Of a stretch of DNA of 64,000 nt, positions 1-64,000 are shown piece after piece. Where the stretch lies: contig JADFDC010000009.1 in NCBI GenBank assembly GCA_018263115.1, positions 1-64,000 of the forward strand. The letters are read 5' to 3'. The notes under the pieces were generated by a model. The model ran no database searches. It was not told the origin of the DNA and saw only the letters and a list, made by a program, of their open reading frames with translations. Positions within the stretch are counted from its first letter, which is position 1, and the number at the start of each line of letters is the position of its first letter. A program made the position numbers and the translations under genes. This DNA comes from Thiobacillus sp. (lineage in GTDB: Bacteria; Pseudomonadota; Gammaproteobacteria; Burkholderiales; Thiobacillaceae).

Positions 1-232
1 GGACGTGCCTCTGGTGTACCGGTTATGACGCCAGTCGTATCGCCGGGTAGCTAAGCACGGAAGAGATAAACGCTGAAAGCATCTAAGCGTGAAACTCGCC
101 TCAAGATGAGATATCCCTTGTGACTTGATCACAGTGAAGGGTCGTTCGAGACCAGGACGTTGATAGGTCGGGTGTGGAAGCGCAGTAATGCGTTAAGCTA
201 ACCGATACTAATTGCCCGTCAGGCTTGATCCT
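1..232 (+). rRNA. rrl: 23S ribosomal RNA, 3' end (partial)
   Basis: The window opens inside the last ~230 nt of a large-subunit rRNA gene. The segments GGACGTGCCTCTGGTGT and GCTAACCGATACTAATTG match the conserved 3' domain VI of bacterial 23S rRNA, and the 3' end is placed by analogy to E. coli at the ..GGCTTGATCCT boundary, to within a few bases. The 5' end lies outside the window. It is followed on the same strand by a 5S gene, so this is the tail of a standard rRNA operon. Confidence 0.95.
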
Positions 233-389
233 ATAATTTTGAGTGAGCGTGAAAACGCTCCAAACAGTAGTTCGGTAACAACAATACCCAACCTTCTTCC
301 AACAGTTAAAGCCACAGACATAACTGAATTGCGTCAGTGGCAGGCAGCAGGAACTGATTCCTGATCCCTGACCCCTGATCCCTGTTACG
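233..389 (+). other. 23S-5S internal transcribed spacer
   Basis: Spacer of about 157 nt. It holds a perfect 6-bp hairpin with a GAAA tetraloop (GAGCGT GAAA ACGCTC, 245-260), a plausible rRNA processing element. Near 351-384 there is a short CTGATCCCTGACCCCTGATCCCTG-type repetition, a low-complexity motif often seen between genes. No tRNA is present. Confidence 0.7.
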
Positions 390-503
390 TCTGACGACCA
401 TAGCAAGGTGGCCCCACCCCTTCCCATCCCGAACAGGACCGTGAAACGCCTTCGCGCCAATGATAGTGAGCAACCCGCTTGCGAAAGTAGGTCATCGTCA
501 GAC
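390..503 (+). rRNA. rrf: 5S ribosomal RNA
   Basis: About 114 nt. The ends pair as CTGACGA...TCGTCAG, as in a 5S helix I. The interior contains the conserved segments GGTGGCCCCACCCC, CCCATCCCGAAC, GTGAAACGCC and GCGAAAGTAGG typical of bacterial 5S. It lies directly downstream of the 23S end and just before a strong terminator. End positions are accurate to a few bases. Confidence 0.95.
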
Positions 504-512
504 TCCTCCCCC

Positions 513-545
513 AAAACCCCCGCCCTCAAAGCGGGGGTTTTTTAT
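513..545 (+). terminator. Rho-independent terminator of the rRNA operon
   Basis: Perfect 11-bp stem AAAACCCCCGC / GCGGGGGTTTT with a 7-nt loop, followed by a T run. It starts about 10 nt after the 5S rRNA. Confidence 0.92.
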
Positions 546-702
546 TGCACACAACACAACAAAAATCGGGGAATTCTTATTGTAAAGATTTGTATTTCTA
601 TAACTTTCGACATATATGCCTGATCAGCTTGACTGGATAAGCTTGTTGCGTGGGCTTGACTCACACAACCAAAAAACCAATTCGACTTGAAAGGAAAAAT
701 TA

Positions 703-996
703 ATGAAGCGTCTTGCAAAGATTCTTGCATTGATGATGTTGACTGGAAGTGCCTGGGCTGTTGTAGATATCAACACTGCCACGCAATCCGAGTTGGAGAG
801 CATCAAGGGGCTTGGTCCATCGAAGGCCAAGGCAATCATTGCCTATCGCGAAAAGAGTGGGGGATTCAAGACACTGGATGAACTGGACAATGTGAAAGGC
901 TTTGGCAAGTCAACCATTGCAAAATTGCGTGGTGAACTCTCTGTAAATGCTTCGAAGTCACCGGCCAAGTCAGAGGGCACCGGCATCAAGAAATAA
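703..996 (+). CDS. ComEA-like helix-hairpin-helix exported protein
   Basis: A 97-residue protein with a signal peptide (MKRLAKILALMMLTGSAWA, cleavage probably after residue 19) followed directly by a ComEA-type double helix-hairpin-helix domain (VDINTATQSELESIKGLG..., then VKGFGKSTIAKL). Such domains bind DNA without sequence specificity; the short secreted forms in proteobacteria are related to the periplasmic DNA-uptake protein ComEA. The C-terminus is a short lysine-rich tail. A GAAAGGAAAAATTA ribosome-binding region precedes the ATG. It stands alone between the rRNA operon and tRNA-Arg, and no other competence genes are near. DNA-uptake function is inferred from the family only. Confidence 0.85.
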   Translation: MKRLAKILALMMLTGSAWAVVDINTATQSELESIKGLGPSKAKAIIAYREKSGGFKTLDELDNVKGFGKSTIAKLRGELSVNASKSPAKSEGTGIKK

Positions 997-1028
997 ACGA
1001 TCAGAAATTGAAAAGTGTTTGAATGAGA

Positions 1029-1056
1029 ATGGGCTAGCAATTGCTAGCCCATTTAA
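1029..1056 (+). terminator. Terminator-like palindrome after the ComEA-like gene
   Basis: Perfect 20-nt palindrome GGGCTAGCAATTGCTAGCCC (1031-1050) followed by ATTTAAATT. The stem is strong and the T tract weak. It lies 35 nt after the ComEA-like stop and 10 nt from the 3' end of the convergent tRNA-Arg, so it probably acts in both directions. Confidence 0.65.
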
Positions 1057-1060
1057 ATTG

Positions 1061-1137
1061 TGGCGCGCCCGAAGAGATTCGAACTCCTGACCCCCTGGTT
1101 CGTAGCCAGGTACTCTATCCAGCTGAGCTACGGGCGC
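1061..1137 (-). tRNA. tRNA-Arg (anticodon ACG)
   Basis: On the minus strand the 77-nt gene starts GCGCCCGTAGCTCAGC and ends ..GGGCGCGCCA, with CCA encoded. The anticodon stem CCTGG/CCAGG encloses the loop CTACGAA, giving anticodon ACG (arginine, CGU family, A34 likely edited to inosine). The T loop is GTTCGAATC. The cloverleaf stems pair fully. Confidence 0.96.
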
Positions 1138-1151
1138 GTTGCGAAGGCAAA

Positions 1152-1157
1152 ATTATA
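1152..1157 (-). promoter_or_regulatory. Putative -10 box for tRNA-Arg
   Basis: On the minus strand a perfect TATAAT lies 15 nt upstream of the tRNA-Arg 5' end. A convincing -35 hexamer at 17 nt is not obvious. Confidence 0.45.
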
Positions 1158-1285
1158 CACAAAAAACATCAGTGTTACGCCTCACGGAACAAAGTGATGT
1201 TTTGCTTGGGAGCTTTCTAAAAATCTTGGTGATGAGATAGGCCAGTAATTCGGGAGGCAGAAAGAACACAGTATCTTGCCGAAGT

Positions 1286-1313
1286 AAAAAGCCCCGTAAG
1301 GGGCTTTTTTATT
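1286..1313 (-). terminator. Terminator downstream of tRNA-Ser
   Basis: AAAAAGCCCC GTAA GGGGCTTTTT forms a perfect 10-bp stem with T runs on both strands, so it can act bidirectionally. It lies 4 nt beyond the tRNA-Ser 3' end on the minus strand. Confidence 0.85.
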
Positions 1314-1316
1314 GTC

Positions 1317-1409
1317 TGGCGGAGACGGAGGGATTCGAACCCTCGATACGGGTTTTGTCCGTATGCTCCCTTAGCAGGGGAGTACCTTCAACCTCTCGGC
1401 CACGTCTCC
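1317..1409 (-). tRNA. tRNA-Ser (anticodon GCT)
   Basis: 93-nt class II tRNA read on the minus strand from GGAGACGTGGCCGAGAGG to ..CCGTCTCCGCCA, with CCA encoded. The anticodon loop CTGCTAA gives GCT (serine AGC/AGU). The long variable arm ATACGG..CCGTAT is characteristic of tRNA-Ser. It follows lysC by 51 nt on the same strand; a TACAAT at 1419-1424 (minus strand) could give it its own promoter. Confidence 0.96.
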
Positions 1410-1460
1410 GACGCGGCGAATTGTAGCTGAAAGCACGGCCTAAAGCCACCTTGCGGCGAT

Positions 1461-2687
1461 TCAGGCGGCCTTGTCGAGGTTGAATGCCTGATGCAGGATA
1501 CGTACGGCCAGTTCCATGTACTTGTCTTCCACCACCACGGAAATCTTGATTTCGGAAGTGGAAATCATCTGAATGTTGATGCCTTCCTTGGACAGGGCCT
1601 CGAACATGTTTCGGGCGATGCCGACATGAGAACGCATACCGACGCCTACGATGGAAACCTTGGCAATCTTGTCGTCACCTTTTACTTCGCGCGCGCCGAT
1701 TTCACCGGCAATTTTCTTCACAATATCCATGGCCCTGGAAAAATCATTGCGATGGACAGTGAAGGTGAAGTCTGTGGTGTTTTCATGGCCGACATTCTGA
1801 ACAATCATGTCGACATCGACATTGGCGTCTGCAATGGGACCCAGTATCTGATAAGCGATACCAGGCTTGTCGGGTACGCCTATGATTGTTATTTTTGCTT
1901 CGTCACGGTTGAAGGCAATGCCGGAGATGATGGCCTGTTCCATGTTGTCGTCTTCCTCGAAGGTAATCAGGGTGCCGTCGCCTTCTTCTTCAAAGCTGGA
2001 CAGCACGCGGAGTTTAACTTTGTATTTGCCGGCGAATTCCACCGAGCGGATTTGCAGTACCTTGGAGCCGAGGCTGGCCATTTCCAGCATTTCCTCGAAG
2101 GTGATGGTTTTTAGCCTGCGCGCTTCGGGCACGATACGCGGGTCGGTTGTGTATACGCCATCCACGTCAGTGTAGATCTGGCATTCATCGGCTTTCAATG
2201 CAGCAGCCAGTGCCACACCTGTTGTGTCCGAGCCGCCACGGCCCAGCGTGGTGATGTTGTTGTCGCCATCCACGCCCTGGAAGCCAGCGACGACCACGAC
2301 ATGACCGCTGTCAAGATCGGTGCGCATGCTTGCATCGGAAATATCTTCGATGCGCGCCTTGGTAAATGCATTGTCGGTGCGGATGGGAACCTGCCAGCCG
2401 GTATAACTCCTGGCTTTCAGTCCCAGATCTTTCAACGCCATGGCAAGCAGCGCGATGGTGACCTGTTCGCCGGTGGAGATCATGACATCCAGTTCACGCG
2501 GATCGGGTTGGGGCTGCATTTCCTTGGCCAATGCAATCAGCCGGTTGGTTTCGCCAGACATGGCGGAAACTACCACCACGACCTGATGCCCCTGCGCCTT
2601 GTATTTGGCGACACGCTGGGCAACATTGCGGATGCGATCCACGCTGCCGACCGAAGTGCCGCCGTATTTTTGAACAATTAACGCCAT
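1461..2687 (-). CDS. lysC: Aspartokinase
   Basis: 408-residue monofunctional aspartate kinase, catalysing the first step of the lysine/threonine/methionine pathway. The N-terminal amino-acid kinase domain starts with the signature [11 protein letters not shown] and includes [13 protein letters not shown]. Two C-terminal ACT regulatory domains follow (around residues 265-335 and 345-400), so feedback inhibition by lysine and/or threonine is expected. Length and domain order match the LysC of Pseudomonas and betaproteobacteria. Met at about residue 249 ([11 protein letters not shown]) aligns with the internal start of the separate beta subunit in Corynebacterium and Bacillus. The ATG at 2687 was chosen because the motif begins 6 residues later. 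tRNA-Ser follows on the same strand. Confidence 0.96.
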
Positions 2688-2711
2688 ATTGCGGTTTGGT
2701 TAGGTATAAAA

Positions 2712-2736
2712 CGGCAAATTTTACTGTAATTTGCCG
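2712..2736 (-). promoter_or_regulatory. Hairpin in the lysC leader
   Basis: Perfect 9-bp inverted repeat CGGCAAATT / AATTTGCCG with a 7-nt loop, 25 nt upstream of the lysC start. Read in the lysC direction it is followed by TTTTATACC, so it looks like a weak terminator or attenuator; an operator is also possible. Confidence 0.4.
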
Positions 2737-2768
2737 GTTTTCCGAATGAGACTATTTTGCCAAAATGG

Positions 2769-2797
2769 TTGAAACCTATCCAAGTCTCAATTAGTCT
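2769..2797 (+). promoter_or_regulatory. Putative sigma-70 promoter of the YccA-like gene
   Basis: TTGAAA, then a 17-nt spacer, then TAGTCT, 34 nt upstream of the start codon. The -35 is good and the -10 weak (3 of 6 matches). Confidence 0.35.
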
Positions 2798-2830
2798 TAA
2801 CGTCGTTATCGATTTCCACAAGGAGTGAGA

Positions 2831-3502
2831 ATGCAAGCCAATTATCAAACCCTGCCGCAAACAGGTGAACTGGCGCAAGTTCGCAACAAAGTCCTGAAAA
2901 ATACATATGCCCTTCTGGCCATGACCCTGCTGTTCAGTGCGTTGACAGCGGGCGTGTCGATAGTCATGAACCCACCCCAATTCACCGGGCTGGTAACTTC
3001 CATTCTGGCACTGCTGCTTTTGTGGTTTGTGTTGCCAAGAACCGCCAATTCCGCGATGGGGCTGGCAGTTGTATTTGGCGTGACGGGTCTGCTCGGCTTT
3101 GGTCTTGGCCCACTGCTCAATGCCTACCTCAATACCGCCAACGGCAGCCAGATCATCATGACCGCCTTGGGGGGAACCGGCATTATTTTCCTGGCTTTGT
3201 CAGCTTATGCACTCATGACCAAGCGTGATTTCAGCTTCATGGGCGGCATGCTGATGGTGGGCATGATCGTGGTGGTGATTGCCGCCATCGCCAATATTTT
3301 CATGGCCATGCCGGCGCTGTCACTGACCATTTCAGCCATTGTCATTTTGCTGATGAGCGGTTTCATTCTGTATGACACTGGCCGCATTGTGAATGGTGGC
3401 GAAACCAATTACATCCTGGCCACGGTTTCGTTGTACCTCAGCATCTACAATATCTTCGTCAGCCTGCTGCAATTGCTGGGCATTTTTGGCGGCGACGACT
3501 GA
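2831..3502 (+). CDS. Bax inhibitor-1 / YccA family membrane protein
   Basis: 223 residues with seven predicted hydrophobic segments (first around residues 28-48, last around 200-218), as in the BI-1/TMBIM family to which E. coli YccA and YbhL belong. YccA interacts with the FtsH protease and modulates its activity on membrane substrates; BI-1 homologues can act as pH-sensitive calcium leak channels. The start is ATG 2831 because AAGGAG sits 6 nt upstream; the GTG at 2825 in the ORF track would overlap that site. It is followed by a terminator at 3525, so it is probably monocistronic. Confidence 0.88.
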   Translation: MQANYQTLPQTGELAQVRNKVLKNTYALLAMTLLFSALTAGVSIVMNPPQFTGLVTSILALLLLWFVLPRTANSAMGLAVVFGVTGLLGFGLGPLLNAYLNTANGSQIIMTALGGTGIIFLALSAYALMTKRDFSFMGGMLMVGMIVVVIAAIANIFMAMPALSLTISAIVILLMSGFILYDTGRIVNGGETNYILATVSLYLSIYNIFVSLLQLLGIFGGDD

Positions 3503-3524
3503 TTTTTCATGTTTTGTGTCATTG

Positions 3525-3550
3525 AAACCCCGGTTCGCCGGGGTTTTTTT
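3525..3550 (+). terminator. Rho-independent terminator
   Basis: AAACCCCGG TTCG CCGGGGTTT, a perfect 9-bp stem with a TTCG tetraloop, followed by TTTT. It lies 22 nt after the YccA-like stop. Confidence 0.9.
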
Positions 3551-3567
3551 CTGCTTGGGAGCGCATC

Positions 3568-3756
3568 ATGGAAATGAGTCTCTGGATGAAGATCGCCTGG
3601 GCACTGGCGCTTGGTGCAATGCTGGTATTTCTGTTGCCTCGCGCCAGACACATGCTTAAGAATAGCCCCAAGGCTGGTGCCGGTGACTGGCAGGCAGTGC
3701 TGATTCCGCTGGTTTTGGTGATCCTGTTCGTGCTGCTCTTGATCATGGCGGTTTGA
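3568..3756 (+). CDS. Small two-TM membrane protein, function unknown
   Basis: 62 residues: an N-terminal hydrophobic helix (about 7-24), a short basic loop (PRARHMLKNSPKAGAGDW) and a second, very hydrophobic helix (about 44-60). A GGGAGC precedes the ATG by 7 nt. It lies between a terminator and the phosphatase gene at 3780, in the same direction. I recognise no family with certainty. Codon use is like its neighbours, and the two-helix layout argues for a real gene. Confidence 0.6.
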   Translation: MEMSLWMKIAWALALGAMLVFLLPRARHMLKNSPKAGAGDWQAVLIPLVLVILFVLLLIMAV

Positions 3757-3779
3757 TTTTATTGCTCTTGGGCTGATCG

Positions 3780-4433
3780 ATGTCCCACTCAACCAACCCT
3801 GTTGTCACTCGAATCTGCTTTGTTCGCCACGGCGAAACCGACTGGAACGTGGAAAAGCGCATTCAGGGTCAGATTGACATTCCGCTCAATGAAACCGGGC
3901 GAGCCCAGGCGCTGGCCATGGCATTCAATGCCGCTCATGTCAGTTTCAAGGCCATCTACAGCAGCGATCTGGCTCGCGCGATGGAGACAGCAACCGCCCT
4001 GGCTCAGCGCGAAGCACTTGAAGTCAAACCGCTGCCACAATTAAGGGAACGCCACTACGGTATTTTCCAGAGTATTACTGCTGCAGAAGGCGCCGAGCGC
4101 TATCCTCATGCCTATCGGAACTACATGGCGCGTGACCCCGACTACAATTTTGAAACGGGTGAAAGCATGAGACAGCACGCCGCGCGAGTAGCCGAAGCGG
4201 TGGACTGGATGGTCCGGCACCACACCGGGCAGACCATCGCCGCCGTCACCCACGCCGGCGTGCTGGACATCCTCTATCGCAAAACAACCGGACGCCCGCT
4301 GCATACGCCGCGCGATTTTGTCATTCCCAACTGCGCGCTCAACTGGTTTCATTTCGACGGACAGGGCTGGCATCTGGAAAGCTGGGGCGATCGTCACCAT
4401 CTCACCAAAGTCCTGGTTGATGTGCCGGAATGA
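3780..4433 (+). CDS. Histidine phosphatase family protein (GpmB/CobC type)
   Basis: 217 residues. The catalytic motif CFVRHGETDWN appears near residue 14, the second conserved element RERHYGIFQ near 85, and the C-terminal catalytic THAGVLDILYR near 160, giving the two-histidine core of the phosphoglycerate mutase-like superfamily. Members include cofactor-dependent mutases, alpha-ribazole phosphatase and broad phosphatases; no cobalamin genes are nearby, so the substrate is open. The last 4 nt overlap the gpmA start (ATGA), so the two are translationally coupled. Confidence 0.85.
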   Translation: MSHSTNPVVTRICFVRHGETDWNVEKRIQGQIDIPLNETGRAQALAMAFNAAHVSFKAIYSSDLARAMETATALAQREALEVKPLPQLRERHYGIFQSITAAEGAERYPHAYRNYMARDPDYNFETGESMRQHAARVAEAVDWMVRHHTGQTIAAVTHAGVLDILYRKTTGRPLHTPRDFVIPNCALNWFHFDGQGWHLESWGDRHHLTKVLVDVPE

Positions 4434-5137
4434 GTAATATAGATGCCGCATATACTTTGGTTTTGCTTCGTCATGGCCACAGCGAATGGAATCTCACAGA
4501 TCGCTTTACCGGATGGACCGACATTCCACTTACTGAGGTAGGACTGAGCGAGGCCACCGAGGCAGGCCGGCAACTTGCAGCTGCCGGCCATGGATTCGAT
4601 GAAGTCCACATTTCCGTCCTGCAACGCACCCGACAGACTGCTGAAAAGGTTTTGGAAGCGATGGGTACGCCAGGTGTGCCGGTTTTTTCCACCTGGCGGC
4701 TCAATGAACGCCACTATGGCGCGCTGCAAGGGTTGAACAAGAAGGAAATTTTCGCCACATGGGGCGAACAAGAGTCGAGGAGATGGTGGCGAGGTTACTC
4801 CGATCCGCCTCCGCCGCTAGACATCAACGACCCGCGTCATCCACGCTTTAATTCGTTGTTCGCAGAATTGGCTGACGACGAATTGCCTGCCAGCGAAAGC
4901 CTGTCTGATTGCCAGCGCCGCATGTTGCCATACTGGAATGAAGTGCTGGCACCCCGGCTGCGTGCCGGCCGCAAGCTACTGGTCATCAGCCACGGCAATA
5001 CCTTGCGTGGCCTGGTCATGCACCTTGAAAAATTGAGCGCGGAAGAAATGGAAGACGTCGAGATCCCCTCTGGCGTACCGCTGGTTTACCAGTTGTCCAA
5101 TGAGATGAAGGTCGCTGGCAAGACGTGGCTGCAGTGA
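4430..5137 (+). CDS. gpmA: 2,3-bisphosphoglycerate-dependent phosphoglycerate mutase
   Basis: 235 residues; interconverts 3- and 2-phosphoglycerate in glycolysis and gluconeogenesis. Motifs are LLRHGHSEWNLTDRFTGW near the N-terminus (phosphohistidine His15), RLNERHYGALQGLNKKE around residue 85, and VISHGNTLRGLVMHLE around 185. The length fits the dPGM family (about 230-250). The start ATG overlaps the stop of the preceding histidine phosphatase. The gene converges with hypE across a 15-nt gap with no clear terminator. Confidence 0.95.
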   Translation: MSNIDAAYTLVLLRHGHSEWNLTDRFTGWTDIPLTEVGLSEATEAGRQLAAAGHGFDEVHISVLQRTRQTAEKVLEAMGTPGVPVFSTWRLNERHYGALQGLNKKEIFATWGEQESRRWWRGYSDPPPPLDINDPRHPRFNSLFAELADDELPASESLSDCQRRMLPYWNEVLAPRLRAGRKLLVISHGNTLRGLVMHLEKLSAEEMEDVEIPSGVPLVYQLSNEMKVAGKTWLQ

Positions 5138-5152
5138 CATGCCGGCTTACTG

Positions 5153-6157
5153 TCAACAAATCCTGGGCAGCGGATCATCTTCCAGTTCATCCAGCAGCCG
5201 TCTTCCGCCGAGCGCAGTTTCAAGTATGACTTGTGCTTTTCCGGTTTCAATGCGTCCGATTCGCGCAGCATCTTTACCGCCCGGAAGGGTTTTCCAAGTC
5301 TGCAAAACGGTTTCTGCGGACTCCGGTTTGACGACCGCGATGATGCGGCCTTCGCAGGCGAGGAAATAGGGGTCGTAGCCCAGCATTTCACAGACGGAAG
5401 TGACTTCCCCGCGTACGGGGATGTGCGCCTGGTCCAGCACGACATTGAGTCCGGTGGAGCGTGCAATTTCGTGCGCCACGGTGGCAAGTCCGCCGCGTGT
5501 CGGGTCGCGCATGAATTTGAGGCCAGGCTGATTCCAGATTGCACGCGCCAGCGGCAGGACGGAGGTGGAATCGGATTGAAGTTCGCCGGACAGTCCGAAC
5601 TGTTCGCGCGCCAGCATGACGGCAATGCCATGGTCGCCGATCGGTCCGGAGACCAATACCGCATCGCCCGGCGCGATGTGTTGCATGCCAAGGGGCTGCG
5701 TCGCGGCGCGCTGGCCGATACCGGCCACGGACAGATAAAGTCCGCCACCTTCGGAATGCCGCACGACCTTGGTATCGCCTGCTGCGACCTGCAAGCCGCT
5801 TTCCTTTGCGGCCTGCGCGAAACTGGCGATGAGCCGGTCGAGCAGGGCGATTTCCAGTCCCTCTTCGATGATAGCGGAAAGCGTGGCATAGCGCGGCTCG
5901 GCGCCTGCGACAGCGAGGTCATTGACCACGCCGTGAACGGCCAGCGAGCCGAGGTTGCCGCCGGGAAATTCCAGCGGTTGCACGGTGAAGCCATCAGTCG
6001 TCACCATGATGTCGCCAGTGAGATCGGGCAGAAGCACGGCGTCTGCGTCGGTATTCAGCACCGGGTTGGCCAGATGGCGCGCGAAAATTTCCGTGATCAG
6101 TTCGCGCATGTAACGGCCGCCATTGCCGTGGGCAAGCAGGATGCGTTGTTCGCTCAT
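5153..6157 (-). CDS. hypE: Hydrogenase maturation protein HypE (carbamoyl dehydratase)
   Basis: 334 residues from ATG 6157 (the ORF track begins 15 codons too early, inside hypF). HypE dehydrates the thiocarbamate that HypF loads on its C-terminal cysteine to thiocyanate, the donor of the CN ligands of the [NiFe] centre. The PurM-like ATP-binding fold shows the usual LAHGNGGRYM near the start, and the protein ends in PRIC, the required C-terminal cysteine. Its start overlaps the hypF stop (ATGA). It is the last gene of the leftward hypC-A-B-nnrS-D-F-E operon. Confidence 0.96.
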   Translation of the reverse strand: MSEQRILLAHGNGGRYMRELITEIFARHLANPVLNTDADAVLLPDLTGDIMVTTDGFTVQPLEFPGGNLGSLAVHGVVNDLAVAGAEPRYATLSAIIEEGLEIALLDRLIASFAQAAKESGLQVAAGDTKVVRHSEGGGLYLSVAGIGQRAATQPLGMQHIAPGDAVLVSGPIGDHGIAVMLAREQFGLSGELQSDSTSVLPLARAIWNQPGLKFMRDPTRGGLATVAHEIARSTGLNVVLDQAHIPVRGEVTSVCEMLGYDPYFLACEGRIIAVVKPESAETVLQTWKTLPGGKDAARIGRIETGKAQVILETALGGRRLLDELEDDPLPRIC

Positions 6158-8409
6158 GGTGTGTTGTCTGCGTAGAGAAATTCCATTACCTGTCCAAGGC
6201 ATATCCCGGCATCGTTGACGGGGATTTGTCCGGGAATATGCACCTGAAAATCATTTTGTTCCAGCAGGAATTTCGCCGTTTCGGTCAGCAGCCTGTTCTG
6301 GAACACGCCGCCGGTCAAACCAATGTGGTTAAACCCGTTTTGCTCGCGCAGACGCCTGGCCTGATCGAGTAGCGCATGGGCTAGGCTGCTGTGAAAGCAG
6401 GCGGCGCGATGGATGGTGGATAGTGTTTGATCGGTCAGCATGGGCAGCAGCGGCGACCAGTCGCTTTGCCAAAGTCCGCTGCTTTTCTGTGCCAGCGGCA
6501 GAACGAGTGTGTCTGCTTTCCCGTCATGCATGGCAACCGCTTCAAGCTTCATCGGGGCTTCGCCCTCGAAACTTGCATGGGTGCAGATGCCAGTGAGCGA
6601 GGCTGCCGCATCGAACAGGCGGCCAGCCGCATGTGTAACAGGTGAGTTGATGCCCTTGAGCCAGGCGGCATGCAGAAGTTCGGGGGCGAAAGGAGCGGGA
6701 TAGCCTGTTTCCCATAGTAGTGCGGCAGCCGAGCGCCAAGGTTCACGTCCAGCCTGCTCGCCACCGGGAAGACGGAAAGGACGGAGTGTTGCCGCACGCT
6801 GCCACCTTCCGGGTGCGCCCGTGAAAGTTTCCCCGCCCCACAACTCACTATCTTCGCCGAGCCCTACGCCATCCCAGGCAAACACAATCCAGTTTTTAAT
6901 ATCAGCAAACTCCCATGCCATCGCCGAGGCATGCGCAGGGTGATGCCAGATTTCGGAAAGCGGCAGTCCGGATTCGCGTGCGTAACGCCGGTAGCCGTAG
7001 CCGGGATGTCTGTCCAGCAGCAGGCGGGTAGCCCGTACCTGATACAGATTCTGCAGGTCATCAGCCACATGGGCCAGGGTTTCCATACTTTTCAGACTGG
7101 ACAGGTCGCCGACATGCGGGGAGATAACGACACGGTTACCCCAGGCGAGTGCAATAGCATTCTTGGTGTGCGCGCCAAATGCGAGCACGGGTTCCGGCAG
7201 TTCGCCCGGCAGTTCGAGTTCAACGGGCGCGATACCCCGGCCGAGACGCAGCGGCCGGGGCTTGCCGGCAATGATTCTATACACGGCATCATCCGCCGGA
7301 CGCACGATGGGGCGGTTGTGATGCAGAAAGGCATCGGCAATATTTTCCAGCCGGGTTTGGGCTTCTTCATTTGCAGTAATCACGGGTTCGCCGTTGAGAT
7401 TCCCCGAAGTGGCGACGAGCGGCCCGCCAAATTTTTCCAGTAGCAGGACATGCTTTGGGCTGTAAGGCAGCAGGCAGCCGATTTCGTTGAGGCCCGGTGC
7501 GATTTGATGGCTTATAGTGCCGCCCGATTTTTTATGCAACAGCAGAATGGGGCGTTGAGGTGATTGCAGAAAATCGAGCTGGGTTGCATCGCATTCGACA
7601 CATTCCAGCAAAGCCTTGCCGTCAGCCGGAAACATGACAGCCAGCGGCTTGAACGGGCGCGGCTTTCGCATGCGCAAACGAGCTATGGCTTCGTCATTAT
7701 TTGCATCGCACATCAGGTGATAACCGCCGATACCCTTGATTGCGACGGCGTGGCCTTCTTTCAGAAAGCGGATCGTGGCGGCGAGCGCGGCTTCATTGTC
7801 TGCAATGAGAGGTTCGTCAGGGTTGGAAAAAAACAGTTGTGGACCGCAGACAGGACAGGCAACAGGTTCGGCATGAAAGCGGCGGTCGAGCGGGTTGGCA
7901 TATTCCTGGCTACATGCCGGGCACATTGCAAACACCTTCATCGAGGTGTTCGGCCGGTCGTAAGGCAGGGACTCGATTAACGTGTAGCGCGGGCCGCATT
8001 GCGTGCAGTTGATGAAAGGATAGTGATAACGCCGGTTACCGGGGTCATTCATCTCGCGCAGGCAATCCTCGCAAACGAAATAGTCCGGCGGAACATGGAT
8101 GTTAGCTTCGCCCAGCATGCTGGCGAGGACGGTAAAGCCGCCGTGAGGGACTGGTTCGACGTCAACAATATTTGTCAGCACTGGCAGGGAAATGGCGGGC
8201 GCTTCGCGGATGAGCGCTTCGGAAAATCGCGTGAGATTGTTCTCGCTGCCCTCGGCATGAATTTCCACGCTGCCCGTGACATTGCGTACCCAGCCGTGCA
8301 ATCTAAACCGGTGAGCCAGCCGGTAAACAAAGGGCCGGTAGCCGACTCCCTGTACCCGGCCGGTAATCAGGTAATGACGTGCACTAACTGGTTCATGTTT
8401 TGAAGACAC
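6154..8409 (-). CDS. hypF: Carbamoyltransferase HypF
   Basis: 751 residues, the full length for HypF, which makes carbamoyl-adenylate from carbamoyl phosphate and passes the carbamoyl group to HypE. Domains in order: acylphosphatase (about 10-95, with GRVQGVGYRPFVYRLA), two zinc-finger-like Cys pairs repeated (Cys113/116, 135/138, 163/166, 185/188), a YrdC-like nucleotide-binding domain (about 200-395), and a Kae1/TobZ-like carbamoyltransferase domain (about 400-751) with HHPAHASAMAWEF and GLTGGVFQNRLL. It begins 7 nt after the hypD stop. Confidence 0.97.
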   Translation of the reverse strand: MSSKHEPVSARHYLITGRVQGVGYRPFVYRLAHRFRLHGWVRNVTGSVEIHAEGSENNLTRFSEALIREAPAISLPVLTNIVDVEPVPHGGFTVLASMLGEANIHVPPDYFVCEDCLREMNDPGNRRYHYPFINCTQCGPRYTLIESLPYDRPNTSMKVFAMCPACSQEYANPLDRRFHAEPVACPVCGPQLFFSNPDEPLIADNEAALAATIRFLKEGHAVAIKGIGGYHLMCDANNDEAIARLRMRKPRPFKPLAVMFPADGKALLECVECDATQLDFLQSPQRPILLLHKKSGGTISHQIAPGLNEIGCLLPYSPKHVLLLEKFGGPLVATSGNLNGEPVITANEEAQTRLENIADAFLHHNRPIVRPADDAVYRIIAGKPRPLRLGRGIAPVELELPGELPEPVLAFGAHTKNAIALAWGNRVVISPHVGDLSSLKSMETLAHVADDLQNLYQVRATRLLLDRHPGYGYRRYARESGLPLSEIWHHPAHASAMAWEFADIKNWIVFAWDGVGLGEDSELWGGETFTGAPGRWQRAATLRPFRLPGGEQAGREPWRSAAALLWETGYPAPFAPELLHAAWLKGINSPVTHAAGRLFDAAASLTGICTHASFEGEAPMKLEAVAMHDGKADTLVLPLAQKSSGLWQSDWSPLLPMLTDQTLSTIHRAACFHSSLAHALLDQARRLREQNGFNHIGLTGGVFQNRLLTETAKFLLEQNDFQVHIPGQIPVNDAGICLGQVMEFLYADNTP

Positions 8410-8416
8410 AACGCAA

Positions 8417-9556
8417 TTATTCGGAGACTGTTGCTGTCACGTGTTCACGTACGCCACCTGACCACCAGATGCGGCAGGCGCCTTCGTCGGACACCATGCA
8501 GGGGCCAATGGGATGGCGGGGTGTGCAGGCGGAACCAAACAGCCGGCATTGATTGGGATAGATTTTCCCCAGCACGACTTGCGCGCAGTCGCAGCCCGGC
8601 GGCATCTGGCCTGCCCGGCGACGGCCAGGGTGATCAGAGTCGGCATGGTTGTGATCCTGGAACTGGAGACGCGCATCGTGCAGGGCAAACTGCGGTTTGA
8701 GCGTATAACCCGAGCGCGGGATGATGCCAATGCCACGCCAGTTTGCATCGACGACATCCAGCGTTTCATTCAGCAGCCTGATGGCGGTGAGGTTTCCGCC
8801 TGTGTGGACGACTTCGGGATAGCAGTTGTCGAGAAAGCGTTCGCCGCTTTGCAGTTGCCGCAAAACGGAATAAAACGCAGCCAATAGCGATTCGGGGGTG
8901 AAACCCGCCACGGCGGCAGGCAGATGATGCCGATCCACCACGAAAAGCCATTCTTCCGGCCCCATGATGGTGGAAACATGGCCAGGCGCGACCAGGGCGT
9001 CGAATCCCGGAGTGCCAGAGTCGAGCAGCATGTCGACCGCGGGCCAGGTCAGACGCCCGGACAAAAGGATGAACAGATTATCCGGTATGCCTTCCGCCAA
9101 CAGCGCGGCGACGGGGGCTGTGGTGGTTTCGAAGCCGGCTGCGAAGAACACCACGTGTCTTTCCGGGTTTTGCTCGGCGATCAGTTTCGCTTCAGTCGGG
9201 CTGGCAATGGGACGCACATCGGCGCCGGCGGCCTGGGCTTCAACCAGCGAACGCGGTTCATTTTTAGGGACGTTGACGGGCACGCGCAACATGTCGCCAA
9301 ATGCCACCAGAATAACCTTGTCCTGCAAGGCCAACTGCATGGCCTGGTAGATGTCTTCCTCGGGACATACACATACCGGGCAGCCAGGACCGGGAATCAG
9401 TTCGATGTAGCCGGGCAGCGCGCCACGCAAGCCAGAATGTGTAATGGAACGCTCGTGTCCGCCGCACACATTCATGATGCGCAAGGGTTTTTCAATATTC
9501 AGCCCGTGAATTTTTCCAAGCCAGGCGCGCGCGTTATCGGTTGAAGTGTCCGACAT
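8417..9556 (-). CDS. hypD: Hydrogenase maturation protein HypD
   Basis: 379 residues. HypD carries a [4Fe-4S] cluster and, with HypC, is the scaffold on which the Fe(CN)2CO unit is assembled. Visible motifs are NVCGGHE near residue 30, GPGCPVCVCP near 72, and FAAGFETTTAP around 145-155. The C-terminal cysteine set (GCDCAQVVLGKIYPNQC, FGSACTPRHPIGPCMVSDEGAC) is intact. The tail after this (VREHVTATVSE) is slightly unusual but follows the last conserved Cys, so the gene appears complete. It lies 3 nt from nnrS. Confidence 0.96.
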   Translation of the reverse strand: MSDTSTDNARAWLGKIHGLNIEKPLRIMNVCGGHERSITHSGLRGALPGYIELIPGPGCPVCVCPEEDIYQAMQLALQDKVILVAFGDMLRVPVNVPKNEPRSLVEAQAAGADVRPIASPTEAKLIAEQNPERHVVFFAAGFETTTAPVAALLAEGIPDNLFILLSGRLTWPAVDMLLDSGTPGFDALVAPGHVSTIMGPEEWLFVVDRHHLPAAVAGFTPESLLAAFYSVLRQLQSGERFLDNCYPEVVHTGGNLTAIRLLNETLDVVDANWRGIGIIPRSGYTLKPQFALHDARLQFQDHNHADSDHPGRRRAGQMPPGCDCAQVVLGKIYPNQCRLFGSACTPRHPIGPCMVSDEGACRIWWSGGVREHVTATVSE

Positions 9557-9559
9557 GGT

Positions 9560-10753
9560 TCAGCCGGGCTTTCCGTCCACCCGGGACTGGATGAGGATGG
9601 GGGCGTAGATCAACACGAAAATCGCAAATGCCGCCATCCAGAACAAGCCGCTGACGAGAATGGCAGTGGAGTATGAGCCTGGCATCACGATCGGCCAGCA
9701 GACACGAATTGCAGCACTCAGGGTGATCAGGCCAAAGGCCAGATGGACGATTTTCGCGGGTTCCAGCATACGCCCGGTATGACCCAGTGAAACGCGGGCC
9801 ATCATGCCAAGGGTCAGCGTGCCGATAGCCCCTGCGGTAAATGCATGCAGTGCAAGCGAAGGCGCGACGATTTGCAGCGCTGCAAGCGATGTCAGAACGA
9901 AACCAGTCACAATCCACCCATATCCAAGATGCAGCACCCACAGCAAGGGCATGCTCCAGTACTTGCGGGTGTACCAGCCAGCAATCCGGATGGCATGAAC
10001 GGCAGCTGCTACGGCTGCAATCAGCGCAGTGAAAGGCGAAACAGGCAGGACGAGAATGGCGGCGAGCGTGGCCAATGTTGTCACAGGCGCCAGCCATTCC
10101 ACCGCCTTCCAGCGTTTGGCCTGAGTGCGCAGCTTGCCATCGGTAAAACTGGGGATGACCCGGCCGCCCATGACCACCATCATCAGCACGATCATGTATA
10201 TGGCAAGCTTGAATCCCGTAGCGGCTGTTTGTGCGTAGCCCAGCCATTGGGCATGCACCAGCATATTGGAAAGTGTAAGTATGGCCAGTATGACGGGGAA
10301 GCCAGCATTGCGGATTTGTTTTGCTCGCAAGATTGGGCGGGCAATGGCGATCATGATGGCCGGGAACATGGCAACATCAATCAGGGCATAAATTTCGGAG
10401 GGCGAGTCCGGTATAAAGAAAGTCAACCGTCCAGCCAGCCAGAGGAAAAACAGCATGGCAAGCTGCTTGCCGGATGGCGTGCGCACGCCGGTCCAGTTCT
10501 GCACCGCGGTCAACAGAAAGCCGGCGATGACGGCACCGGCAAAACCGAAGAGCATTTCATGTGCGTGCCACTGTTCCGCCGGTATGAAAAGCGCAAGCGG
10601 CAAGTTGCCTTTATAGAACGCGAGCCAAAGGCCGATTAGCAGAACAGAAAAAATGCCCGCACCCAGAAAAAACGGCCGGAAACCCAGCGCGAACGGGGCA
10701 TACTTGGGCTGCGGTGACAGCGGCTTTAATTCATCGATGGAAATGAGGGCCAT
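9560..10753 (-). CDS. nnrS: NnrS family heme-copper membrane protein
   Basis: 397 residues, with about twelve hydrophobic segments. NnrS proteins bind heme and copper and are linked to nitric-oxide stress and denitrification. The typical opening (YAPFALGFRPFFL) and the conserved EQWHAHEMLFGFAGAVIAGFLLTAVQNW block are present, and several conserved His residues follow. It sits inside the hyp operon, between hypB and hypD, with gaps of 5 and 3 nt, so it is almost certainly co-transcribed with them. No denitrification enzymes are in the window; the role in hydrogenase biogenesis or NO protection is inference. Confidence 0.9.
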   Translation of the reverse strand: MALISIDELKPLSPQPKYAPFALGFRPFFLGAGIFSVLLIGLWLAFYKGNLPLALFIPAEQWHAHEMLFGFAGAVIAGFLLTAVQNWTGVRTPSGKQLAMLFFLWLAGRLTFFIPDSPSEIYALIDVAMFPAIMIAIARPILRAKQIRNAGFPVILAILTLSNMLVHAQWLGYAQTAATGFKLAIYMIVLMMVVMGGRVIPSFTDGKLRTQAKRWKAVEWLAPVTTLATLAAILVLPVSPFTALIAAVAAAVHAIRIAGWYTRKYWSMPLLWVLHLGYGWIVTGFVLTSLAALQIVAPSLALHAFTAGAIGTLTLGMMARVSLGHTGRMLEPAKIVHLAFGLITLSAAIRVCWPIVMPGSYSTAILVSGLFWMAAFAIFVLIYAPILIQSRVDGKPG

Positions 10754-10758
10754 GCGTT

Positions 10759-11571
10759 TCAGATATTGGAGCTATGCATCCGCGCGCCTTCAGCCTGAAT
10801 GGCCGGGCGGCGAGTGGTGCCGGAATTTACGCGAGCGCGCTGAGCGGCAAGCTGCTGGCGCAGCCAGTCAAACCATGCTTCCATTCCCGCATCCTTGCGG
10901 GCGGAAAGCCGCATGACCGGCGCGGAATTGGCCAGATGGCGTACATGCATTTCAGAACGTACGGGATCAAAGTCATCCAGATAAGGCAGCAGATCGGTTT
11001 TCGTGATCAGTACCACATCCGCCGCGCGGAACATCACCGGATACTTGGCCGGCTTGTCGTCGCCTTCGGTGACTGAAAGCAGGGTGACATTGGCGTGCTG
11101 CCCCAAGTCGAACGAGGCAGGGCATACCAGGTTGCCGACGTTTTCAATGAACAGAATGTCGATGCCATCCAGATTCATGTGATGCAGCGCATCGTGAACC
11201 AGGTGTGCATCCAGATGGCAGGCGGTACCGGTCACAATCTGGTGCGCGGGCACGCCCTGCGCGCGGATGCGCTCGGCATCGTTTTCGGTTTCCAGATCGC
11301 CTTCGATCACGGCAATGCCGAATTCACTTTTCAGTGCCCGTATCGTTGCTTCCAGCAAGGCCGTCTTGCCCGAACCAGGAGATGACATCAGATTGACGGC
11401 GAGAATGCCGCGCGCATCGAAATGCGCGCGGTTGTGCGCGGCCTGGTCGTCGTTTTTTTTCAGCAGGTTTTGCAGGACGGAAACCGTCGTGGCGCCGGGT
11501 TCGACCGGCTTGTAGGCGAATTTCCGGTTGCCGGGTGTGAGGTTGCATCCACAGGTATCACACACTTTCAT
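10759..11571 (-). CDS. hypB: Hydrogenase nickel incorporation GTPase HypB
   Basis: 270 residues; a SIMIBI GTPase that with HypA delivers Ni to the hydrogenase large subunit. The N-terminal Ni site MKVCDTCGC is present. The P-loop SSPGSGKT is at residues 63-70, ENVGNLVCPA around 148-157, and the base-recognition motif ITKTDLLPY further on. The His-rich stretch of rhizobial HypB, used for Ni storage, is absent. Its first 14 nt overlap the end of hypA. Confidence 0.97.
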   Translation of the reverse strand: MKVCDTCGCNLTPGNRKFAYKPVEPGATTVSVLQNLLKKNDDQAAHNRAHFDARGILAVNLMSSPGSGKTALLEATIRALKSEFGIAVIEGDLETENDAERIRAQGVPAHQIVTGTACHLDAHLVHDALHHMNLDGIDILFIENVGNLVCPASFDLGQHANVTLLSVTEGDDKPAKYPVMFRAADVVLITKTDLLPYLDDFDPVRSEMHVRHLANSAPVMRLSARKDAGMEAWFDWLRQQLAAQRARVNSGTTRRPAIQAEGARMHSSNI

Positions 11572-11923
11572 TTGCCTCTCTCATTTCCAGTTCCACGCTT
11601 TCCAGGATCAGTTCATCGCCCGAAATCACCTGAGTATGCCAGTCGCCACAGGCGCCGCATAACAGCCGGTTTGCCGTGGCATCGGATTCCGCGCCGCAGG
11701 TCTGGCAGCGGACGCGGACCGGTGCTTGCAGGATGTCCAGCCGGGCATGTTCCGCCAGGCTGCCCGCGGCGGCGAGCGGAAATGCGCTGGCGAGCAATTC
11801 AGCCTCTACTCCGGAAAGCGGGCCAATCCTGATACGGATATGGGTTGCGTATTCCGCATGCTGTTCACCGGCGATACGCGCCACCTGTTCCACCAGCGCC
11901 TGGGCAATCGACAGTTCATGCAT
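11558..11923 (-). CDS. hypA: Hydrogenase maturation factor HypA
   Basis: 121 residues. The N-terminus MHELSIAQALVEQV has the Ni-binding Met1-His2-Glu3. The zinc site is built from two CxxC pairs (Cys73/76 and Cys89/92, in CQTC and CGAC). HypA is the nickel metallochaperone that works with HypB. It lies between hypC (2-nt gap) and hypB (14-nt overlap). Confidence 0.96.
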   Translation of the reverse strand: MHELSIAQALVEQVARIAGEQHAEYATHIRIRIGPLSGVEAELLASAFPLAAAGSLAEHARLDILQAPVRVRCQTCGAESDATANRLLCGACGDWHTQVISGDELILESVELEMREANESV

Positions 11924-11925
11924 GG

Positions 11926-12171
11926 TCAGGTCGCGCAGCCAATGTCGCCGGTTTCTTCCAGTATCTGATCATACAGTTCCCAGGCCGAGCGCGCGTCCGC
12001 TTCGGTGACTTTCTGTATGGCATAACCGACATGCACCATGACGTAATCGCCGACTTGGGGAAGCTCGTCCTGCATCATGAACAGGCTGACGTCCCGGTAT
12101 ATGCCCTTGGCCTGGCAGCGCGCGGTGAAGCCGGTCACGCTTTCGATCTGCATGGGGATGGCAAGGCACAT
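11926..12171 (-). CDS. hypC: Hydrogenase assembly chaperone HypC
   Basis: 81 residues starting MCLAIPMQIE; Cys2, exposed after Met removal, binds the Fe(CN)2CO moiety together with HypD. Conserved GDYVMVHVGYAIQKV follows near residue 40. HypC keeps the large subunit precursor open until Ni is inserted and the C-terminal peptide is cut. It is the first gene of the leftward hyp operon. Its AGGA ribosome-binding site lies within one of the TTGAT-N4-GTCAT motifs. Confidence 0.95.
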   Translation of the reverse strand: MCLAIPMQIESVTGFTARCQAKGIYRDVSLFMMQDELPQVGDYVMVHVGYAIQKVTEADARSAWELYDQILEETGDIGCAT

Positions 12172-12174
12172 GAA

Positions 12175-12350
12175 TTGATTCCTGTCATGAAAAATACGGC
12201 CACGAATGGAATGGCTCCAAGGGTGTCCCTTTCCATGAAAAATGGTTTGGGAAAATAAGCACTTTATAGCTAAGCGCCATGTTTAATCCACAGGTATCAG
12301 TTTTTAAGCCAGAAAAATTGATCTGCGTCATGATTTTTGATTCCTGTCAT
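12175..12350. promoter_or_regulatory. Divergent hyp / hup-hyn control region with three FNR/DNR-like boxes
   Basis: The 213-nt divergent gap contains three copies of TTGAT-N4-GTCAT: 12175-12188 and 12337-12350 (identical 14-mers, TTGATTCCTGTCAT) and 12318-12331 (TTGATCTGCGTCAT). The FNR family consensus is TTGAT-N4-ATCAA and DNR/NnrR sites often read TTGAT-N4-GTCAA, so these fit 8-9 of 10 positions. The two right-hand boxes lie 48-67 nt upstream of the hupD start; the left one overlaps the hypC ribosome-binding site. A TTAACT at 12372 is a possible -10 for the rightward operon. Confidence 0.55.
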
Positions 12351-12384
12351 TGTTATTTCATTGAGCCGTTGTTAACTTAGCCAG

Positions 12385-12858
12385 ATGAAAACACTGGTAC
12401 TTGGTATCGGCAATACCCTGCTTTCGGATGAGGGGGTGGGTGTCCACGTCACCCAGCACTTGCAAACACTGTTGCCGCCTTCGGACGAGATTGAAATTCT
12501 GGATGGCGGGACCCTGAGTTTTACCCTGGCAGTTCCCATAGAAGACGCGGATGCCCTGATTGTGGTGGATGCGGCGCAGCTTAAATCCGCGCCGGGCACC
12601 TTGCGAGTGTTCGAGGGAGAGGAGATGGATGCCTTCCTGATGAGCAGCCGCCGATCCAGCGTTCATGAAGTGAGCCTGAATGACCTGATGTCCATAGCCT
12701 GTCTTTCCGGCCATTGGCCTGAAAAGCGTGCGCTGGTGGCGATACAGCCGCAAAAACTGGATTGGGGCGATTTCCCAACGCCACAGGTGCAATCCGCGAT
12801 TCCGGTAGCCTGCGATCGCATCGAGGCGCTGCTCAGGGAATGGTATGCCGTCCATTGA
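12385..12858 (+). CDS. [NiFe]-hydrogenase maturation protease (HyaD/HupD family)
   Basis: 157 residues; the endopeptidase that removes the C-terminal peptide of the large subunit after Ni insertion. LGIGNTLLSDEGVGVHV at the N-terminus contains the Ni-sensing Glu of the family, and VVDAAQL around residue 58 holds the central Asp; the usual third ligand (His93 in HybD) is represented by HEV in the middle of the protein. It is the first gene of the rightward structural operon. No strong ribosome-binding site is visible; the end overlaps the next gene by 14 nt. Its substrate is expected to be HynL (16746). Confidence 0.93.
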   Translation: MKTLVLGIGNTLLSDEGVGVHVTQHLQTLLPPSDEIEILDGGTLSFTLAVPIEDADALIVVDAAQLKSAPGTLRVFEGEEMDAFLMSSRRSSVHEVSLNDLMSIACLSGHWPEKRALVAIQPQKLDWGDFPTPQVQSAIPVACDRIEALLREWYAVH

Positions 12859-13267
12859 TCAGATTCCCATATCCATCGTATCTCCGGATGAGATGCTGAC
12901 CGGCCAGGCCGATGCTGTTCTGACTGAAATCGCCGGAATGCTGAAGCGCCTGCTGGACGATGGAATTGAAGGTAGTATTGATCTGCGTGGGCTTGCGCTT
13001 TCAGGAGCAGATCGAGTTTGGCTGGAAAAACAGTTGGGCCGGGGCGAAGTGGAAATCATGCTGGAGGCAGGCGGTTGGTCTGTTTTGACTGAAACCGCCT
13101 ACCCCGGGGTGTGGAAAGTGATGCATAGGGATGACCGGGACCGGGTGGTGGCCGAGCTGATCGAAGTGGCGTTTGTGCCTGCCATCATCAGGCCAGACAA
13201 CGGGGATGTTAAAAAGGGACACGAAAGTCTATTATTGAACCTGAAGGCCAAAACCGCGGGAGTTTAG
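12845..13267 (+). CDS. HupH/HyaF C-terminal domain hydrogenase expression protein
   Basis: 140 residues, corresponding to the C-terminal half of HupH/HyaF (a normal HupH is about 280). Family hallmarks are LLDDGIEGSIDLRGLALSGAD, LGRGEVEIMLEAGG and the segment TAYPGVWKVMHRD. HupH/HyaF help maturation or stability of the small subunit in uptake hydrogenases. It overlaps the protease by 14 nt and lies 3 nt before hynS. The short form may be a genuine single-domain variant, since no frameshifted remainder is visible upstream. Confidence 0.85.
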   Translation: MPSIDQIPISIVSPDEMLTGQADAVLTEIAGMLKRLLDDGIEGSIDLRGLALSGADRVWLEKQLGRGEVEIMLEAGGWSVLTETAYPGVWKVMHRDDRDRVVAELIEVAFVPAIIRPDNGDVKKGHESLLLNLKAKTAGV

Positions 13268-13270
13268 AAG

Positions 13271-14356
13271 ATGGAACGAAGCGACACGTTGCAGGAAAAA
13301 ATGGAACAAAACGGGATGTCCCGGCGCACCTTCATCAAATACTGCGCCTCGCTGGCCTCGCTGATGGCTTTGCCGCCCAGTGCGGCTTATGCAATGGCGG
13401 AGGCGCTGGGCAAGGCGAAGCGACCATCAGTGATCTGGCTGCCTTTCCAGGAATGCACGGGTTGCACCGAATCCATCACGCGTTCTCATTCGCCCAGTAT
13501 CGAGGGCATGATTTTCGACATGATCTCGCTCGATTACCAGGAAACCTTGATGGCTGCTGCGGGGCATCAGGCGGAAGAAGCACTGCACGCCGCCATGAAG
13601 GAAAACTACGGCAAGTATGTGCTGATCATCGATGGCTCGGTGGCGACCGGGCTTGATGGCGCGTATTCCTGCATCGCCGGGCGCAGCAATCTTGAGAGCC
13701 TGAAGGAAGCGGCCAAAGGCGCCGCCGCCATCATTGCGCTGGGGTCCTGCGCTTCATTTGGCGGCATACCAAAAGCCAACCCCAATCCAACCGGGGCGGT
13801 TGCCGTTTCCGACATCATCAAGGACAAACCCATTGTCAACATTCCGGGCTGCCCGCCCATTCCTGTCGTCATTACCGGCGTCCTGGCGCAATTCCTTACT
13901 TTCGGCACCCTGCCCGAACTCGACAAACTAGGGCGGCCGAAGGCGGTATATGGTGAAACCATTCATGACCGCTGCTATCGCCGTCCTTTCTATGACCAGG
14001 GCAAGTTTGCCAAGACCTTTGATGATGAAGGCGCTCGCCAGGGTTGGTGTCTGTTCGAATTGGGGTGCAAGGGGCCTGTTACTTACAATGCCTGCGCGAC
14101 CACCAAATGGAATGATTCGACATCCTTCCCGATTGAATCCGGCCATGGCTGTATTGGTTGTTCGGAGCCGGATTTCTGGGATGCGGGCGGTTTTTACAAG
14201 GCGCTGTCGATGCCGGCCGATCCGCTGAAGATGGCGGCTACCGCTGCGGTGGCGGGCGCTGCGGTTGGCGTGGCAATCAGCTTTGCCAACCGGGCCAAAA
14301 AGGGCGCGGCAAAATCGGCGCATGAAACCACAAAGCTGGAGGATCTGGAAAAATGA
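13271..14356 (+). CDS. hynS: [NiFe]-hydrogenase small subunit, Isp-type (group 1e)
   Basis: 361 residues. A Tat signal (SRRTFIKYCAS, residues 17-27) targets it, with its folded partner, across the inner membrane. Fe-S ligands include the proximal ECTGCTESITR (Cys62/65), LGSCASFGG and NIPGCPPIP, then ETIHDRC, GWCLFELGC, and GCIGCSEPDFW for the outer clusters. The proximal site is the standard CTGC, not the extra-Cys CTCC of O2-tolerant enzymes. A C-terminal hydrophobic stretch (about 318-340) may anchor it. Followed by isp1 (ATGA overlap) and isp2, the hynS-isp1-isp2-hynL order of Thiocapsa/Allochromatium. Confidence 0.95.
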   Translation: MERSDTLQEKMEQNGMSRRTFIKYCASLASLMALPPSAAYAMAEALGKAKRPSVIWLPFQECTGCTESITRSHSPSIEGMIFDMISLDYQETLMAAAGHQAEEALHAAMKENYGKYVLIIDGSVATGLDGAYSCIAGRSNLESLKEAAKGAAAIIALGSCASFGGIPKANPNPTGAVAVSDIIKDKPIVNIPGCPPIPVVITGVLAQFLTFGTLPELDKLGRPKAVYGETIHDRCYRRPFYDQGKFAKTFDDEGARQGWCLFELGCKGPVTYNACATTKWNDSTSFPIESGHGCIGCSEPDFWDAGGFYKALSMPADPLKMAATAAVAGAAVGVAISFANRAKKGAAKSAHETTKLEDLEK

Positions 14357-15012
14357 ATGAACTGCAATTCCTGACCTGGGTGCGTGGAACCGGTCTCAAT
14401 ATCGCAGTGGGTATTTTTCTGCTGGGCGTTCTGTGGCGCCTGTTTGAGATCTACTCGCTAGGCCGCAAGCAGGATTTATCCGCGCCACGGCATGCCTCCG
14501 GCGCTTCCGGCTTTCACACCATATTCCGTCGTTCATTGCCGCCACCCGGCATGCTCAAGCGTTCACCCGTTAGTTATATCGGCGGCTATGTTTTCCATAT
14601 TGGTTTGGCCATCGTGGTGTTTCTGTTTGCGCCGCATATCCTTCTTATCAAGAACCTCACCGGCCTGTCGTGGCCGGCGCTGCCTTCCCAGTTCATTGAT
14701 TTGATGGCAGTCGTGACGATGGCGGCAATGGTGGTGGTGCTGGTTGATCGCATCAACAAGCCGGTCAAGCGTTTTCTCAGCACGTTCGAAGACTGGTTCA
14801 CCTGGACGGTGACGTTCCTGCCAGTACTCACTGGCTGGATGGCGGTGCAGCATCTGCTGCTGCCCTATACCACCATGCTGGCCTTGCATATCCTGAGCGT
14901 GGAACTCCTGCTGGTGGTGCTGCCATTCACCAAGCTGTTCCATGTGTTCACGCTGTTCGGCTCACGCTGGTACAACGGCAAGGTCAATGGACATAAAGGA
15001 GTGCCGGTATGA
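14353..15012 (+). CDS. isp1: Isp1, NarI-like cytochrome b subunit of hydrogenase
   Basis: 219 residues with five predicted membrane helices (about 14-30, 75-97, 113-135, 150-170, 175-200) and several membrane His residues (for example in YVFHIGLAI, VQHLLLPY and ALHILSVE) that could bind b-type hemes, as in NarI/DsrM-like quinone-interacting proteins. With Isp2 it links the periplasmic hydrogenase to membrane or cytoplasmic electron carriers. It overlaps both hynS and isp2 by 4 nt (ATGA), so coupling is tight. Confidence 0.88.
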   Translation: MNELQFLTWVRGTGLNIAVGIFLLGVLWRLFEIYSLGRKQDLSAPRHASGASGFHTIFRRSLPPPGMLKRSPVSYIGGYVFHIGLAIVVFLFAPHILLIKNLTGLSWPALPSQFIDLMAVVTMAAMVVVLVDRINKPVKRFLSTFEDWFTWTVTFLPVLTGWMAVQHLLLPYTTMLALHILSVELLLVVLPFTKLFHVFTLFGSRWYNGKVNGHKGVPV

Positions 15013-16286
15013 GTGCCTCTCTCGAAAAAGGCGTCCGCGTCCTCAAGGAAGTCATCGACGCGCCGATTGCGAGCTACTTCAACAGTTGCGTGCACTGCGG
15101 CCTGTGTGCGGAAGCCTGTCTGTTCTATACGGAAACCGGCGATCCGAAGTACACGCCCATCCACAAGCTTGAACCCCTGCGCCGCATTTACGAGCAGGAA
15201 TACACCCTGCTTGGGCGACTTAAGAAAATGGCGGGGCTTTCCAAACCGGTGACTGACGCCGAACTGGATGAATGGCAGGAACTGGTTTACAACAGCTGTA
15301 CCCTGTGTGCCCGCTGCTCGGCCGTTTGCCCGGTGGGTAACGATATTGTTTACATGGTGCGCAAGTTCCGCGAGGGCATGTCGGCTGCCGGACATGCACC
15401 CGAGGGTATCAAGGGCGCGGTCAATCGGACTGTCAGCATCGGCAGTCCCATGGGCGTGAAATTGCCTGCCGTGCAGGCGCAAATGAAGCATGTGGAAGCG
15501 GATACCGGCCTGACGATCCCGCTCGATGCCGAGGGCGCTGAATACATGGTGATGCTGTCCTCGATGGAAATCATCAACTTTCCCGAGTATCTCGGTGCGA
15601 TCGCCAGGATCATGCATCAGGCCGGAAAAACCTGGACGCTCTGTTCCACCGCATTCGAGGCGACCAACGCCGGCATCCAGATTGGCAATTCGGACCTGGC
15701 CAAGGTCATTGTTTCACGCATCGTCGACGGCGCGGAAAAACTCAAGGTCAAGACCGTAATCAGTCCTGAGTGTGGCCATGCCTATACCGCCCTGCGCTGG
15801 GAAGGTGCCAATCTGGTCGGCCGTCCGTTCACGTTCGAAGTCAAGCATATCCTTGAAGTGCTGGCCGAGTTCCAGGAAAAAAATCTGCTGAAGACCGAAG
15901 GCTTTGAAACCGACAAGCTGACTTTCCATGATCCCTGCCAACTGGTGCGGCGTGGCGGAGTGGTCCAGCAGCCGCGCAAACTGATCAACCAGATAGCGAA
16001 GAATTTTGTCGAGATGCCAGATTCGGGCTTCATGAACTGGTGCTGTGGAGGCGGCGGCGGCGCATCCGCCATCGAGGAAGGCGAGGAATTGCGTCTGGAA
16101 GCGTTCAGGAAAAAGAAATCCCAACTGGAAGCAGTCAAGCCAGACCGCCTGGTGACGGCCTGCGCCAACTGCCGCATCGTGCTGGAAGAAGGACTTGAGC
16201 ACTACCAGATGGATATCCCGGTGGTGGGGCTGACCGAGATGATTGCCGAGCATCTTCCGGAACGGCAAAAACCTGAAGGAAGCTGA
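15009..16286 (+). CDS. isp2: Isp2, HdrD-like iron-sulfur protein of hydrogenase
   Basis: 425 residues. Two 4Fe-4S ferredoxin motifs stand at CVHCGLCAEAC (Cys27/30/33/37) and CTLCARCSAVC (Cys97/100/103/107). The C-terminal half has CCG-type domains resembling heterodisulfide reductase HdrD/DsrK, with a first CGHAYTALRWEG region and a second DPCQLVRRGG...NWCCGGGGG...CANC. Isp2 is predicted to face the cytoplasm and exchange electrons with Isp1. Without further data, thiol/disulfide or sulfur-intermediate reduction coupled to H2 is a reasonable but unproven role. Confidence 0.92.
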   Translation: MSASLEKGVRVLKEVIDAPIASYFNSCVHCGLCAEACLFYTETGDPKYTPIHKLEPLRRIYEQEYTLLGRLKKMAGLSKPVTDAELDEWQELVYNSCTLCARCSAVCPVGNDIVYMVRKFREGMSAAGHAPEGIKGAVNRTVSIGSPMGVKLPAVQAQMKHVEADTGLTIPLDAEGAEYMVMLSSMEIINFPEYLGAIARIMHQAGKTWTLCSTAFEATNAGIQIGNSDLAKVIVSRIVDGAEKLKVKTVISPECGHAYTALRWEGANLVGRPFTFEVKHILEVLAEFQEKNLLKTEGFETDKLTFHDPCQLVRRGGVVQQPRKLINQIAKNFVEMPDSGFMNWCCGGGGGASAIEEGEELRLEAFRKKKSQLEAVKPDRLVTACANCRIVLEEGLEHYQMDIPVVGLTEMIAEHLPERQKPEGS

Positions 16287-16290
16287 TGAC

Positions 16291-16749
16291 ATGCTGAACA
16301 ACGACAAGGATTTCAAGGCAAAACTGGATGCACTGCCCATCGCGGACCAGCGCCATGTGGCCGCTCTTTTCGTGATGCGCGTATTTCCCCTCTCCAATGA
16401 TGCACGTCTGAAAAATGCCATCGAAATGAGTCAACGCAAGGGTGTCATGGAGGCAGAACTGGCAAGTGCCTGTCAGATTGCCAATACTGCGCGGGTTGAA
16501 AGCTTCACGAAGTGCGGCAGGGAAACCGACTGGACGGCACAGGCCGGACACTTCGTCGCCAAGGCCGCCGTGGCCTGCGTCCGTCCTGCTGGCGAAGGCG
16601 GAAATCTGGCGTGGGATGCAGCCATGTCTGCTCGCATGGCACGTACCTGCGAAACCGTCGCTACCGGTGAAGGCACAGATAACAATGAAGCCGGGGAGCA
16701 ATACCGCATCCTCGAAGCGTTTTTGAATAATCAAGGAACACGGCCATGA
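16291..16749 (+). CDS. Unknown protein between isp2 and hynL
   Basis: 152 residues from ATG 16291, chosen over the upstream ATG in the ORF track because AAGGAAG lies 8-14 nt before it and the upstream one is inside isp2. It is soluble, helical-looking and has no signal peptide. It has four scattered cysteines (in ASACQIAN, FTKCGRE, AVACVRP and ARTCETV). The 3' end overlaps hynL by 4 nt (ATGA), so it is co-translated with the catalytic subunit. I recognise no family. A role as a large-subunit-specific chaperone, or in coordinating HynL with Isp2, is guesswork from position. Confidence 0.75.
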   Translation: MLNNDKDFKAKLDALPIADQRHVAALFVMRVFPLSNDARLKNAIEMSQRKGVMEAELASACQIANTARVESFTKCGRETDWTAQAGHFVAKAAVACVRPAGEGGNLAWDAAMSARMARTCETVATGEGTDNNEAGEQYRILEAFLNNQGTRP

Positions 16750-18509
16750 CCACAGCACAACGCGTTGTTGTCGACCCCATTACCCGCATCGAAGGACATC
16801 TGCGTATCGAGGCAGAAACCGACGCGGGAGGAAAAATTACCAATGCCTATTCCGCCGGAACCATGGTGCGCGGCATCGAGATCATCCTGCGCGGCCGCGA
16901 TCCTCGAGATGCCTGGGCGTTCGCGCAACGCATCTGCGGCGTATGCACACTTGTGCACGGCATTGCATCGGTGCGTTCGGTGGAAGATGCCATGCACCGC
17001 GCCATCCCCGATTACAGCATCCCGAAGAATGCGGAGTTGATCCGGAATCTGATGATCGCAGCGCAGTTTGTGCATGACCATGTGATGCATTTTTATCACC
17101 TGCATGCGCTCGACTGGGTCGATGTGGTGTCCGCGTTAAAGGCAGACCCGGCGGCCACCTCGACACTGGCGCAATCGTTGTCGAGTTACCCCAAGTCTTC
17201 GCCGGGTTATTTTTCCGATGTGCAGAAAAAGGTGAAAACCTTTGTTGAACAGGGGCAACTCGGCATTTTCGCCAATGCCTACTGGGGCCACCCCGCCTAC
17301 AAGCTGCCACCGGAAGCCAACCTGATGGCCGTAGCCCATTACCTCGAAGCCTTGGCCTGGCAGCGCGAAGTGGTCAAACTGCACGCCATTTTCGGCGGCA
17401 AGAACCCTCATCCAAATTTCGTGGTGGGGGGCGTGCCTTCTGCCATCTCGGTGCATACCACTGGCGGAGGCCAGGATGCCACCGCCCTCAACATGATAGG
17501 CCTGCAAACCGTGCAGAATGTCATCCGGCAGATGCGCGATTTTGTCGATCAGGTTTATGTGCCCGACACCCTTGCAATCGCCGGCTTTTACAAGGACTGG
17601 AGCGCACAGGGCGAGGGTCTGGGCAACTTCCTGTCATTTGGCGACTTGCCTTCAAAAAATTTTTGGGACACCAGTTCCTATTTCATTCCGCGCGGCGTCA
17701 TTCTCAACCGCGATCTCTCCACCATTCACTCCATCGATCTTGATGCGGACAGCGAGATCCAGGAATTTGTCAGCCACTCCTGGTACAAATACGGCGCTGG
17801 AGATGCCCAAGGCCTGCACCCGTTCAAGGGCGAGACCGAACTCAACTACACGGGCCCCAAGCCACCCTACGAGCATCTGGATGTTGATCAGAAATACTCC
17901 TGGCTCAAGTCGCCGCGCTGGAAAGGCAAGGCCATGGAGGTCGGCCCGCTTGCTCGCGTACTGATGCTTTATGCCAGCGGCAATGCCCAGGCCAAGGAGT
18001 TGGTGGGCTACACGCTGAAGACCCTTGACGTACCCGTTGAGGCGCTGTTCTCCACACTTGGCCGTACCGCGGCCCGCACCCTGGAGACAAAGATTCTGGC
18101 TGATGCCATGCAAGGCTGGTATGACGAGCTTATTGCCAACATCAAGGCGGGTGATGTGCGGACCTTCAACGAAACATACTGGGATCCCTCAACCTGGCCC
18201 AAATCAATGAAAGGCGTGGGTCTGATGGAAGCGCCACGTGGGGGGCTGTCTCACTGGATTGTCATCGAGGACGGCAAGATCGCCAATTACCAGGCGGTGG
18301 TGCCTTCCACCTGGAATGCCGGCCCGCGCGATGCTTCGGGCCAACCGGGCGCCTATGAAGCCGCGCTTCAGCATAACCATGTGCTGCATGATCCCAAACA
18401 GCCTATCGAAATCCTTCGCACCATCCATAGTTTTGATCCCTGCATCGCCTGCGCGGTGCATGTAACCGATCCAAACGGCGAAGAATTGATTAAAGTGAAA
18501 GTGAGATAG
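16746..18509 (+). CDS. hynL: [NiFe]-hydrogenase large subunit, Isp-type (group 1e)
   Basis: 587 residues; carries the Ni-Fe active site that splits or forms H2. The N-terminal L1 motif is RICGVCTLVHG (Cys64/67) and the C-terminal L2 motif is DPCIACAVH (Cys566/569, His572). The 15 residues after His572 (VTDPNGEELIKVKVR) are the peptide removed by the maturation protease, so the precursor form is encoded. RIEGH near residue 14 is also conserved. Length is as expected for group 1. It has no signal of its own and should travel with HynS through Tat. Confidence 0.97.
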   Translation: MTTAQRVVVDPITRIEGHLRIEAETDAGGKITNAYSAGTMVRGIEIILRGRDPRDAWAFAQRICGVCTLVHGIASVRSVEDAMHRAIPDYSIPKNAELIRNLMIAAQFVHDHVMHFYHLHALDWVDVVSALKADPAATSTLAQSLSSYPKSSPGYFSDVQKKVKTFVEQGQLGIFANAYWGHPAYKLPPEANLMAVAHYLEALAWQREVVKLHAIFGGKNPHPNFVVGGVPSAISVHTTGGGQDATALNMIGLQTVQNVIRQMRDFVDQVYVPDTLAIAGFYKDWSAQGEGLGNFLSFGDLPSKNFWDTSSYFIPRGVILNRDLSTIHSIDLDADSEIQEFVSHSWYKYGAGDAQGLHPFKGETELNYTGPKPPYEHLDVDQKYSWLKSPRWKGKAMEVGPLARVLMLYASGNAQAKELVGYTLKTLDVPVEALFSTLGRTAARTLETKILADAMQGWYDELIANIKAGDVRTFNETYWDPSTWPKSMKGVGLMEAPRGGLSHWIVIEDGKIANYQAVVPSTWNAGPRDASGQPGAYEAALQHNHVLHDPKQPIEILRTIHSFDPCIACAVHVTDPNGEELIKVKVR

Positions 18510-18547
18510 GAGCGTTTTCTCCTGGCATATTGGAAAGGAGGCGAGCC

Positions 18548-18787
18548 ATGAAACCAGTGCCCAGAACTTACGCATGGGGCGGCTGGAAAATGCCAATCCT
18601 TCATCCGAATGACGCCGAATATTGTGAGTTTGGCTGCCCAATCTGCACTCGAGCAAGGAAAGGTGTTCCATGGGCAGTCACGGTGCAACGTGTGGAAGAA
18701 ACGATCACAGGCGGCGGTTGCTGGTGGGGCCGGGCAAGAAGGCGGAAATATGGCGTGAAGCCGAATCAACCCATCCCTGCGGAATAA
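18548..18787 (+). CDS. Small Cys-containing protein of the hydrogenase operon, unknown
   Basis: 79 residues from ATG 18548, which is preceded by a strong AAAGGAGG; the ORF-track start would lie on that site. The sequence has YAWGGWKMPILHPNDAEYCEFGCPICTRARKG, a compact C-x3-C-x2-C cluster, and a basic C-terminal half. No signal peptide or membrane segment. It lies 38 nt after hynL and 46 nt before hupE on the same strand. The Cys cluster suggests metal or Fe-S binding, but the spacing does not match rubredoxin or ferredoxin as I know them. Function unknown. Confidence 0.7.
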   Translation: MKPVPRTYAWGGWKMPILHPNDAEYCEFGCPICTRARKGVPWAVTVQRVEETITGGGCWWGRARRRKYGVKPNQPIPAE

Positions 18788-18833
18788 TTGAGTTTGCAAA
18801 TCTCCAGAGCCATTTGAAATGGAAAGGAATGAA

Positions 18834-19412
18834 ATGTTGAAAAAAATAATGGTCGCCCTGTTTTTATTGCTGGCTGCCCCTGCTGCACTTGCCCACGGGC
18901 AAGGTGCTCATGCACATGGCGCAGGTTTGGTTGCTGGCCTGTCGCATCCATTTGGCGGACTGGATCATCTGCTGGCGATGGTGGCCGTGGGTTTGTGGGC
19001 AGCGCAGAAAGGCGGGCGGGCGCTATGGCTGTTGCCGGCCACGTTCGTGAGCATCATGGCGCTGGGTGGCGTCATGGGGGTAAGCGGTGTAGCGCTGCCA
19101 GGGATGGAGATGGGAATCGTGTTGTCGGTGATGGCGTTCGGATTGCTGATTGCGCTGCAATCGCGCTGGTCCCTGCATGTTGCCTGTGTAACAGTAGGGT
19201 TCTTTGCGTTGTTTCATGGCGTCGCGCATGGTGTGGAAATGCCGCTGGCTGCTTCGCCCTGGGGCTATGGCTTTGGCATGATCGCGGCGACTGCGCTGTT
19301 GCATGGCGCTGGCGTGCTTGCCGGGATGAAGTTCCGGCAGGTCATTCTCAGGGTAACCGGGGGCGTGATTTCAATGGCCGGCCTGGGCATGATGCTTCCT
19401 TTGCTGGGATAA
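18834..19412 (+). CDS. hupE: HupE/UreJ family nickel permease
   Basis: 192 residues. A cleavable signal peptide (about 1-18, ending ALA) and a His-rich start HGQGAHAHGAG precede six membrane helices. The family signature HPFGGLDHLLAMVAVGLWA is intact, and FHGVAHGVEMP supplies the second conserved His set. HupE proteins import Ni2+ (or Co2+) for hydrogenase or urease. The start is ATG 18834, with GGAAAGGAA just upstream; the ORF-track start is 15 nt earlier. It closes the hydrogenase operon and lies 13 nt from the first V-ATPase gene. Confidence 0.93.
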   Translation: MLKKIMVALFLLLAAPAALAHGQGAHAHGAGLVAGLSHPFGGLDHLLAMVAVGLWAAQKGGRALWLLPATFVSIMALGGVMGVSGVALPGMEMGIVLSVMAFGLLIALQSRWSLHVACVTVGFFALFHGVAHGVEMPLAASPWGYGFGMIAATALLHGAGVLAGMKFRQVILRVTGGVISMAGLGMMLPLLG

Positions 19413-19425
19413 GGCCGCACCGCAT

Positions 19426-19740
19426 ATGGAAGATGTACTCAAGCGTCTGTTGAACGCCGAGAAACAGGCAGAAAGCAGGGTGGAACAGGCCGATGCGGAG
19501 CGCAAACGAATGATTCAGGAAGCATTGGATCGCGCAAGGGCCATGCAGCTTGAATTCGACAAACAGGTTGAGGCGCGGCGCAAGCCCTTCCTGGCGACCG
19601 CCGAAGATGGCGCGCGCAGGCGCATCGCGGAGCTTGAGGATCTGGCTTCGGCCCGGCAGCGCCAGTTGAGAAATAATGCCGCTGGCAATGAGGAAGCCGC
19701 TGTCCAGGGGGCGCTCAAACTGATTCTGGGAGAAGGCTGA
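19426..19740 (+). CDS. V/A-type ATPase subunit G (H)-like peripheral stalk protein
   Basis: 104 residues, nearly all predicted coiled coil (charged heptads from LLNAEKQAESRVEQADAERKR onward, with few prolines). It fits the G/H subunit that pairs with subunit E in the peripheral stalk of V- and A-type ATPases. It has no membrane segment. It is the first gene of the V-ATPase operon and follows hupE by 13 nt, with no terminator between, so read-through from the hydrogenase operon is likely. Confidence 0.82.
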   Translation: MEDVLKRLLNAEKQAESRVEQADAERKRMIQEALDRARAMQLEFDKQVEARRKPFLATAEDGARRRIAELEDLASARQRQLRNNAAGNEEAAVQGALKLILGEG

Positions 19741-19772
19741 GCGTAGACCGAAATTCGCCAGTAAACGCGACA

Positions 19773-20822
19773 ATGGACAACTATCTGAATGCCCGGGTCA
19801 GCCTGATGGCTTCGCGATTGCTGCGGGAGGACGAACTTCAGGTTCTGGCCGAAGGCTCGGCTGATGAACGAACCGCTCTACTCGAACGCGCGGGACTGTC
19901 CCAGCTTATTGGGGATCTGGAGTCCGGCCGTTATCTGGAACAATCGATTATTCGTGCGCAACTGGCGGATATCCTGATCCTGATGCGCGCAGCGGGTGAC
20001 GCGCGCAACTTCCTGCAATACTGGGCGCTGCGTTTCGAAATCACCAATCTCAAGGCCATTATCCGGGGGAAACTGTCGAAAGCTCCTGTGGCGATGGTGC
20101 GTCAGGAACTCAGCGACATGGGCTTCCTCACCTCGCTGCCTGTCGAAGAGCTGCTTCAAACCGAGGATATTGATGAGCTTTTGAGGCGACTTGAGACCAC
20201 ACCCTATGCGGACATGGTGCGTTTTGCACGGCGGGCATTCGAAGCGCAGCCCCGCCTGTTCGACCTCGACGCCGCGCTGGATCGCCGCTACTACCACGGC
20301 CTGGTGGAACGTGCGCGGCCGCTGGAAGACACGCTCGGCACAAGCTTCCGGAAAATCATGGAATTGCATATCGACCGCATCAACCTGACCTGGCTGCTTC
20401 GTTTCCGCTTCACTTACAAGCTGCCGCCGGCGCAAGTGTATTACCTGCTGATTCCAAGCCACTATCCTCTGTCGTCAGGCGTGCTCAAGGACCTTTCAGT
20501 TCTTGACCGGATGGAGGACATGCTGGAGAGGCTGCCACAGCCCTATCATAACTGGCTGGAAGACGCTCATGGCGTGAATCATGTAGCGGGCATTCTGGAA
20601 GCCCGGTTCGCGGAGCGCGCGCATTCCGTGCTGCGTTCATCCACCCCGGCATTCTCGCGTGCCTTTGCTTACTTGATGCTGCGTGACCGCGATCTGCGGC
20701 GGGTGCGTGCCGCTCTCAAGGGCTGGAGCCTGGGACTGGATACGCAGATTATCAGGCAGGCTTTGGGGCTGGATGGAACTCTCACTTCCGGTGAACAGAC
20801 CCTGCTTCAAGGGGCTCTTTGA
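19773..20822 (+). CDS. atpC: V/A-type ATPase subunit C (AC39/d family)
   Basis: 349 residues, the length and mostly helical composition of the AC39 family. Starts MDNYLNARVSLMASRLL and includes the characteristic central NLTWLLRFRFTYKLPP segment (about residues 208-224). Subunit C is the socket that joins the rotor stalk (D, F) to the proteolipid ring. The stop overlaps the start of subunit I by one base (TGATG). Confidence 0.9.
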   Translation: MDNYLNARVSLMASRLLREDELQVLAEGSADERTALLERAGLSQLIGDLESGRYLEQSIIRAQLADILILMRAAGDARNFLQYWALRFEITNLKAIIRGKLSKAPVAMVRQELSDMGFLTSLPVEELLQTEDIDELLRRLETTPYADMVRFARRAFEAQPRLFDLDAALDRRYYHGLVERARPLEDTLGTSFRKIMELHIDRINLTWLLRFRFTYKLPPAQVYYLLIPSHYPLSSGVLKDLSVLDRMEDMLERLPQPYHNWLEDAHGVNHVAGILEARFAERAHSVLRSSTPAFSRAFAYLMLRDRDLRRVRAALKGWSLGLDTQIIRQALGLDGTLTSGEQTLLQGAL

Positions 20823-22780
20823 TGTTCAAACCCTTGCGCATGCAACATGCCACGCTCTGGGTGCTGAAAAGCGATGCACCCCAGGCAGCGCTTTTGCTGG
20901 CGACTTACGGCATCTTCACGCCGGAAAAAAGCCAGGCATGGGAGCGCGATCTGCCCGAAACGCCTGGCGACCGGTATATGGAGGTCTTTTCGGAAGCGCA
21001 CGCGCGGCTGAATAAAATTCTGGATCACTTCGGTCCCGCGCCTTTAAGTGAGCGGCACACTGAATATGAGGATATGCGCAACCTGCCGGCTGGCCCCGAT
21101 GCGCCCACGCTCGATCAACTGACCGAATGGAATGTCTGGCTTGGAGAGTTGTGGAACACCGCCTCGAATTGCGAGGAGGAAAAGCGGCGAATTGCCGAAG
21201 CGCTTGAACGAAATACAAACCTGCTCAATTCGGTGGCGCATTTCAAGGTGCTTGATATTGATCTGTCATGGCTGGCGCGACCCAAACGCTTTTTGCAGAC
21301 CCGTATCGGTACCGTACCCGAAGCCAATCTGGCGCGTCTGAGAGAAGCCCTGGAGCTGTCCGGTTTCCTGCTGGAGATTTTTGACACCCATCAAGGAAGG
21401 GCTTATGCCGTGGCAGCCGGCCCGATAGGCAGGAATACGGAAATCCGTGGCGCGCTGGATGCCGCGGGCTGGCAGGAAATCACGCTTGAGCCCGAGCTGC
21501 TGGCACACCCGGACATGGCCAGGGAAGGGCTCGAAAAGCAGTCGGATCATCTGCGGCAGGAAGGGTACACCTGCGATGCGCGTCACCGAGCCAAGCTGGG
21601 TGATGTCGACGAAAAGTTGCGCGAAATCAGGCGGGGTATGGCGTTGGCCGAGCCTTACGTGCGGATTTCATCCGAAACCCTTCGTGCGCGTGGCGGGCTT
21701 GCCCTGATTGCCGGATGGATTCCGTTGCGTGATGTCGACCGCATGCGCAAGGCGCTCGATTCGAGGATGGCGGATCGCTATGTTCTGCAACTGCGGCCGC
21801 CATTTCCAGCCGAACGCGACATCGTGCCATCCGCCGTGCGCTATCCGGACTGGCTTGGACCCTTCGCAGATCTTGTCCGTAACTACGGTATTCCCCGCTA
21901 TGGAGAATTCGACCCTACCTGGCTGTTCGCCGTGTCCTTCGCGCTTATGTTCGGCATGATGTTCGGCGATATCGGCCAGGGGCTGGTGATCGCTCTCGGC
22001 GGCTTGCTGCTGCGCGGCAAGGCCCGGCGTTTTCGCAGCCTGTTTGTGATTGCGGGATTGTCCGCAACCACCTTCGGTTTTGCCTACGGCAGCCTGTTTG
22101 GATTTGAAACAGTGATCAAGCCGATGTGGGTATCGCCGCTGCACGACCCGGTGCGCATGCTCATGGCTGCGATATTATGGGGCGTTGGCTTCATTTCCGT
22201 TACCCAGTTGCTGACCATCTACAACCGCCTGGTTTCAGGCAACCTGCCCAAGGCCTTGTTCGATGCGGGTGGACTGGCGGGACTGGTGCTGTACCTGGGT
22301 GCTGCCATCGGCGTTTATCAACTGGCTACGCAAGGCCAGTACGGCCAGGCTGCCGCCTTGGCTTCAATCGCAGGTTTGGGTGCCATCATTATCTGGAACT
22401 GGCTGGAGATACAGGGCGGGTTTGCCGAACGCTTGTTGACGGTCATCATCGAAAGTTTTGAATCCGTGATCGGATTCTTTTCCAATACCCTGTCATTCAT
22501 GCGCGTTGCCGCCTTCTCGATCAATCATGTGGCGCTTGCACTCGCCGTGTTCACTATTGCCGACAGCTTTGGTACGACCGGGCGCACGATCACGATCGTG
22601 ATTGGCAATCTCGTCATACTCGTGCTGGAAGGTGCGATTGTCGCCATACAGGTTTTGCGTCTGGAATACTATGAGGGATTTTCACGCTTCTTCAGTGGAA
22701 GCGGCCGCGCATTCGAGCCGCTGGTGCTGCAAGGAAAAAATGAATCCCAACTGCGCCATAATCAACACAGTAAAACTTGA
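20822..22780 (+). CDS. atpI: V/A-type ATPase subunit I (a subunit)
   Basis: 652 residues. The N-terminal half (about 1-340) is a soluble stalk-linked domain; the C-terminal half holds seven to eight membrane helices, starting FAVSFALMFGMMFGDIGQGL (about 369-388) and including SFMRVAAFSINHVALAL with the conserved membrane Arg that faces the proteolipid carboxylate. The subunit forms the ion half-channels. ATG 20822 was chosen instead of the TTG 3 nt earlier. It is a one-base overlap with subunit C, and 12 nt before subunit K. Confidence 0.93.
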   Translation: MFKPLRMQHATLWVLKSDAPQAALLLATYGIFTPEKSQAWERDLPETPGDRYMEVFSEAHARLNKILDHFGPAPLSERHTEYEDMRNLPAGPDAPTLDQLTEWNVWLGELWNTASNCEEEKRRIAEALERNTNLLNSVAHFKVLDIDLSWLARPKRFLQTRIGTVPEANLARLREALELSGFLLEIFDTHQGRAYAVAAGPIGRNTEIRGALDAAGWQEITLEPELLAHPDMAREGLEKQSDHLRQEGYTCDARHRAKLGDVDEKLREIRRGMALAEPYVRISSETLRARGGLALIAGWIPLRDVDRMRKALDSRMADRYVLQLRPPFPAERDIVPSAVRYPDWLGPFADLVRNYGIPRYGEFDPTWLFAVSFALMFGMMFGDIGQGLVIALGGLLLRGKARRFRSLFVIAGLSATTFGFAYGSLFGFETVIKPMWVSPLHDPVRMLMAAILWGVGFISVTQLLTIYNRLVSGNLPKALFDAGGLAGLVLYLGAAIGVYQLATQGQYGQAAALASIAGLGAIIIWNWLEIQGGFAERLLTVIIESFESVIGFFSNTLSFMRVAAFSINHVALALAVFTIADSFGTTGRTITIVIGNLVILVLEGAIVAIQVLRLEYYEGFSRFFSGSGRAFEPLVLQGKNESQLRHNQHSKT

Positions 22781-22792
22781 ATGGAGAACAAC

Positions 22793-23236
22793 ATGATTTT
22801 TATTGCAGGCATCATGACACTGAGCATCGTCAGCCTGATCGCGCTTGGAGTATATCTGGAGCTGTCCCCAGGCAAGCGGGTTGTTTCGCCGCCGCGTGCG
22901 CGCGGCTGGCTGATGGGAAATTTTGCCGTTTTCGGACTGGCTTTTGTCGGCCTGCTGGCATTGGGCGCGCAGGAAGTCATGGCGGAAACGACGGCTATTG
23001 CAGCCAAGAGCGAAGTAACCCTGGGTATGGGTCTGGCTATAATCGGCATTGGACTGCCAACCGGACTGGCTGCGATTGGCGCTGCACTGGCGCTCGGGCC
23101 AGTCGGTTCCGCTGCGCTGGCGGTGGTTGCGGAAAAACCGGAAATGTTCGGCCGCACGCTGATCTATCTTGGTCTGGCAGAAGGCATTGCGATTTACGGC
23201 CTGGTGATGTCCATCCTGCTGCTCGGGAAAATCTAG
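22793..23236 (+). CDS. atpK: V/A-type ATPase subunit K (proteolipid)
   Basis: 147 residues from ATG 22793, preceded by GGAG with a 7-nt spacing. Upstream ATG 22781 has no ribosome-binding site. Four hydrophobic stretches are seen. The second hairpin (about 78-147) is the true c-type unit: GLAIIGIGLPTGLAAIGAALALG, and a last helix GLAEGIAIYGLVMSILL with the ion-binding Glu. The first hairpin (about 1-60) is not c-like and has no membrane carboxylate, so this may be one c-hairpin with an added N-terminal extension. The coupling ion (H+ or Na+) cannot be decided by eye. Confidence 0.9.
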   Translation: MIFIAGIMTLSIVSLIALGVYLELSPGKRVVSPPRARGWLMGNFAVFGLAFVGLLALGAQEVMAETTAIAAKSEVTLGMGLAIIGIGLPTGLAAIGAALALGPVGSAALAVVAEKPEMFGRTLIYLGLAEGIAIYGLVMSILLLGKI

Positions 23237-23559
23237 TGGCTTCCTCTGCAACGCGCATCATCGCGGCGGGATCGGCTGCATTGATGGACGGCTTCAGGCT
23301 GGCAGGCATCGAAGTCATGTCCAACGCAACTCCAGGCCAACTTGAAACATTGCTCAAGTCGCTGGTCACCGCCAAGGAAAAGGCGCTGGTGCTGGTCGAG
23401 GCGGAACTGCTGAACAATCCGGGCACGTGGCTGCATCGCGTGCAATCAGAAGGCGGGCGGGTGGTGGTCATGCAGGTTCCGTCGCTGGCGCGCGCCGGAG
23501 ATTACCATCCCGAAGTGGACCGCCTGGTTGGCCTGGCCGGACAAAGCGAGGCAGGATGA
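23236..23559 (+). CDS. atpF: V/A-type ATPase subunit F
   Basis: 107 residues, starting at GTG 23236, which overlaps the TAG stop of subunit K; the much longer ORF in the track runs backwards through K in another frame and is not real. It has the Rossmann-like fold of subunit F (DGFRLAGIEV, then ALVLVEAEL and VVVMQVPS) and ends before the E start in an ATGA overlap. Subunit F belongs to the central rotor with D. Confidence 0.85.
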   Translation: MASSATRIIAAGSAALMDGFRLAGIEVMSNATPGQLETLLKSLVTAKEKALVLVEAELLNNPGTWLHRVQSEGGRVVVMQVPSLARAGDYHPEVDRLVGLAGQSEAG

Positions 23560-24197
23560 GCCAGCATACGGAAAAACTCGAAGGTCTGCTCCAGGCGCAA
23601 GCCATGGACCTGGCGGAGCGGCATCTGGAAAAGGGACGCCAGACCAGCGAACAAATCATCCGAGACGTGCAGGTCAGATTGCGGCAGCTTGAAGATGGCG
23701 AAGAACTGCGTTTCCAGCTGGAAGCGGAACATCTCTGCCGCCAGATCATGCAGACTGCGAGGCTGCGCATTGATGCCGAGATTGACCGCTTGCGCTGGGC
23801 GCTGACGCTGGGCGTGCTGGCTGAAGTGCGGACGAGGTTGCAGAAAATCGCGAATGAGCCCGACCGGTATCGCAATGTGCTGGTGCGTTACCTGGCTGAA
23901 GCGGCGCGGGCCATTCCCAATGGAAAACTGATAGCGGAATTAAGTCCGCGCGACATTGAGTGGATACGGCCGGACTGGGAGGCATTGGTGAAACAGTCTG
24001 TGCCTGGGCGCCAGGTTGAACTGGCGGCTTTGTCCGATCACACCCACGGCGGCATGCGTGTGAGCAATGAAGACGGCAGCCAGCGCTTCGACAATACGTT
24101 TGAAGGGCGGCTTGACCGGATGGAAAACGAATTGCTTGGCACGGTCATGGACAAGCTGTTCCCGTCAACACATGAGAATGAATCGGCAGCGACATGA
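23556..24197 (+). CDS. atpE: V/A-type ATPase subunit E
   Basis: 213 residues from ATG 23556 (the track start is 43 codons too early, within subunit F). It has a long N-terminal helix of coiled-coil type (about 1-70) and a globular C-terminal part that includes LDRMENELLGTVMDKLFP near the end. Subunit E forms the peripheral stalk with G. ATGA overlaps on both sides join it to F and A. Confidence 0.88.
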   Translation: MSQHTEKLEGLLQAQAMDLAERHLEKGRQTSEQIIRDVQVRLRQLEDGEELRFQLEAEHLCRQIMQTARLRIDAEIDRLRWALTLGVLAEVRTRLQKIANEPDRYRNVLVRYLAEAARAIPNGKLIAELSPRDIEWIRPDWEALVKQSVPGRQVELAALSDHTHGGMRVSNEDGSQRFDNTFEGRLDRMENELLGTVMDKLFPSTHENESAAT

Positions 24198-26035
24198 GCA
24201 ACGCAGGCACCATCCTCGACATACAGGGCCCCATCGTCACAGCGCGCCTGCCTGCCGCGCGCACCGGCGAACAGGTGAAGCTGGGCGCGCTGGGTTTGAT
24301 GGGCGAGGTCATTGCCCGCGATGAAGACTGTGCCGTGGTGCAGGTGTATGAAAACACCGAAGGCCTGCGGCCGGGCGAACCCGCGGTTGCCATGGGCCAG
24401 CCATTGTCGGTTGAACTCGGTCCCGGCCTGCTGGGCGGGATATTTGATGGCCTCCAGCGGCCGCTGGAAGCGATGCTGGCCCTGACCGGTGAGCGCATCG
24501 AGCGAGGCCTGATGATTCCCGCGCTGGCGCGCGACAAACGCTGGGCGTTTGCGCCGGCGGAAAACCTGCACATCGGCGAACAGATCAAGGGCGGGGCCAT
24601 TCTGGGCAGCGTACCGGAAAACCCGAGCATGGCCCACCGTATCCTGATCCCGCCCGGCATCTCAGGAGAACTGATTGATTTGGTGCAGGCTGGCGATTAC
24701 ACCGTGGATGACGTGATTGCACGTGTGCGTGATGCGCAGGGTCAGATTCACAAACTGCGGCTGGCCAGTTATTGGCCCGTACGTAAGCCCAGGCCGTTTC
24801 AGGGACGCGACCATGCCATTCAGCCCCTGATTACAGGCCAGCGCATCATGGATACCTTTTTCCCATTGCTGAAGGGCGGGAAGGGCGCGATACCGGGGCC
24901 ATTTGGCGCGGGCAAGACGGTTTTGCAGCAACAGATTGCACGCTGGTCGGATGCACACATTGTCATCTACGTGGGTTGCGGCGAACGCGGTAACGAATTG
25001 ACCGACGTGCTGGACAGCTTTCCCAAACTGACCGACCCGCGATCCGGCCGTCCGCTCATGGAACGCACGCTGCTGGTGGCCAATACTTCCAATATGCCGG
25101 TGGTGGCGCGCGAAGTGTCGGTGTATGTGGGCATGACCATCGCCGAATATTTCCGCGACCAGGGACTGGACGTGGTCATGGTCGCGGACTCCACCAGCCG
25201 ATGGGCCGAAGCCTTGCGCGAAGTTGCAGGCCGGCTGGGCCAGATGCCGGTGGAAGAAGGCTACCCGGCTTATCTCGGTTCCACGCTGGCCGCTTTCTAT
25301 GAGCGCGCCGGACGTGTGGAAACACTGAACGGCGATCATGGTTCCGTCACGCTGATCGGCGCGGTTTCGCCCCCCGGGGGCGATTTTTCCGAACCCGTCA
25401 CCAGCCATACCAAGGACATCATTCAAACCTTCTGGGCGCTTTCTAAAGACCTGGCCGATGCGCGCCATTACCCGGCGGTGGACTGGCTGGAGAGTTTCTC
25501 GCTGTTCGTGGATACGGCTGCGCGCTGGTGGCACGAAAATGTCGACGAAGACTGGCTGCTGCTGCGCAACAGGGCGCTGCGTTTGCTGACCGAAGCGGAA
25601 GAACTGAATCGCATCGTCAATCTGGTGGGTGTCGAAGCGTTGTCCGGCCAGCAGCGCTGGACGCTGGAATCCGCCAAACTGATCCGCGAAGGCCTGTTGC
25701 AGCAAAGCGCGCTGGAACCCAAGGACAGTTTCTGCTCGCCGCAGAAACAATTCATGTTGCTGAAACTGATGCTCGATATCCATGCGCGCGGCGCGGACAT
25801 GTTGACCCTCGGCATGCCCGTTCGCGAATTGCTTCGGCTGCCGCTGCTGGCCGAAGCGCGGCGCTGGAAGATCACATTTTCCAGCGATGAGATGAAGTCG
25901 CTGGAACAGGAAGCCGTGAAGATTGTGCCTGTCTTCGATGCGCTGCGGGCGGAGTATGCCAGCCCATCCGCGAGCAAGGATCAGGCGGAAGATGAATTCA
26001 GGGCGCAGATATCGATGGGGACAGGTACGCCATGA
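24194..26035 (+). CDS. atpA: V/A-type ATPase catalytic subunit A
   Basis: 613 residues. The N-terminal beta-barrel, the A-specific non-homologous insertion and the P-loop [12 protein letters not shown] (about 236-247) are in order; [18 protein letters not shown] and [21 protein letters not shown] are the conserved catalytic-core motifs. It hydrolyses or synthesises ATP in the A3B3 head. It overlaps the B gene by 4 nt (ATGA). Confidence 0.97.
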
Positions 26036-27447
26036 AAGCGCTTGAATACCGCACGGCAGCGTGGGCGCGCGGTGGCCTTCTTGCCATGCGCAATACGCCC
26101 GATGTGGCGCTGGGCGACCGTGTGGCCGTGCTCGATCATCTCGGCAAGCGCCGCAGTGGGCAAGTCATCCGCACATCCGGGGAACTGGTGCTGATCCAGG
26201 TGCTTGAAGGAACGGACAACCTCGATCTGGAACGCACCTGGGTACGCTTTCTCGATCAGCCGTTTGAATTGACGCTGGCGCCCGAAATGATGGGCCGCGT
26301 GTTCAATGGCGTCGGCCAGCCGCGCGACGGCCGCCCGCCCATCGTGTCGCGCCTGTCGCGCAACGTCAACGGCGCCTCGATCAATCCCGCCGCGCGGGCC
26401 TACCCGCGCGAATTCATCCAGACCGGCATCTCGACCATCGACGGCATGAACACGCTGGTGCGAGGTCAAAAGCTGCCGATCTTTTCCGGTTCGGGCCTGC
26501 CGCACAACCGGCTGGCCGCGCAGATCGTGCGGCAGGCCAGGCTACTGCATCGTGAGGCCACGACCGATGTCGCTGCGACCAATCAGGAATTCGCCCTCGT
26601 CTTCGCCGCCATGGGCGTTTCCCACAGCGATGCGCGATACTTCGAGGAAAGTTTCGAGCAAAGCGGCGTGCTGGGCCAGGTCGTCACATTCATCAATCTG
26701 GCTGACGATCCGCCCATCGAGCGTTTGATCCTGCCGCGCGTGGCGCTTACCTGCGCGGAATACCTGGCCTTCGACCTGGACAAGCATGTGCTCGTGGTCA
26801 TGACCGACATGACGTATTACGCCGAGGCTTTAAGAGAAATTGCCACCGCCAAGGGCGACGTGCCTTCGCGCAAGGGCTTTCCGGGGTATCTCTATTCCGA
26901 CCTGGCGGAAATCTATGAACGCGCCGGCCGCATTCGCGGAAAAGAAGGCTCCATCACGCTGATTCCGGTGGTGTCCATGCCCTCGGACGACATCACCCAC
27001 CCCGTTCCCGATCTCACCGGCTACATCACCGAAGGCCAGATCGTGCTGTCGCGCGAACTGGCCGCAGCCGGTATCCAGCCGCCCGTGGCCGTGTTGCCTT
27101 CATTGTCACGTCTGATGAAGGACGGTATCGGCGAAGGCATGACGCGCGAGGACCACGCGCGCGTGGCCAGCCAGTTGTTTGCCTCCTACGCCAAGGCGCA
27201 GGAAGTGCGCAGCCTCGCCGCCATCATCGGCGCGGAGGAGCTCTCGGAAGAAGACAACCGCTATCTGCAATTTGCCCAGGCATTCGAAACCCGCTTTGTC
27301 GGTCAGGGCGAAACCGAAGACCGCAGCATTTTCGATACACTCGACCTCGCCTGGGAAGTGCTGTCGCTGCTGCCGCGCGAAGTGCTCACGCGCCTGTCGG
27401 AAAAAGACCTCGATGCGCGCTACCGGCCCGCGGTCAGCACGCAATGA
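26032..27447 (+). CDS. atpB: V/A-type ATPase regulatory subunit B
   Basis: 471 residues; the non-catalytic nucleotide-binding partner of subunit A. Motifs are [16 protein letters not shown] near residue 85, [20 protein letters not shown] in place of a P-loop, and [22 protein letters not shown] around residue 360. The gene ends in a normal stop, after which the operon is broken by a 235-nt spacer holding dispersed repeats before subunit D. Confidence 0.97.
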
Positions 27448-27459
27448 AAAACATTCAAC

Positions 27460-27675
27460 TACAGAGACACAGAGGCACGGGGAAATTCAGACACACTGCC
27501 ATGCCCGTGCTTGTCATCGCGAGGCGCACCGCGCCGTGGCGATCCAGTAGTAATAAGCCTCCCTTGAAAGCGCAGCTTCAGTGCAGGCTAACCTTCGCGT
27601 TGCGAAGGTTAAGCGAAGTGGCCGGAGCTATAAAGGGGGGTTGGGGGAGATTTCTCTTGTTTTCATGCGAGATGT
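27460..27675. repeat. Composite dispersed intergenic repeat between V-ATPase B and D
   Basis: The 235-nt gap looks unlike the other operon junctions. It carries CAACTACAGAGACACAGAGGCACGG and TCATCGCGAGGCGCACCGCG..GTGGCGATCC, both of which resemble short repeat families scattered through many proteobacterial genomes. A perfect 10-bp hairpin TAACCTTCGC GTT GCGAAGGTTA (27589-27611) follows, and then a TATAAAGGGGGGTTGGGGGAG end. No ORF of its own is supported. Copy number in this genome is unknown. Confidence 0.6.
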
Positions 27676-27682
27676 TTTCAGC

Positions 27683-28291
27683 ATGAAACGCCTCAAGGTT
27701 CCGCCCACACGCAACGCCCTGCTGCAACTCAACCGGCAGGTCAAGTTCCTGACTCAGGGCCACGACATGCTGGAGAAAAAGCGCGAACTGCTGACCCGCG
27801 TGGTGCAGGACCGGCTCAAGGAATACCGCCGCCTGCGCAAGGAAGCCGAAGCACGCCTGCAGGAGGCCTACCGCTGGCTGGCCATCTGCGAACTGCGCAT
27901 GGGCAGCCAGATGCTGCGGCAGGCCAGCCTGGGGCTGGATTGCTCGGTGGAAGTCGACATCATCCCGCGCTCTTCCGTCGGCGTGGAATATCCTTCCGTG
28001 CGCGCCAGGACCCTGCCCCTGCAACCCGTGGGATTGATGTGGACCGACCCCAGCTTCGACGAAGCCCGCGCCCGCATGACCGAACTCATCGCATTTCTTG
28101 CACAGCTTGGCGAAGCCGAAAACGCGCTGAGAAGATTCGTGCTGGAACAGCGCAAGACCCAAAAGCGCGTCAACGCCCTCAAGTACAACATCATCCCGCG
28201 CTATCGCGCCACCGTGTCACACATCAAGCAGGCGCTGGAGGAAGACGAGCGCAATACGCTGTTTCAGATCAAGGTGTTGAGGGGTGGATAA
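27683..28291 (+). CDS. atpD: V/A-type ATPase subunit D
   Basis: 202 residues from ATG 27683. The track start extends 34 codons into the repeat region and is not credible. The protein is two long helices with a hairpin, starting MKRLKVPPTRNALLQLNRQVKFLTQGHDMLEKKR and ending with RRFVLEQRKTQKRVNALKYNIIPRY, both hallmarks of subunit D, the central rotor shaft. The ribosome-binding site is weak. It is separated from B by an insertion of repeats. Confidence 0.92.
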   Translation: MKRLKVPPTRNALLQLNRQVKFLTQGHDMLEKKRELLTRVVQDRLKEYRRLRKEAEARLQEAYRWLAICELRMGSQMLRQASLGLDCSVEVDIIPRSSVGVEYPSVRARTLPLQPVGLMWTDPSFDEARARMTELIAFLAQLGEAENALRRFVLEQRKTQKRVNALKYNIIPRYRATVSHIKQALEEDERNTLFQIKVLRGG

Positions 28292-28422
28292 TTGGTCTGC
28301 AAACGGCCAGAAGCTGCCAGTCGAACCGCCCTTTTGTTTTCCCTATACTAATCTACTCATCGCAGACTGTTCCCTGCCAGCTCAGCCGGCAATCTTGAGT
28401 TGAGATTGAATCCATGTTTGCG

Positions 28423-29718
28423 TTAGCGCTCAAATACCGCGATCGATTCCACATGCGCGGTGTGCGGGAACATGTTGGCGACGCCGGCGGCCATGAGGGT
28501 GTAGCCTTTGACGTGGCAGAGCACTTCGGTGTCGCGGGCCAGGGTGGCGGGGTTGCAGGAGACGTAAACGATGCGGCGGGGCGGGTTGTCCTGGGGGAGT
28601 GACTTCACCAGTTCCATGGCGCCGTCGCGCGGAGGGTCAATCAGCAGCTTGTCGAAATGGCCGAGCGCGGCATATTTCTCCGGTGTCATCTCGAACAGGT
28701 TGTCGACGGCATATTCAACTTTCTTGCTCAGGCCATTCAATCTGGCATTTTCCTGCGCACGCGCGATCAGGGTCTTGCTGCCTTCGATGCCGACAACTTT
28801 CGCGCCTGAACGTGAAATGGGCAAGGTGAAATTGCCCAGCCCGCAGAAGAAGTCAGCGATGCGTTCATGCGGTTTCGGGTCGAGCAATTGCACCGCGCGA
28901 TGCACAAGGATGCGGTTGATGTGCGGGTTGACCTGGGTGAACTCGGTGGGGCGGAAGGGGTGCACGATGTTAAATTCCGGCAGGCTGTATTGCAGCAGGC
29001 CGCTGTCTTCCGGGTAGAAAGGCACGGCGGTATCGGGCCCCTTGGGTTGCACCCAGATGTGAACGTTGTATTCGTCGGCAAATCGGGCAACGATCTCGCG
29101 ATCCTGTTCGTTCCACGGTGTCAGCAGTCGGAACACCAGCACGGTTGAGGTTTCGCCCACGGCCAGTTCGACCTGCGGCACGCGATCGGAATTGGAAAGT
29201 TGCGGAATCAGTTGCCGCAGCGGCATGAAAATCTTCTGCACATGCGGGGCCAGCACTTCGCAGATGTGCATGTCGGCGATGAACCAGGATTTCTTTTCGT
29301 GGAAGCCGACCAGCGCGCCGCCTTTCTTGTCCACGCGTTTGACTGAAAATCGCGCGCGGTGGCGGTAAGCCCAGGTGGGGCCATACAGCGCAGGCAGGAT
29401 GAGTTCGGGTTTGACCTTGCCAATGCGCTGGATATTTTCTTCGAGGATGCGCTGCTTGGCGGCGACCTGCGCGCTGACTTCCAGGTGCTGCAGGGCACAG
29501 CCGCCACAGCGTCCGTAGTGCGCGCATTTGGGCGCGGCGCGCTGGCTGCTGGATTTGAGGATTCTGGTGGCGTTGGCGCTGTCGTATTTGGGGTGTTTGC
29601 GAAAGACGGAAATTTCCGCCAATTCACCCGGCAGTGCGCCATCGACAAAGGTGACCTTGCCGTCGACCCGGCAGATGCCATGGCCTTCGTGGTCGAGGGC
29701 ATCGATGAATACCGCCAT
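28423..29718 (-). CDS. rlmD: 23S rRNA (uracil-5-)-methyltransferase, RlmD type
   Basis: 431 residues from ATG 29718, just 2 nt after the exonuclease stop; the longer ORF start lies inside that gene. A TRAM-like domain (about 1-55) precedes an iron-sulfur site CAHYGRCGGCALQH (Cys65/71/74). The SAM-binding motif is DFFCGLGNFTLPISR, and the catalytic Cys lies in YVSCNPATLARD. RlmD makes m5U1939 in 23S rRNA; RumB/TrmA-like assignment is less likely given the length and cluster. Confidence 0.92.
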   Translation of the reverse strand: MAVFIDALDHEGHGICRVDGKVTFVDGALPGELAEISVFRKHPKYDSANATRILKSSSQRAAPKCAHYGRCGGCALQHLEVSAQVAAKQRILEENIQRIGKVKPELILPALYGPTWAYRHRARFSVKRVDKKGGALVGFHEKKSWFIADMHICEVLAPHVQKIFMPLRQLIPQLSNSDRVPQVELAVGETSTVLVFRLLTPWNEQDREIVARFADEYNVHIWVQPKGPDTAVPFYPEDSGLLQYSLPEFNIVHPFRPTEFTQVNPHINRILVHRAVQLLDPKPHERIADFFCGLGNFTLPISRSGAKVVGIEGSKTLIARAQENARLNGLSKKVEYAVDNLFEMTPEKYAALGHFDKLLIDPPRDGAMELVKSLPQDNPPRRIVYVSCNPATLARDTEVLCHVKGYTLMAAGVANMFPHTAHVESIAVFER

Positions 29719-29720
29719 GC

Positions 29721-30497
29721 TTATTCTTTCCAGGCGGCGAGGAATTCCTGCCAATGAGCTCCATCAGAAGACTGCAAGGCTGCGCGCACCTTTGCGGTTT
29801 CCTCGTGATACGTCTCGGTGGTGAGGGCGCCGCGCATGTGTTGAAAGCGCAAATAGAGCAGGTGGGTGTTGACCACGTCGGTTTCGCAGTAGTCGCAGAT
29901 TTCAGCCAGCTTGCCCGCCTGCAACGCATCCCACACCTGGCTGCCATTCATGCCCATCTTGCCGGGAAAGCCGCAGAGTTTTGCCAACTGGTCGAGCGGC
30001 GCGTTTGCGCGCGGCTGGTACATGGCCAGCAGGTCCATCAAATCCAGATGGCGCGCGTGATAGCGGCTGATGTAATTGTTCCACTTGAATTCCTTGTCAT
30101 CCTCGCCCTGATCCCAGTAGCGCGGCGCGGTGACACTGTGCATGAGCCCGCGGTAGTGCAGAACGGGCAGGTCGAAGCCGCCGCCGTTCCAGGAAACCAG
30201 TTGCGGCGTGTATTTTTCGATGCCGTCGAAAAAGCGCTGGATGATGTCCTTTTCCGGTTCGTTGTCTCGGCCCAGCGTCCAAACCCGGAACTGGTCGCCC
30301 GCGCGCAGGGCGCAGGAGATTGCAACGACACGATGCAGGGTGTGAGGCAGGAAATCGCTGCCGGTGGCCTGGCGGCGCTGGAGCATGGCCATTTCGGCGA
30401 TTTCGCTTTCAGGAACGCCGGCGGGAAGATCAACCAGCCGGGAGAAACCTTCCGTATCCGGAACGGTTTCGATATCAAAGACGAGGGTGGGAGTCAC
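29721..30497 (-). CDS. 3'-5' exonuclease related to DNA polymerase B proofreading domain
   Basis: 258 residues with the DEDD-type exonuclease motifs: VFDIETVPD at the N-terminus (motif I), LVSWNGGGFDLPVLHYR around residue 95 (motif II), and YCETDVVNTHLLYLRF around 200 (motif III). This matches the predicted PolB-like 3'-5' exonuclease family in bacteria. The target (DNA or RNA) is not known. It is co-directional with rlmD and ends 2 nt before it. Confidence 0.85.
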   Translation of the reverse strand: MTPTLVFDIETVPDTEGFSRLVDLPAGVPESEIAEMAMLQRRQATGSDFLPHTLHRVVAISCALRAGDQFRVWTLGRDNEPEKDIIQRFFDGIEKYTPQLVSWNGGGFDLPVLHYRGLMHSVTAPRYWDQGEDDKEFKWNNYISRYHARHLDLMDLLAMYQPRANAPLDQLAKLCGFPGKMGMNGSQVWDALQAGKLAEICDYCETDVVNTHLLYLRFQHMRGALTTETYHEETAKVRAALQSSDGAHWQEFLAAWKE

Positions 30498-30549
30498 GAT
30501 GGGGCGCAGTATGCAAAAGCATGCATTTTACCTGCGCCGCGAAGTTCTC

Positions 30550-31848
30550 TTAAATGAGGCGGGAATCCATGTCTTCCGCCGTCACCAGCGCTTCGAGTTG
30601 CGCCGCCGAGACGGTTTCCAGCGGCAGGCCAAGATCACTAGCCAGGGCAGCCAGGCGAACGGTGTCATTGCGCTCGCCCGAATGCGCCAGATGCAGCAGC
30701 GGCTTGAGCGGGGTGTCGTGCCCGGCCAGGGTTTTAGCCACCAGATTGTTCAGCCCCAGCCTGCGGTGCAGGTTGTTAACCGAAATGGACAGGGCAACGG
30801 GCAGGGTGGAGAGCAGGCCGGTTTCGAAGGCGAGCGGTGCGAGATCAGCCAACGAACCCGCATGCGCCAGCTTGCCCATCAACATGGCCCGGCTGAGCGC
30901 GATCTTGGCGAACAGGCGGTTGTCCGCCGTGGCGGGCGTGCCGGAAAGAGCGGTCAGAATGGCGACCCGCTGGGAACGCTGTCTTCCCAGCATGATCATG
31001 GCGTGTCCCGAGGAATCGGCGGGACGGCTGAGACCGCCGGCAATGGAGCCTGCAATGCGGATCAGCTGGGATTCGAGACCAGGGTTGAGGCGAACGAACT
31101 GCACCAGGCTGGAAAGCGGTTGGCGCATGGCTACGGTGACCAGTTCCAGCCGCAGGCCGTTATCTGGACCGGCCGAATCATCCAGCCGCGGGCCGGTGAA
31201 AAACTCGCCCATGAACCATGCCCCTTCGCCCCAGGGCGTGAGCTGCGATTCGTGATGGATATTGCGGATGATGGGCTGGCTGCCAGCCGGGGCCACGGCC
31301 AGCGAGGACTGGATGAAACGCTGGTATGCCCAGTCGGTTTCACTGTTGTCTGGGGCGTCGGTATCCAGGCAGAACTTCATCTCATGAGACTGGGCAAGCT
31401 CGCGGGCGCGCTGCCGGGTGCCGCTGTCCGGGCGCTTCAGTACCCAGATGAGGTTGGACTGGGAGAGTTGCTCCAGCACTTCGGAAAACAGTACATCACG
31501 GCTGACTTGAACAAGCAGGGGCTGCTCGCCGGTCAGGCCGTCCTGGGTCAGTGAATACAGGCCGGTTAGCAGCATGTCTTCGTTCATGTGAGCCAGCTCG
31601 CTAGGCAGGCCGTCTGTTTTATAGCCGCGCAGGACGAGTTCCCGGGCGACGACATGCCCCTGATGATCGAAGATGGGCTCGAAGGACAAGAACCGGTTGC
31701 GCAGGTCTTCTTCGCGGACGGGACCCGTAGACTCTCCGCCAATGACCTGGGTTACCACGCCGGTTTCCAGGGATTGGGTATCGACACCGCCGCCCGCGGG
31801 GCTGGTCTGGGATGCGCTCATGTGAGTTTTTTTAAGGTTATTAGCCAT
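30550..31848 (-). CDS. EAL/HDOD signalling protein (degenerate EAL)
   Basis: 432 residues from ATG 31848; in-frame ATGs at 31854 and 31821 are equally possible because no good ribosome-binding site precedes any of them. The N-terminal part (about 45-260) resembles EAL phosphodiesterases (FLSFEPIFDHQGHVVARELVLRG) but the catalytic acidic residues are not seen, so c-di-GMP hydrolysis is unlikely. The C-terminal half looks like an HDOD domain (IRIAGSIAGGLSRP... onward). Such YuxH-like proteins serve as signalling adaptors. Divergent from pgl over 36 nt. Confidence 0.7.
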   Translation of the reverse strand: MANNLKKTHMSASQTSPAGGGVDTQSLETGVVTQVIGGESTGPVREEDLRNRFLSFEPIFDHQGHVVARELVLRGYKTDGLPSELAHMNEDMLLTGLYSLTQDGLTGEQPLLVQVSRDVLFSEVLEQLSQSNLIWVLKRPDSGTRQRARELAQSHEMKFCLDTDAPDNSETDWAYQRFIQSSLAVAPAGSQPIIRNIHHESQLTPWGEGAWFMGEFFTGPRLDDSAGPDNGLRLELVTVAMRQPLSSLVQFVRLNPGLESQLIRIAGSIAGGLSRPADSSGHAMIMLGRQRSQRVAILTALSGTPATADNRLFAKIALSRAMLMGKLAHAGSLADLAPLAFETGLLSTLPVALSISVNNLHRRLGLNNLVAKTLAGHDTPLKPLLHLAHSGERNDTVRLAALASDLGLPLETVSAAQLEALVTAEDMDSRLI

Positions 31849-31884
31849 TATCATGCCATTACAACGGACATACTGGAATTGGTC

Positions 31885-32571
31885 ATGAGCCCTGCAGTAC
31901 CCATTTGGCGGGTTTTTTCCGACCGTCAGTCGCTTATCGAGGCTGCGGCGGAAGTGATCCGGCAAGCCGAGGCGGAGAGCGGAGAAAGCTTCTCGATCGT
32001 GCTGGCGGGTGGGCAGACGCCGTTGGCGCTCTATCGCAGGCTGGTAGGCGAGCCGATGCGCTGGGAAAAGTGGCGGGTGTATTTTGGCGACGAGCGGTGT
32101 CTGGCGCCGGATCATCCCGATCGCAATACCCTGCAGGCGCGGCTTGCCTTGCTGAATCAGGTGTCGATCGCGTCTGAACACATTTTTACGCCGCGCGTGG
32201 AACTCGGCCCGGCCGAGGCAGCCTCACGCTACGGTGAAACACTGGCTGATGCGGGAAAATTCGATCTGGTCCTGCTTGGGCTGGGCGAGGACGGCCATAC
32301 GGCCAGCCTGTTTCCGGGGCATGAGATTGGGCTGGTTCCGGATGCGCCGGATGTGCTGCCGGTATTTGATGCGCCAATACCGCCGTCGGAAAGGATTAGC
32401 CTGTCTGCGCACAGATTGTCGAGGGCGAAGCAGGTGCTTTTTCTGGTAACGGGCGAGTCGAAGCGCGATGCCGTCAAGCGCTGGCGCAAGGGTGAGCAGA
32501 TTCCTGCTGCGAAGATTTCAGCAGAAAAAAGTTTGGTCGTTCTGGCGGACAGGGACGCATGCCCGGATTGA
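31885..32571 (+). CDS. pgl: 6-phosphogluconolactonase
   Basis: 228 residues from ATG 31885; the ORF-track start runs back into the divergent EAL/HDOD gene. Motifs of the DevB/Pgl family: SIVLAGGQTPLALYRRL near residue 38, WRVYFGDERCLAPDHPDRN near 60, and LVLLGLGEDGHTASLFPG near 130. It catalyses the second step of the oxidative pentose phosphate pathway. No zwf or edd/eda is adjacent in this window. Confidence 0.93.
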   Translation: MSPAVPIWRVFSDRQSLIEAAAEVIRQAEAESGESFSIVLAGGQTPLALYRRLVGEPMRWEKWRVYFGDERCLAPDHPDRNTLQARLALLNQVSIASEHIFTPRVELGPAEAASRYGETLADAGKFDLVLLGLGEDGHTASLFPGHEIGLVPDAPDVLPVFDAPIPPSERISLSAHRLSRAKQVLFLVTGESKRDAVKRWRKGEQIPAAKISAEKSLVVLADRDACPD

Positions 32572-32608
32572 CAGTATTTTTGTAAACGAAGAAGAAGGAG
32601 ACGATGTA

Positions 32609-34048
32609 ATGAACCAGAAGAAAATTCTCGCTGGCGCGGTGACTGCCGGACTGATGGCCACAGCCTGTGCGGCACCCATGGGAGAAAAACTCACGACTCG
32701 CGCGGATCAGCGGGAAGTGGCTGTCACCATCTACAACGACAATCTGGCGCTGGTGAAGGACAGCCGCAAGGTCAAACTCGACAAGGAAAGAAACCAGTTG
32801 GCCTGGCGCGAAGTCTCCGCACAGATGCGGCCTGAAACCGCCCTGTTGCGCAATCTCTCCAATCCACTCGGGTTCAGATTGATCGAGCAGAATTTCGATT
32901 TTGATTTGCTGACACCGCAAAAATTGCTGGAAAAATATGTCGGCAAGGAAGTCACGGTCATCAGCGTCAATCCTGCCACGGGCGTGGAAAAGCGCGAGAC
33001 CGCCACGGTGCTGGCTACCAATGGCGGTACGGTGCTGAAATTTGCCGACCGCATCGAAACCGGCGTGCCTGGCAGACTGGCATTTGCCGGCGTGCCGGAC
33101 AATCTGCGCGACAAGCCCACGCTGGTGATCACACTGGCCAATGCCAGTTCGGGCGACCAGAACCTGGAGTTGTCTTACCTTACCGGCGGCCTGTCGTGGA
33201 AGGCTGACTACGTGGCCGAGCTGAACGAAAAAGACACCCAGATCGACATGAGCGGCTGGGTGACGTTGACCAACCAGAGCGGCGCGGCCTACCCCAACGC
33301 AAAACTGCAACTGGTGGCGGGTGACGTGAACCGCGTGCAGGAAGAATTCGCACGAGGCCGGCCGGTGCCGATGATGGCCAAGGCTCAGATGGCGGACGCA
33401 GCGGAGATGTCGCAGGAAGCCTTGTTCGAATATCACCTGTATACCCTGGAACGTCCGACAACAATCGCTGAAAACCAGACCAAGCAGGTGGCCCTGATGA
33501 GCGCTTCATCGGTGCCTGTGAAGAAGGAATTGCTGCTGGAAGGTCAGAACTACTACTACTCCGGACAGTACGGCGAACTGGGCCAGAAGCTGAAGGCAGG
33601 CGTGTTTGTCGAATTCACCAACAAGGGCGATGGCCTCGGTATTCCGTTGCCCAAAGGCGTTGTCCGCGTGTACAAGAAGGACAGCAAGGGCAATGCGCAA
33701 TTCATCGGCGAGGACCGCATCGATCACACACCGAAAAACGAATCCGTGCGCCTGAAGCTGGGCGACGCGTTTGACGTGACCGCCGATCGCAAGCAGACCG
33801 ACTTCAAGAAGCTGTCAGGTTTCTCGCGTTACAACTATGTGTTTGAAAGCGCTTATCAGATCGTGATCAAGAACGCGAAAAGCGAACCGGTGACAGTGAA
33901 GGTGGTGGAGCCGATGCCGGGCGACTGGCAGATCCAGTCAGAATCACACCCGCATACCAAGGCATCATCGAATGCGGCGGTATGGAATGTGAATGTGCCA
34001 GCCGAGGGCAAGACCACGCTGACTTATCGGGTTCAGGTCAAATATTGA
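32609..34048 (+). CDS. DUF4139 domain-containing exported protein
   Basis: 479 residues from ATG 32609, with AAGGAG 9 nt upstream. A signal peptide or lipoprotein-like N-terminus (AGAVTAGLMATACAAP, with a Cys at residue 20) precedes the mature part. A DUF4140/DUF4139-like body follows (VAVTIYNDNLALVKDSRKVKL, LSYLTGGLSWKADYVAEL, LVAGDVNRV), the fold seen in bacterial surface proteins with unassigned roles. Downstream of pgl by 37 nt and in the same direction. Confidence 0.8.
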   Translation: MNQKKILAGAVTAGLMATACAAPMGEKLTTRADQREVAVTIYNDNLALVKDSRKVKLDKERNQLAWREVSAQMRPETALLRNLSNPLGFRLIEQNFDFDLLTPQKLLEKYVGKEVTVISVNPATGVEKRETATVLATNGGTVLKFADRIETGVPGRLAFAGVPDNLRDKPTLVITLANASSGDQNLELSYLTGGLSWKADYVAELNEKDTQIDMSGWVTLTNQSGAAYPNAKLQLVAGDVNRVQEEFARGRPVPMMAKAQMADAAEMSQEALFEYHLYTLERPTTIAENQTKQVALMSASSVPVKKELLLEGQNYYYSGQYGELGQKLKAGVFVEFTNKGDGLGIPLPKGVVRVYKKDSKGNAQFIGEDRIDHTPKNESVRLKLGDAFDVTADRKQTDFKKLSGFSRYNYVFESAYQIVIKNAKSEPVTVKVVEPMPGDWQIQSESHPHTKASSNAAVWNVNVPAEGKTTLTYRVQVKY

Positions 34049-34098
34049 TTCTGATTGACTAGAATGGGTGAACTAAAATCTGTTCCAGGGAGGACAAG

Positions 34099-34761
34099 AT
34101 GAGTGCATCTGGCAAATTTGGAATTCCCTCTATTGCGTGTTTGCTCGCCTTGGCTGGCGGGTCATATCAGGCCGTGGCGGAAGAACATGTTTACATCACC
34201 CACGATCTCCCTCATGTGGAAGTGATGCACAAGGGCAAGAAGGTCAAGATCGAACGCAATCAGGATACGTTCAATACGATCGAACCCGATCTTGCCCTTA
34301 CTTCCCGGCCTTGTCCGCCTTTCTGCATCCAGCCCATGACATTGGCGCCCGGCGTTGAGACGATTGGCGAACTGGAAATGATCGATTACCTGCGTGCCTT
34401 GAGCGCGGGCAACACCAACATCATCGTCATTGATTCGCGGGATGGCGACTGGCCAAAGCGCACGGGCATCATTCCGGGCGCGGTGGTGATTCCCTGGGAC
34501 AAGCTGTTCCTGGCCCGAAACGATCCCGAGAAAGTGGCCGAGATTCTGGAAGACAAATTCAAGGCCAATCGCGACAGCACCTTCTGGAGCTTTTCCCAGT
34601 CAAAAACCCTGGTTTTCTATTGCAACGGCCCATGGTGCGGGCAATCTCCCACCAACATCAAGACCTTGTTGGCCCTTGGCTATCCGGCCAACCGGATCAA
34701 GTGGTACCGGGGCGGGATACAGGAATGGAAGTCATTGGGTTTGACCACGGTTGAACCGTAG
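34099..34761 (+). CDS. Periplasmic rhodanese-like protein
   Basis: 220 residues. A signal peptide (cleavage probably after AVA, residue 27) is followed by a Pro/Cys-containing stretch SRPCPPFCIQP and a rhodanese domain (about 95-215): IIVIDSRDGDWPKRTGIIPGAV, and active-site loop VFYCNGPWCGQSP with the catalytic cysteine. The end YRGGIQEWKSLGL is typical for rhodaneses. The AGGGAGGACAAG before ATG is a good ribosome-binding site. Substrate not known; sulfane-sulfur transfer is the family role. Confidence 0.87.
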   Translation: MSASGKFGIPSIACLLALAGGSYQAVAEEHVYITHDLPHVEVMHKGKKVKIERNQDTFNTIEPDLALTSRPCPPFCIQPMTLAPGVETIGELEMIDYLRALSAGNTNIIVIDSRDGDWPKRTGIIPGAVVIPWDKLFLARNDPEKVAEILEDKFKANRDSTFWSFSQSKTLVFYCNGPWCGQSPTNIKTLLALGYPANRIKWYRGGIQEWKSLGLTTVEP

Positions 34762-34934
34762 GTCGATAGCCATTATCAATATGTGCAAACCTATGCCATG
34801 CACTGATCAAGCCTGTAATGAATTAGTAAACTAATACTGCTTGCGAGCAGGCAAACAGATCAGCATAATCCGCGACAGCAATAAAATTGATACGGAAGTT
34901 TTCGGCCGTATCTGACAAGAAAGCGGAGAGAGTC

Positions 34935-35156
34935 GTGGAAAAAAAACAATGCAAGAACTGCGGGGAGGCATTTGCCGTGGAAGACGGTTTTTTTGTCTAC
35001 ACGGATGATGAGTCATACTTTGTTTGTGATGGTTGTGGCCATACATCACAACCAGCCAAGCCCGAGAGCAAAACACAAACCTGCGCCCAATGCGGAAAGG
35101 GCACGATCAGGAATGGCATCTGCGAAGCGTGCGGAGCTAAAAGGGCAGGCGTTTAG
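34935..35156 (+). CDS. Small zinc-ribbon protein
   Basis: 73 residues from GTG 34935, which has GGAGAG 7 nt upstream; the TTG used in the ORF track lacks one. Four CxxC pairs (CKNC, CDGC, CAQC, CEAC) form two treble-clef or ribbon zinc sites. Function unknown; such small ribbons often are translation or nucleic-acid associated. It converges with pgi with a 44-nt gap. A 14-nt near-palindrome ATTAGTAAACTAAT lies at 34822-34835 in its upstream region. Confidence 0.7.
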   Translation: MEKKQCKNCGEAFAVEDGFFVYTDDESYFVCDGCGHTSQPAKPESKTQTCAQCGKGTIRNGICEACGAKRAGV

Positions 35157-35200
35157 AACAGCTTTGCCGGGCTATCTGGTTTCGTAATTGCCTTCGGACA

Positions 35201-36847
35201 TCAACCGGATTTATCTCTTCCCAATCTCTGGCAGTACGATGCCAGCCAGTTGGTGGACGCATCGTGGCCAGTAATGGGCGTGCCCTCTCCCAATTCCCGG
35301 ATAAGCGTCCCAGCCAGCTTCTTGCCGAGTTCCACACCCCACTGATCGAAGGCATTGATGTTCCAGAGGACGCTTTGCACGAAAGTCTTGTGCTCATATA
35401 ACGCGACCAGCCTGCCCAGTGTGCGTGGGTTCAGTTCACGGTAAAGCAGGGTATTCGAGGGGCGGTTGCCAGGGAAAACCTTGTGCGGCAACAGCAATCG
35501 AATCTTGTCGTCATCCAGGCCTTCGGCTTTCAGTTCCGAGCGCGCTTCTTCTTCTGTTTTTCCTAGCATCAGGGCTTCGCTCTGCGCCATGCAGTTTGCC
35601 GCCAGCATTTGCTGCATGCCGTCGTAGGGGTGAGCAGTCGTCGCGGCCAGCAGGAAGTCGGCCGGGATGAAGCGGGTACCCTGATGCAGTAACTGGTAGA
35701 ACGCATGCTGGCCGTTCGTGCCGGGCTCGCCCCAGACGATTTCGCCCGTGGCGTGGCTCACCACTTCGCCTTGACGCGTGACGCGCTTGCCGTTGGATTC
35801 CATGCAGAGTTGCTGGAGATAGGCGGGGAAGCGGCCAAGGTGCTGATCGTAGGGCAGCACGGCGTGACTGTGCGCATCCCAGAAATGCTGGTACCAGATC
35901 GAGAGCAGGGCGAGCGTGGCGGGCATGCTGCCGACTGGATCGGAGCGGAAATGTTCGTCCATGTCGCGCGCACCGGCGAGCATGCTCTCGAATCCATCCA
36001 TGCCAATGTAAACCGCGATGGGCAGGCCGATGGCGGACCACATGGAATAACGGCCGCCGACCCAGTCCCAGAATATGAACATGTTGGCGGGATCAATGCC
36101 GAATGCCCTGACCGCAGCTTCGTTGGTGGAAACGGCAACGAAGTGCTTCGCAACCGCCTGCTCCGAACCGAGTTTTTCCACCAGCCAGCGGCGCGCGATC
36201 TTCGCGTTCGCCAGCGTTTCCAGCGTGGTGAAGGTTTTGGATGAAATGATGAACAGCGTGGTTTCTGCATTCAAATCATCCAGCGTGTCGCCAATGTGAT
36301 TGGGATCGACGTTGGAGACGAAATGCATGCTGAGCTGTTTGCTGCCGTATGACTTGAGCGCGCGGCAGGCCATCGCGGGGCCGAGATCGGAGCCGCCGAT
36401 GCCGATGCTGACGACATCGGAAATGACCTTGCCGGAGTGGCCGCGCCAGCTTCCGTTACGCACGGAATCCGTGAAAACGCGCATCTGGCTGAGCACATCC
36501 GCCACTGCGGGTATGATGTTCTGGCCGTCCACGAAAACGGGTTTGCCCGAATCGCTGCGCAGCGCGACATGCAGCACGGCACGGTTCTCGGTGAAATTGA
36601 TCTTCTCGCCCTTGAACATGGCTTCGGTCCAGGCCGGCACGTTCGCCTCGACTGCCAGCCGTCGCAGCAGCGCAAGGGTTTCATCGCTGATGAGGTTTTT
36701 CGAGTAGTCGAGCAGGAGTTCGTCCAGCCGAGGGCTGTAACGATCAAAGCGTTTCGGATCGGTCTTGAACAGGTCGCGCAGGTGTACGTTGTTCCAGGCA
36801 GCACGGTGGGCCTGAAGTCCTTTCCAGGCAGGAAGATCTGTCAGCAT
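35201..36847 (-). CDS. pgi: Glucose-6-phosphate isomerase
   Basis: 548 residues from ATG 36847, two bases after glgB ends (the track start is 24 codons too early). Motifs: SIGIGGSDLGPAMACRALK, IISSKTFTTLETLANA, SMWSAIGLPIAVYIG and the conserved end QWGVELGKKLAGTLIREL. Interconverts glucose-6-P and fructose-6-P. With glgB it forms a leftward operon linking glycolysis to glycogen synthesis. Confidence 0.97.
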   Translation of the reverse strand: MLTDLPAWKGLQAHRAAWNNVHLRDLFKTDPKRFDRYSPRLDELLLDYSKNLISDETLALLRRLAVEANVPAWTEAMFKGEKINFTENRAVLHVALRSDSGKPVFVDGQNIIPAVADVLSQMRVFTDSVRNGSWRGHSGKVISDVVSIGIGGSDLGPAMACRALKSYGSKQLSMHFVSNVDPNHIGDTLDDLNAETTLFIISSKTFTTLETLANAKIARRWLVEKLGSEQAVAKHFVAVSTNEAAVRAFGIDPANMFIFWDWVGGRYSMWSAIGLPIAVYIGMDGFESMLAGARDMDEHFRSDPVGSMPATLALLSIWYQHFWDAHSHAVLPYDQHLGRFPAYLQQLCMESNGKRVTRQGEVVSHATGEIVWGEPGTNGQHAFYQLLHQGTRFIPADFLLAATTAHPYDGMQQMLAANCMAQSEALMLGKTEEEARSELKAEGLDDDKIRLLLPHKVFPGNRPSNTLLYRELNPRTLGRLVALYEHKTFVQSVLWNINAFDQWGVELGKKLAGTLIRELGEGTPITGHDASTNWLASYCQRLGRDKSG

Positions 36848-36849
36848 GA

Positions 36850-39012
36850 TCAGAGTTTTAGCAAGATTGCAGCCAGCGGTGGAAGCGTCAGGGTAATTGA
36901 GTGTGGCTGATCCATCCATGGCACGGGCTCGCTGTGAACCCCGCCGCCATTGCCCTGATTGGAGCCGCTGAAATGCGCGGAATCAGTGTTGAGCATTTCA
37001 CGGTAATAGCCCGGCGCGGGTACGCCCAGCCGGTAACCCTGACGGGGCACGGGGGTGAAGTTGAGCACCACGAGCGTGCATTGGTCATCCGGCGCGCGCC
37101 GCAAAAAGGCAAGAATCGAATGGTCGGCATCGTTGCAATCCAGCCACTGGAAGCCGACGGGCTCGAAGTCGAGCGTATGCAGCGAGGGGTCGTCTCGATA
37201 CAAACGATTGAGATCGCGTGTGAGCCGGTGTATGCCAACATGCCAGTCGGTGCCCAGCAGGCTCCAGTCCAGTTCCCAGCCGACCTGCCATTCGCGTCCC
37301 TGGGCGAATTCGCTGCCCATGAAATTCAGTTTTTTGCCGGGGCTGGCCATCTGCCAGGCTATCAAGAGACGAAGATTGGCGAACTGCTGCCAGGTGTCGC
37401 CGGGCATTTTTGCGATAAGCGAACCCTTTCCATGCACCACTTCATCGTGCGACAGCGGCAGGATGAAGTTTTCCGTGTAGGCGTAGAGCTGGCCGAAGGT
37501 CAGCAGGTTGTGGTGCCAGCGGCGGTGCACCGGTTCGTATTGCATGTAGCGCAATGTGTCGTTCATCCAGCCCATGTTCCACTTAAGCGAGAAACCGAGT
37601 CCCCCGAGATAGGCCGGACGCGAAACCATGGGCCAGGCGGTGGATTCCTCGGCGAAGGTCACGGCGCCGGGAAATTCTTCATGCACCATGACGTTGAGCT
37701 GGCGCAGGAAATCGATGGCTTCGAGATTTTCGCGTCCGCCATACTGGTTGGGAAGCCATTCGCCCGCCTTGCGCGAGTAATCCAGATAAAGCATCGAGGC
37801 GACCGCATCCACGCGCAGTCCGTCAATGTGGAATTCCGACAGCCAGTAATGCGCGCTGGCCAGCAGGAAATTTCTGACCTCTGCGCGCCCGTAATTGAAA
37901 ATGTGTGTACCCCAATCCTGATGGTAACCACGACGCGGATCTTCATGCTCATACAGCGCGGTGCCGTCGTAACGAGCCAATGCCCAGTCATCCTGCGGGA
38001 AATGGGCAGGCACCCAGTCCAGAATCACGCCGATGCCGGCCTGATGACAGGCATCGACCAGGGCACGGAAGTCGTCCGGCGTGCCGTAGCGGCTGGTGGG
38101 CGCGAAGTAGCCCGTGGCCTGATAGCCCCAGGATTCATCCAGAGGGTGTTCCGAGACCGGCAGAAGTTCAATGTGGGTGTAACCCATCTCCTGAATGTAG
38201 GGAACAAGCTGCTCCGCCAGTTCTTGGTACGTGTAGAAACGTCCATCCGGGTGCCGTTTCCAGGAACCCGCGTGCATTTCGTAGACGTTGATGGGGGCAT
38301 GCAACCAATCCCACTGCTGACGCTTTTCCAGCCAGGCTGCATCCTGCCATTGATGCCGGGAAGCTTCGGCGACACGCGGTGAAGTGCCGGGCCGGCGCTC
38401 GAACTGTTGAGCGTAGGGGTCGGATTTGACCAGAATCTGCCCCGAGTCGCGGTTGCGAATTTCAAATTTGTAGTGTGTTCCAGGCCTGATCTGCGGGATG
38501 AACAGCTCCCATACCCCTGAACCGCCACGCGAACGCATGGGATGAAGCCGGCCATCCCAGCGGTTGAAATCGCCGACGACCGAAACCCGCTCAGCATTGG
38601 GTGCCCATGCGGCAAAACGTACGCCAGACGTGCCATTCACCACGGTGTGATGGGCGCCCAGCATCTGGTAGGCCCGCATCAGCCGGCCTTCGCCAAACAG
38701 GTACAGATCGTGATCTGAAAGCAGGGGCGGGAAGCAATAGGGATCATCCCGCTCGTAACTGTTATGGCCATCGCTGACGCGAAGGCGGTAGGGGATTTCC
38801 GGCACCCGCCCCCCTTGCCACTCGAAAAGACCCCGTGGATCGGTTTTTTCCATGGGTCCCAGGCCGATGATTTCAATCGTGTCGGCGTAGGGGTCGAATA
38901 CGCGGATGACATGGCCGTCCGCGTGGGAATGCCAGCCTAAAAATCCGAATGGATCATGGCTGCGTCCTGCAGCCAGTTCGAGTAGGCGATTGTCGCTGGA
39001 TGCCTTTAACAT
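36850..39012 (-). CDS. glgB: 1,4-alpha-glucan branching enzyme
   Basis: 720 residues from ATG 39012 (GTG 39018 is a weak alternative). An N-terminal CBM48-type domain (about 15-200) and a GH13 catalytic domain follow: [21 protein letters not shown] with the nucleophile Asp, [10 protein letters not shown] with the acid/base Glu, and [14 protein letters not shown] with the stabilising Asp. It creates alpha-1,6 branches in glycogen. Divergent from glgC across about 80 nt. Confidence 0.97.
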
Positions 39013-39094
39013 AGTCACCTGTATTGAAACCGGTCGTCTTTATGAAAGCCTATCATAAGAAGAAGGCCATATTTGTCGCAATGAAAGGGTTGTC

Positions 39095-40378
39095 ATGCAA
39101 AATCCCCATAATGGTGAGCCACGATTCGTCAGTCTCATCACCAAGCAGACCGTCGCGCTTATCCTCGCCGGCGGACGCGGTTCCAGATTGATGCAGATGA
39201 CGGACTGGCGCGCCAAGCCGTCTGTTCCCTTTGGCGGAAAATTCCGCATCGTCGATTTTCCGCTGTCGAATTGCCTGAATTCCGGCATACGTCGGGTTGG
39301 GGTGCTGACGCAGTACAAGGCGCACAGCCTGATCAAACATATCCAGCGTGGCTGGGGCTTTCTGCGTGGCGAGTTCAACGAGTTCATCGAATTGCTGCCA
39401 GCGCAGCAGCGCATCGAAACGGAATGGTACAAGGGCACGGCGGATGCGGTATTCCAGAACATGGACATTCTGCGTACCTACGATCCAGAATATATCTTGA
39501 TCCTGGCGGGTGATCATATCTACAAGATGGATTACGGCGAGATGCTGGCCTGTCATGTCAAACATCAGGCGGACATGACGGTGGCCTGCATGGAAGTGCC
39601 GCTGGAGGAGGCAAAGGCGTTTGGCGTAATGGCGGTAGATGACAACGAGCGCATCATCGAATTTGCCGAAAAGCCCGACAACCCGCCACCCATGCCCGGC
39701 CGCCCGGACCGGGCGCTGGCCAGCATGGGCATCTATGTTTTCAACGCCAAATTCCTTTATGAGCAGTTGATTCGCGACGCGGATGACCCGCATTCGGAAC
39801 ACGATTTCGGCAAGAACCTCATCCCGTACATGGTGCCGCGCTACCGCGTGGTCGCGCATCGCTTTTCGGACAGTTGCGTGAATAGCGCGGGGGACGAACC
39901 CTATTGGCGTGATGTGGGAACGGTGGAGGCCTTTTGGGAAGCCAACCTGGATCTGGCACGGGTCACCCCCGACCTCAACCTGTACGACAAGAGCTGGCCT
40001 ATCTGGACGTATCAGGAGCAATTGCCACCGGCGAAATTCGTGTTTGACAGCGATGATCGCAGGGGCCAGGCGATTGATTCCATGGTGTCGGGGGGCTGCG
40101 TGATATCGGGCGCAACGGTGCGACGTTCGGTGCTGTTTTCCAACGTCAAGGTCAACAGCTATGCCTATCTGGAAGACGCGGTGGTATTGCCGGATGTCCT
40201 GATCGGACGCAATGCCAGGCTGAAAAAAGTTGTCATCGACAAGGGATGCATCATTCCGGAAGGGCTGGAAATCGGTTATGACCCGGTGGCTGATGCCAAA
40301 GCATTCCACGTCACCCCGAACGGCGTGACGCTCGTTACCCCTGAAATGCTGGGACAGCACGTGCATTACGTCCGATGA
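39095..40378 (+). CDS. glgC: Glucose-1-phosphate adenylyltransferase
   Basis: 427 residues; makes ADP-glucose for glycogen. N-terminal nucleotide site [26 protein letters not shown] and [12 protein letters not shown], then [12 protein letters not shown] around residue 138, and [17 protein letters not shown] around 275. The C-terminal beta-helix part is present. AAAGGG lies 9 nt before the ATG. It is followed by the GH57 gene after 10 nt. Confidence 0.97.
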
Positions 40379-40388
40379 TGTCATTGCC

Positions 40389-42089
40389 ATGAGCACGCGC
40401 AAACTTCATCTGATTCTTTGCTGGCACATGCATCAGCCGGATTATCGAGATACCGGTACCGGCGAGTTTCGCCTGCCCTGGACGTATCTGCATGCGCTGA
40501 AGGATTACTCCGACATGGCCGCGCATGTTGAGGCCGAACCGCATGCGAAGGCCGTCTTCAATTTCGTGCCAGTGCTGCTGGATCAACTGGAGGATTATTC
40601 CGATCAGCTTGCCACGGGTCAGTATCGCGACCCCCTGCTGAGGCTGCTGGCACGGGCGGATTTCGAGAAACTGTCCAGCGACGAACGCGAGGTCATACTG
40701 GACTGCGGGTTCCGCTGCGATCACGAGCAGATGGTTTCGCCCTATCCCCCCTACAAGCGTCTGCATGAGCTGTACAAGCATGTCGAAAGTTTTGGCGGCA
40801 ATGCGCTCGATTATCTGTCCGGGCAATATCTGGCCGATCTGGTGACCTGGTACCACCTGGTCTGGATGGGTGAAACGGTACGCCGTGCCGACCCCCTGCC
40901 CGTGCGTTTGATGGCAAAAGGTCAGGGCTTCGATGCGGAAGACAGGAACGCGCTGCTGGGACTGGTGAGCCGCGTGATTCGCGAGTTGATCCCGCGCTAC
41001 CGGGCGTTGCTGGAAAGCGGTCGAATCGAGATTTCCTCCACGCCTCATACACACCCCATCGCGCCATTGCTGATCGATTTTCAGGCAGCGCGTGAAGCAT
41101 GGCCGGATATGGTGCTGCCGCGTGCGCATCATTATCCCGGTGGAACGGGACGCGTGGCGGCACATATCCGCTCGGCGGTCGAGTCGCATGTTCGACGCTT
41201 TGGACAGCCGCCTGCGGGATTCTGGCCGGCGGAAGGCGGGGTTTCCAATGCGGTGATTCGCCAGTTTGCCGGCGCCGGACTGCGCTGGACGGCAACCGGT
41301 GGAACAGTGCTGGTCAACAGCCTCAAGCATGCCGGCGAACATGCCGAATCAACTTCGCAATATCTCTACAGGCCTTACAAGATAACCGGCATGGATGACG
41401 GCCCTGCCTGTTTCTTTCGCGATGAAAAGCTTTCCGACCTGATTGGTTTCGAATATTCGAAGTGGCATGGCGCGGATGCGGTTACCCATTTCATCAGCGA
41501 ACTGGAACGCATCCATGATGAAACAAAAGGGACCGAGGCCGTGGTTTCCGTCATTCTGGATGGCGAAAATGCCTGGGAATACTATCCCTACAACGGGTTC
41601 TATTTTTTGTCCGGCCTTTACAAGGCGCTGGCGGACCATCCCTACATCCGCATGACGACATTCAGCGAGTATCTGGATTCTCATGGGCCCGATCAGGGCG
41701 CAAGTTTGCCAGGCGTAACCGCTGGCAGCTGGGTTTACGGGACATTTTCGACCTGGATTGGCGATCCCGCGAAAAATGCCGCCTGGGATTTGCTCTGCGA
41801 TGCGAAGCGTACGCTCGATCTGATTGAAGCATCCGGCAAGTTGAATCCGGCAAAGCTGAATGAGGTGTATGCACAACTTGCCATATGCGAGAGCTCGGAC
41901 TGGTTCTGGTGGTTTGGTGATTACAACCCCGGCCACACTGTTGCCAGCTTTGACCGGTTATACCGGGACAATCTCAAGCGCCTGTACCGATTGCTGGACG
42001 TGGAGACTCCCCTGATGCTTGATGAACCAATCTGTCATGGCGATGGCAACGACATGGAGGCTGGTGGAACCATGCGCCGCGCGACTTGA
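40389..42089 (+). CDS. Glycoside hydrolase family 57 protein
   Basis: 566 residues with the GH57 opening LHLILCWHMHQPDYRD and an internal WPAEGGVSNAVI around residue 280, then FILDGENAWEYYP-type end (ILDGENAWEYYPYNGFYF). Members act on alpha-1,4 or alpha-1,6 glucans as amylases, 4-alpha-glucanotransferases or branching enzymes. Being 10 nt after glgC implies a role in glycogen or maltodextrin remodelling; exact activity cannot be told from sequence. Confidence 0.9.
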   Translation: MSTRKLHLILCWHMHQPDYRDTGTGEFRLPWTYLHALKDYSDMAAHVEAEPHAKAVFNFVPVLLDQLEDYSDQLATGQYRDPLLRLLARADFEKLSSDEREVILDCGFRCDHEQMVSPYPPYKRLHELYKHVESFGGNALDYLSGQYLADLVTWYHLVWMGETVRRADPLPVRLMAKGQGFDAEDRNALLGLVSRVIRELIPRYRALLESGRIEISSTPHTHPIAPLLIDFQAAREAWPDMVLPRAHHYPGGTGRVAAHIRSAVESHVRRFGQPPAGFWPAEGGVSNAVIRQFAGAGLRWTATGGTVLVNSLKHAGEHAESTSQYLYRPYKITGMDDGPACFFRDEKLSDLIGFEYSKWHGADAVTHFISELERIHDETKGTEAVVSVILDGENAWEYYPYNGFYFLSGLYKALADHPYIRMTTFSEYLDSHGPDQGASLPGVTAGSWVYGTFSTWIGDPAKNAAWDLLCDAKRTLDLIEASGKLNPAKLNEVYAQLAICESSDWFWWFGDYNPGHTVASFDRLYRDNLKRLYRLLDVETPLMLDEPICHGDGNDMEAGGTMRRAT

Positions 42090-42152
42090 ATCCGCAGTTA
42101 GACTGAAAAGCCGTTTTCACGGACAATGCGGGCTGTTTTTCAGGAGCATCAA

Positions 42153-42644
42153 ATGAATCAGCGAGTTGTCCAGTCCGGCATGGTGGTTTACATCAGCTAT
42201 TCCATCCTTGATCAATCCGGCAATGTCATTGAGCAGCATGATCTGCCTGTAGGATATGTACAGGGTGGGAATAGTGGCCTATTGCCCAGCATTGAAACCG
42301 CCGTTGCGGGCAAAAGGGCCGGCGACCGGGTTGAAATCATATTGCCACCTGGAGATGCATTCGGTGAGCGGGACCATGACCTGAGCTTTACCGATGACAT
42401 CGACAATGTACCGCCCCAGTTCCGCCATGTTGGCGCTCAGGTGCAAATGTCCAACGAGGCAGGCGATACCAAAACCTTCTATGTCACGTCCATTGAAGAG
42501 GGCATGTTGACGGTGGATGGCAACCATCCACTTGCGGGACAAAATGCGGTATGTGTCGTGAATATTCTGGATATACGCGAGGCAACACCGGATGAGCTGG
42601 CAAGCGGCATGGCGGCGGACTCGGCACCAACGCAACTGCATTAA
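42153..42644 (+). CDS. SlyD-like FKBP-type peptidyl-prolyl isomerase
   Basis: 163 residues from ATG 42153, with CAGGAGC 8 nt upstream. FKBP signature: GMVVYISYSILDQSGNVIEQ, then LLPSIETAVAGKRAGDRVEIILPPGDAFGERD, and an inserted-in-flap chaperone domain around residues 75-125, as in SlyD. The His-rich tail of E. coli SlyD, which binds Ni, is absent, so a direct role in nickel supply for the hydrogenase is not supported. Confidence 0.88.
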   Translation: MNQRVVQSGMVVYISYSILDQSGNVIEQHDLPVGYVQGGNSGLLPSIETAVAGKRAGDRVEIILPPGDAFGERDHDLSFTDDIDNVPPQFRHVGAQVQMSNEAGDTKTFYVTSIEEGMLTVDGNHPLAGQNAVCVVNILDIREATPDELASGMAADSAPTQLH

Positions 42645-42679
42645 TTGGCAGTTGCTGTTCCATATCCATTAGCAATAAT

Positions 42680-42776
42680 CTTGAACCACCAAGGACACCA
42701 AGGACACAAAGTTTTATGCCGGTTTTCCATTGTGTACTTTGAGCACTTTGTGGTTTTGCTTGCCGTGGTGTGAAGA
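42680..42776. repeat. Dispersed hairpin-forming intergenic repeat
   Basis: AACCACCAAGGACACCAAGG at 42683-42702, continuing into ACACAAAG, is mirrored by TTGTGTACTTTGAGCACTTTGTGGTTT at 42730-42756, giving a long imperfect inverted repeat. The sequence resembles the AACCACNAAGGACACNAAGG family seen in many bacterial genomes. It has no coding content. Confidence 0.6.
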
Positions 42777-42802
42777 AAAGCCGGGGTAACCCGGCTTTTG
42801 TG
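42776..42802. terminator. Bidirectional terminator
   Basis: AAAAGCCGGG GTAA CCCGGCTTTT, a perfect 10-bp stem with an A run on the left and a T run on the right. It lies 20 nt beyond the end of the minus-strand SCP2-like gene and would also stop plus-strand readthrough from the FKBP gene. Confidence 0.85.
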
Positions 42803-42819
42803 TGTGTTGTTCTTGCTAT

Positions 42820-43329
42820 TTACTTGGCGGGGCAGGCCTGATCGCCAGGAATTTTTCCGGGCAGGCGCAGGAAGGCTTCAAACGGGCCCATCACGCTCAT
42901 TGCTTCCATCTTGGGGCCATTGAATTTCAAGCGACCAAAGGCCATGGCTTTCATGGGGCCGTACTCGCCCGCGCCCATTTCGTTCCAACGCTTTGTTTCG
43001 GCGTGCATGACATAGTCAGCCGAGGAATCCAGATTGGTGTTTTGCACCGCGCCGCCATAAACACACATGGCTTTGCCATCCTTGGCAACGATTTTCATTT
43101 CGGTCATGGTGGCTTCACCGCAATCCGTGCGGTACAGGTGAATGATCTTGTAGCCGCGGCCCTTGTCGTTCTTGATCCATTTCTCGGCCAGGCCATCGGT
43201 CAGGGTAGCGTCCTTGTTCCAGGCATCGCAAGCCTGAGCGGTCCAGTCGGCGGACATCATTGGGGCGGCTTGCGCGCCAACAGCAACAGTGGCAAGCAGG
43301 CCAGCCGTGATCAGGGAAATCTTGGTCAT
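42820..43329 (-). CDS. Exported SCP2-like protein
   Basis: 169 residues. Signal peptide MTKISLITAGLLATVAVGAQA, then a body with SADWTAQACDAWNKD, ADYVMHAETKRWNEMGAGEYGPMKAMAFGRLKFNGPK that recalls the SCP2 sterol/lipid-binding fold (the pattern of acidic stretch, amphipathic segment, then a hydrophobic helix). A lipid-binding periplasmic role is an inference from this resemblance. It sits beside the YeeE pair and the Mla operon, with separate transcription likely since a terminator follows. Confidence 0.7.
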   Translation of the reverse strand: MTKISLITAGLLATVAVGAQAAPMMSADWTAQACDAWNKDATLTDGLAEKWIKNDKGRGYKIIHLYRTDCGEATMTEMKIVAKDGKAMCVYGGAVQNTNLDSSADYVMHAETKRWNEMGAGEYGPMKAMAFGRLKFNGPKMEAMSVMGPFEAFLRLPGKIPGDQACPAK

Positions 43330-43418
43330 CTAACAACTCCTCCAGTGAAAAATTTAGGTAAGGGACAGCCTTACAGGCCACAAATTACGCGCAGCCTGCC
43401 CAGGTTGTCAATCAGACT

Positions 43419-43838
43419 TCATTCCGGCAAATAGTTCCGTAAAACTCCGTAAAGCCAGGTGCCGTGCAAGGCGCCAGCCAATGCAGCGAGGGCGCCGATG
43501 GAACCCATTCCAACCAGGGCGAATATGGGACCGGGGCACAGGCCGATGACGCCCCAGCCCAGGCCAAATACGATGCCACCCAGTATGTATTTGTATCGGC
43601 CAGGTTCCTTGACCGGAATTTCCATGGGAGACCCTTCAAGCGAGGCCCGGCCGGTAAAGCGTTTCATGACCTGAATGCCAATGACGCCGGTAATGATGGC
43701 GGTCATCATGATGCCGTACATGTGGAAGGACTGGAAATAAAACATCTCCATGATCCGGTACCACGAAGCGGCTTCAGACTTGACCAGCGTGAATCCGAAC
43801 AACACGCCAGCAATAAGGTAGGGGATAAAACGCATCAT
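43419..43838 (-). CDS. YeeE/YedE family protein, PmpB-like
   Basis: 139 residues from ATG 43838 (or ATG 43835; the track start is inside the upstream gene). Four hydrophobic segments; the key motif GVIGLCPGPIFALVG has a conserved cysteine used for thiosulfate or sulfane-sulfur passage in the YeeE/YedE family. It overlaps the end of the upstream YeeE gene (ATGA). Together the two half-length proteins form a PmpAB-type pair. Confidence 0.85.
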   Translation of the reverse strand: MMRFIPYLIAGVLFGFTLVKSEAASWYRIMEMFYFQSFHMYGIMMTAIITGVIGIQVMKRFTGRASLEGSPMEIPVKEPGRYKYILGGIVFGLGWGVIGLCPGPIFALVGMGSIGALAALAGALHGTWLYGVLRNYLPE

Positions 43839-44422
43839 GGCCGGATCACGCTCATGAGGTAGGACATCAGGTTTGGCGTAATGAAATGGGCGGCAAATAA
43901 TCCCCCCGCGAATATTCCAAGTACTGCCAGCAGGGATTGCGGCTGCATGGTCGACAGGCCGGTAATGGCATGTCCGGATGTACAGCCGGAGGCGTAGCGC
44001 GTGCCGAATCCAACCAGCACGCCGCCAATGAACATGATGAGGATGCTTTCCCAATAAAAGCCAAACAGGACAGGAGGCAGAAAGCCCTCGCCAATCGGCA
44101 CATTCCAGTATGCAATCCGGGTCAAAAACGCAACGGAAAGATCAATAGGCTCCGGATTGGCAAAGACGACACCCGCGAGAAAGCCGCCCAGTACAGCGCC
44201 GAGTGCAAATACAAGACTCCAGTTATGCTCACGCCAGTTGTATTTGAAAAAATCAACGCCAACGGAATGCGGCTGAGAAATGGCACACAGATGTCTGAGG
44301 TTGGATGAAATGCCGAAAGAACGATTGCCAATCCAGATCATCAGCGGCACCATCAAACCGATGATGGGTCCCGCGACATACCAGGGCCAGGGCGATTGCA
44401 GCCAGTGAACAAGAGTATCCAT
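43835..44422 (-). CDS. YeeE/YedE family protein, PmpA-like
   Basis: 195 residues with about five membrane helices. The conserved motif [19 protein letters not shown] carries the functional cysteine of YeeE-type sulfur (thiosulfate) importers. Pairs with the PmpB-like gene that overlaps its stop codon. Sulfur import or export in a lithotroph would fit, but no other sulfur-oxidation genes are visible beside it; a rhodanese is at 34099. Confidence 0.87.
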
Positions 44423-44446
44423 GATCCCTCCGGAAAGTTTTTCTGG

Positions 44447-45115
44447 TTATAGCGATTCTTCCACCAGCTTGATGCGGGTGCGAAGTTTTTCCGCTTCGAG
44501 TTTATCGTTTTTCACCGTAGCACGGTTTTCCAGCAATTTAAGGTAAACCAGCAGGGGTTTGCGCCAGCCTTGTTCGGAAGCGGTTTCGGCAGCGAGATTC
44601 AGAATGGCGTCGTCTGTCTGTTTGCTCGCCGTGGCCAGAGAGGCGGCAATCAGACGTGAGAGCGGATCGGAGATGGACTGCAAGCTTGCCACTATTTTGG
44701 CTGGGTCGCTGTTTCTTGCAAAATCACGATATTGCGCGGGCAGCTTGCTGGCGTCGAGTTTGTCCTGCTGGTTTGTCAGAAAGCGATAATAGGCTTCGTC
44801 TTCAGGGTTGACGCCAAACTTTGCATGATCCAGATAACCCGTGCAGGGCTCATAGTCCAGGCTGGCCTGCCGCGTTGCGCAGCGGATCAGGTGCAGCTGG
44901 GCGGTTTCGCCAATTTTGCCTGCGCTGCCTGCCGCCTCCAGCGCCTGCTCAAAGTAGCGTTCGGCGCGCTGAACTTCACCTTTCAATTCGGCCCGCTTGT
45001 ATTTCTCGATGAGGTTGATGCTGTCTTTCCGCCAGTCCGGCACCTTGGGCCCGCCGCCGCAGGCTTGCAATAGCAGGATACAAAGGGTGACAACGAGAAG
45101 GTTTGAATGCTTCAT
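44447..45115 (-). CDS. Lipoprotein of the Mla-type operon
   Basis: 222 residues from ATG 45115 (track start is 13 codons early). A lipobox LLQACGGG with Cys18 or so follows a short signal peptide. The body is a helical, TPR-like sequence (YKRAELKGEVQRAERYFEQALEAAG). It overlaps mlaD by 4 nt, and is the last gene of the mlaE-(ATPase remnant)-mlaD-lipoprotein operon. Function is not known; it may be an outer-membrane or periplasmic partner of the MCE protein. Confidence 0.7.
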   Translation of the reverse strand: MKHSNLLVVTLCILLLQACGGGPKVPDWRKDSINLIEKYKRAELKGEVQRAERYFEQALEAAGSAGKIGETAQLHLIRCATRQASLDYEPCTGYLDHAKFGVNPEDEAYYRFLTNQQDKLDASKLPAQYRDFARNSDPAKIVASLQSISDPLSRLIAASLATASKQTDDAILNLAAETASEQGWRKPLLVYLKLLENRATVKNDKLEAEKLRTRIKLVEESL

Positions 45116-46065
45116 GGCAGCTTGATCTGTTTGTCGCCGCTGCCAAAGGGCCACATGCGGTTGATATCGTTGAGCAGATCATTGGCCTTGCTCACCGATT
45201 CATCGACTTCGGCGCGCAGCTTGGCAAGATCCTGGGTACCATCCTTGATATTGGCGGAAATGTCGACGGCATTCTTCAGCAGGGCGTCGACACGCTTGAG
45301 GCTGCCTTGCGCATCGACAAGCATGGCATGGACCTGGGCCAGGCTTTGCCTGCTTTGTTCAGATACGCCATCGGCCGCGAACAGCCAGCGATCGGTTTTG
45401 ACCAGCATGGCATCCACCTTGGCCGAAACCTGATTGAGGCGAGTGGTCAGGTTTTCCAGATTTTTCAGGCTGTTGGCGACAGGGCGGGCATTTTCCTCGC
45501 TACCCAGCACGCCTTCCAGTACGCCGTATTTGCCGGTCATGCGCGTGGTGATGGTTCTGGTGTTGGCCAGCGTCGAGGCCAGTTCGCCATCCTGGCGAGT
45601 GATGTGGTCGATATTGGCAAGAATGGTTTTCACGCGATCGATCAATACCGGGATTTCCTGGCTGGGGTCGCTGGTAAGGAGCAATACTGTCGAGTTATCC
45701 GGCAGTTGCGGCGAATCCAGATTGGCAGAGCTGACCTTGATTTTCGCGCCACCGACTATCGGTTTGTCCAGGGTGAAGCTGCTGTCGGTTCTGAGCCATC
45801 TGGCGCCATCTGCGTTCACTTCGGCCTGGATGACAATGCCGCCCCCGTCATTCAGTGTAACGCCTGTAACCTGTCCAATCGGCATGCCCGAGAATGTGAT
45901 CGGTACGCCTGGCGTGATGCCTTCCGCGCTGCCAGCTGCCAGGTTGAGGTGTTGCTGCTGTTCGAAGAAGCCGCGTGCATTCAACACGTAAAACAGGAAG
46001 CCAAGCGCCAGCGCCATCACCGCGATGACAAACAGACCGACCTTAAGGTGCAGATGCTTAAACAT
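45112..46065 (-). CDS. mlaD: MlaD/MCE-domain lipid transport protein
   Basis: 317 residues: one N-terminal membrane helix (about 8-28), then an MCE domain (about 38-115; GSAEGITPGVPITFSGMPIGQV is the conserved beta-barrel entry), then a long helical tail. MCE proteins form a hexameric periplasmic channel for lipids. Lies between the ATPase-like remnant (9-nt gap) and the lipoprotein gene (4-nt overlap). Confidence 0.92.
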   Translation of the reverse strand: MFKHLHLKVGLFVIAVMALALGFLFYVLNARGFFEQQQHLNLAAGSAEGITPGVPITFSGMPIGQVTGVTLNDGGGIVIQAEVNADGARWLRTDSSFTLDKPIVGGAKIKVSSANLDSPQLPDNSTVLLLTSDPSQEIPVLIDRVKTILANIDHITRQDGELASTLANTRTITTRMTGKYGVLEGVLGSEENARPVANSLKNLENLTTRLNQVSAKVDAMLVKTDRWLFAADGVSEQSRQSLAQVHAMLVDAQGSLKRVDALLKNAVDISANIKDGTQDLAKLRAEVDESVSKANDLLNDINRMWPFGSGDKQIKLP

Positions 46066-46074
46066 GCATGTTGC

Positions 46075-46509
46075 TCATGAATACAGGATTTTGTTCCATT
46101 CGAAATCAAATACTTCCCAACGTGCGGGGCCTTCGTCAATGCGTTTGGACAGTTCATGCAGAAAAGCCGGATAGGGAATATCGTACAACATGGCGCCCGG
46201 CCGTTCGATAATCAGGCGCTGGCGGTTAAGAATCAGCGCGCGGGCGATTTTTGCCACGAAGCGTTCCGCGGGTGTCATGTCCGGGTCGCGTTTGTCGCCG
46301 ATGGTGGCATACCCGAGTTTGTCCAGTAACGCCTGAGCCAGTTGCGTAGCCTCGGCTACTCCGCGGGATTTCTGGTAAAGCGGAATCAGGGCTATGTTTT
46401 CCCTGGCCGACAAATTGGCGCGCAGCGGCAAGTCAGGCGACACGCAGGCAGCCGTTTCGGCGGAAATGTCCTGGATCGCGCCGGCCAGCGCTTTGGCATC
46501 GGCAAACAT
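46075..46509 (-). CDS. Truncated, Walker-A-less ABC ATPase-like protein (MlaF remnant)
   Basis: 144 residues from ATG 46509, whose upstream base follows the mlaE stop. The readable part fits the C-terminal half of MlaF-type ABC ATPases: a Q-loop-side segment LRANLSARENIALIPLYQ, then a signature position where MTPAERF replaces LSGGE, then ARALILNRQRLIIERP at the Walker B position without the Asp-Glu pair. The first ~75 residues that should carry the P-loop are missing: only about 35 unrelated-looking residues precede. So ATP hydrolysis is not expected. It is intact as an ORF and in-frame with the operon, suggesting a regulatory or structural pseudo-ATPase rather than a fresh pseudogene. Confidence 0.7.
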   Translation of the reverse strand: MFADAKALAGAIQDISAETAACVSPDLPLRANLSARENIALIPLYQKSRGVAEATQLAQALLDKLGYATIGDKRDPDMTPAERFVAKIARALILNRQRLIIERPGAMLYDIPYPAFLHELSKRIDEGPARWEVFDFEWNKILYS

Positions 46510-46511
46510 GC

Positions 46512-47306
46512 TCAGATGTATTTCAACGCTAATGACAGCACCTCGATCAGGACCAGAGCCAGAAATACCCGCATCATGCCACGCAGGACGGATACCGGCA
46601 CCATGAATGGCTTTTTGGGCGTTTCGAGCCCCGCAGCAATCGGCAATGCCGTGACGGCCAGTCCGAAGAACCCGCATTTCACGGCCAGCCCCAGCAGCAC
46701 CTTCATGTTGAAAACCGATGCAATGGTGGTGGCAAACGGATACAGGCCGGATGCGCTCAAGCCGTAAATCGACAGGTAGGCCAGCAGCAGCGTCAGCACG
46801 CCTCCCATGATGGTCAACCCCAGTACCGAAGCAACCCCGCCGGCAATACGTGGCAGGAATTCAAAGCGCATGGGTTCCACCTTGCAATGCGCGAGCGCGT
46901 CCAGCTCGTTGTAAACCTTCATCAACGCCACTTCAGTATTGATTGCGGAACCGGAGCGCAGAGCTATCAGCAGGGCAGTCAAAAACGGCAGCAGCTCCAG
47001 TACCAGCACACGGATGATCATTTCGGTTGCCTGATCAAACAGGCCGACATTGCGCGCGGTGGACAGGGTGATGGAGATGATGACCCAGGAAATGACCACC
47101 ACGTAAATCAAATAGACATGCAGAATCTGCACGGCCGTGAAATAGATTTGCTTGATGATGGTGTCGAGTGTGGCGCGGTTCCAGGTGGCGGGCATGGCCA
47201 GTGTGGCGAATGCTTCGCCAAGGAATGACAGCACGGAATAAATGGAACTCCACCAGGCCAGAGCTTTGGCGCCCGTGCGTTCAACCAGGTTGATGATTAA
47301 ATCCAA
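46512..47306 (-). CDS. mlaE: MlaE-family permease
   Basis: 264 residues starting at TTG 47306, with GGAG 8 nt upstream; the nearby ATG stops after six codons. Five or six membrane helices; the family core LELLPFLTALLIALRSGSAINTEVALMKVYNELDAL (about residues 102-137) is clear. It is the permease of the MCE-type phospholipid transport system. First gene of the leftward operon; a divergent promoter region of about 98 nt separates it from the SH3 protein. Confidence 0.93.
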   Translation of the reverse strand: MDLIINLVERTGAKALAWWSSIYSVLSFLGEAFATLAMPATWNRATLDTIIKQIYFTAVQILHVYLIYVVVISWVIISITLSTARNVGLFDQATEMIIRVLVLELLPFLTALLIALRSGSAINTEVALMKVYNELDALAHCKVEPMRFEFLPRIAGGVASVLGLTIMGGVLTLLLAYLSIYGLSASGLYPFATTIASVFNMKVLLGLAVKCGFFGLAVTALPIAAGLETPKKPFMVPVSVLRGMMRVFLALVLIEVLSLALKYI

Positions 47307-47404
47307 AGGAACTCCATATGGGTTGGCGGGGTCTCTTTTGATTCGAGAGTTGCATTATGCCAAGTCCGGCAATAGAGTGCGCATTGCAATACTAAGGAGA
47401 CTAC

Positions 47405-47950
47405 ATGACACGCAAAATCGGTGTTTCGGCAGCGGCGGTATTGCTGATGCTGTCCGCCAGTCTGGCCCACGCGGTGCCAGGACTGGCGCTCAAGGACGAA
47501 AGTCTGTATTCCAAGCCCAGCGCCACTTCTTCGGTTGCAGGAAAAATGAGCAAGGGCATGGCGGTGGATATTGTTGCCAAGCAGGGCGGCTGGCTGCAGG
47601 TCAAAGCCGGCAAGTCGCAGGGCTGGGTCCGACTGCTAAGTGTCCGCGCAGGTGCGGGTGGTTCGGGCGGAGGACTGGACGACGTCGCGGGGGTGGCGGG
47701 TGCCGTCACGCAGAAATCCGACCCCAGCCGCGTGGTCGCCGTGGCCGGTGTCCGCGGACTCAATGAGGAAGACCTCAAGGGTGCAAAATACAGCGCCGAG
47801 GAAATTGCCCGGCTGGATGCTTATTCGGTTACCCGCGCTCAGGCAACAGCCTTCGCGGAAAAATCGGGTTTGAAAACTCAAAACGTGGCGGCATTACCCA
47901 AGCCGCAATCATCCCAGCCTTCGGGTTCCGGCTGGGGGGAGGGTTACTAA
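47405..47950 (+). CDS. Exported SH3-domain protein
   Basis: 181 residues. Signal peptide (cleavage after AHA near residue 23) then a bacterial SH3 (SH3b) domain, about 25-85: LALKDESLYSKPSATSSVAGKMSKGMAVDIVAKQGGWLQVK and GWVRLLSV. The tail from about 85 is flexible and Gly/Ser-rich, ending in GSGWGEGY. AAGGAGACTAC lies before the ATG. It ends immediately before the M48 protease start, so it may deliver or regulate that enzyme in the periplasm. Confidence 0.8.
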   Translation: MTRKIGVSAAAVLLMLSASLAHAVPGLALKDESLYSKPSATSSVAGKMSKGMAVDIVAKQGGWLQVKAGKSQGWVRLLSVRAGAGGSGGGLDDVAGVAGAVTQKSDPSRVVAVAGVRGLNEEDLKGAKYSAEEIARLDAYSVTRAQATAFAEKSGLKTQNVAALPKPQSSQPSGSGWGEGY

Positions 47951-48871
47951 ATGAAGAAACAGGCTCTTATTCTGGCAATCGCCTTGGGTGTCTATTCCAC
48001 TGCCAGCAGCGGCGGCTTTGATATTGGCAAGGTTCTGGAGGCCATGGGCCAGGCGCAGCAAAAGCCGAAATCGGACCCCACACAGCCTGCCGCGACTCAG
48101 CCTGGCACAAGCCAGCCCGCGGGGAATGCAGCCACCACCACGCAGAACCAGCCTCCGGCCATCAACCTGTTCGGCAAAACCAAGACCGAGGATGAAATTC
48201 GCATTGGCAAGCAGGTCGCTGGCGACCTGTTGGGTGCCGCGCCGCTGGTCAAGGATGAAACGCTGCAGCAGTATGTGAACAGCGTAGGCCGCTGGATCGC
48301 CTTGCAAAGCAGCCGTCCTGATCTTCCATGGAAATTTGGCGTGATCGAGTCCGAGGACATCAATGCCTTTGCCGCGCCAGGTGGATATGTTTTTCTGACC
48401 AAGGGACTCTACAAGCGGCTGAACAACGAGGCCGAACTTGCAGGCGTGCTGGCCCATGAAATTGCCCATGTCAGCAAGAAGCACCATCTCGATCTGCTGA
48501 GAAAGTCAGCGCTGATCGGCATGCTGGCGCAATCGGTGTCGAAGGAGGTCAAGGGTGATGCTGGCGTGCAGAACCTCATTGGCAATGGCGCGGAAATGCT
48601 GGCGCGCGGCTTGGACAAGGAAGCCGAGTTTGAAGCTGACCGGATTGGTGTGGTCTACGCCGCCAAGTCGGGTTATGACGCCTGGGGGTTGCCGACAGTG
48701 CTGCAGGAGATGGCCACGCTCAATGCCAATGACAATCGTCTCGCGCTGTTATACAAGACCCATCCCTCTGCAGCCGACAGGCTGGCTCGTCTGGGCGAGG
48801 CTGTGGGAGACCGCTTTGACAGTCTGGCGGCCGGCAAGGAATTCGCCGACCGGTTCTATCGCATCAGGTGA
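47951..48871 (+). CDS. M48 family periplasmic metalloprotease
   Basis: 306 residues. Signal peptide (about 1-20), then a Gln/Pro/Ala-rich linker (about 35-75), then the peptidase domain with zinc motif LAHEIAHVSKKHH (about 168-180) and the third-ligand region EFEADRIGVVYAAKSGYD. This is the BepA/LoiP-like arrangement of outer-membrane quality-control proteases. The ATG directly follows the SH3 gene's stop codon. Confidence 0.92.
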   Translation: MKKQALILAIALGVYSTASSGGFDIGKVLEAMGQAQQKPKSDPTQPAATQPGTSQPAGNAATTTQNQPPAINLFGKTKTEDEIRIGKQVAGDLLGAAPLVKDETLQQYVNSVGRWIALQSSRPDLPWKFGVIESEDINAFAAPGGYVFLTKGLYKRLNNEAELAGVLAHEIAHVSKKHHLDLLRKSALIGMLAQSVSKEVKGDAGVQNLIGNGAEMLARGLDKEAEFEADRIGVVYAAKSGYDAWGLPTVLQEMATLNANDNRLALLYKTHPSAADRLARLGEAVGDRFDSLAAGKEFADRFYRIR

Positions 48872-51087
48872 GGTTACAGCCCCGTCAACGGGTCATACCG
48901 TGGTTTCTGGCCGCGGTATTGCTCGTTTTGCTGACGCTCCATAACACGGGACAGGTCAGGCTGCTCTTCATCGACCGGCTGGATGCAGCCATTTATGACT
49001 TCAGCCTCAAGCGCACCGCGCCGCGCGGGCTGGATGATCGCATTACCATCCTCGATATCGACGAACCCAGTCTCAAAGCCATCGGCCGCTGGCCCTGGAG
49101 CCGCGACAAGATGGCAAACCTGGTGGACAAGCTTTACAACGACTACGGTATCGCTGCCCTGGGGTTCGATGTCATTTTCGCCGAGCCGGATATCAGTTCC
49201 GGCATCGCTACACTGGACAAACTTTCTAAAAAGGAACTTGCCGGTGATCCTGACTTTCTCGGCCGTTACGCGGAATTGAGATCATCACTTGATTACGATG
49301 GCCGCTTCGCTGACATCCTCAAGGGCAAAACACTTTCACTTGGCTATTACTTCATCACCCCCGGCTTGCCGGAAGGGGTGACGGGCGCGCTGCCAGCCCC
49401 TAATCTGCCTGAATCGGTCATGGGCGCAAGCCAGAAGGACCTGGTCGAGGCCATCGGCTATGGCGGCAATCTCGCAAGCTTTCAGGAAGCAACCGGCATC
49501 GCAGGTTATTTTTCCGTGTTACCAGATGCGGACGGCACGATCCGCAAGGTGCATTTGCTCACCCGTTATCAGGGCGGGCTATACGAATCATTCAGCTCGG
49601 CAGCTTTACGCGCCGCGATGGGCGCGGAACCGTTGAACGCAGGTGTCCAGGAGAGCGGCTTCCTTGGTCGTATGTATCGCCAACCATGGGTGGAAGTCGC
49701 CGGCATCCGGTTGAGCCTGAATGCGGACGGCAGCTCCTGGGTGCCGTATCGCGCGGGCGCGCCATTTCCCTACGTGTCGGCAAAGGAAGTTCTCTCCGGC
49801 CGTACTGACAAGGGTGTACTGGAAAATCGCGTGGTGCTGGTGGGGTCGACTGCGCCGGGCCTCGCTGATCTGCGCGTGACGCCATTTTCCGGCGCCTTCC
49901 CCGGTGTGGAGATCCATGCGCACATGATAGCCGGCATCCTGGACGGGACAACCGGCTTTACCCCTGCATGGGCAAGTGATGCGAGAGTGGCCATCACGCT
50001 GGTCACCGGCTTGATTCTGGCGCTTGCCTTGCCGGTCATTGGGCCCGTCTACGGGCTGATATTGAGTTTGCTGCTGCTGACCGGGCTGGTAACGGGCCAG
50101 TACATAGCATGGCAGAAACACTGGTCGCTACCCCTGGCGGCGCCACTGCTTGCGGTGATTGGTTTGTACCTGCTTTCCGCGGCTTATGGTTTTCTTGCTG
50201 AAACGCGCAACAAGCGTCAGATTACCAAGCTGTTCGGCCAGTATGTGCCACCGGAACTGGCCGAAGAGATGAGCCGCGACCCGGCGCACTACAGTATGGA
50301 AGGCCAGTCGCGCGAAATGACGGTGCTGTTTTCAGACATACGCGGCTTCACCGATTTTTCCGAGAAGCTGCCGCCAGCCGAGCTGGCTGACGTATTGAAC
50401 AGCTATCTGTCCACCATGACTGAAATCGTGCAGAAGAACAAAGGCACCATCGACAAGTATATCGGCGATGCTGTAATGGCGTTCTGGAACGCGCCGCTGG
50501 ATATGCCCAACCACGCCGAGGCGGCGGTGCAGACCGCGCTCGACATGCAGGCGGCGCTGCCTGCCTTGAATGAGGAATTCTCCAGGCGCAACTGGCCACA
50601 TGTGAAAATCGGCGTGGGCGTGAACAGCGGACGCATGAGCGTCGGCAACATGGGTTCGACCTTCCGCATGTCCTACACCGTGATGGGCGATGCGGTGAAT
50701 CTGGGCTCCCGGCTGGAGGGCATCACCAAGCAATATGGCGTGGGCATTCTCGCAACCGAGACCACTGTCGCGGATGACAACGTGCATACCTTCATGAAAG
50801 TCGACGTGGTCAGGGTCAAGGGCAAGGAGCAGCCCGTCGCCATTTATCAGCCTTTGGGACGAAAAGGTGAATTGAGCGAAGACGCCGTTAAAATGTCGAA
50901 ACTGTTCGAGGCTGCATTCGATTTGTATCAAAAACAGGATTGGGATGCAGCTGAAAAATTGTTGCGCGAAATGGCCGTGATTGCGCCCTGCGGGCTGTGC
51001 GAAACCTATCTCGACCGCATCGCGCATTTCCGCGAATCGCCCCCGCCCGCGGACTGGGATGGCGTATACGTTTACACAACGAAATAA
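48868..51087 (+). CDS. CHASE2-domain adenylate cyclase
   Basis: 739 residues, starting at a GTG overlapping the protease stop. An N-terminal membrane helix (about 9-28) and an extracytoplasmic CHASE2 sensor (about 30-370) are followed by two to three helices (about 375-450) and a class III cyclase domain (about 480-660). FSDIRGF and IGDAVMAFW carry the two metal-binding Asp. TIDKYIGDAV has the adenine-specifying Lys and YTVMGDAVN the matching Asp, so ATP (not GTP) is the likely substrate. It lies 2 nt before a cyclic-nucleotide phosphodiesterase-like gene. Confidence 0.93.
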   Translation: MRLQPRQRVIPWFLAAVLLVLLTLHNTGQVRLLFIDRLDAAIYDFSLKRTAPRGLDDRITILDIDEPSLKAIGRWPWSRDKMANLVDKLYNDYGIAALGFDVIFAEPDISSGIATLDKLSKKELAGDPDFLGRYAELRSSLDYDGRFADILKGKTLSLGYYFITPGLPEGVTGALPAPNLPESVMGASQKDLVEAIGYGGNLASFQEATGIAGYFSVLPDADGTIRKVHLLTRYQGGLYESFSSAALRAAMGAEPLNAGVQESGFLGRMYRQPWVEVAGIRLSLNADGSSWVPYRAGAPFPYVSAKEVLSGRTDKGVLENRVVLVGSTAPGLADLRVTPFSGAFPGVEIHAHMIAGILDGTTGFTPAWASDARVAITLVTGLILALALPVIGPVYGLILSLLLLTGLVTGQYIAWQKHWSLPLAAPLLAVIGLYLLSAAYGFLAETRNKRQITKLFGQYVPPELAEEMSRDPAHYSMEGQSREMTVLFSDIRGFTDFSEKLPPAELADVLNSYLSTMTEIVQKNKGTIDKYIGDAVMAFWNAPLDMPNHAEAAVQTALDMQAALPALNEEFSRRNWPHVKIGVGVNSGRMSVGNMGSTFRMSYTVMGDAVNLGSRLEGITKQYGVGILATETTVADDNVHTFMKVDVVRVKGKEQPVAIYQPLGRKGELSEDAVKMSKLFEAAFDLYQKQDWDAAEKLLREMAVIAPCGLCETYLDRIAHFRESPPPADWDGVYVYTTK

Positions 51088-51089
51088 AA

Positions 51090-51854
51090 ATGAAACTGAC
51101 TGTATTGGGCTGTTCCGGCGGCATCGGCAGCGGCCGGCATACCACCTGCTATTTGATTGACGATGACATCCTGGTTGATGCAGGCACCGGCATTACCCGG
51201 CTTTCGCTCGATCAACTGGCCAATATTGACCACATCTTTCTGACGCACAGCCATCTTGATCATGTGCTTGGATTGCCCTTGCTGCTGGATGCGGTGGGCG
51301 ACCGTCGTGGCATGCCAGTTAGCGTGCATGCCCTGCCCGAGACACTGGATATTTTGTCCGATCACCTGTTCAACTGGAGGCTGTGGCCGGACTTTCGCGA
51401 GATTCCGGATGTATCGAATCCCTGGGTGAAATTCAGTCCCTTGCCGCTGGGCTCCACTGTTGATCTTGGCGGGCGTGCTTTTACGACCTTGCCAGCACAC
51501 CACGTCGTACCGGCATGCGGGTACCGCATCACCGGGGAATCTGGCAGTCTGGTGTTTACCGGCGATACCACCAGCAGCGACGCGCTGATGCATGCACTCA
51601 ACGACATGAGTGACCTGCACGACCTGATCATCGAAACCTCGTTTGAAAACGAGTTGCGCGACATTGCCGTTGCTTCCCAGCACCACTGGCCGGATTCGCT
51701 GGCGCATGAACTCAAGCGGCTGAAAAGCCAGCCCGGAATCTGGATTACGCATCTAAAGCCAGGCAATGAGGACGCCATCGTGGCGGAGCTCAAACAGCGC
51801 ATTCCTGATCGTGACATACAGCCGCTGGTGCAGGATCAGATCATCGAATGGTAG
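51090..51854 (+). CDS. Metallo-beta-lactamase-fold protein, class II cyclic-nucleotide phosphodiesterase-like
   Basis: 254 residues from ATG 51090 (the track start is inside the cyclase gene). N-terminal LTVLGCSGGIG and the metal site LTHSHLDHVLGLPLLLDAV (His-x-His-x-Asp-His), then AHHVVPACGYRI and VFTGDTTSSD, are the motifs of class II 3',5'-cAMP phosphodiesterases within the MBL superfamily. Its position 2 nt after the adenylate cyclase supports cAMP as the substrate. Ends with a 7-nt overlap into the next gene. Confidence 0.82.
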   Translation: MKLTVLGCSGGIGSGRHTTCYLIDDDILVDAGTGITRLSLDQLANIDHIFLTHSHLDHVLGLPLLLDAVGDRRGMPVSVHALPETLDILSDHLFNWRLWPDFREIPDVSNPWVKFSPLPLGSTVDLGGRAFTTLPAHHVVPACGYRITGESGSLVFTGDTTSSDALMHALNDMSDLHDLIIETSFENELRDIAVASQHHWPDSLAHELKRLKSQPGIWITHLKPGNEDAIVAELKQRIPDRDIQPLVQDQIIEW

Positions 51855-52507
51855 CGAGTCAAAGTTCAGCTGAGCAGGTGCCCGATGCCCTGCTGCTCAT
51901 GACCGCGGGTTGCCCGCATTGTCCCGCCGCATTACAGGCATTGACCATGCTATTGAAAGAAGGCGTGATTGGCCGGCTGGAAATCGTCAACGTGGCCATT
52001 CATACCGAGGAAGCTGAAGCGCGCAGTGTCAAATCAGTCCCATGGATAAAGATCGGTCCATTCGAAGTGGAAAGCATATCCAGCCCTGCAAAGTTGCGCG
52101 AACTGGCGAACGGCGTAAACGACGATGCCGTGTTTGATACCTGGCTGCTGGAAACCATGAAAGCCGGACACAGGCAGAAATTCGAGTCGCTGGTCCGCCG
52201 CGAACCGCAGCGTATTCACGCCCTGGCGCGGCTGATGACCAATCCCGAAACAAGCATGGCCATTCGGCTGGGTATCGGCGCGGTGCTGGAAGAACTGCAC
52301 GGCACCGGCTTGACTGAACCACTGATTCCTGCCCTGGGCGATATGCTCAAATCGGATGACCGTCTGCTTCGGGCCGACGCCTGTCATTTCATGACGCTGA
52401 TAGGCGGCGAGCATATCCGGTCCTTCATGCAAAGCTGCCAGAATGACGCTGATCCGGAAATCCACGAAATGGCTCTGGAATGGCTGACCGACAATCAAGT
52501 CACCTGA
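51848..52507 (+). CDS. Thioredoxin-fold protein with HEAT-like repeats
   Basis: 219 residues. The N-terminal domain (about 12-85) is thioredoxin/glutaredoxin-like with redox motif CPHC in TAGCPHCPAALQAL and the cis-Pro context KSVPWIKIG. The C-terminal part (about 95-215) is helical with HEAT-like pairs. No signal peptide, so cytoplasmic. It overlaps the phosphodiesterase gene by 7 nt. Redox control of the cyclase/PDE pair is possible but unproven. Confidence 0.75.
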   Translation: MVASQSSAEQVPDALLLMTAGCPHCPAALQALTMLLKEGVIGRLEIVNVAIHTEEAEARSVKSVPWIKIGPFEVESISSPAKLRELANGVNDDAVFDTWLLETMKAGHRQKFESLVRREPQRIHALARLMTNPETSMAIRLGIGAVLEELHGTGLTEPLIPALGDMLKSDDRLLRADACHFMTLIGGEHIRSFMQSCQNDADPEIHEMALEWLTDNQVT

Positions 52508-52542
52508 CTGCTTTCCTGTTTTGGGAAGGCATCAGGAACTTT

Positions 52543-52559
52543 CTTAATGAAGGCTTAAT
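52543..52559 (+). promoter_or_regulatory. CTTAAT-N5-CTTAAT response-regulator box upstream of the RND operon
   Basis: Exact direct repeat CTTAAT GAAGG CTTAAT, the form of a PmrA/QseB-type box. Ten nt after it comes TAGACT, a possible -10, and the first gene of the efflux operon starts at 52605. The same arrangement appears at 59360. Confidence 0.7.
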
Positions 52560-52604
52560 CTGATTTTCCTAGACTTCAGGCCTGATTTCTGACGGGCTTT
52601 AATA

Positions 52605-53003
52605 GTGACCAAAGCTAAATGCATATCCCTGCTGGGTTGGATTCTGGTTCTGCTGCAATTGCTGAATCCGTTTCTGCACGCCCACGCGCAGGGGCTGGAC
52701 GGCACGTCGGGTTTGCATGTGCATGGCACGCAAGCCGGCTCCCTGGCCAGTGGTCAGGCGGACAATCCCCTGCTCATGGGGGCAGATGCCGGACATTGGG
52801 TGCTGGGGATGCCCGCAGGGCACCGCGCCGTTGAATATTCAGGCGAAGTATCTGACAGCAATGAGCTTCCACTGCCTGCATCATGGATATTGTCAGCCGC
52901 AGCCAGTCGGCACGGCAGCTTCCAACCGCTGAAGATTTCCACGCCTTGCTGGCGCCTCCTCGTTTCGTCTCCTCCTCCCGCCCTCGCGCCTCCCGCAATC
53001 TGA
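52605..53003 (+). CDS. Small His-containing exported protein of the RND operon
   Basis: 132 residues from GTG 52605. A hydrophobic signal segment (about 8-28, LLGWILVLLQLLNPFLHAHA) and scattered histidines (LHVHG, GHWVL, AGHRA, ASRHGSF) suggest a metal-binding exported protein, similar in position to CzcI-type proteins of czc operons. The C-terminus (STPCWRLLVSSPPPALAPPA) is hydrophobic and Pro-rich. I do not recognise the family with certainty. Confidence 0.6.
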   Translation: MTKAKCISLLGWILVLLQLLNPFLHAHAQGLDGTSGLHVHGTQAGSLASGQADNPLLMGADAGHWVLGMPAGHRAVEYSGEVSDSNELPLPASWILSAAASRHGSFQPLKISTPCWRLLVSSPPPALAPPAI

Positions 53004-53088
53004 GTAGTCCCTAGCCGCCGCCTGACTGCGGTGGGTTTCGCATGCCCCTTTCGGGGCGTCATACAGATTGATTGTGGAGATTCAGTGT

Positions 53089-54168
53089 ATGAAAAGACTG
53101 ACCAGTCTTGCTCTTTTGCTTTTTGCTGTGCCGACTTTGCCTGCCTACGCGGCTGAAGTCATAACGCTTTCCATTCAACAGCAACAAAACCTTGGCATCC
53201 AGACCCAGGTCTTGATCCAGCTGGGCAGCGCGCAAAGCGGCTGGCCGGCGCGGGTTGAAGTGCCCGCCAATAATCAGCGCATGGTGGCGGCGCCGGTGGC
53301 CGGGCTGGTGACGCGCCTGACGAAGAGCGCAGGTGATTCGGTACGCGCGGGCGAACTGCTGGCCAGTCTGGCCAGTACCGAACTGCTGGCGGAACAACGC
53401 GGATTAATCACGACGCAAGCGCAACTCAAGCTTGTGCGCGACAAGGCGGCGCGTGACGAGAAACTGTTTGCGGAAGGCATTATCGCCGAATCGCGCCTGC
53501 GGCAAAGCCAGGCTGAACTGGCCCAGGCGCAGGCCGAGTACGGCGCGCAGCGCGCCACCTTGCGCGCCTATGGCGTGGGCAACCAGGGCGTTGCAGCCAT
53601 GAGCGCGGGCAAATTGTCGACCAGCTTGGGCGTGGCCGCACCGATTTCCGGCGTGGTGCTGGAACATCTGATCGGCGTTGGCAGCCGCGTGGAAATCGGC
53701 GCGCCGCTGTACAAGCTGGCGAATCTGTCGCGGCTGATTCTGGAAATCCAGCTTCCCGCCAGTCAGGCCAATGTATTTTCCATTGGCCAGCCCGTCACGG
53801 TGGCCGGGTCGCAGGCCAGCGGCAAAATCACCGCGATCGGCGCGCTGGTGGGCGGCGCGCAAACCGTGACTGTACGTGCCGAGGTCCGCGATCCGCAAAA
53901 CCTGCTTCGGCCAGGACAACTGGTTGAGGCACGCACATCGGCTCAGGCCAAAGGCAGTTTCGTCAGCGTGCCCGTCCAGGCCATCGCCTGGCAAAGCGGC
54001 AAGGCCTACGTGTTTGTGGCCACACCATCCGGATTTAACGCCACGCCGGTCAGTGTGCAAGCGCAGACGCCGCAAAGCGCCATGGTAGGCGGATTGAAAG
54101 GCAATGAACGCATCGCCGTTTCCGGTCTTGCCGCGCTGAAGTCACTGTGGCAGGGCGGAGGCGAGTGA
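53089..54168 (+). CDS. RND efflux periplasmic adaptor, CzcB/CusB family
   Basis: 359 residues from ATG 53089, with GGAG 9 nt upstream. Signal peptide (cleavage near AYA, residue 21), lipoyl/hairpin region (LVTRLTKSAGDSVRAGELLASLAS and its partner AAPISGVVLEHLIGVGSRVEIGAPLYKLA), a coiled-coil hairpin (about 100-165) and a C-terminal barrel. It joins the inner-membrane pump to the outer-membrane channel. The stop overlaps the czcA start (TGATG). Confidence 0.92.
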   Translation: MKRLTSLALLLFAVPTLPAYAAEVITLSIQQQQNLGIQTQVLIQLGSAQSGWPARVEVPANNQRMVAAPVAGLVTRLTKSAGDSVRAGELLASLASTELLAEQRGLITTQAQLKLVRDKAARDEKLFAEGIIAESRLRQSQAELAQAQAEYGAQRATLRAYGVGNQGVAAMSAGKLSTSLGVAAPISGVVLEHLIGVGSRVEIGAPLYKLANLSRLILEIQLPASQANVFSIGQPVTVAGSQASGKITAIGALVGGAQTVTVRAEVRDPQNLLRPGQLVEARTSAQAKGSFVSVPVQAIAWQSGKAYVFVATPSGFNATPVSVQAQTPQSAMVGGLKGNERIAVSGLAALKSLWQGGGE

Positions 54169-57100
54169 TGCTCAACCGCCTGATTGAATTTTCGCTGACG
54201 CAAAGAATCCTGACACTGGCGCTGATGGCGCTGCTGACGGCCTTTGGCATTCGCGCCTATCTGGGGTTGCCGATCGATGCCTTTCCCGATGTGTCCACCA
54301 CGCAGGTCAAGCTGATCCTGAAAGCGCCAGGCATGACGCCGGAAGAAGTGGAATCGCGCATTGCCACGCCGATCGAAATGGAAATGCTGGGTATCCCGAA
54401 CCAGCGCCTGCTGCGCTCGGTGTCCAAGTATGCCTTGACCGACATCACCATTGATTTCGAGGAAGGCACCGACATCTACTGGGCGCGCAGCCAGGTGGCC
54501 GAGCGCCTGAATGGCGTATTGGGCGACCTGCCGCAAGGCGTGACCGGCGGGCTGGCGCCCATCACCACGCCGCTGGGCGAAATGTTCATGTTCACTGTCG
54601 AAGGCGGTAATCTCAGCCTGGCGGATCGCCGCTCGCTGCTGGACTGGGTGATTCGCCCCCAGTTGCGCACATTACCCGGCGTGGCGGACGTGAATGCGCT
54701 GGGCGGCTTTGTCAAAACCTTCGAAGTCGTGCCGGACAGCAACGCGCTGGCCGCACGCGGCGTCACACTCATGCAGTTGAAGGACGCGATTCAGGCCAAT
54801 AACCGCAATGATGGTGCGGGCCGGTTGAATGAAGGCGAAGAAGTCTGGCTGGTGCGCATCGAGGGCGCGGTTAAAACCCTGGACGATCTGGCGGCCATCG
54901 TCGTGGCCGATAAAAATGGCGTGCCAGTGCGCGTGGGCGATGTAGCCAATGTGCGCACCGGCAGTCTCACACGATATGGCGCCGTGACCATGGGCGGCAA
55001 GGGCGAGGCGGTGGAAGGGCTGGTGTTAGGTCTGCGCGGCGCCAATGCCGGACAGTTGGTCGAAAGGGTTGCTGCCAAACTGGCTGAAATCGAAAAGACA
55101 TTGCCCGCTGGCGTGAAACTGGTGCCTTTCTATAACCGTGGCAATCTGGTGACGCAGGCGGTCGACACCGTGTCCAAGGCCTTGTATGAAGCCGTCGCTC
55201 TGGTGCTGGTTCTGCTGCTGCTGTTCCTCGGCAACATGCGCGCGGCGCTGGTAGTGGCGGTGATTCTGCCTTTGTCGGCATTGTTCACATTTGTACTGAT
55301 GCGCCAGTTCGGCATGAGCGCGAACCTGATGAGCCTGGGCGGGCTGGCGATTGCAATTGGTCTTCTGGTCGATGCTGCGGTGGTGGTGGTGGAAAACATC
55401 GAAAGCCAACTCGGCCATGAAGCCGGCAACGACAAGTCGCATCACAGCAAGCCGCGCCTGCATTTGATCTACCGCGCCAGCAAGGAAGTCGCCGTGCCGG
55501 TGGTATCGGGCATGGTCATCATCGCGCTGGTGTTCATGCCGTTGCTGACGCTGGAAGGCCTGGAAGGCAAGCTGTTCAAGCCGGTTGCGTTGACCATCGT
55601 GTTCGCGCTGATGGGCTCGATGGTGTTGTCGCTGACGGTCATTCCGGCGCTGAGTTCGCTGCTGCTGAAGCAGGTCGCTCACAGCGACCCCTGGCTGCCC
55701 CGCAAGGCGCTGCTGGCCTACACCCCGATTCTGGATCTTGCCCTGGCCAGGCCCAAGCCGTTCATTATCGGCGCAGTGGCGCTGCTGCTTGCTGCGGGCG
55801 CGACTTATCCCTTTATTGGCAAAACCTTCTTGCCAACGATGGACGAGGGCGATCTGATCCTGCAACTGGAAAAACTGCCTTCCGTCAGCCTTGAACAAAC
55901 CGTGGCCACCGACCTGGCCGTTCAGAAGGCGATTCTCAAACGTGTGCCGGAAGTCGGCGGCATCATCGCCCGCTCGGGATCGGACGAACTCGGGCTGGAT
56001 CCGATGGGCTTGAACCAGACCGATACCTTCCTCGTGCTGAAGCCGCGCGACACCTGGCGCAAGTCCGACAAGGAATGGTTAATGGAAGAAATCCGTACCG
56101 TGATGAAAGACTTCCCCGGTATGGGTTACGGCTTTACCCAGCCCATCGACATGCGCGTTTCGGAAATGCTGACCGGCTCGCGCGGCGATCTGGCCGTCAA
56201 GGTGTTCGGTCCGGATATCGCCATGCTGAACGATTTGGCGGCGCGCATCGAAACCGCGCTAAACAATGTGCCCGGCGCACAGGATGTGTTCAGCCTCAAG
56301 AACGATGGCGTGCAATATCTGAGTGTGCGCGTGGACCGTCTTGCAGCGGGCCGTCTGGGCGTGGATACGGATCAGTTGTCGGGCGTGCTGAAGACGCTGA
56401 TCGAAGGCGAGAAATCCGGTGTTGTCAGCGAGAGTGGACGCCGCGTGCCGCTGGTGTTGCGCGGCAGCGAAGCCTTGCGCACTTCGCCCGCGCTGTTTTC
56501 GCAACTGCAACTGACTTTGCCGGATGGGCGCAGCGTGCCCATTTCCGCCGTGGCCAGTATCGAACGCACGGAAGGCCCGGTGGCCATCAACCGCGAAAAT
56601 GCCGAGCGCTTTGTCGTGGTGCAGTCGAATGTGGCGGGGCGTGATCTGGTGAGCTTCGTCGAGGAGGCCAGGACGCGTATTGCAAGTGAGGTCAAATTGC
56701 CTCCGGGATATCGCATCACCTGGGGCGGACAGTTCGAGAACCAGCAGCGCGCAGCGGCGCGCCTGGCGGTCGTCGTGCCGGTAGCCTTGCTGCTGATTTT
56801 CGGCATCCTGTTCGCCACCTTCAAAAGCATTCGCCAGTCAGTGCTGGTCTTGTCAAATGTGCCGTTCGCCATGGTGGGTGGCATCTTCGGCCTGGCGGCG
56901 GCGGGCGAATATCTTTCCGTGCCGGCCTCGGTCGGCTTTATCGCCCTGCTGGGCATAGCGGTGCTGAACGGCGTCGTGCTGGTGAGTTATTTCAACCAGA
57001 TGCTGGCACAGGGCATGGCGCTGAATGACGTGGTGCGCGAAGGCGCGCGCAGGCGCTTGCGTCCGGTGCTGATGACCGCGAGCATCGCCGCCTTCGGATT

Positions 57101-57263
57101 GATCCCCCTGCTGCTGGCGACCGGGCCAGGATCGGAAATCCAGCGGCCCTTGGCGATCGTCGTCATCGGCGGCCTGATCACCTCCACGCTGCTGACGCTG
57201 ATTCTTTTGCCCATCCTGTTCCGTCGTTTTGGCGTGTCAAATAACAAAGGTAACGAATCATGA
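54168..57263 (+). CDS. Heavy-metal RND efflux pump, CzcA/CusA family
   Basis: 1031 residues from ATG 54168, twelve membrane helices with two large periplasmic loops. The motif in TM4 (about 390-412) reads GGLAIAIGLLVDAAVVVVEN. It lacks the DFG of the Zn/Co/Cd (HME1) pumps and looks nearer to the Cu/Ag (HME4) or unassigned (HME5) types, so divalent-metal specificity should not be assumed. A short His-bearing insert (KSHHSKPRL) follows it. The end overlaps the DUF3240 gene by 4 nt. Confidence 0.93.
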   Translation: MLNRLIEFSLTQRILTLALMALLTAFGIRAYLGLPIDAFPDVSTTQVKLILKAPGMTPEEVESRIATPIEMEMLGIPNQRLLRSVSKYALTDITIDFEEGTDIYWARSQVAERLNGVLGDLPQGVTGGLAPITTPLGEMFMFTVEGGNLSLADRRSLLDWVIRPQLRTLPGVADVNALGGFVKTFEVVPDSNALAARGVTLMQLKDAIQANNRNDGAGRLNEGEEVWLVRIEGAVKTLDDLAAIVVADKNGVPVRVGDVANVRTGSLTRYGAVTMGGKGEAVEGLVLGLRGANAGQLVERVAAKLAEIEKTLPAGVKLVPFYNRGNLVTQAVDTVSKALYEAVALVLVLLLLFLGNMRAALVVAVILPLSALFTFVLMRQFGMSANLMSLGGLAIAIGLLVDAAVVVVENIESQLGHEAGNDKSHHSKPRLHLIYRASKEVAVPVVSGMVIIALVFMPLLTLEGLEGKLFKPVALTIVFALMGSMVLSLTVIPALSSLLLKQVAHSDPWLPRKALLAYTPILDLALARPKPFIIGAVALLLAAGATYPFIGKTFLPTMDEGDLILQLEKLPSVSLEQTVATDLAVQKAILKRVPEVGGIIARSGSDELGLDPMGLNQTDTFLVLKPRDTWRKSDKEWLMEEIRTVMKDFPGMGYGFTQPIDMRVSEMLTGSRGDLAVKVFGPDIAMLNDLAARIETALNNVPGAQDVFSLKNDGVQYLSVRVDRLAAGRLGVDTDQLSGVLKTLIEGEKSGVVSESGRRVPLVLRGSEALRTSPALFSQLQLTLPDGRSVPISAVASIERTEGPVAINRENAERFVVVQSNVAGRDLVSFVEEARTRIASEVKLPPGYRITWGGQFENQQRAAARLAVVVPVALLLIFGILFATFKSIRQSVLVLSNVPFAMVGGIFGLAAAGEYLSVPASVGFIALLGIAVLNGVVLVSYFNQMLAQGMALNDVVREGARRRLRPVLMTASIAAFGLIPLLLATGPGSEIQRPLAIVVIGGLITSTLLTLILLPILFRRFGVSNNKGNES

Positions 57264-57562
57264 ATCTGGTTTTGCTCACTATTGTCGCGCCCGCCAGGTT
57301 GAAGGACGATTTGCTGGAACTCTTGCTCAAGCACCCGGATCTGGCGTCCGGTTTCACGGTTAGCCAGGCCGAAGGCCACGGCGCCGATCTCGCATTCCGC
57401 ACCGTGACGGATCAGGTTCGCGGCCGTGAAGACCGGATCAGAACCGAGTGTGTCATCCAGAACGAAAATCTCCCCGCCTTGAGGGAAGTCATCAAACACG
57501 GCCTGCCTGGCAGCAACATCGTTTGCTGGGCAGTCCCCGTCATGGAGTTCGGAAAATGTTGA
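57260..57562 (+). CDS. DUF3240 family small protein of RND operons
   Basis: 100 residues, soluble, without signal. The fold looks PII/CutA-like (LVLLTIVAPARLKDDLLELLLKHPDLASGFTV), a family often found next to heavy-metal RND pumps, where it may sense metal or regulate the pump. Overlaps the pump gene by 4 nt and CzcC by 7 nt. Confidence 0.8.
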   Translation: MNLVLLTIVAPARLKDDLLELLLKHPDLASGFTVSQAEGHGADLAFRTVTDQVRGREDRIRTECVIQNENLPALREVIKHGLPGSNIVCWAVPVMEFGKC

Positions 57563-58797
57563 AGTTTGCTGTTGGAATCATTTCGTGCGCGGCAGGGCTA
57601 TCCATCACATCAGTCCATGCCGCCGATTGGCCAGGGCTGCCGCCTTCGGATCAGGCTGCTGACGCGCTGTCAAAACAGCCGCGCGTGCTGGAAGCAATGG
57701 TCATGCTGGATGCCGCAAAGTCGAAAGCCGAAGCCCTGAAGGCGGGTAGTCACGAATGGACGGCGCGCGCCGGCCTGCAAAACCGCTCGGTCAGGAACGG
57801 AACGGACAGCCGTGAATGGGAAACGGCGCTGGAGCGCGCCATCCGCTTGCCCGGCAAGGCCAGACTGGATGGCAGTCTGGGGCAGTCGCTGGTTCAGCAG
57901 TCAGAATTTGCCGTGGGCGATGCGATGCATGAATCGGGCAAGGAACTGCTTAAAAGCTGGTTCGATTACGCACGCGCACGGGAACACGCGCGGGTGTGGG
58001 AAACGCAGACTGGATTATTGAAAACACAATTGGACATCGTCGAGAAACGAATTCGCGCGGGCGATGCGCCCAAGCTGGAACGAGAGGCCGCGCGCGCCGC
58101 GCTCAGCCAGAGCCAAAGCCAGACCGCGCGTGCGGTGATGCAACGGGAATCCGCGCATACCCTGCTCAAATCACGCTACCTACGGCTTGCTCAGCTTGAA
58201 GTGGATATGCCTGAGCCTGCCCCGTTGGAGGGCACGCTGGAAAGCTGGCGGGCGGCCATGCTGGAAGACAATCACGAACTGGCTTACCAGCAGGCCGCGG
58301 CGCAGTCCGCCAAACTGAACGCGGAACGGCAATCCGCGAACAGGAAACCCGATCCCGCTGTTGGCGTGCGCTACAGCTCTGAGCAGGGCGGAGATGAAAA
58401 GGTGTTGGGCGCCTATGTGAGCATTGCCCTGCCCGGCGCAGCGCGCAGACATGATGGAGCAGCCGCACTGGCCGAGTCCCAGGCCGCTGCGGTAAGGGCC
58501 AATGCAGTCAGGGCGAGATTGTCGCAGGAGGCGGAAATCCAGTATCTGGGCGCGCTGCATAGCCGCGATGCCTGGCTCAACGCCAAGGAATCGTTGCTGG
58601 CTTATCAAAAGCAGGCAGAGGGTGCGGCGCGCGCCTACCAGTTGGGTGAAGGCAATCTCTCCGAATCCCTGACTGCCCGCAGATTGGCTCTTGAAGCGCA
58701 GCTTAATGAAATCGCCGCGCGGGCGGACGCGGTGGAGTCCCATTACAGGCTCAAACTGGATGCACATCAGCTTTGGCCATTCCATCAATCCGAATAA
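57556..58797 (+). CDS. TolC-family outer-membrane channel (CzcC-like)
   Basis: 413 residues from ATG 57556 (track start 36 codons too early). Signal peptide (cleavage near VHA), then the two long helical repeats of OEP/TolC channels rich in Ala, Gln, Glu and Arg (LDAAKSKAEALKAGSHEW, LARAREHARVWETQ-like regions). It completes the tripartite pump. The order here, B-A-(DUF3240)-C, differs from the usual C-B-A. Confidence 0.88.
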   Translation: MLKFAVGIISCAAGLSITSVHAADWPGLPPSDQAADALSKQPRVLEAMVMLDAAKSKAEALKAGSHEWTARAGLQNRSVRNGTDSREWETALERAIRLPGKARLDGSLGQSLVQQSEFAVGDAMHESGKELLKSWFDYARAREHARVWETQTGLLKTQLDIVEKRIRAGDAPKLEREAARAALSQSQSQTARAVMQRESAHTLLKSRYLRLAQLEVDMPEPAPLEGTLESWRAAMLEDNHELAYQQAAAQSAKLNAERQSANRKPDPAVGVRYSSEQGGDEKVLGAYVSIALPGAARRHDGAAALAESQAAAVRANAVRARLSQEAEIQYLGALHSRDAWLNAKESLLAYQKQAEGAARAYQLGEGNLSESLTARRLALEAQLNEIAARADAVESHYRLKLDAHQLWPFHQSE

Positions 58798-58887
58798 TTT
58801 ATAGGCAGTGAATTGAACTTCAGGGAGTGGTTGATCTCTCAGGATAAAGAGGTCTTATTTTGGTGGTGTTTATTTAGGAGTCAAATC

Positions 58888-59304
58888 ATGAAACATGCTT
58901 ACTTCACAATTGCGGCAACAGCGATGACCTTGGTGCTGACCGGCCAAGCCGGTGCAGCTGATCAGGTGAGGGAACAGGACAGGGAACGTATCCATGTCGA
59001 AACTCAGACACAGCAGCAGACCCAGACGCAAGTCAGAGATCAGGAACGTATTTACGGGAGTCAAATGATGACCGAACAAGAAAGAAACGAATACCGCAAT
59101 CAAATGCGCACCCTCAAAACTGAACAAGAGCGCGAGGCTTTCCGCAAGGAGCATCACGAAAAAATGAAAGTGCGCGCAAAGGCCCAGGGAGTGGCACTTC
59201 CAGATGAACCTCCCGCCCAGGGCGCAGGCAAGGGCATGGGCACCGGAGCAGGCAAGGGCATGGGCACCGGAGCAGGGGGCGGATACGGTGGTGGCCGGAA
59301 GTAA
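58888..59304 (+). CDS. Gln-rich exported protein with GKGMGTGA repeats
   Basis: 138 residues from ATG 58888, with TAGGAGTC 7 nt upstream. Signal peptide (cleavage near AGA, residue 22), a Gln/Thr/Glu-rich middle (TQTQQQTQTQ), a charged helix (TEQERNEYRNQMRTLKTEQEREAFRKEHHEKM) and a Gly-rich tail built from a 24-nt tandem repeat. Lies 91 nt after the CzcC-like gene, with no clear terminator between. Probably envelope-associated; function unknown. Confidence 0.65.
   Translation: MKHAYFTIAATAMTLVLTGQAGAADQVREQDRERIHVETQTQQQTQTQVRDQERIYGSQMMTEQERNEYRNQMRTLKTEQEREAFRKEHHEKMKVRAKAQGVALPDEPPAQGAGKGMGTGAGKGMGTGAGGGYGGGRK
59224..59271 (+). repeat. 24-nt in-frame tandem repeat (two copies)
   Basis: Two identical consecutive 24-mers beginning GCAGGCAAGGGCATGGGCAC encode AGKGMGTG twice within the Gly-rich tail of the preceding protein. 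Confidence 0.9.
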
Positions 59305-59332
59305 TTTCTGATTCGGCCTCATCAACGTTGAG

Positions 59333-59357
59333 ACGCCAGCAGCAATGCTGGCGTTTT
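59333..59357 (+). terminator. Terminator after the RND operon
   Basis: ACGCCAGCA GCAA TGCTGGCGT, a perfect 9-bp stem with a GCAA tetraloop, followed by TTTC. It separates the efflux operon from the cytochrome operon. Confidence 0.75.
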
Positions 59358-59359
59358 CA

Positions 59360-59376
59360 CTTAATGGCTGCTTAAT
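59360..59376 (+). promoter_or_regulatory. CTTAAT-N5-CTTAAT response-regulator box upstream of the cytochrome operon
   Basis: Exact direct repeat CTTAAT GGCTG CTTAAT, 3 nt after the terminator. Ten nt downstream lies CATGCT, aligned with the TAGACT after the other copy at 52543. The start codon of the SHP gene is 50 nt further on. Confidence 0.7.
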
Positions 59377-59425
59377 TTTTACCGTGCATGCTTGGAACTG
59401 TCAGTAGACAACCAAGGAGATCGCA

Positions 59426-59827
59426 ATGCGCGCATTCATGTATCTGACTGTTCTGGGCGGATTGATTTCATCAGCCCAGGCGGCAAGTCCAACCGACTTT
59501 CTTGCAGCCTATGCCAGTCAGGCCAAGCAGGAAAGTCCTGCCTTTAACACACCATCAGCAAGCCGGGGGCAGCATTTCTTTCAGAAATCGCATGGCAAAG
59601 AGTGGAGTTGCGCTTCGTGCCATACCCAATTGCCAACCGGTTCAGGAAAACATCAGGTAACGGGAAAGCGCATCGAGGCGCTTGCCCCTTTGGCCAATGC
59701 GGAACGATTTACCAGCGAGCGGAAAGTGGAGAAATGGTTCAAGCGCAACTGCGGCGATGTGCTGGGCAGAAACTGCACGGCCCAGGAAAAGGGTGATGTC
59801 CTGGCTTGGTTGTTGTCACTTCGTTGA
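59426..59827 (+). CDS. shp: DUF1924 / SHP-type cytochrome c
   Basis: 133 residues. Signal peptide (cleavage near AQA), then a single heme site CASCH in EWSCASCHTQLP. The end NCGDVLGRNCTAQEKGDVLAWLLSL, with two further cysteines, is typical of SHP (sphaeroides heme protein), an oxygen- and NO-binding cytochrome. AAGGAGATCGCA lies before the ATG. It begins the operon shp-dhc-cytb-RR-HK. Confidence 0.85.
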   Translation: MRAFMYLTVLGGLISSAQAASPTDFLAAYASQAKQESPAFNTPSASRGQHFFQKSHGKEWSCASCHTQLPTGSGKHQVTGKRIEALAPLANAERFTSERKVEKWFKRNCGDVLGRNCTAQEKGDVLAWLLSLR

Positions 59828-59837
59828 GGAGAGGGAA

Positions 59838-60332
59838 ATGATGAATTTGCTTCAAAAGAAACTTGGTTTCAGTCCGATCACCGGACTGGCCTTGTGCCTG
59901 GCCGCGAGCGCTTCCAGCGCTAGTGAGGGCCGGTATTCGATTAACCATCCAGGCTACCAACAGGAGTGCGGCAGCTGCCACGTGGCCTACCCGCCGCAAA
60001 TGCTGTCGTCTGCCTCCTGGCGCGCCGTCATGGGCGGTCTGGACAAGCACTTTGGCACCGATGCCAGTCTGGATGAAAAAACACATTCGCAAATCCTGCG
60101 GTTTTTACTGGCCAATGCCGGCAAACGCAGCACGGATTCGAATGGCAAGCCGCTGCTTCGCATCACTGAAACGCGCGGGTTCATCCATGAGCATTCCGAG
60201 GAATTGCCGCAAGACATCTGGAAGCACCCTGCGGTCAAAACCGCCGCGAATTGCCAGGCTTGTCACACTGCCGCCGATAAGGGCGACTATTCCGAGCGAA
60301 GCCTTCGCTTGCCCAAAGGAGTAATGAAATGA
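59838..60332 (+). CDS. dhc: Diheme cytochrome c (DHC)
   Basis: 164 residues from ATG 59838 (GAGGAGAGGGAA just upstream). Signal peptide (cleavage near ASA), then two heme sites, CGSCHVAYPP and CQACHTAAD. DHC is the electron donor of SHP in Rhodobacter and Shewanella. It lies 10 nt after shp and overlaps the cytochrome b561 gene by 4 nt. Confidence 0.9.
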   Translation: MMNLLQKKLGFSPITGLALCLAASASSASEGRYSINHPGYQQECGSCHVAYPPQMLSSASWRAVMGGLDKHFGTDASLDEKTHSQILRFLLANAGKRSTDSNGKPLLRITETRGFIHEHSEELPQDIWKHPAVKTAANCQACHTAADKGDYSERSLRLPKGVMK

Positions 60333-61057
60333 ACACACAAGCATCCGGGCGCATCCTGGTCTGGGATCTGCCCACGCGCCTGTTTCACTGGCTGCTGGTA
60401 CTGAGCTTCGCCGGTGCGTGGTTGACGGCAGAAAGCGAACGGTATCGCGATCTTCACGTGATGCTGGGCTACAGCCTGCTGGGACTGATCGCCTTTCGCC
60501 TGGTATGGGGCGTCATTGGCACGCGTTATGCCCGTTTTAACGAATTCGTCCGCTCGCCAGGTGCGGCAATGCGCTATTTGAAATCGCTGGCCTCAGGCAA
60601 GGCGAAACACTTTATTGGCCACAATCCCGCCGGTGCCTTGGCCATTGTTCTGCTACTGTTAATGGGCATCGCGTCAGGTGTTTCTGGCTGGATGACCTAC
60701 AACGAGATTGGCGGAGAGTGGGTGGAAGAAGGACATGAACTCTTCTCTGATCTCATGCTTGTGGTGGTGGGCATTCATGTCGTTGGCGTCATCGTCGGCA
60801 GCCTTGCGCACCGCGAGAATCTGGTACGTGCCATGGTGACGGGCACCAAGCAGGGCGAATCCGGACAGGGTATCCGGAAGCCGCGAATCATTCCTGCCAT
60901 GTTGCTTGGGTTGAGCATGGCGGGATTCTGGGGCCTCTGGTTTAATGGCAAATTGAATATCGACGCTTCGGCTGAGACAGACAGCCTGCAGACATCAGGG
61001 TTGGTTGATGCCGGACAACACGGGCGCAAAGGCAATCACCATGAAGATGACGACTGA
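60329..61057 (+). CDS. Cytochrome b561-type membrane protein
   Basis: 242 residues; four membrane helices (about 18-36, 46-64, 105-122, 140-160) plus one near 193-210. The hallmark VWDLPTRLFHWLLVLSFAGAW and further His in LHVMLGY and GIHVVGV are the heme ligands. It likely passes quinol electrons to DHC and SHP. The C-terminal tail is acidic and His-bearing (GNHHEDDD). Ends 22 nt before the response regulator. Confidence 0.9.
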   Translation: MNTQASGRILVWDLPTRLFHWLLVLSFAGAWLTAESERYRDLHVMLGYSLLGLIAFRLVWGVIGTRYARFNEFVRSPGAAMRYLKSLASGKAKHFIGHNPAGALAIVLLLLMGIASGVSGWMTYNEIGGEWVEEGHELFSDLMLVVVGIHVVGVIVGSLAHRENLVRAMVTGTKQGESGQGIRKPRIIPAMLLGLSMAGFWGLWFNGKLNIDASAETDSLQTSGLVDAGQHGRKGNHHEDDD

Positions 61058-61079
61058 ACGGAAAAGAGCAAAGGCATAG

Positions 61080-61745
61080 ATGCGCATCCTGGTGGTAGAA
61101 GACAACACCCTGCTGGGAGATGGCATCCAGACTGGACTCAGGCAGCACGGTTTTACGGTTGACTGGGTTCAGGACGGTGTCGCGGCGGACCTGGCCATCA
61201 AAGGCGAACCCTACGCCGCCGTCGTGCTTGACCTGGGACTGCCGCGCCGTTCGGGACTGGAAGTTCTGAGAGACATGCGCCATTCGTGCAATGCCACGCC
61301 GGTACTGATCCTGACGGCACGAGATGCCATAGAAGACAGGGTGGCCGGCCTCGATGCCGGCGCCGATGACTATCTGGTCAAGCCTTTCGACCTGAACGAA
61401 TTGTCCGCGCGCCTGCGCGCACTGATCCGCCGCGCGGGTGGCCATGCGTCGGCCGTGCTGACCGTTGGTGCGCTGAGTCTCGACCCTGCAGGCCGCACGG
61501 TGACTTTTCGCAATGAACCCAAAACCTTGTCCACCAGGGAATTCGATCTGCTGCATGCGCTGATGAACCATGCGGGTCGGGTCATGTCGCGTGAACAGAT
61601 CATGTCCGCGCTATATGCCTGGGGCGAGGAGATCGAGTCGAATGCAATCGACGTGCATCTTCACCACCTGCGCAGGAAGCTTTCTCCGGATGTCGTGCAA
61701 ACCCTGCGCGGGGTGGGATACATGCTGCCAAAGGATATCCAGTGA
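61080..61745 (+). CDS. OmpR-family response regulator (QseB/PmrA-like)
   Basis: 221 residues. Receiver domain (about 1-115) with VVLDLGLPRRSGLE carrying the phosphorylated Asp near residue 51, and LILTARDAIEDRVAGLDAGADDYLVKPFD; then a winged-helix DNA-binding domain (about 125-220; STREFDLLHALMNHAGRVMSREQIM). Relatives bind CTTAA-N5-CTTAA direct repeats, which are present upstream of its own operon and of the RND operon. Overlaps the kinase start by 4 nt. Confidence 0.93.
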   Translation: MRILVVEDNTLLGDGIQTGLRQHGFTVDWVQDGVAADLAIKGEPYAAVVLDLGLPRRSGLEVLRDMRHSCNATPVLILTARDAIEDRVAGLDAGADDYLVKPFDLNELSARLRALIRRAGGHASAVLTVGALSLDPAGRTVTFRNEPKTLSTREFDLLHALMNHAGRVMSREQIMSALYAWGEEIESNAIDVHLHHLRRKLSPDVVQTLRGVGYMLPKDIQ

Positions 61746-63073
61746 ACGTGACGATACGCGGCAGTGTCCGCCGCCGCCTGCTGCTCATGCTGCTTGGCGG
61801 CGTCATGCTGGTCTGGCTGGGCGCGGCCGCCGTCACTGCCTGGGAAACGCGTTCCGAAATGCAGGAGTTGCTGGACGCGCATCTCGCGCAAAGCGCCTCG
61901 CTGCTGGTTGCACAGATTGGCCACGACTTCGATGAAATTGAAATGGAACATGCCCTGCCGCTGCACAAATACGCGCACAACGTCGCCTTTCAGGTCTGGG
62001 AGCAGGGCCGTACGCTGCTGCTGCACTCCGCCGATGCGCCCGCCACACGGCTGGCCGAAACAGAAGAAGGATTCGCGGACGTTTCCCTGCAGGGGCAGGC
62101 CTGGCGCGTCTTCAGCGTTTGGGATGCCAGACACGAATACCTGATCCAGGTTGGTGAATCGGTGGAGGCCCGCGAACATCTCGCGCTGGAAATTCTGGAA
62201 AAATTGGTGCAGCCACTGCTGTACTCGATTCCGTTATTGGGGGTTCTGATCTGGTTTGCCGTGGGTGCTTCCCTGAAACCGGTGGGGAGGATAGGCGCGG
62301 CCCTGGCCCAGCGCGATCCCGGTTTTCTCGCGCCGATCGAGGACGAGGTGCCCGTGGAAATCGCCCCCATGGTGGATCGCCTGAATACCCTGCTGGGCAA
62401 GGTGCAAAGCTCGCTCGACAATGAGCGCCGCTTTACCAGCGACGCCGCGCACGAACTCCGCACGCCGTTGGCCGCGCTGAAAACCCAGCTTCAGGTGGCG
62501 AAAGGCGCAGGGAACAATGTGGAACGGAAACGCGCGATCAACCACGCGCTGCAAGCCGGCGACCGCGCCACGCGGCTGGTGGAACAATTGCTGACCTTGT
62601 CCCGGCTCGATCACGATACCTGGCCGCAACACGCCGAGACCGTCGACCTGCACCGGGTCGCGGCCGACGTGCTGGCCGAATCGGCGCCCACGGCATCCGA
62701 AAGGCATATCCAGCTTTCCCTTGCCGGAGAGCAGGGTGCTGCCGTCGAGGGACAGGCCGGCTTGCTGGGCATCCTGATCCGCAACCTTGTCGACAACGCC
62801 CTGCGTTATTCGCCGCCTGATACCGAAGTCGAAGTCAAAATTGGCAGTGAAGCAGGCCGAACCACGCTCGAAGTAAAAGACCAGGGGCCGGGCATACCGG
62901 AATCCGAACGGGAAAATGCCCTGCGCCGCTTTCATCGTCTTGCCGGCGAGGATACCTCCGGCAGCGGATTGGGCTTGTCTATTGTTGCACGCATCGCCGA
63001 ACTGCATCAGGCCAGGCTGGAATTGCTGGAAGGTGAGAACGGAAGAGGACTCAGAGTTAGGATAGCATTTTGA
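61742..63073 (+). CDS. Sensor histidine kinase (QseC-like)
   Basis: 443 residues, starting at GTG 61742. Two membrane helices (about 10-32 and 158-178) flank a periplasmic sensor region (about 33-157). The dimerisation/phosphotransfer box FTSDAAHELRTPLAALKTQ has the phosphorylated His near residue 239. The ATP-binding motifs are LVDNALRYSPP, VKDQGPGIPES and GSGLGLSIV. Likely stimulus: metal stress or redox state of the envelope, inferred from the operons that share the CTTAAT box. Confidence 0.93.
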   Translation: MNVTIRGSVRRRLLLMLLGGVMLVWLGAAAVTAWETRSEMQELLDAHLAQSASLLVAQIGHDFDEIEMEHALPLHKYAHNVAFQVWEQGRTLLLHSADAPATRLAETEEGFADVSLQGQAWRVFSVWDARHEYLIQVGESVEAREHLALEILEKLVQPLLYSIPLLGVLIWFAVGASLKPVGRIGAALAQRDPGFLAPIEDEVPVEIAPMVDRLNTLLGKVQSSLDNERRFTSDAAHELRTPLAALKTQLQVAKGAGNNVERKRAINHALQAGDRATRLVEQLLTLSRLDHDTWPQHAETVDLHRVAADVLAESAPTASERHIQLSLAGEQGAAVEGQAGLLGILIRNLVDNALRYSPPDTEVEVKIGSEAGRTTLEVKDQGPGIPESERENALRRFHRLAGEDTSGSGLGLSIVARIAELHQARLELLEGENGRGLRVRIAF

Positions 63074-63114
63074 ATTTGTCTTTGATGAGCAGTACTAGAA
63101 TTCATTGCAGACAG

Positions 63115-63171
63115 GCACACCGTGAGGTGTGCTCAACATGTCAAAGGGGCCGTTTGCCCATTTGACATGTT
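63115..63171. repeat. Two hairpins between the kinase gene and the CRISPR array
   Basis: GCACACC GTGA GGTGTGC (63115-63132) is followed by a near-perfect 16-bp inverted repeat, AACATGTCAAAGGGGC (63135-63150) against GCCCATTTGACATGTT (63156-63171), 15 of 16 paired with a 5-nt loop. The right arm's last three bases are the first three of CRISPR repeat 1. It could be a transcription terminator without a T run, or a boundary element of the array. Confidence 0.8.
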
Positions 63172-63930
63172 GTAGCTCCCTCTCTCACCCCGGAAAGCTA
63201 CAATCTCCAGTCATAAATGTAGAACGCGCCGCGCGTTGTAGCTCCCTCTCTCACCCCGGAAAGCTACAATGGACGATTCGGTTGATCTGGATGCGCTGGT
63301 GTTGTAGCTCCCTCTCTCACCCCGGAAAGCTACAATAATTCGGCGGTATTCATCGTACCTATCCTGGTTGTAGCTCCCTCTCTCACCCCGGAAAGCTACA
63401 ATTATCTCAAGCGGCGCGAAAAGTTCCGCGCCGTTGTAGCTCCCTCTCTCACCCCGGAAAGCTACAATGGAAGGCGATTCGAATGTCTGGAACATGAAGT
63501 TGTAGCTCCCTCTCTCACCCCGGAAAGCTACAATTAGTTGGCCACGCCCCTGCGGACATCAATCGTTGTAGCTCCCTCTCTCACCCCGGAAAGCTACAAT
63601 GATGGTCAACACTTCACCAACGGACGGTTGGTTGTAGCTCCCTCTCTCACCCCGGAAAGCTACAATCGCGGCGTTCGCCGTTGTCCGTCTTTTCCGGTTG
63701 TAGCTCCCTCTCTCACCCCGGAAAGCTACAATCGCTACCAACATCTTGCAGGGCCGGAACCTGTTGTAGCTCCCTCTCTCACCCCGGAAAGCTACAATCG
63801 AATCGCTGTGGCGGTACATCCAGTGGGTGTTGTAGCTCCCTCTCTCACCCCGGAAAGCTACAATGAAGCGGTGCTGGCTGCCGTGACCGCGCTCGTTGTA
63901 GCTCCCTCTCTCACCCCGGAAAGCTACAAT
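63169..63930 (+). CRISPR. CRISPR array, type II-C-like repeat, 12 repeats / 11 spacers
   Basis: Twelve identical 36-nt repeats (GTTGTAGCTCCC...GCTACAAT) start at 63169 and every 66 nt to 63895, separated by 11 spacers of exactly 30 nt. Repeat ends are TTGTAGC / GCTACAA inverted. The 5' part GTTGTAGCTCCC and 3' GCTACAAT match the repeat of the Neisseria meningitidis II-C locus, where the last bases (TACAAT) act as a -10 box for crRNA promoters inside each repeat. Direction is therefore taken as plus. A strong terminator follows. No cas genes or tracrRNA are visible in the window. Confidence 0.97.
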
Positions 63931-63934
63931 ACCC

Positions 63935-63988
63935 AAGCCGCAAACCCGCTCTGAGCTTGTCTCGGCGCGGGTTTGCGGCTTTCTTTTT
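63935..63988 (+). terminator. Terminator downstream of the CRISPR array
   Basis: Perfect 15-bp stem AAGCCGCAAACCCGC / GCGGGTTTGCGGCTT with a 17-nt loop, followed by TCTTTTTT. It begins 4 nt after the last repeat, consistent with plus-strand transcription of the array. Confidence 0.88.
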
Positions 63989-64000
63989 TGCTTTCAGAAC

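Follow-up and report, generated by a model that had tools for sequence, protein, structure and literature searches.

A heavy-metal efflux operon and a cytochrome operon of Thiobacillus sp. each carry one copy of the same rare tandem box, CTTAAT-N5-CTTAAT, in front of their first gene, and we consider it likely, judging from sequence, that a QseB/PmrA-like response regulator encoded in the cytochrome operon (RR61080) activates both its own operon and the efflux operon through these boxes. Both operons lie in the window, the 64,000-nt stretch of DNA that was analyzed (contig JADFDC010000009.1, positions 1 to 64,000). The cytochrome operon encodes Sphaeroides haem protein (SHP), which is without an established function and whose operon had been tied to QseC-like sensors earlier by gene order only (Meyer et al. 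2010, PMC2909971). A shared rare operator would turn this into a defined two-target regulon with a named regulator and two short pieces of DNA, and it suggests seeking an SHP phenotype under metal stress. The linkage of SHP to QseC-like sensors and to Czc genes is already published; what is new here is the proposed regulon, with a shared box and a regulator of a known kind. The literature searched, to which most subscription journals do not belong, held no report of a promoter box shared by SHP and RND operons, and the sections of Meyer et al. 2010 considered here (PMC2909971) report no box.

The tandem boxes

The preliminary description had noted two copies of the box, 45-50 nt before a start codon and each followed after 10 nt by a −10-like hexamer. 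Both copies are exact: CTTAAT-GAAGG-CTTAAT (CTTAATGAAGGCTTAAT, 52543..52559, + strand) in the promoter of the metal-efflux operon and CTTAAT-GGCTG-CTTAAT (CTTAATGGCTGCTTAAT, 59360..59376, + strand) in that of the SHP operon. The first is 45 nt from the GTG at 52605 and the second 49 nt from the ATG at 59426, and the hexamers TAGACT (52570..52575, + strand) and CATGCT (59387..59392, + strand), both having A as second and T as sixth letter, begin exactly 10 nt past their box. The sequences flanking the two boxes are unlike each other, except for the motif and the −10.

In the whole assembly of this genome (G000; 2.35 Mb in 58 contigs, 96% complete), exact CTTAAT-N5-CTTAAT occurs twice, as the two focal boxes; the many unrelated copies that had been named in advance as evidence against a regulon did not turn up. 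In a 191-kb sample of this genome, CTTAAT turns up 7.3e-5 times per strand-position; at that frequency chance would supply 0.025 exact pairs genome-wide, and the probability of at least two is about 3e-4. With up to two mismatches the pattern is not rare in the window (18 of 100 shuffles yield at least three matches), and the relaxed form YTTAA-N6-YTTAA has 6 distinct sites in the genome, below its reversed control. We dropped overall enrichment of the relaxed motif as an argument because the reversed control is commoner; our case therefore rests on rarity, position and conservation, not on abundance. Two further sites were rejected as chance matches: the one single-mismatch site in the genome besides the focal pair (C54:50720), which overlaps the junction of two opposite-strand genes, and a site at C21:300, in which the match contains the ribosome-binding site AAGGAG beside the ATG of a porin.

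Organization of the two operons

The genes and the hairpin of this section are on the + strand. The efflux operon starts with ORF132 (52605..53003, GTG start), whose small secreted product contains the motif LNPFLHAHA and has no Pfam match. It is followed by a CzcB/CusB-like RND membrane-fusion protein (MFP, 53089..54168; PF16576 95.8 bits, TIGR01730 over its cut-off), an RND permease (54168..57263; PF00873), a DUF3240 protein (57260..57562; PF11582, 93 bits) and a CzcC-like outer-membrane efflux protein (OEP, 57556..58797; PF02321, 81 bits). The permease scores 1072 bits against TIGR00914, over the cut-off of 701, which places it in the CusA/CzcA family of heavy-metal pumps; its nearest solved structure is ZneA, followed by CusA. 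In the permease alignment, the three methionines that form the Cu/Ag site of CusA appear not to be conserved, so the substrate is more likely a divalent cation.

Proteins resembling ORF132, an unnamed group that is small, secreted and marked by an LLHAHA motif, precede RND operons in many relatives, and small ORFs of this type are found 5' of the MFP gene in G006, G010, G017, G021, G023, G030 and G050. Downstream of the OEP gene lies ORF138 (58888..59304), a secreted small protein rich in Gln, Glu and Arg and with no Pfam match above cut-off. G023 and G030 have homologues of it next to SHP and RND clusters, the copy in G030 having a box upstream. A strong hairpin with a short T run (59329..59358; RNA fold −21.5 kcal/mol, z −5.8) abuts the SHP box. 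It is not listed by a terminator scan based on a T-run rule, its T run being short, but is the probable terminator of the RND/ORF138 unit. Since it ends just before the SHP box, the RND and SHP operons are probably transcribed as separate units, with one box for each.

The second operon encodes SHP (DUF1924, 59426..59827; PF09086, 129.5 bits), a dihaem cytochrome c (DHC, 59838..60332; PF09626, 122.6 bits), a membrane protein of the cytochrome b561 family (60329..61057; PF01292, 93.2 bits), the OmpR-family response regulator RR61080 (61080..61745), the proposed binder of both boxes, and a QseC-like histidine kinase (HK) with a 2CSK_N sensor domain (61742..63073; PF08521, 57.7 bits; QseC model NF007664, 286.8 bits, under its cut-off of 475). 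The gaps between these genes range from −4 to 22 nt, on which grounds they probably form a single operon, and the set DUF1924, DHC, b561, RR and QseC-like HK is complete for an SHP/DHC/cytochrome b operon of the SK2 sensor class. The sensor region of the kinase contains a conserved acidic/His stretch, which reads DFDEIEMEH here, with a DxxE motif, versus EIDEVELEH in the genus, with ExxE (EIDE) in the same-genus kinases. About 100 nt past the kinase stop codon begins a CRISPR array (63169-63930) of 12 repeats of 36 nt (GTTGTAGCTCCCTCTCTCACCCCGGAAAGCTACAAT) at an exact spacing of 66 nt.

Conservation of the box in relatives

Within the genus, all five SHP operons that include an RR/HK pair carry CTTAA[TC]-N5-CTTAAT before SHP, and the gene order in G001, G003, G004 and G008 is as here. 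The focal genome has a second SHP copy, on contig C6, with neither an adjacent response regulator nor a box. For a broader comparison we used 80 named SHP loci from GTDB genomes and the box form [CT]TTAA-N6-[CT]TTAA, counting response regulators within 6 kb. In these loci, box density in the region 200 to 40 bp 5' of SHP was 2.47 per kb against 0.0071 elsewhere, an approximately 346-fold difference. Of the 47 loci with a QseB-like regulator in that range, 27 had a box, versus 4 of the 31 without such a regulator (Fisher p=1.1e-4, uncorrected for shared ancestry); in the remaining 20 of the 47 regulator-bearing loci the strict box is absent. In the named loci, the 31 SHP promoters with a box have a −10 starting 10 nt past it, with A2 and T6 invariant; in the orientation tested, a −10 at this distance is missing at the SHP boxes of four more distant family members, G012, G020, G029 and G034.

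At RND operons, we considered the 25 best MFP orthologues in 61 relatives and searched 650 bp upstream of each. Eight of the 25 operons are boxed (G000, G006, G010, G011, G016, G023, G030, G050), the other 17 lack the strict box, and no box was found in 85 kb of other sequence from the same loci. The sequence NANNNT is found at exactly +10 in all eight, against a background of 3.9%; as the +10 rule had been derived from SHP promoters, this is an independent test. As in the window, the box and the fusion gene are separated by a small HAHA-type ORF in G010, G023 and G030. Joint control of the two operons, as put forward in the preliminary description, thus gains support from a box that is conserved independently at both operon types.

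The arrangement of the two operons varies. In the complete genome G010, exactly two sites match YTTAAK-N5-YTTAAK: one precedes SHP and the other, at a distance of 810 kb, the RND operon. The only close match there to a QseB-like regulator (E below 1e-55) is inside the SHP operon. In Candidatus Nitrotoga, the RND operon lies directly 3' of SHP-DHC-cytB-RR-HK. G006 has an RND box and, in a genome 81% complete, no close QseB-like regulator (best match 41%).

The regulator and its paralogue

Among all models, RR61080 scores best against the QseB equivalog (NF007663, 249.8 bits), below the cut-off of 345, followed by 238.5 bits for the PmrA equivalog (NF007928, cut-off 330); with the heavy-metal response regulator model it reaches 185 bits (cut-off 279). 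By these scores RR61080 is QseB-like, not QseB. Its best PDB matches are the PmrA/BasR structures 8jo2 and 4s04/4s05, of which 4s05 is a DNA complex, and the earlier assignment to the PmrA/QseB type agrees with these matches and with the two models, although both scores stay under the equivalog cut-offs. Taking the DNA-contact residues of PmrA as reference (PMC4660055, PMC3973317), RR61080 is identical at R171, N188, V192, H193, H195, R198 and R210, all but the first of which make up the PmrA-like DNA reading head, and differs by T187S, N196H and K153R. The box, too, fits the type: PmrA of Klebsiella binds CTTAAT-N5-CCTAAG (PMC3973317) and BqsR of P. aeruginosa binds TTAAG-N6-TTAAG with one pentamer overlapping the −35 (PMC4682146), in line with the operator form cited in the preliminary description.

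The focal genome encodes a paralogue of RR61080 on contig C54 (C54:57919), 55% identical to it, with Val190 and Tyr193 in place of Ile190 and His193. The paralogue forms a QseB/QseC-like pair located downstream of, and on the same strand as, a gene of the thermostable-haemolysin family (PF12261), which is preceded at 44 bp by TTTAAG-N5-TTTAAG (C54:53677-53693, L145) and followed by an AMP-ligase-like gene, recognized by eye, and a short-chain dehydrogenase. Comparing regulators with the boxes of their operons, we found Ile190 in 9 of 9 regulators whose first half-site ends in T versus 4 of 28 with a half-site ending in G or C (Fisher p=6e-6, or 5e-4 with the T group collapsed to five lineages), a comparison that was picked after seeing the data and in which ancestry is only partly corrected. 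That residue 190 sets the half-site preference is therefore suggestive only; such a correlation would amount to a small specificity rule for QseB/PmrA-type regulators. With Ile190 in RR61080 and Val190 in the paralogue, it leads us to assign the two CTTAAT boxes to RR61080.

Alternatively, the C54 paralogue, or both paralogues by cross-talk, could drive the RND operon, leaving RR61080 with the SHP operon only. Besides the overall identity of the two proteins and a PmrA-type recognition helix that they largely have in common, this is favored by G011, where the RND operon has next to it a regulator of the C54 clade, not of the clade of the SHP operons, and the RND box reads TTTAAG-N5-TTTAAT; cross-talk between paralogous regulators is thus possible, and some lineages may have swapped the regulator partner. 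We nevertheless give this alternative a small chance in the focal genome, where the paralogue's own operon has the TTTAAG-N5-TTTAAG box while the RND box shares its CTTAAT half-sites with the SHP box, where the two regulators differ at residues 190 and 193, and in view of G010, which has both boxes yet a single close regulator, in the SHP operon.

Promoter geometry and proposed mechanism

PmrA/QseB-type operators are direct repeats of CTTAA-type half-sites with a 5-bp spacer, which is what we find at both places, and they overlap the −35 at a fixed distance from the −10, as do the 31 boxed SHP and the eight boxed RND promoters. If the −10 is taken as −12 to −7, the box spans approximately −39 to −23, in the place of the −35, and no TTGACA-like element was found in register. 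A box that replaces the −35 of a promoter without TTGACA is the geometry expected of an activator.

OmpR-family regulators can also repress, and RR61080 might bind both boxes as a repressor, or control SHP and pump in opposite directions. This we hold to be quite unlikely: the box sits where the −35 would be, with no TTGACA-like element in register, and SHP and Czc genes rise together in Allochromatium vinosum (PMC11267869). That the boxes arose by chance or by local duplication and have no regulatory meaning is hardly credible, despite their being two copies only, 6.8 kb apart, and despite exact copies at places unrelated to SHP or RND in several relatives (G001:C3, G036:C55, G026, G027, G054 and G055, as well as a tandem array in G031:C24), given that the flanks of the two differ outside the motif and −10 and that boxes recur elsewhere at both operon types, unlinked in G010 and with the −10 spacing fixed.

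In the activation that we favor, a signal would be received at the 2CSK_N domain of the kinase (61742), which would phosphorylate RR61080; a dimer of the regulator would then read the two half-sites head to tail and recruit RNA polymerase, replacing the −35 contact. SHP-DHC-cytochrome b-RR-HK (by positive autoregulation) and ORF132-MFP-permease-DUF3240-OEP would be co-activated. From the evidence above we infer that a regulator binds, which regulator it is, that it activates instead of repressing, and what it responds to. That signal would probably be a metal outside the cell, or else a stress on the envelope that is linked to metals. A metal acting at the kinase is plausible by analogy, since several iron-sensing kinases carry periplasmic ExxE motifs (PMC12666569). 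Quorum sensing was discarded as the signal, for the name is inherited from QseBC only and nothing here points to it.

More tentatively, and with somewhat less than even confidence, SHP, DHC and cytochrome b may, in many betaproteobacteria and some gammaproteobacteria, constitute the redox module of a metal response, in which a metal-sensing QseB/PmrA-like regulator switches on the path of electrons from quinol to SHP along with an RND metal exporter. If true, SHP, the only known oxygen-binding c-type haem protein, would thereby be assigned a role in physiology.

Relation to known systems

A close parallel in DNA recognition is PmrAB (BasRS) of enterobacteria, with tandem CTTAA-type half-sites and 5-bp spacer, an OmpR-family regulator, the same base-contact residues and head-to-tail reading (PMC3973317, PMC4660055). 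The targets of PmrAB, however, give polymyxin resistance, in contrast to the cytochromes and metal pump here, and RR61080 is under the PmrA equivalog cut-off. QseBC, including the SK2 class, is the system against which regulator and kinase score best, but both remain under the respective equivalog cut-offs. BqsRS/CarRS of Pseudomonas aeruginosa resembles the present system in a regulator that binds TTAAG-N6-TTAAG with a pentamer over the −35, and its kinase senses periplasmic Fe2+ near an ExxE motif (PMC4682146, PMC12666569); the kinase here has DxxE in DFDEIEMEH instead, and the targets differ. With the heavy-metal systems CzcRS and CusRS the proposed regulon would have in common the two-component control of an RND metal pump, yet RR61080 falls short of the heavy-metal regulator cut-off (185 versus 279 bits) and is encoded in a cytochrome operon.

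SHP operons with QseC-like SK2 sensors were described by Meyer et al. 2010, who also noted Czc genes in the neighborhood of SHP, in Allochromatium among others (PMC2909971). In the SHP-CzcABC-FieF cluster of Allochromatium vinosum, SHP, DHC and cytochrome b neighbor CzcABC as they do in our window (PMC2909971), and a 2024 transcriptome of cells on pyrite has the genes for SHP, DHC, b561, RR, CzcA, MFP and OMP among the most induced (PMC11267869). This organism uses a different sensor class (SK1/Orf1) with its own regulator, so that it backs the functional link between SHP and Czc, not the box.

Other candidate boxes

In the focal genome, CTTAAGGCTGATTTAAG (G000:C9:31468-31484, L140) is located 44 bp 5' of a gene for a sulfatase-domain membrane protein (PF00884), which recalls the lipid-modifying targets of PmrA; there is no −10 at +10 of this site. 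Among the relatives, CTTAAG-N5-CTTAAG with a −10 at +10 precedes, in G030 (L234, G030:C3:45516), a PMT-domain glycosyltransferase similar to ArnT, and proteins of that kind are classical PmrA targets. Sister species may have a third target in a small secreted protein preceded by a −10 and the conserved box CTTAATG[AC]TGTCTTAAG (L239 1501, G004:C69; L240 1501, G003:C22), with a DUF2271 gene and a PepSY-like gene 3' of it in G003. Finally, CTTAAT or CTTAAG boxes are found before a small secreted protein rich in Ala and Lys and before another clade of QseB-like regulators (L114 15021, L115 6448, L117 1041, L233 1501).
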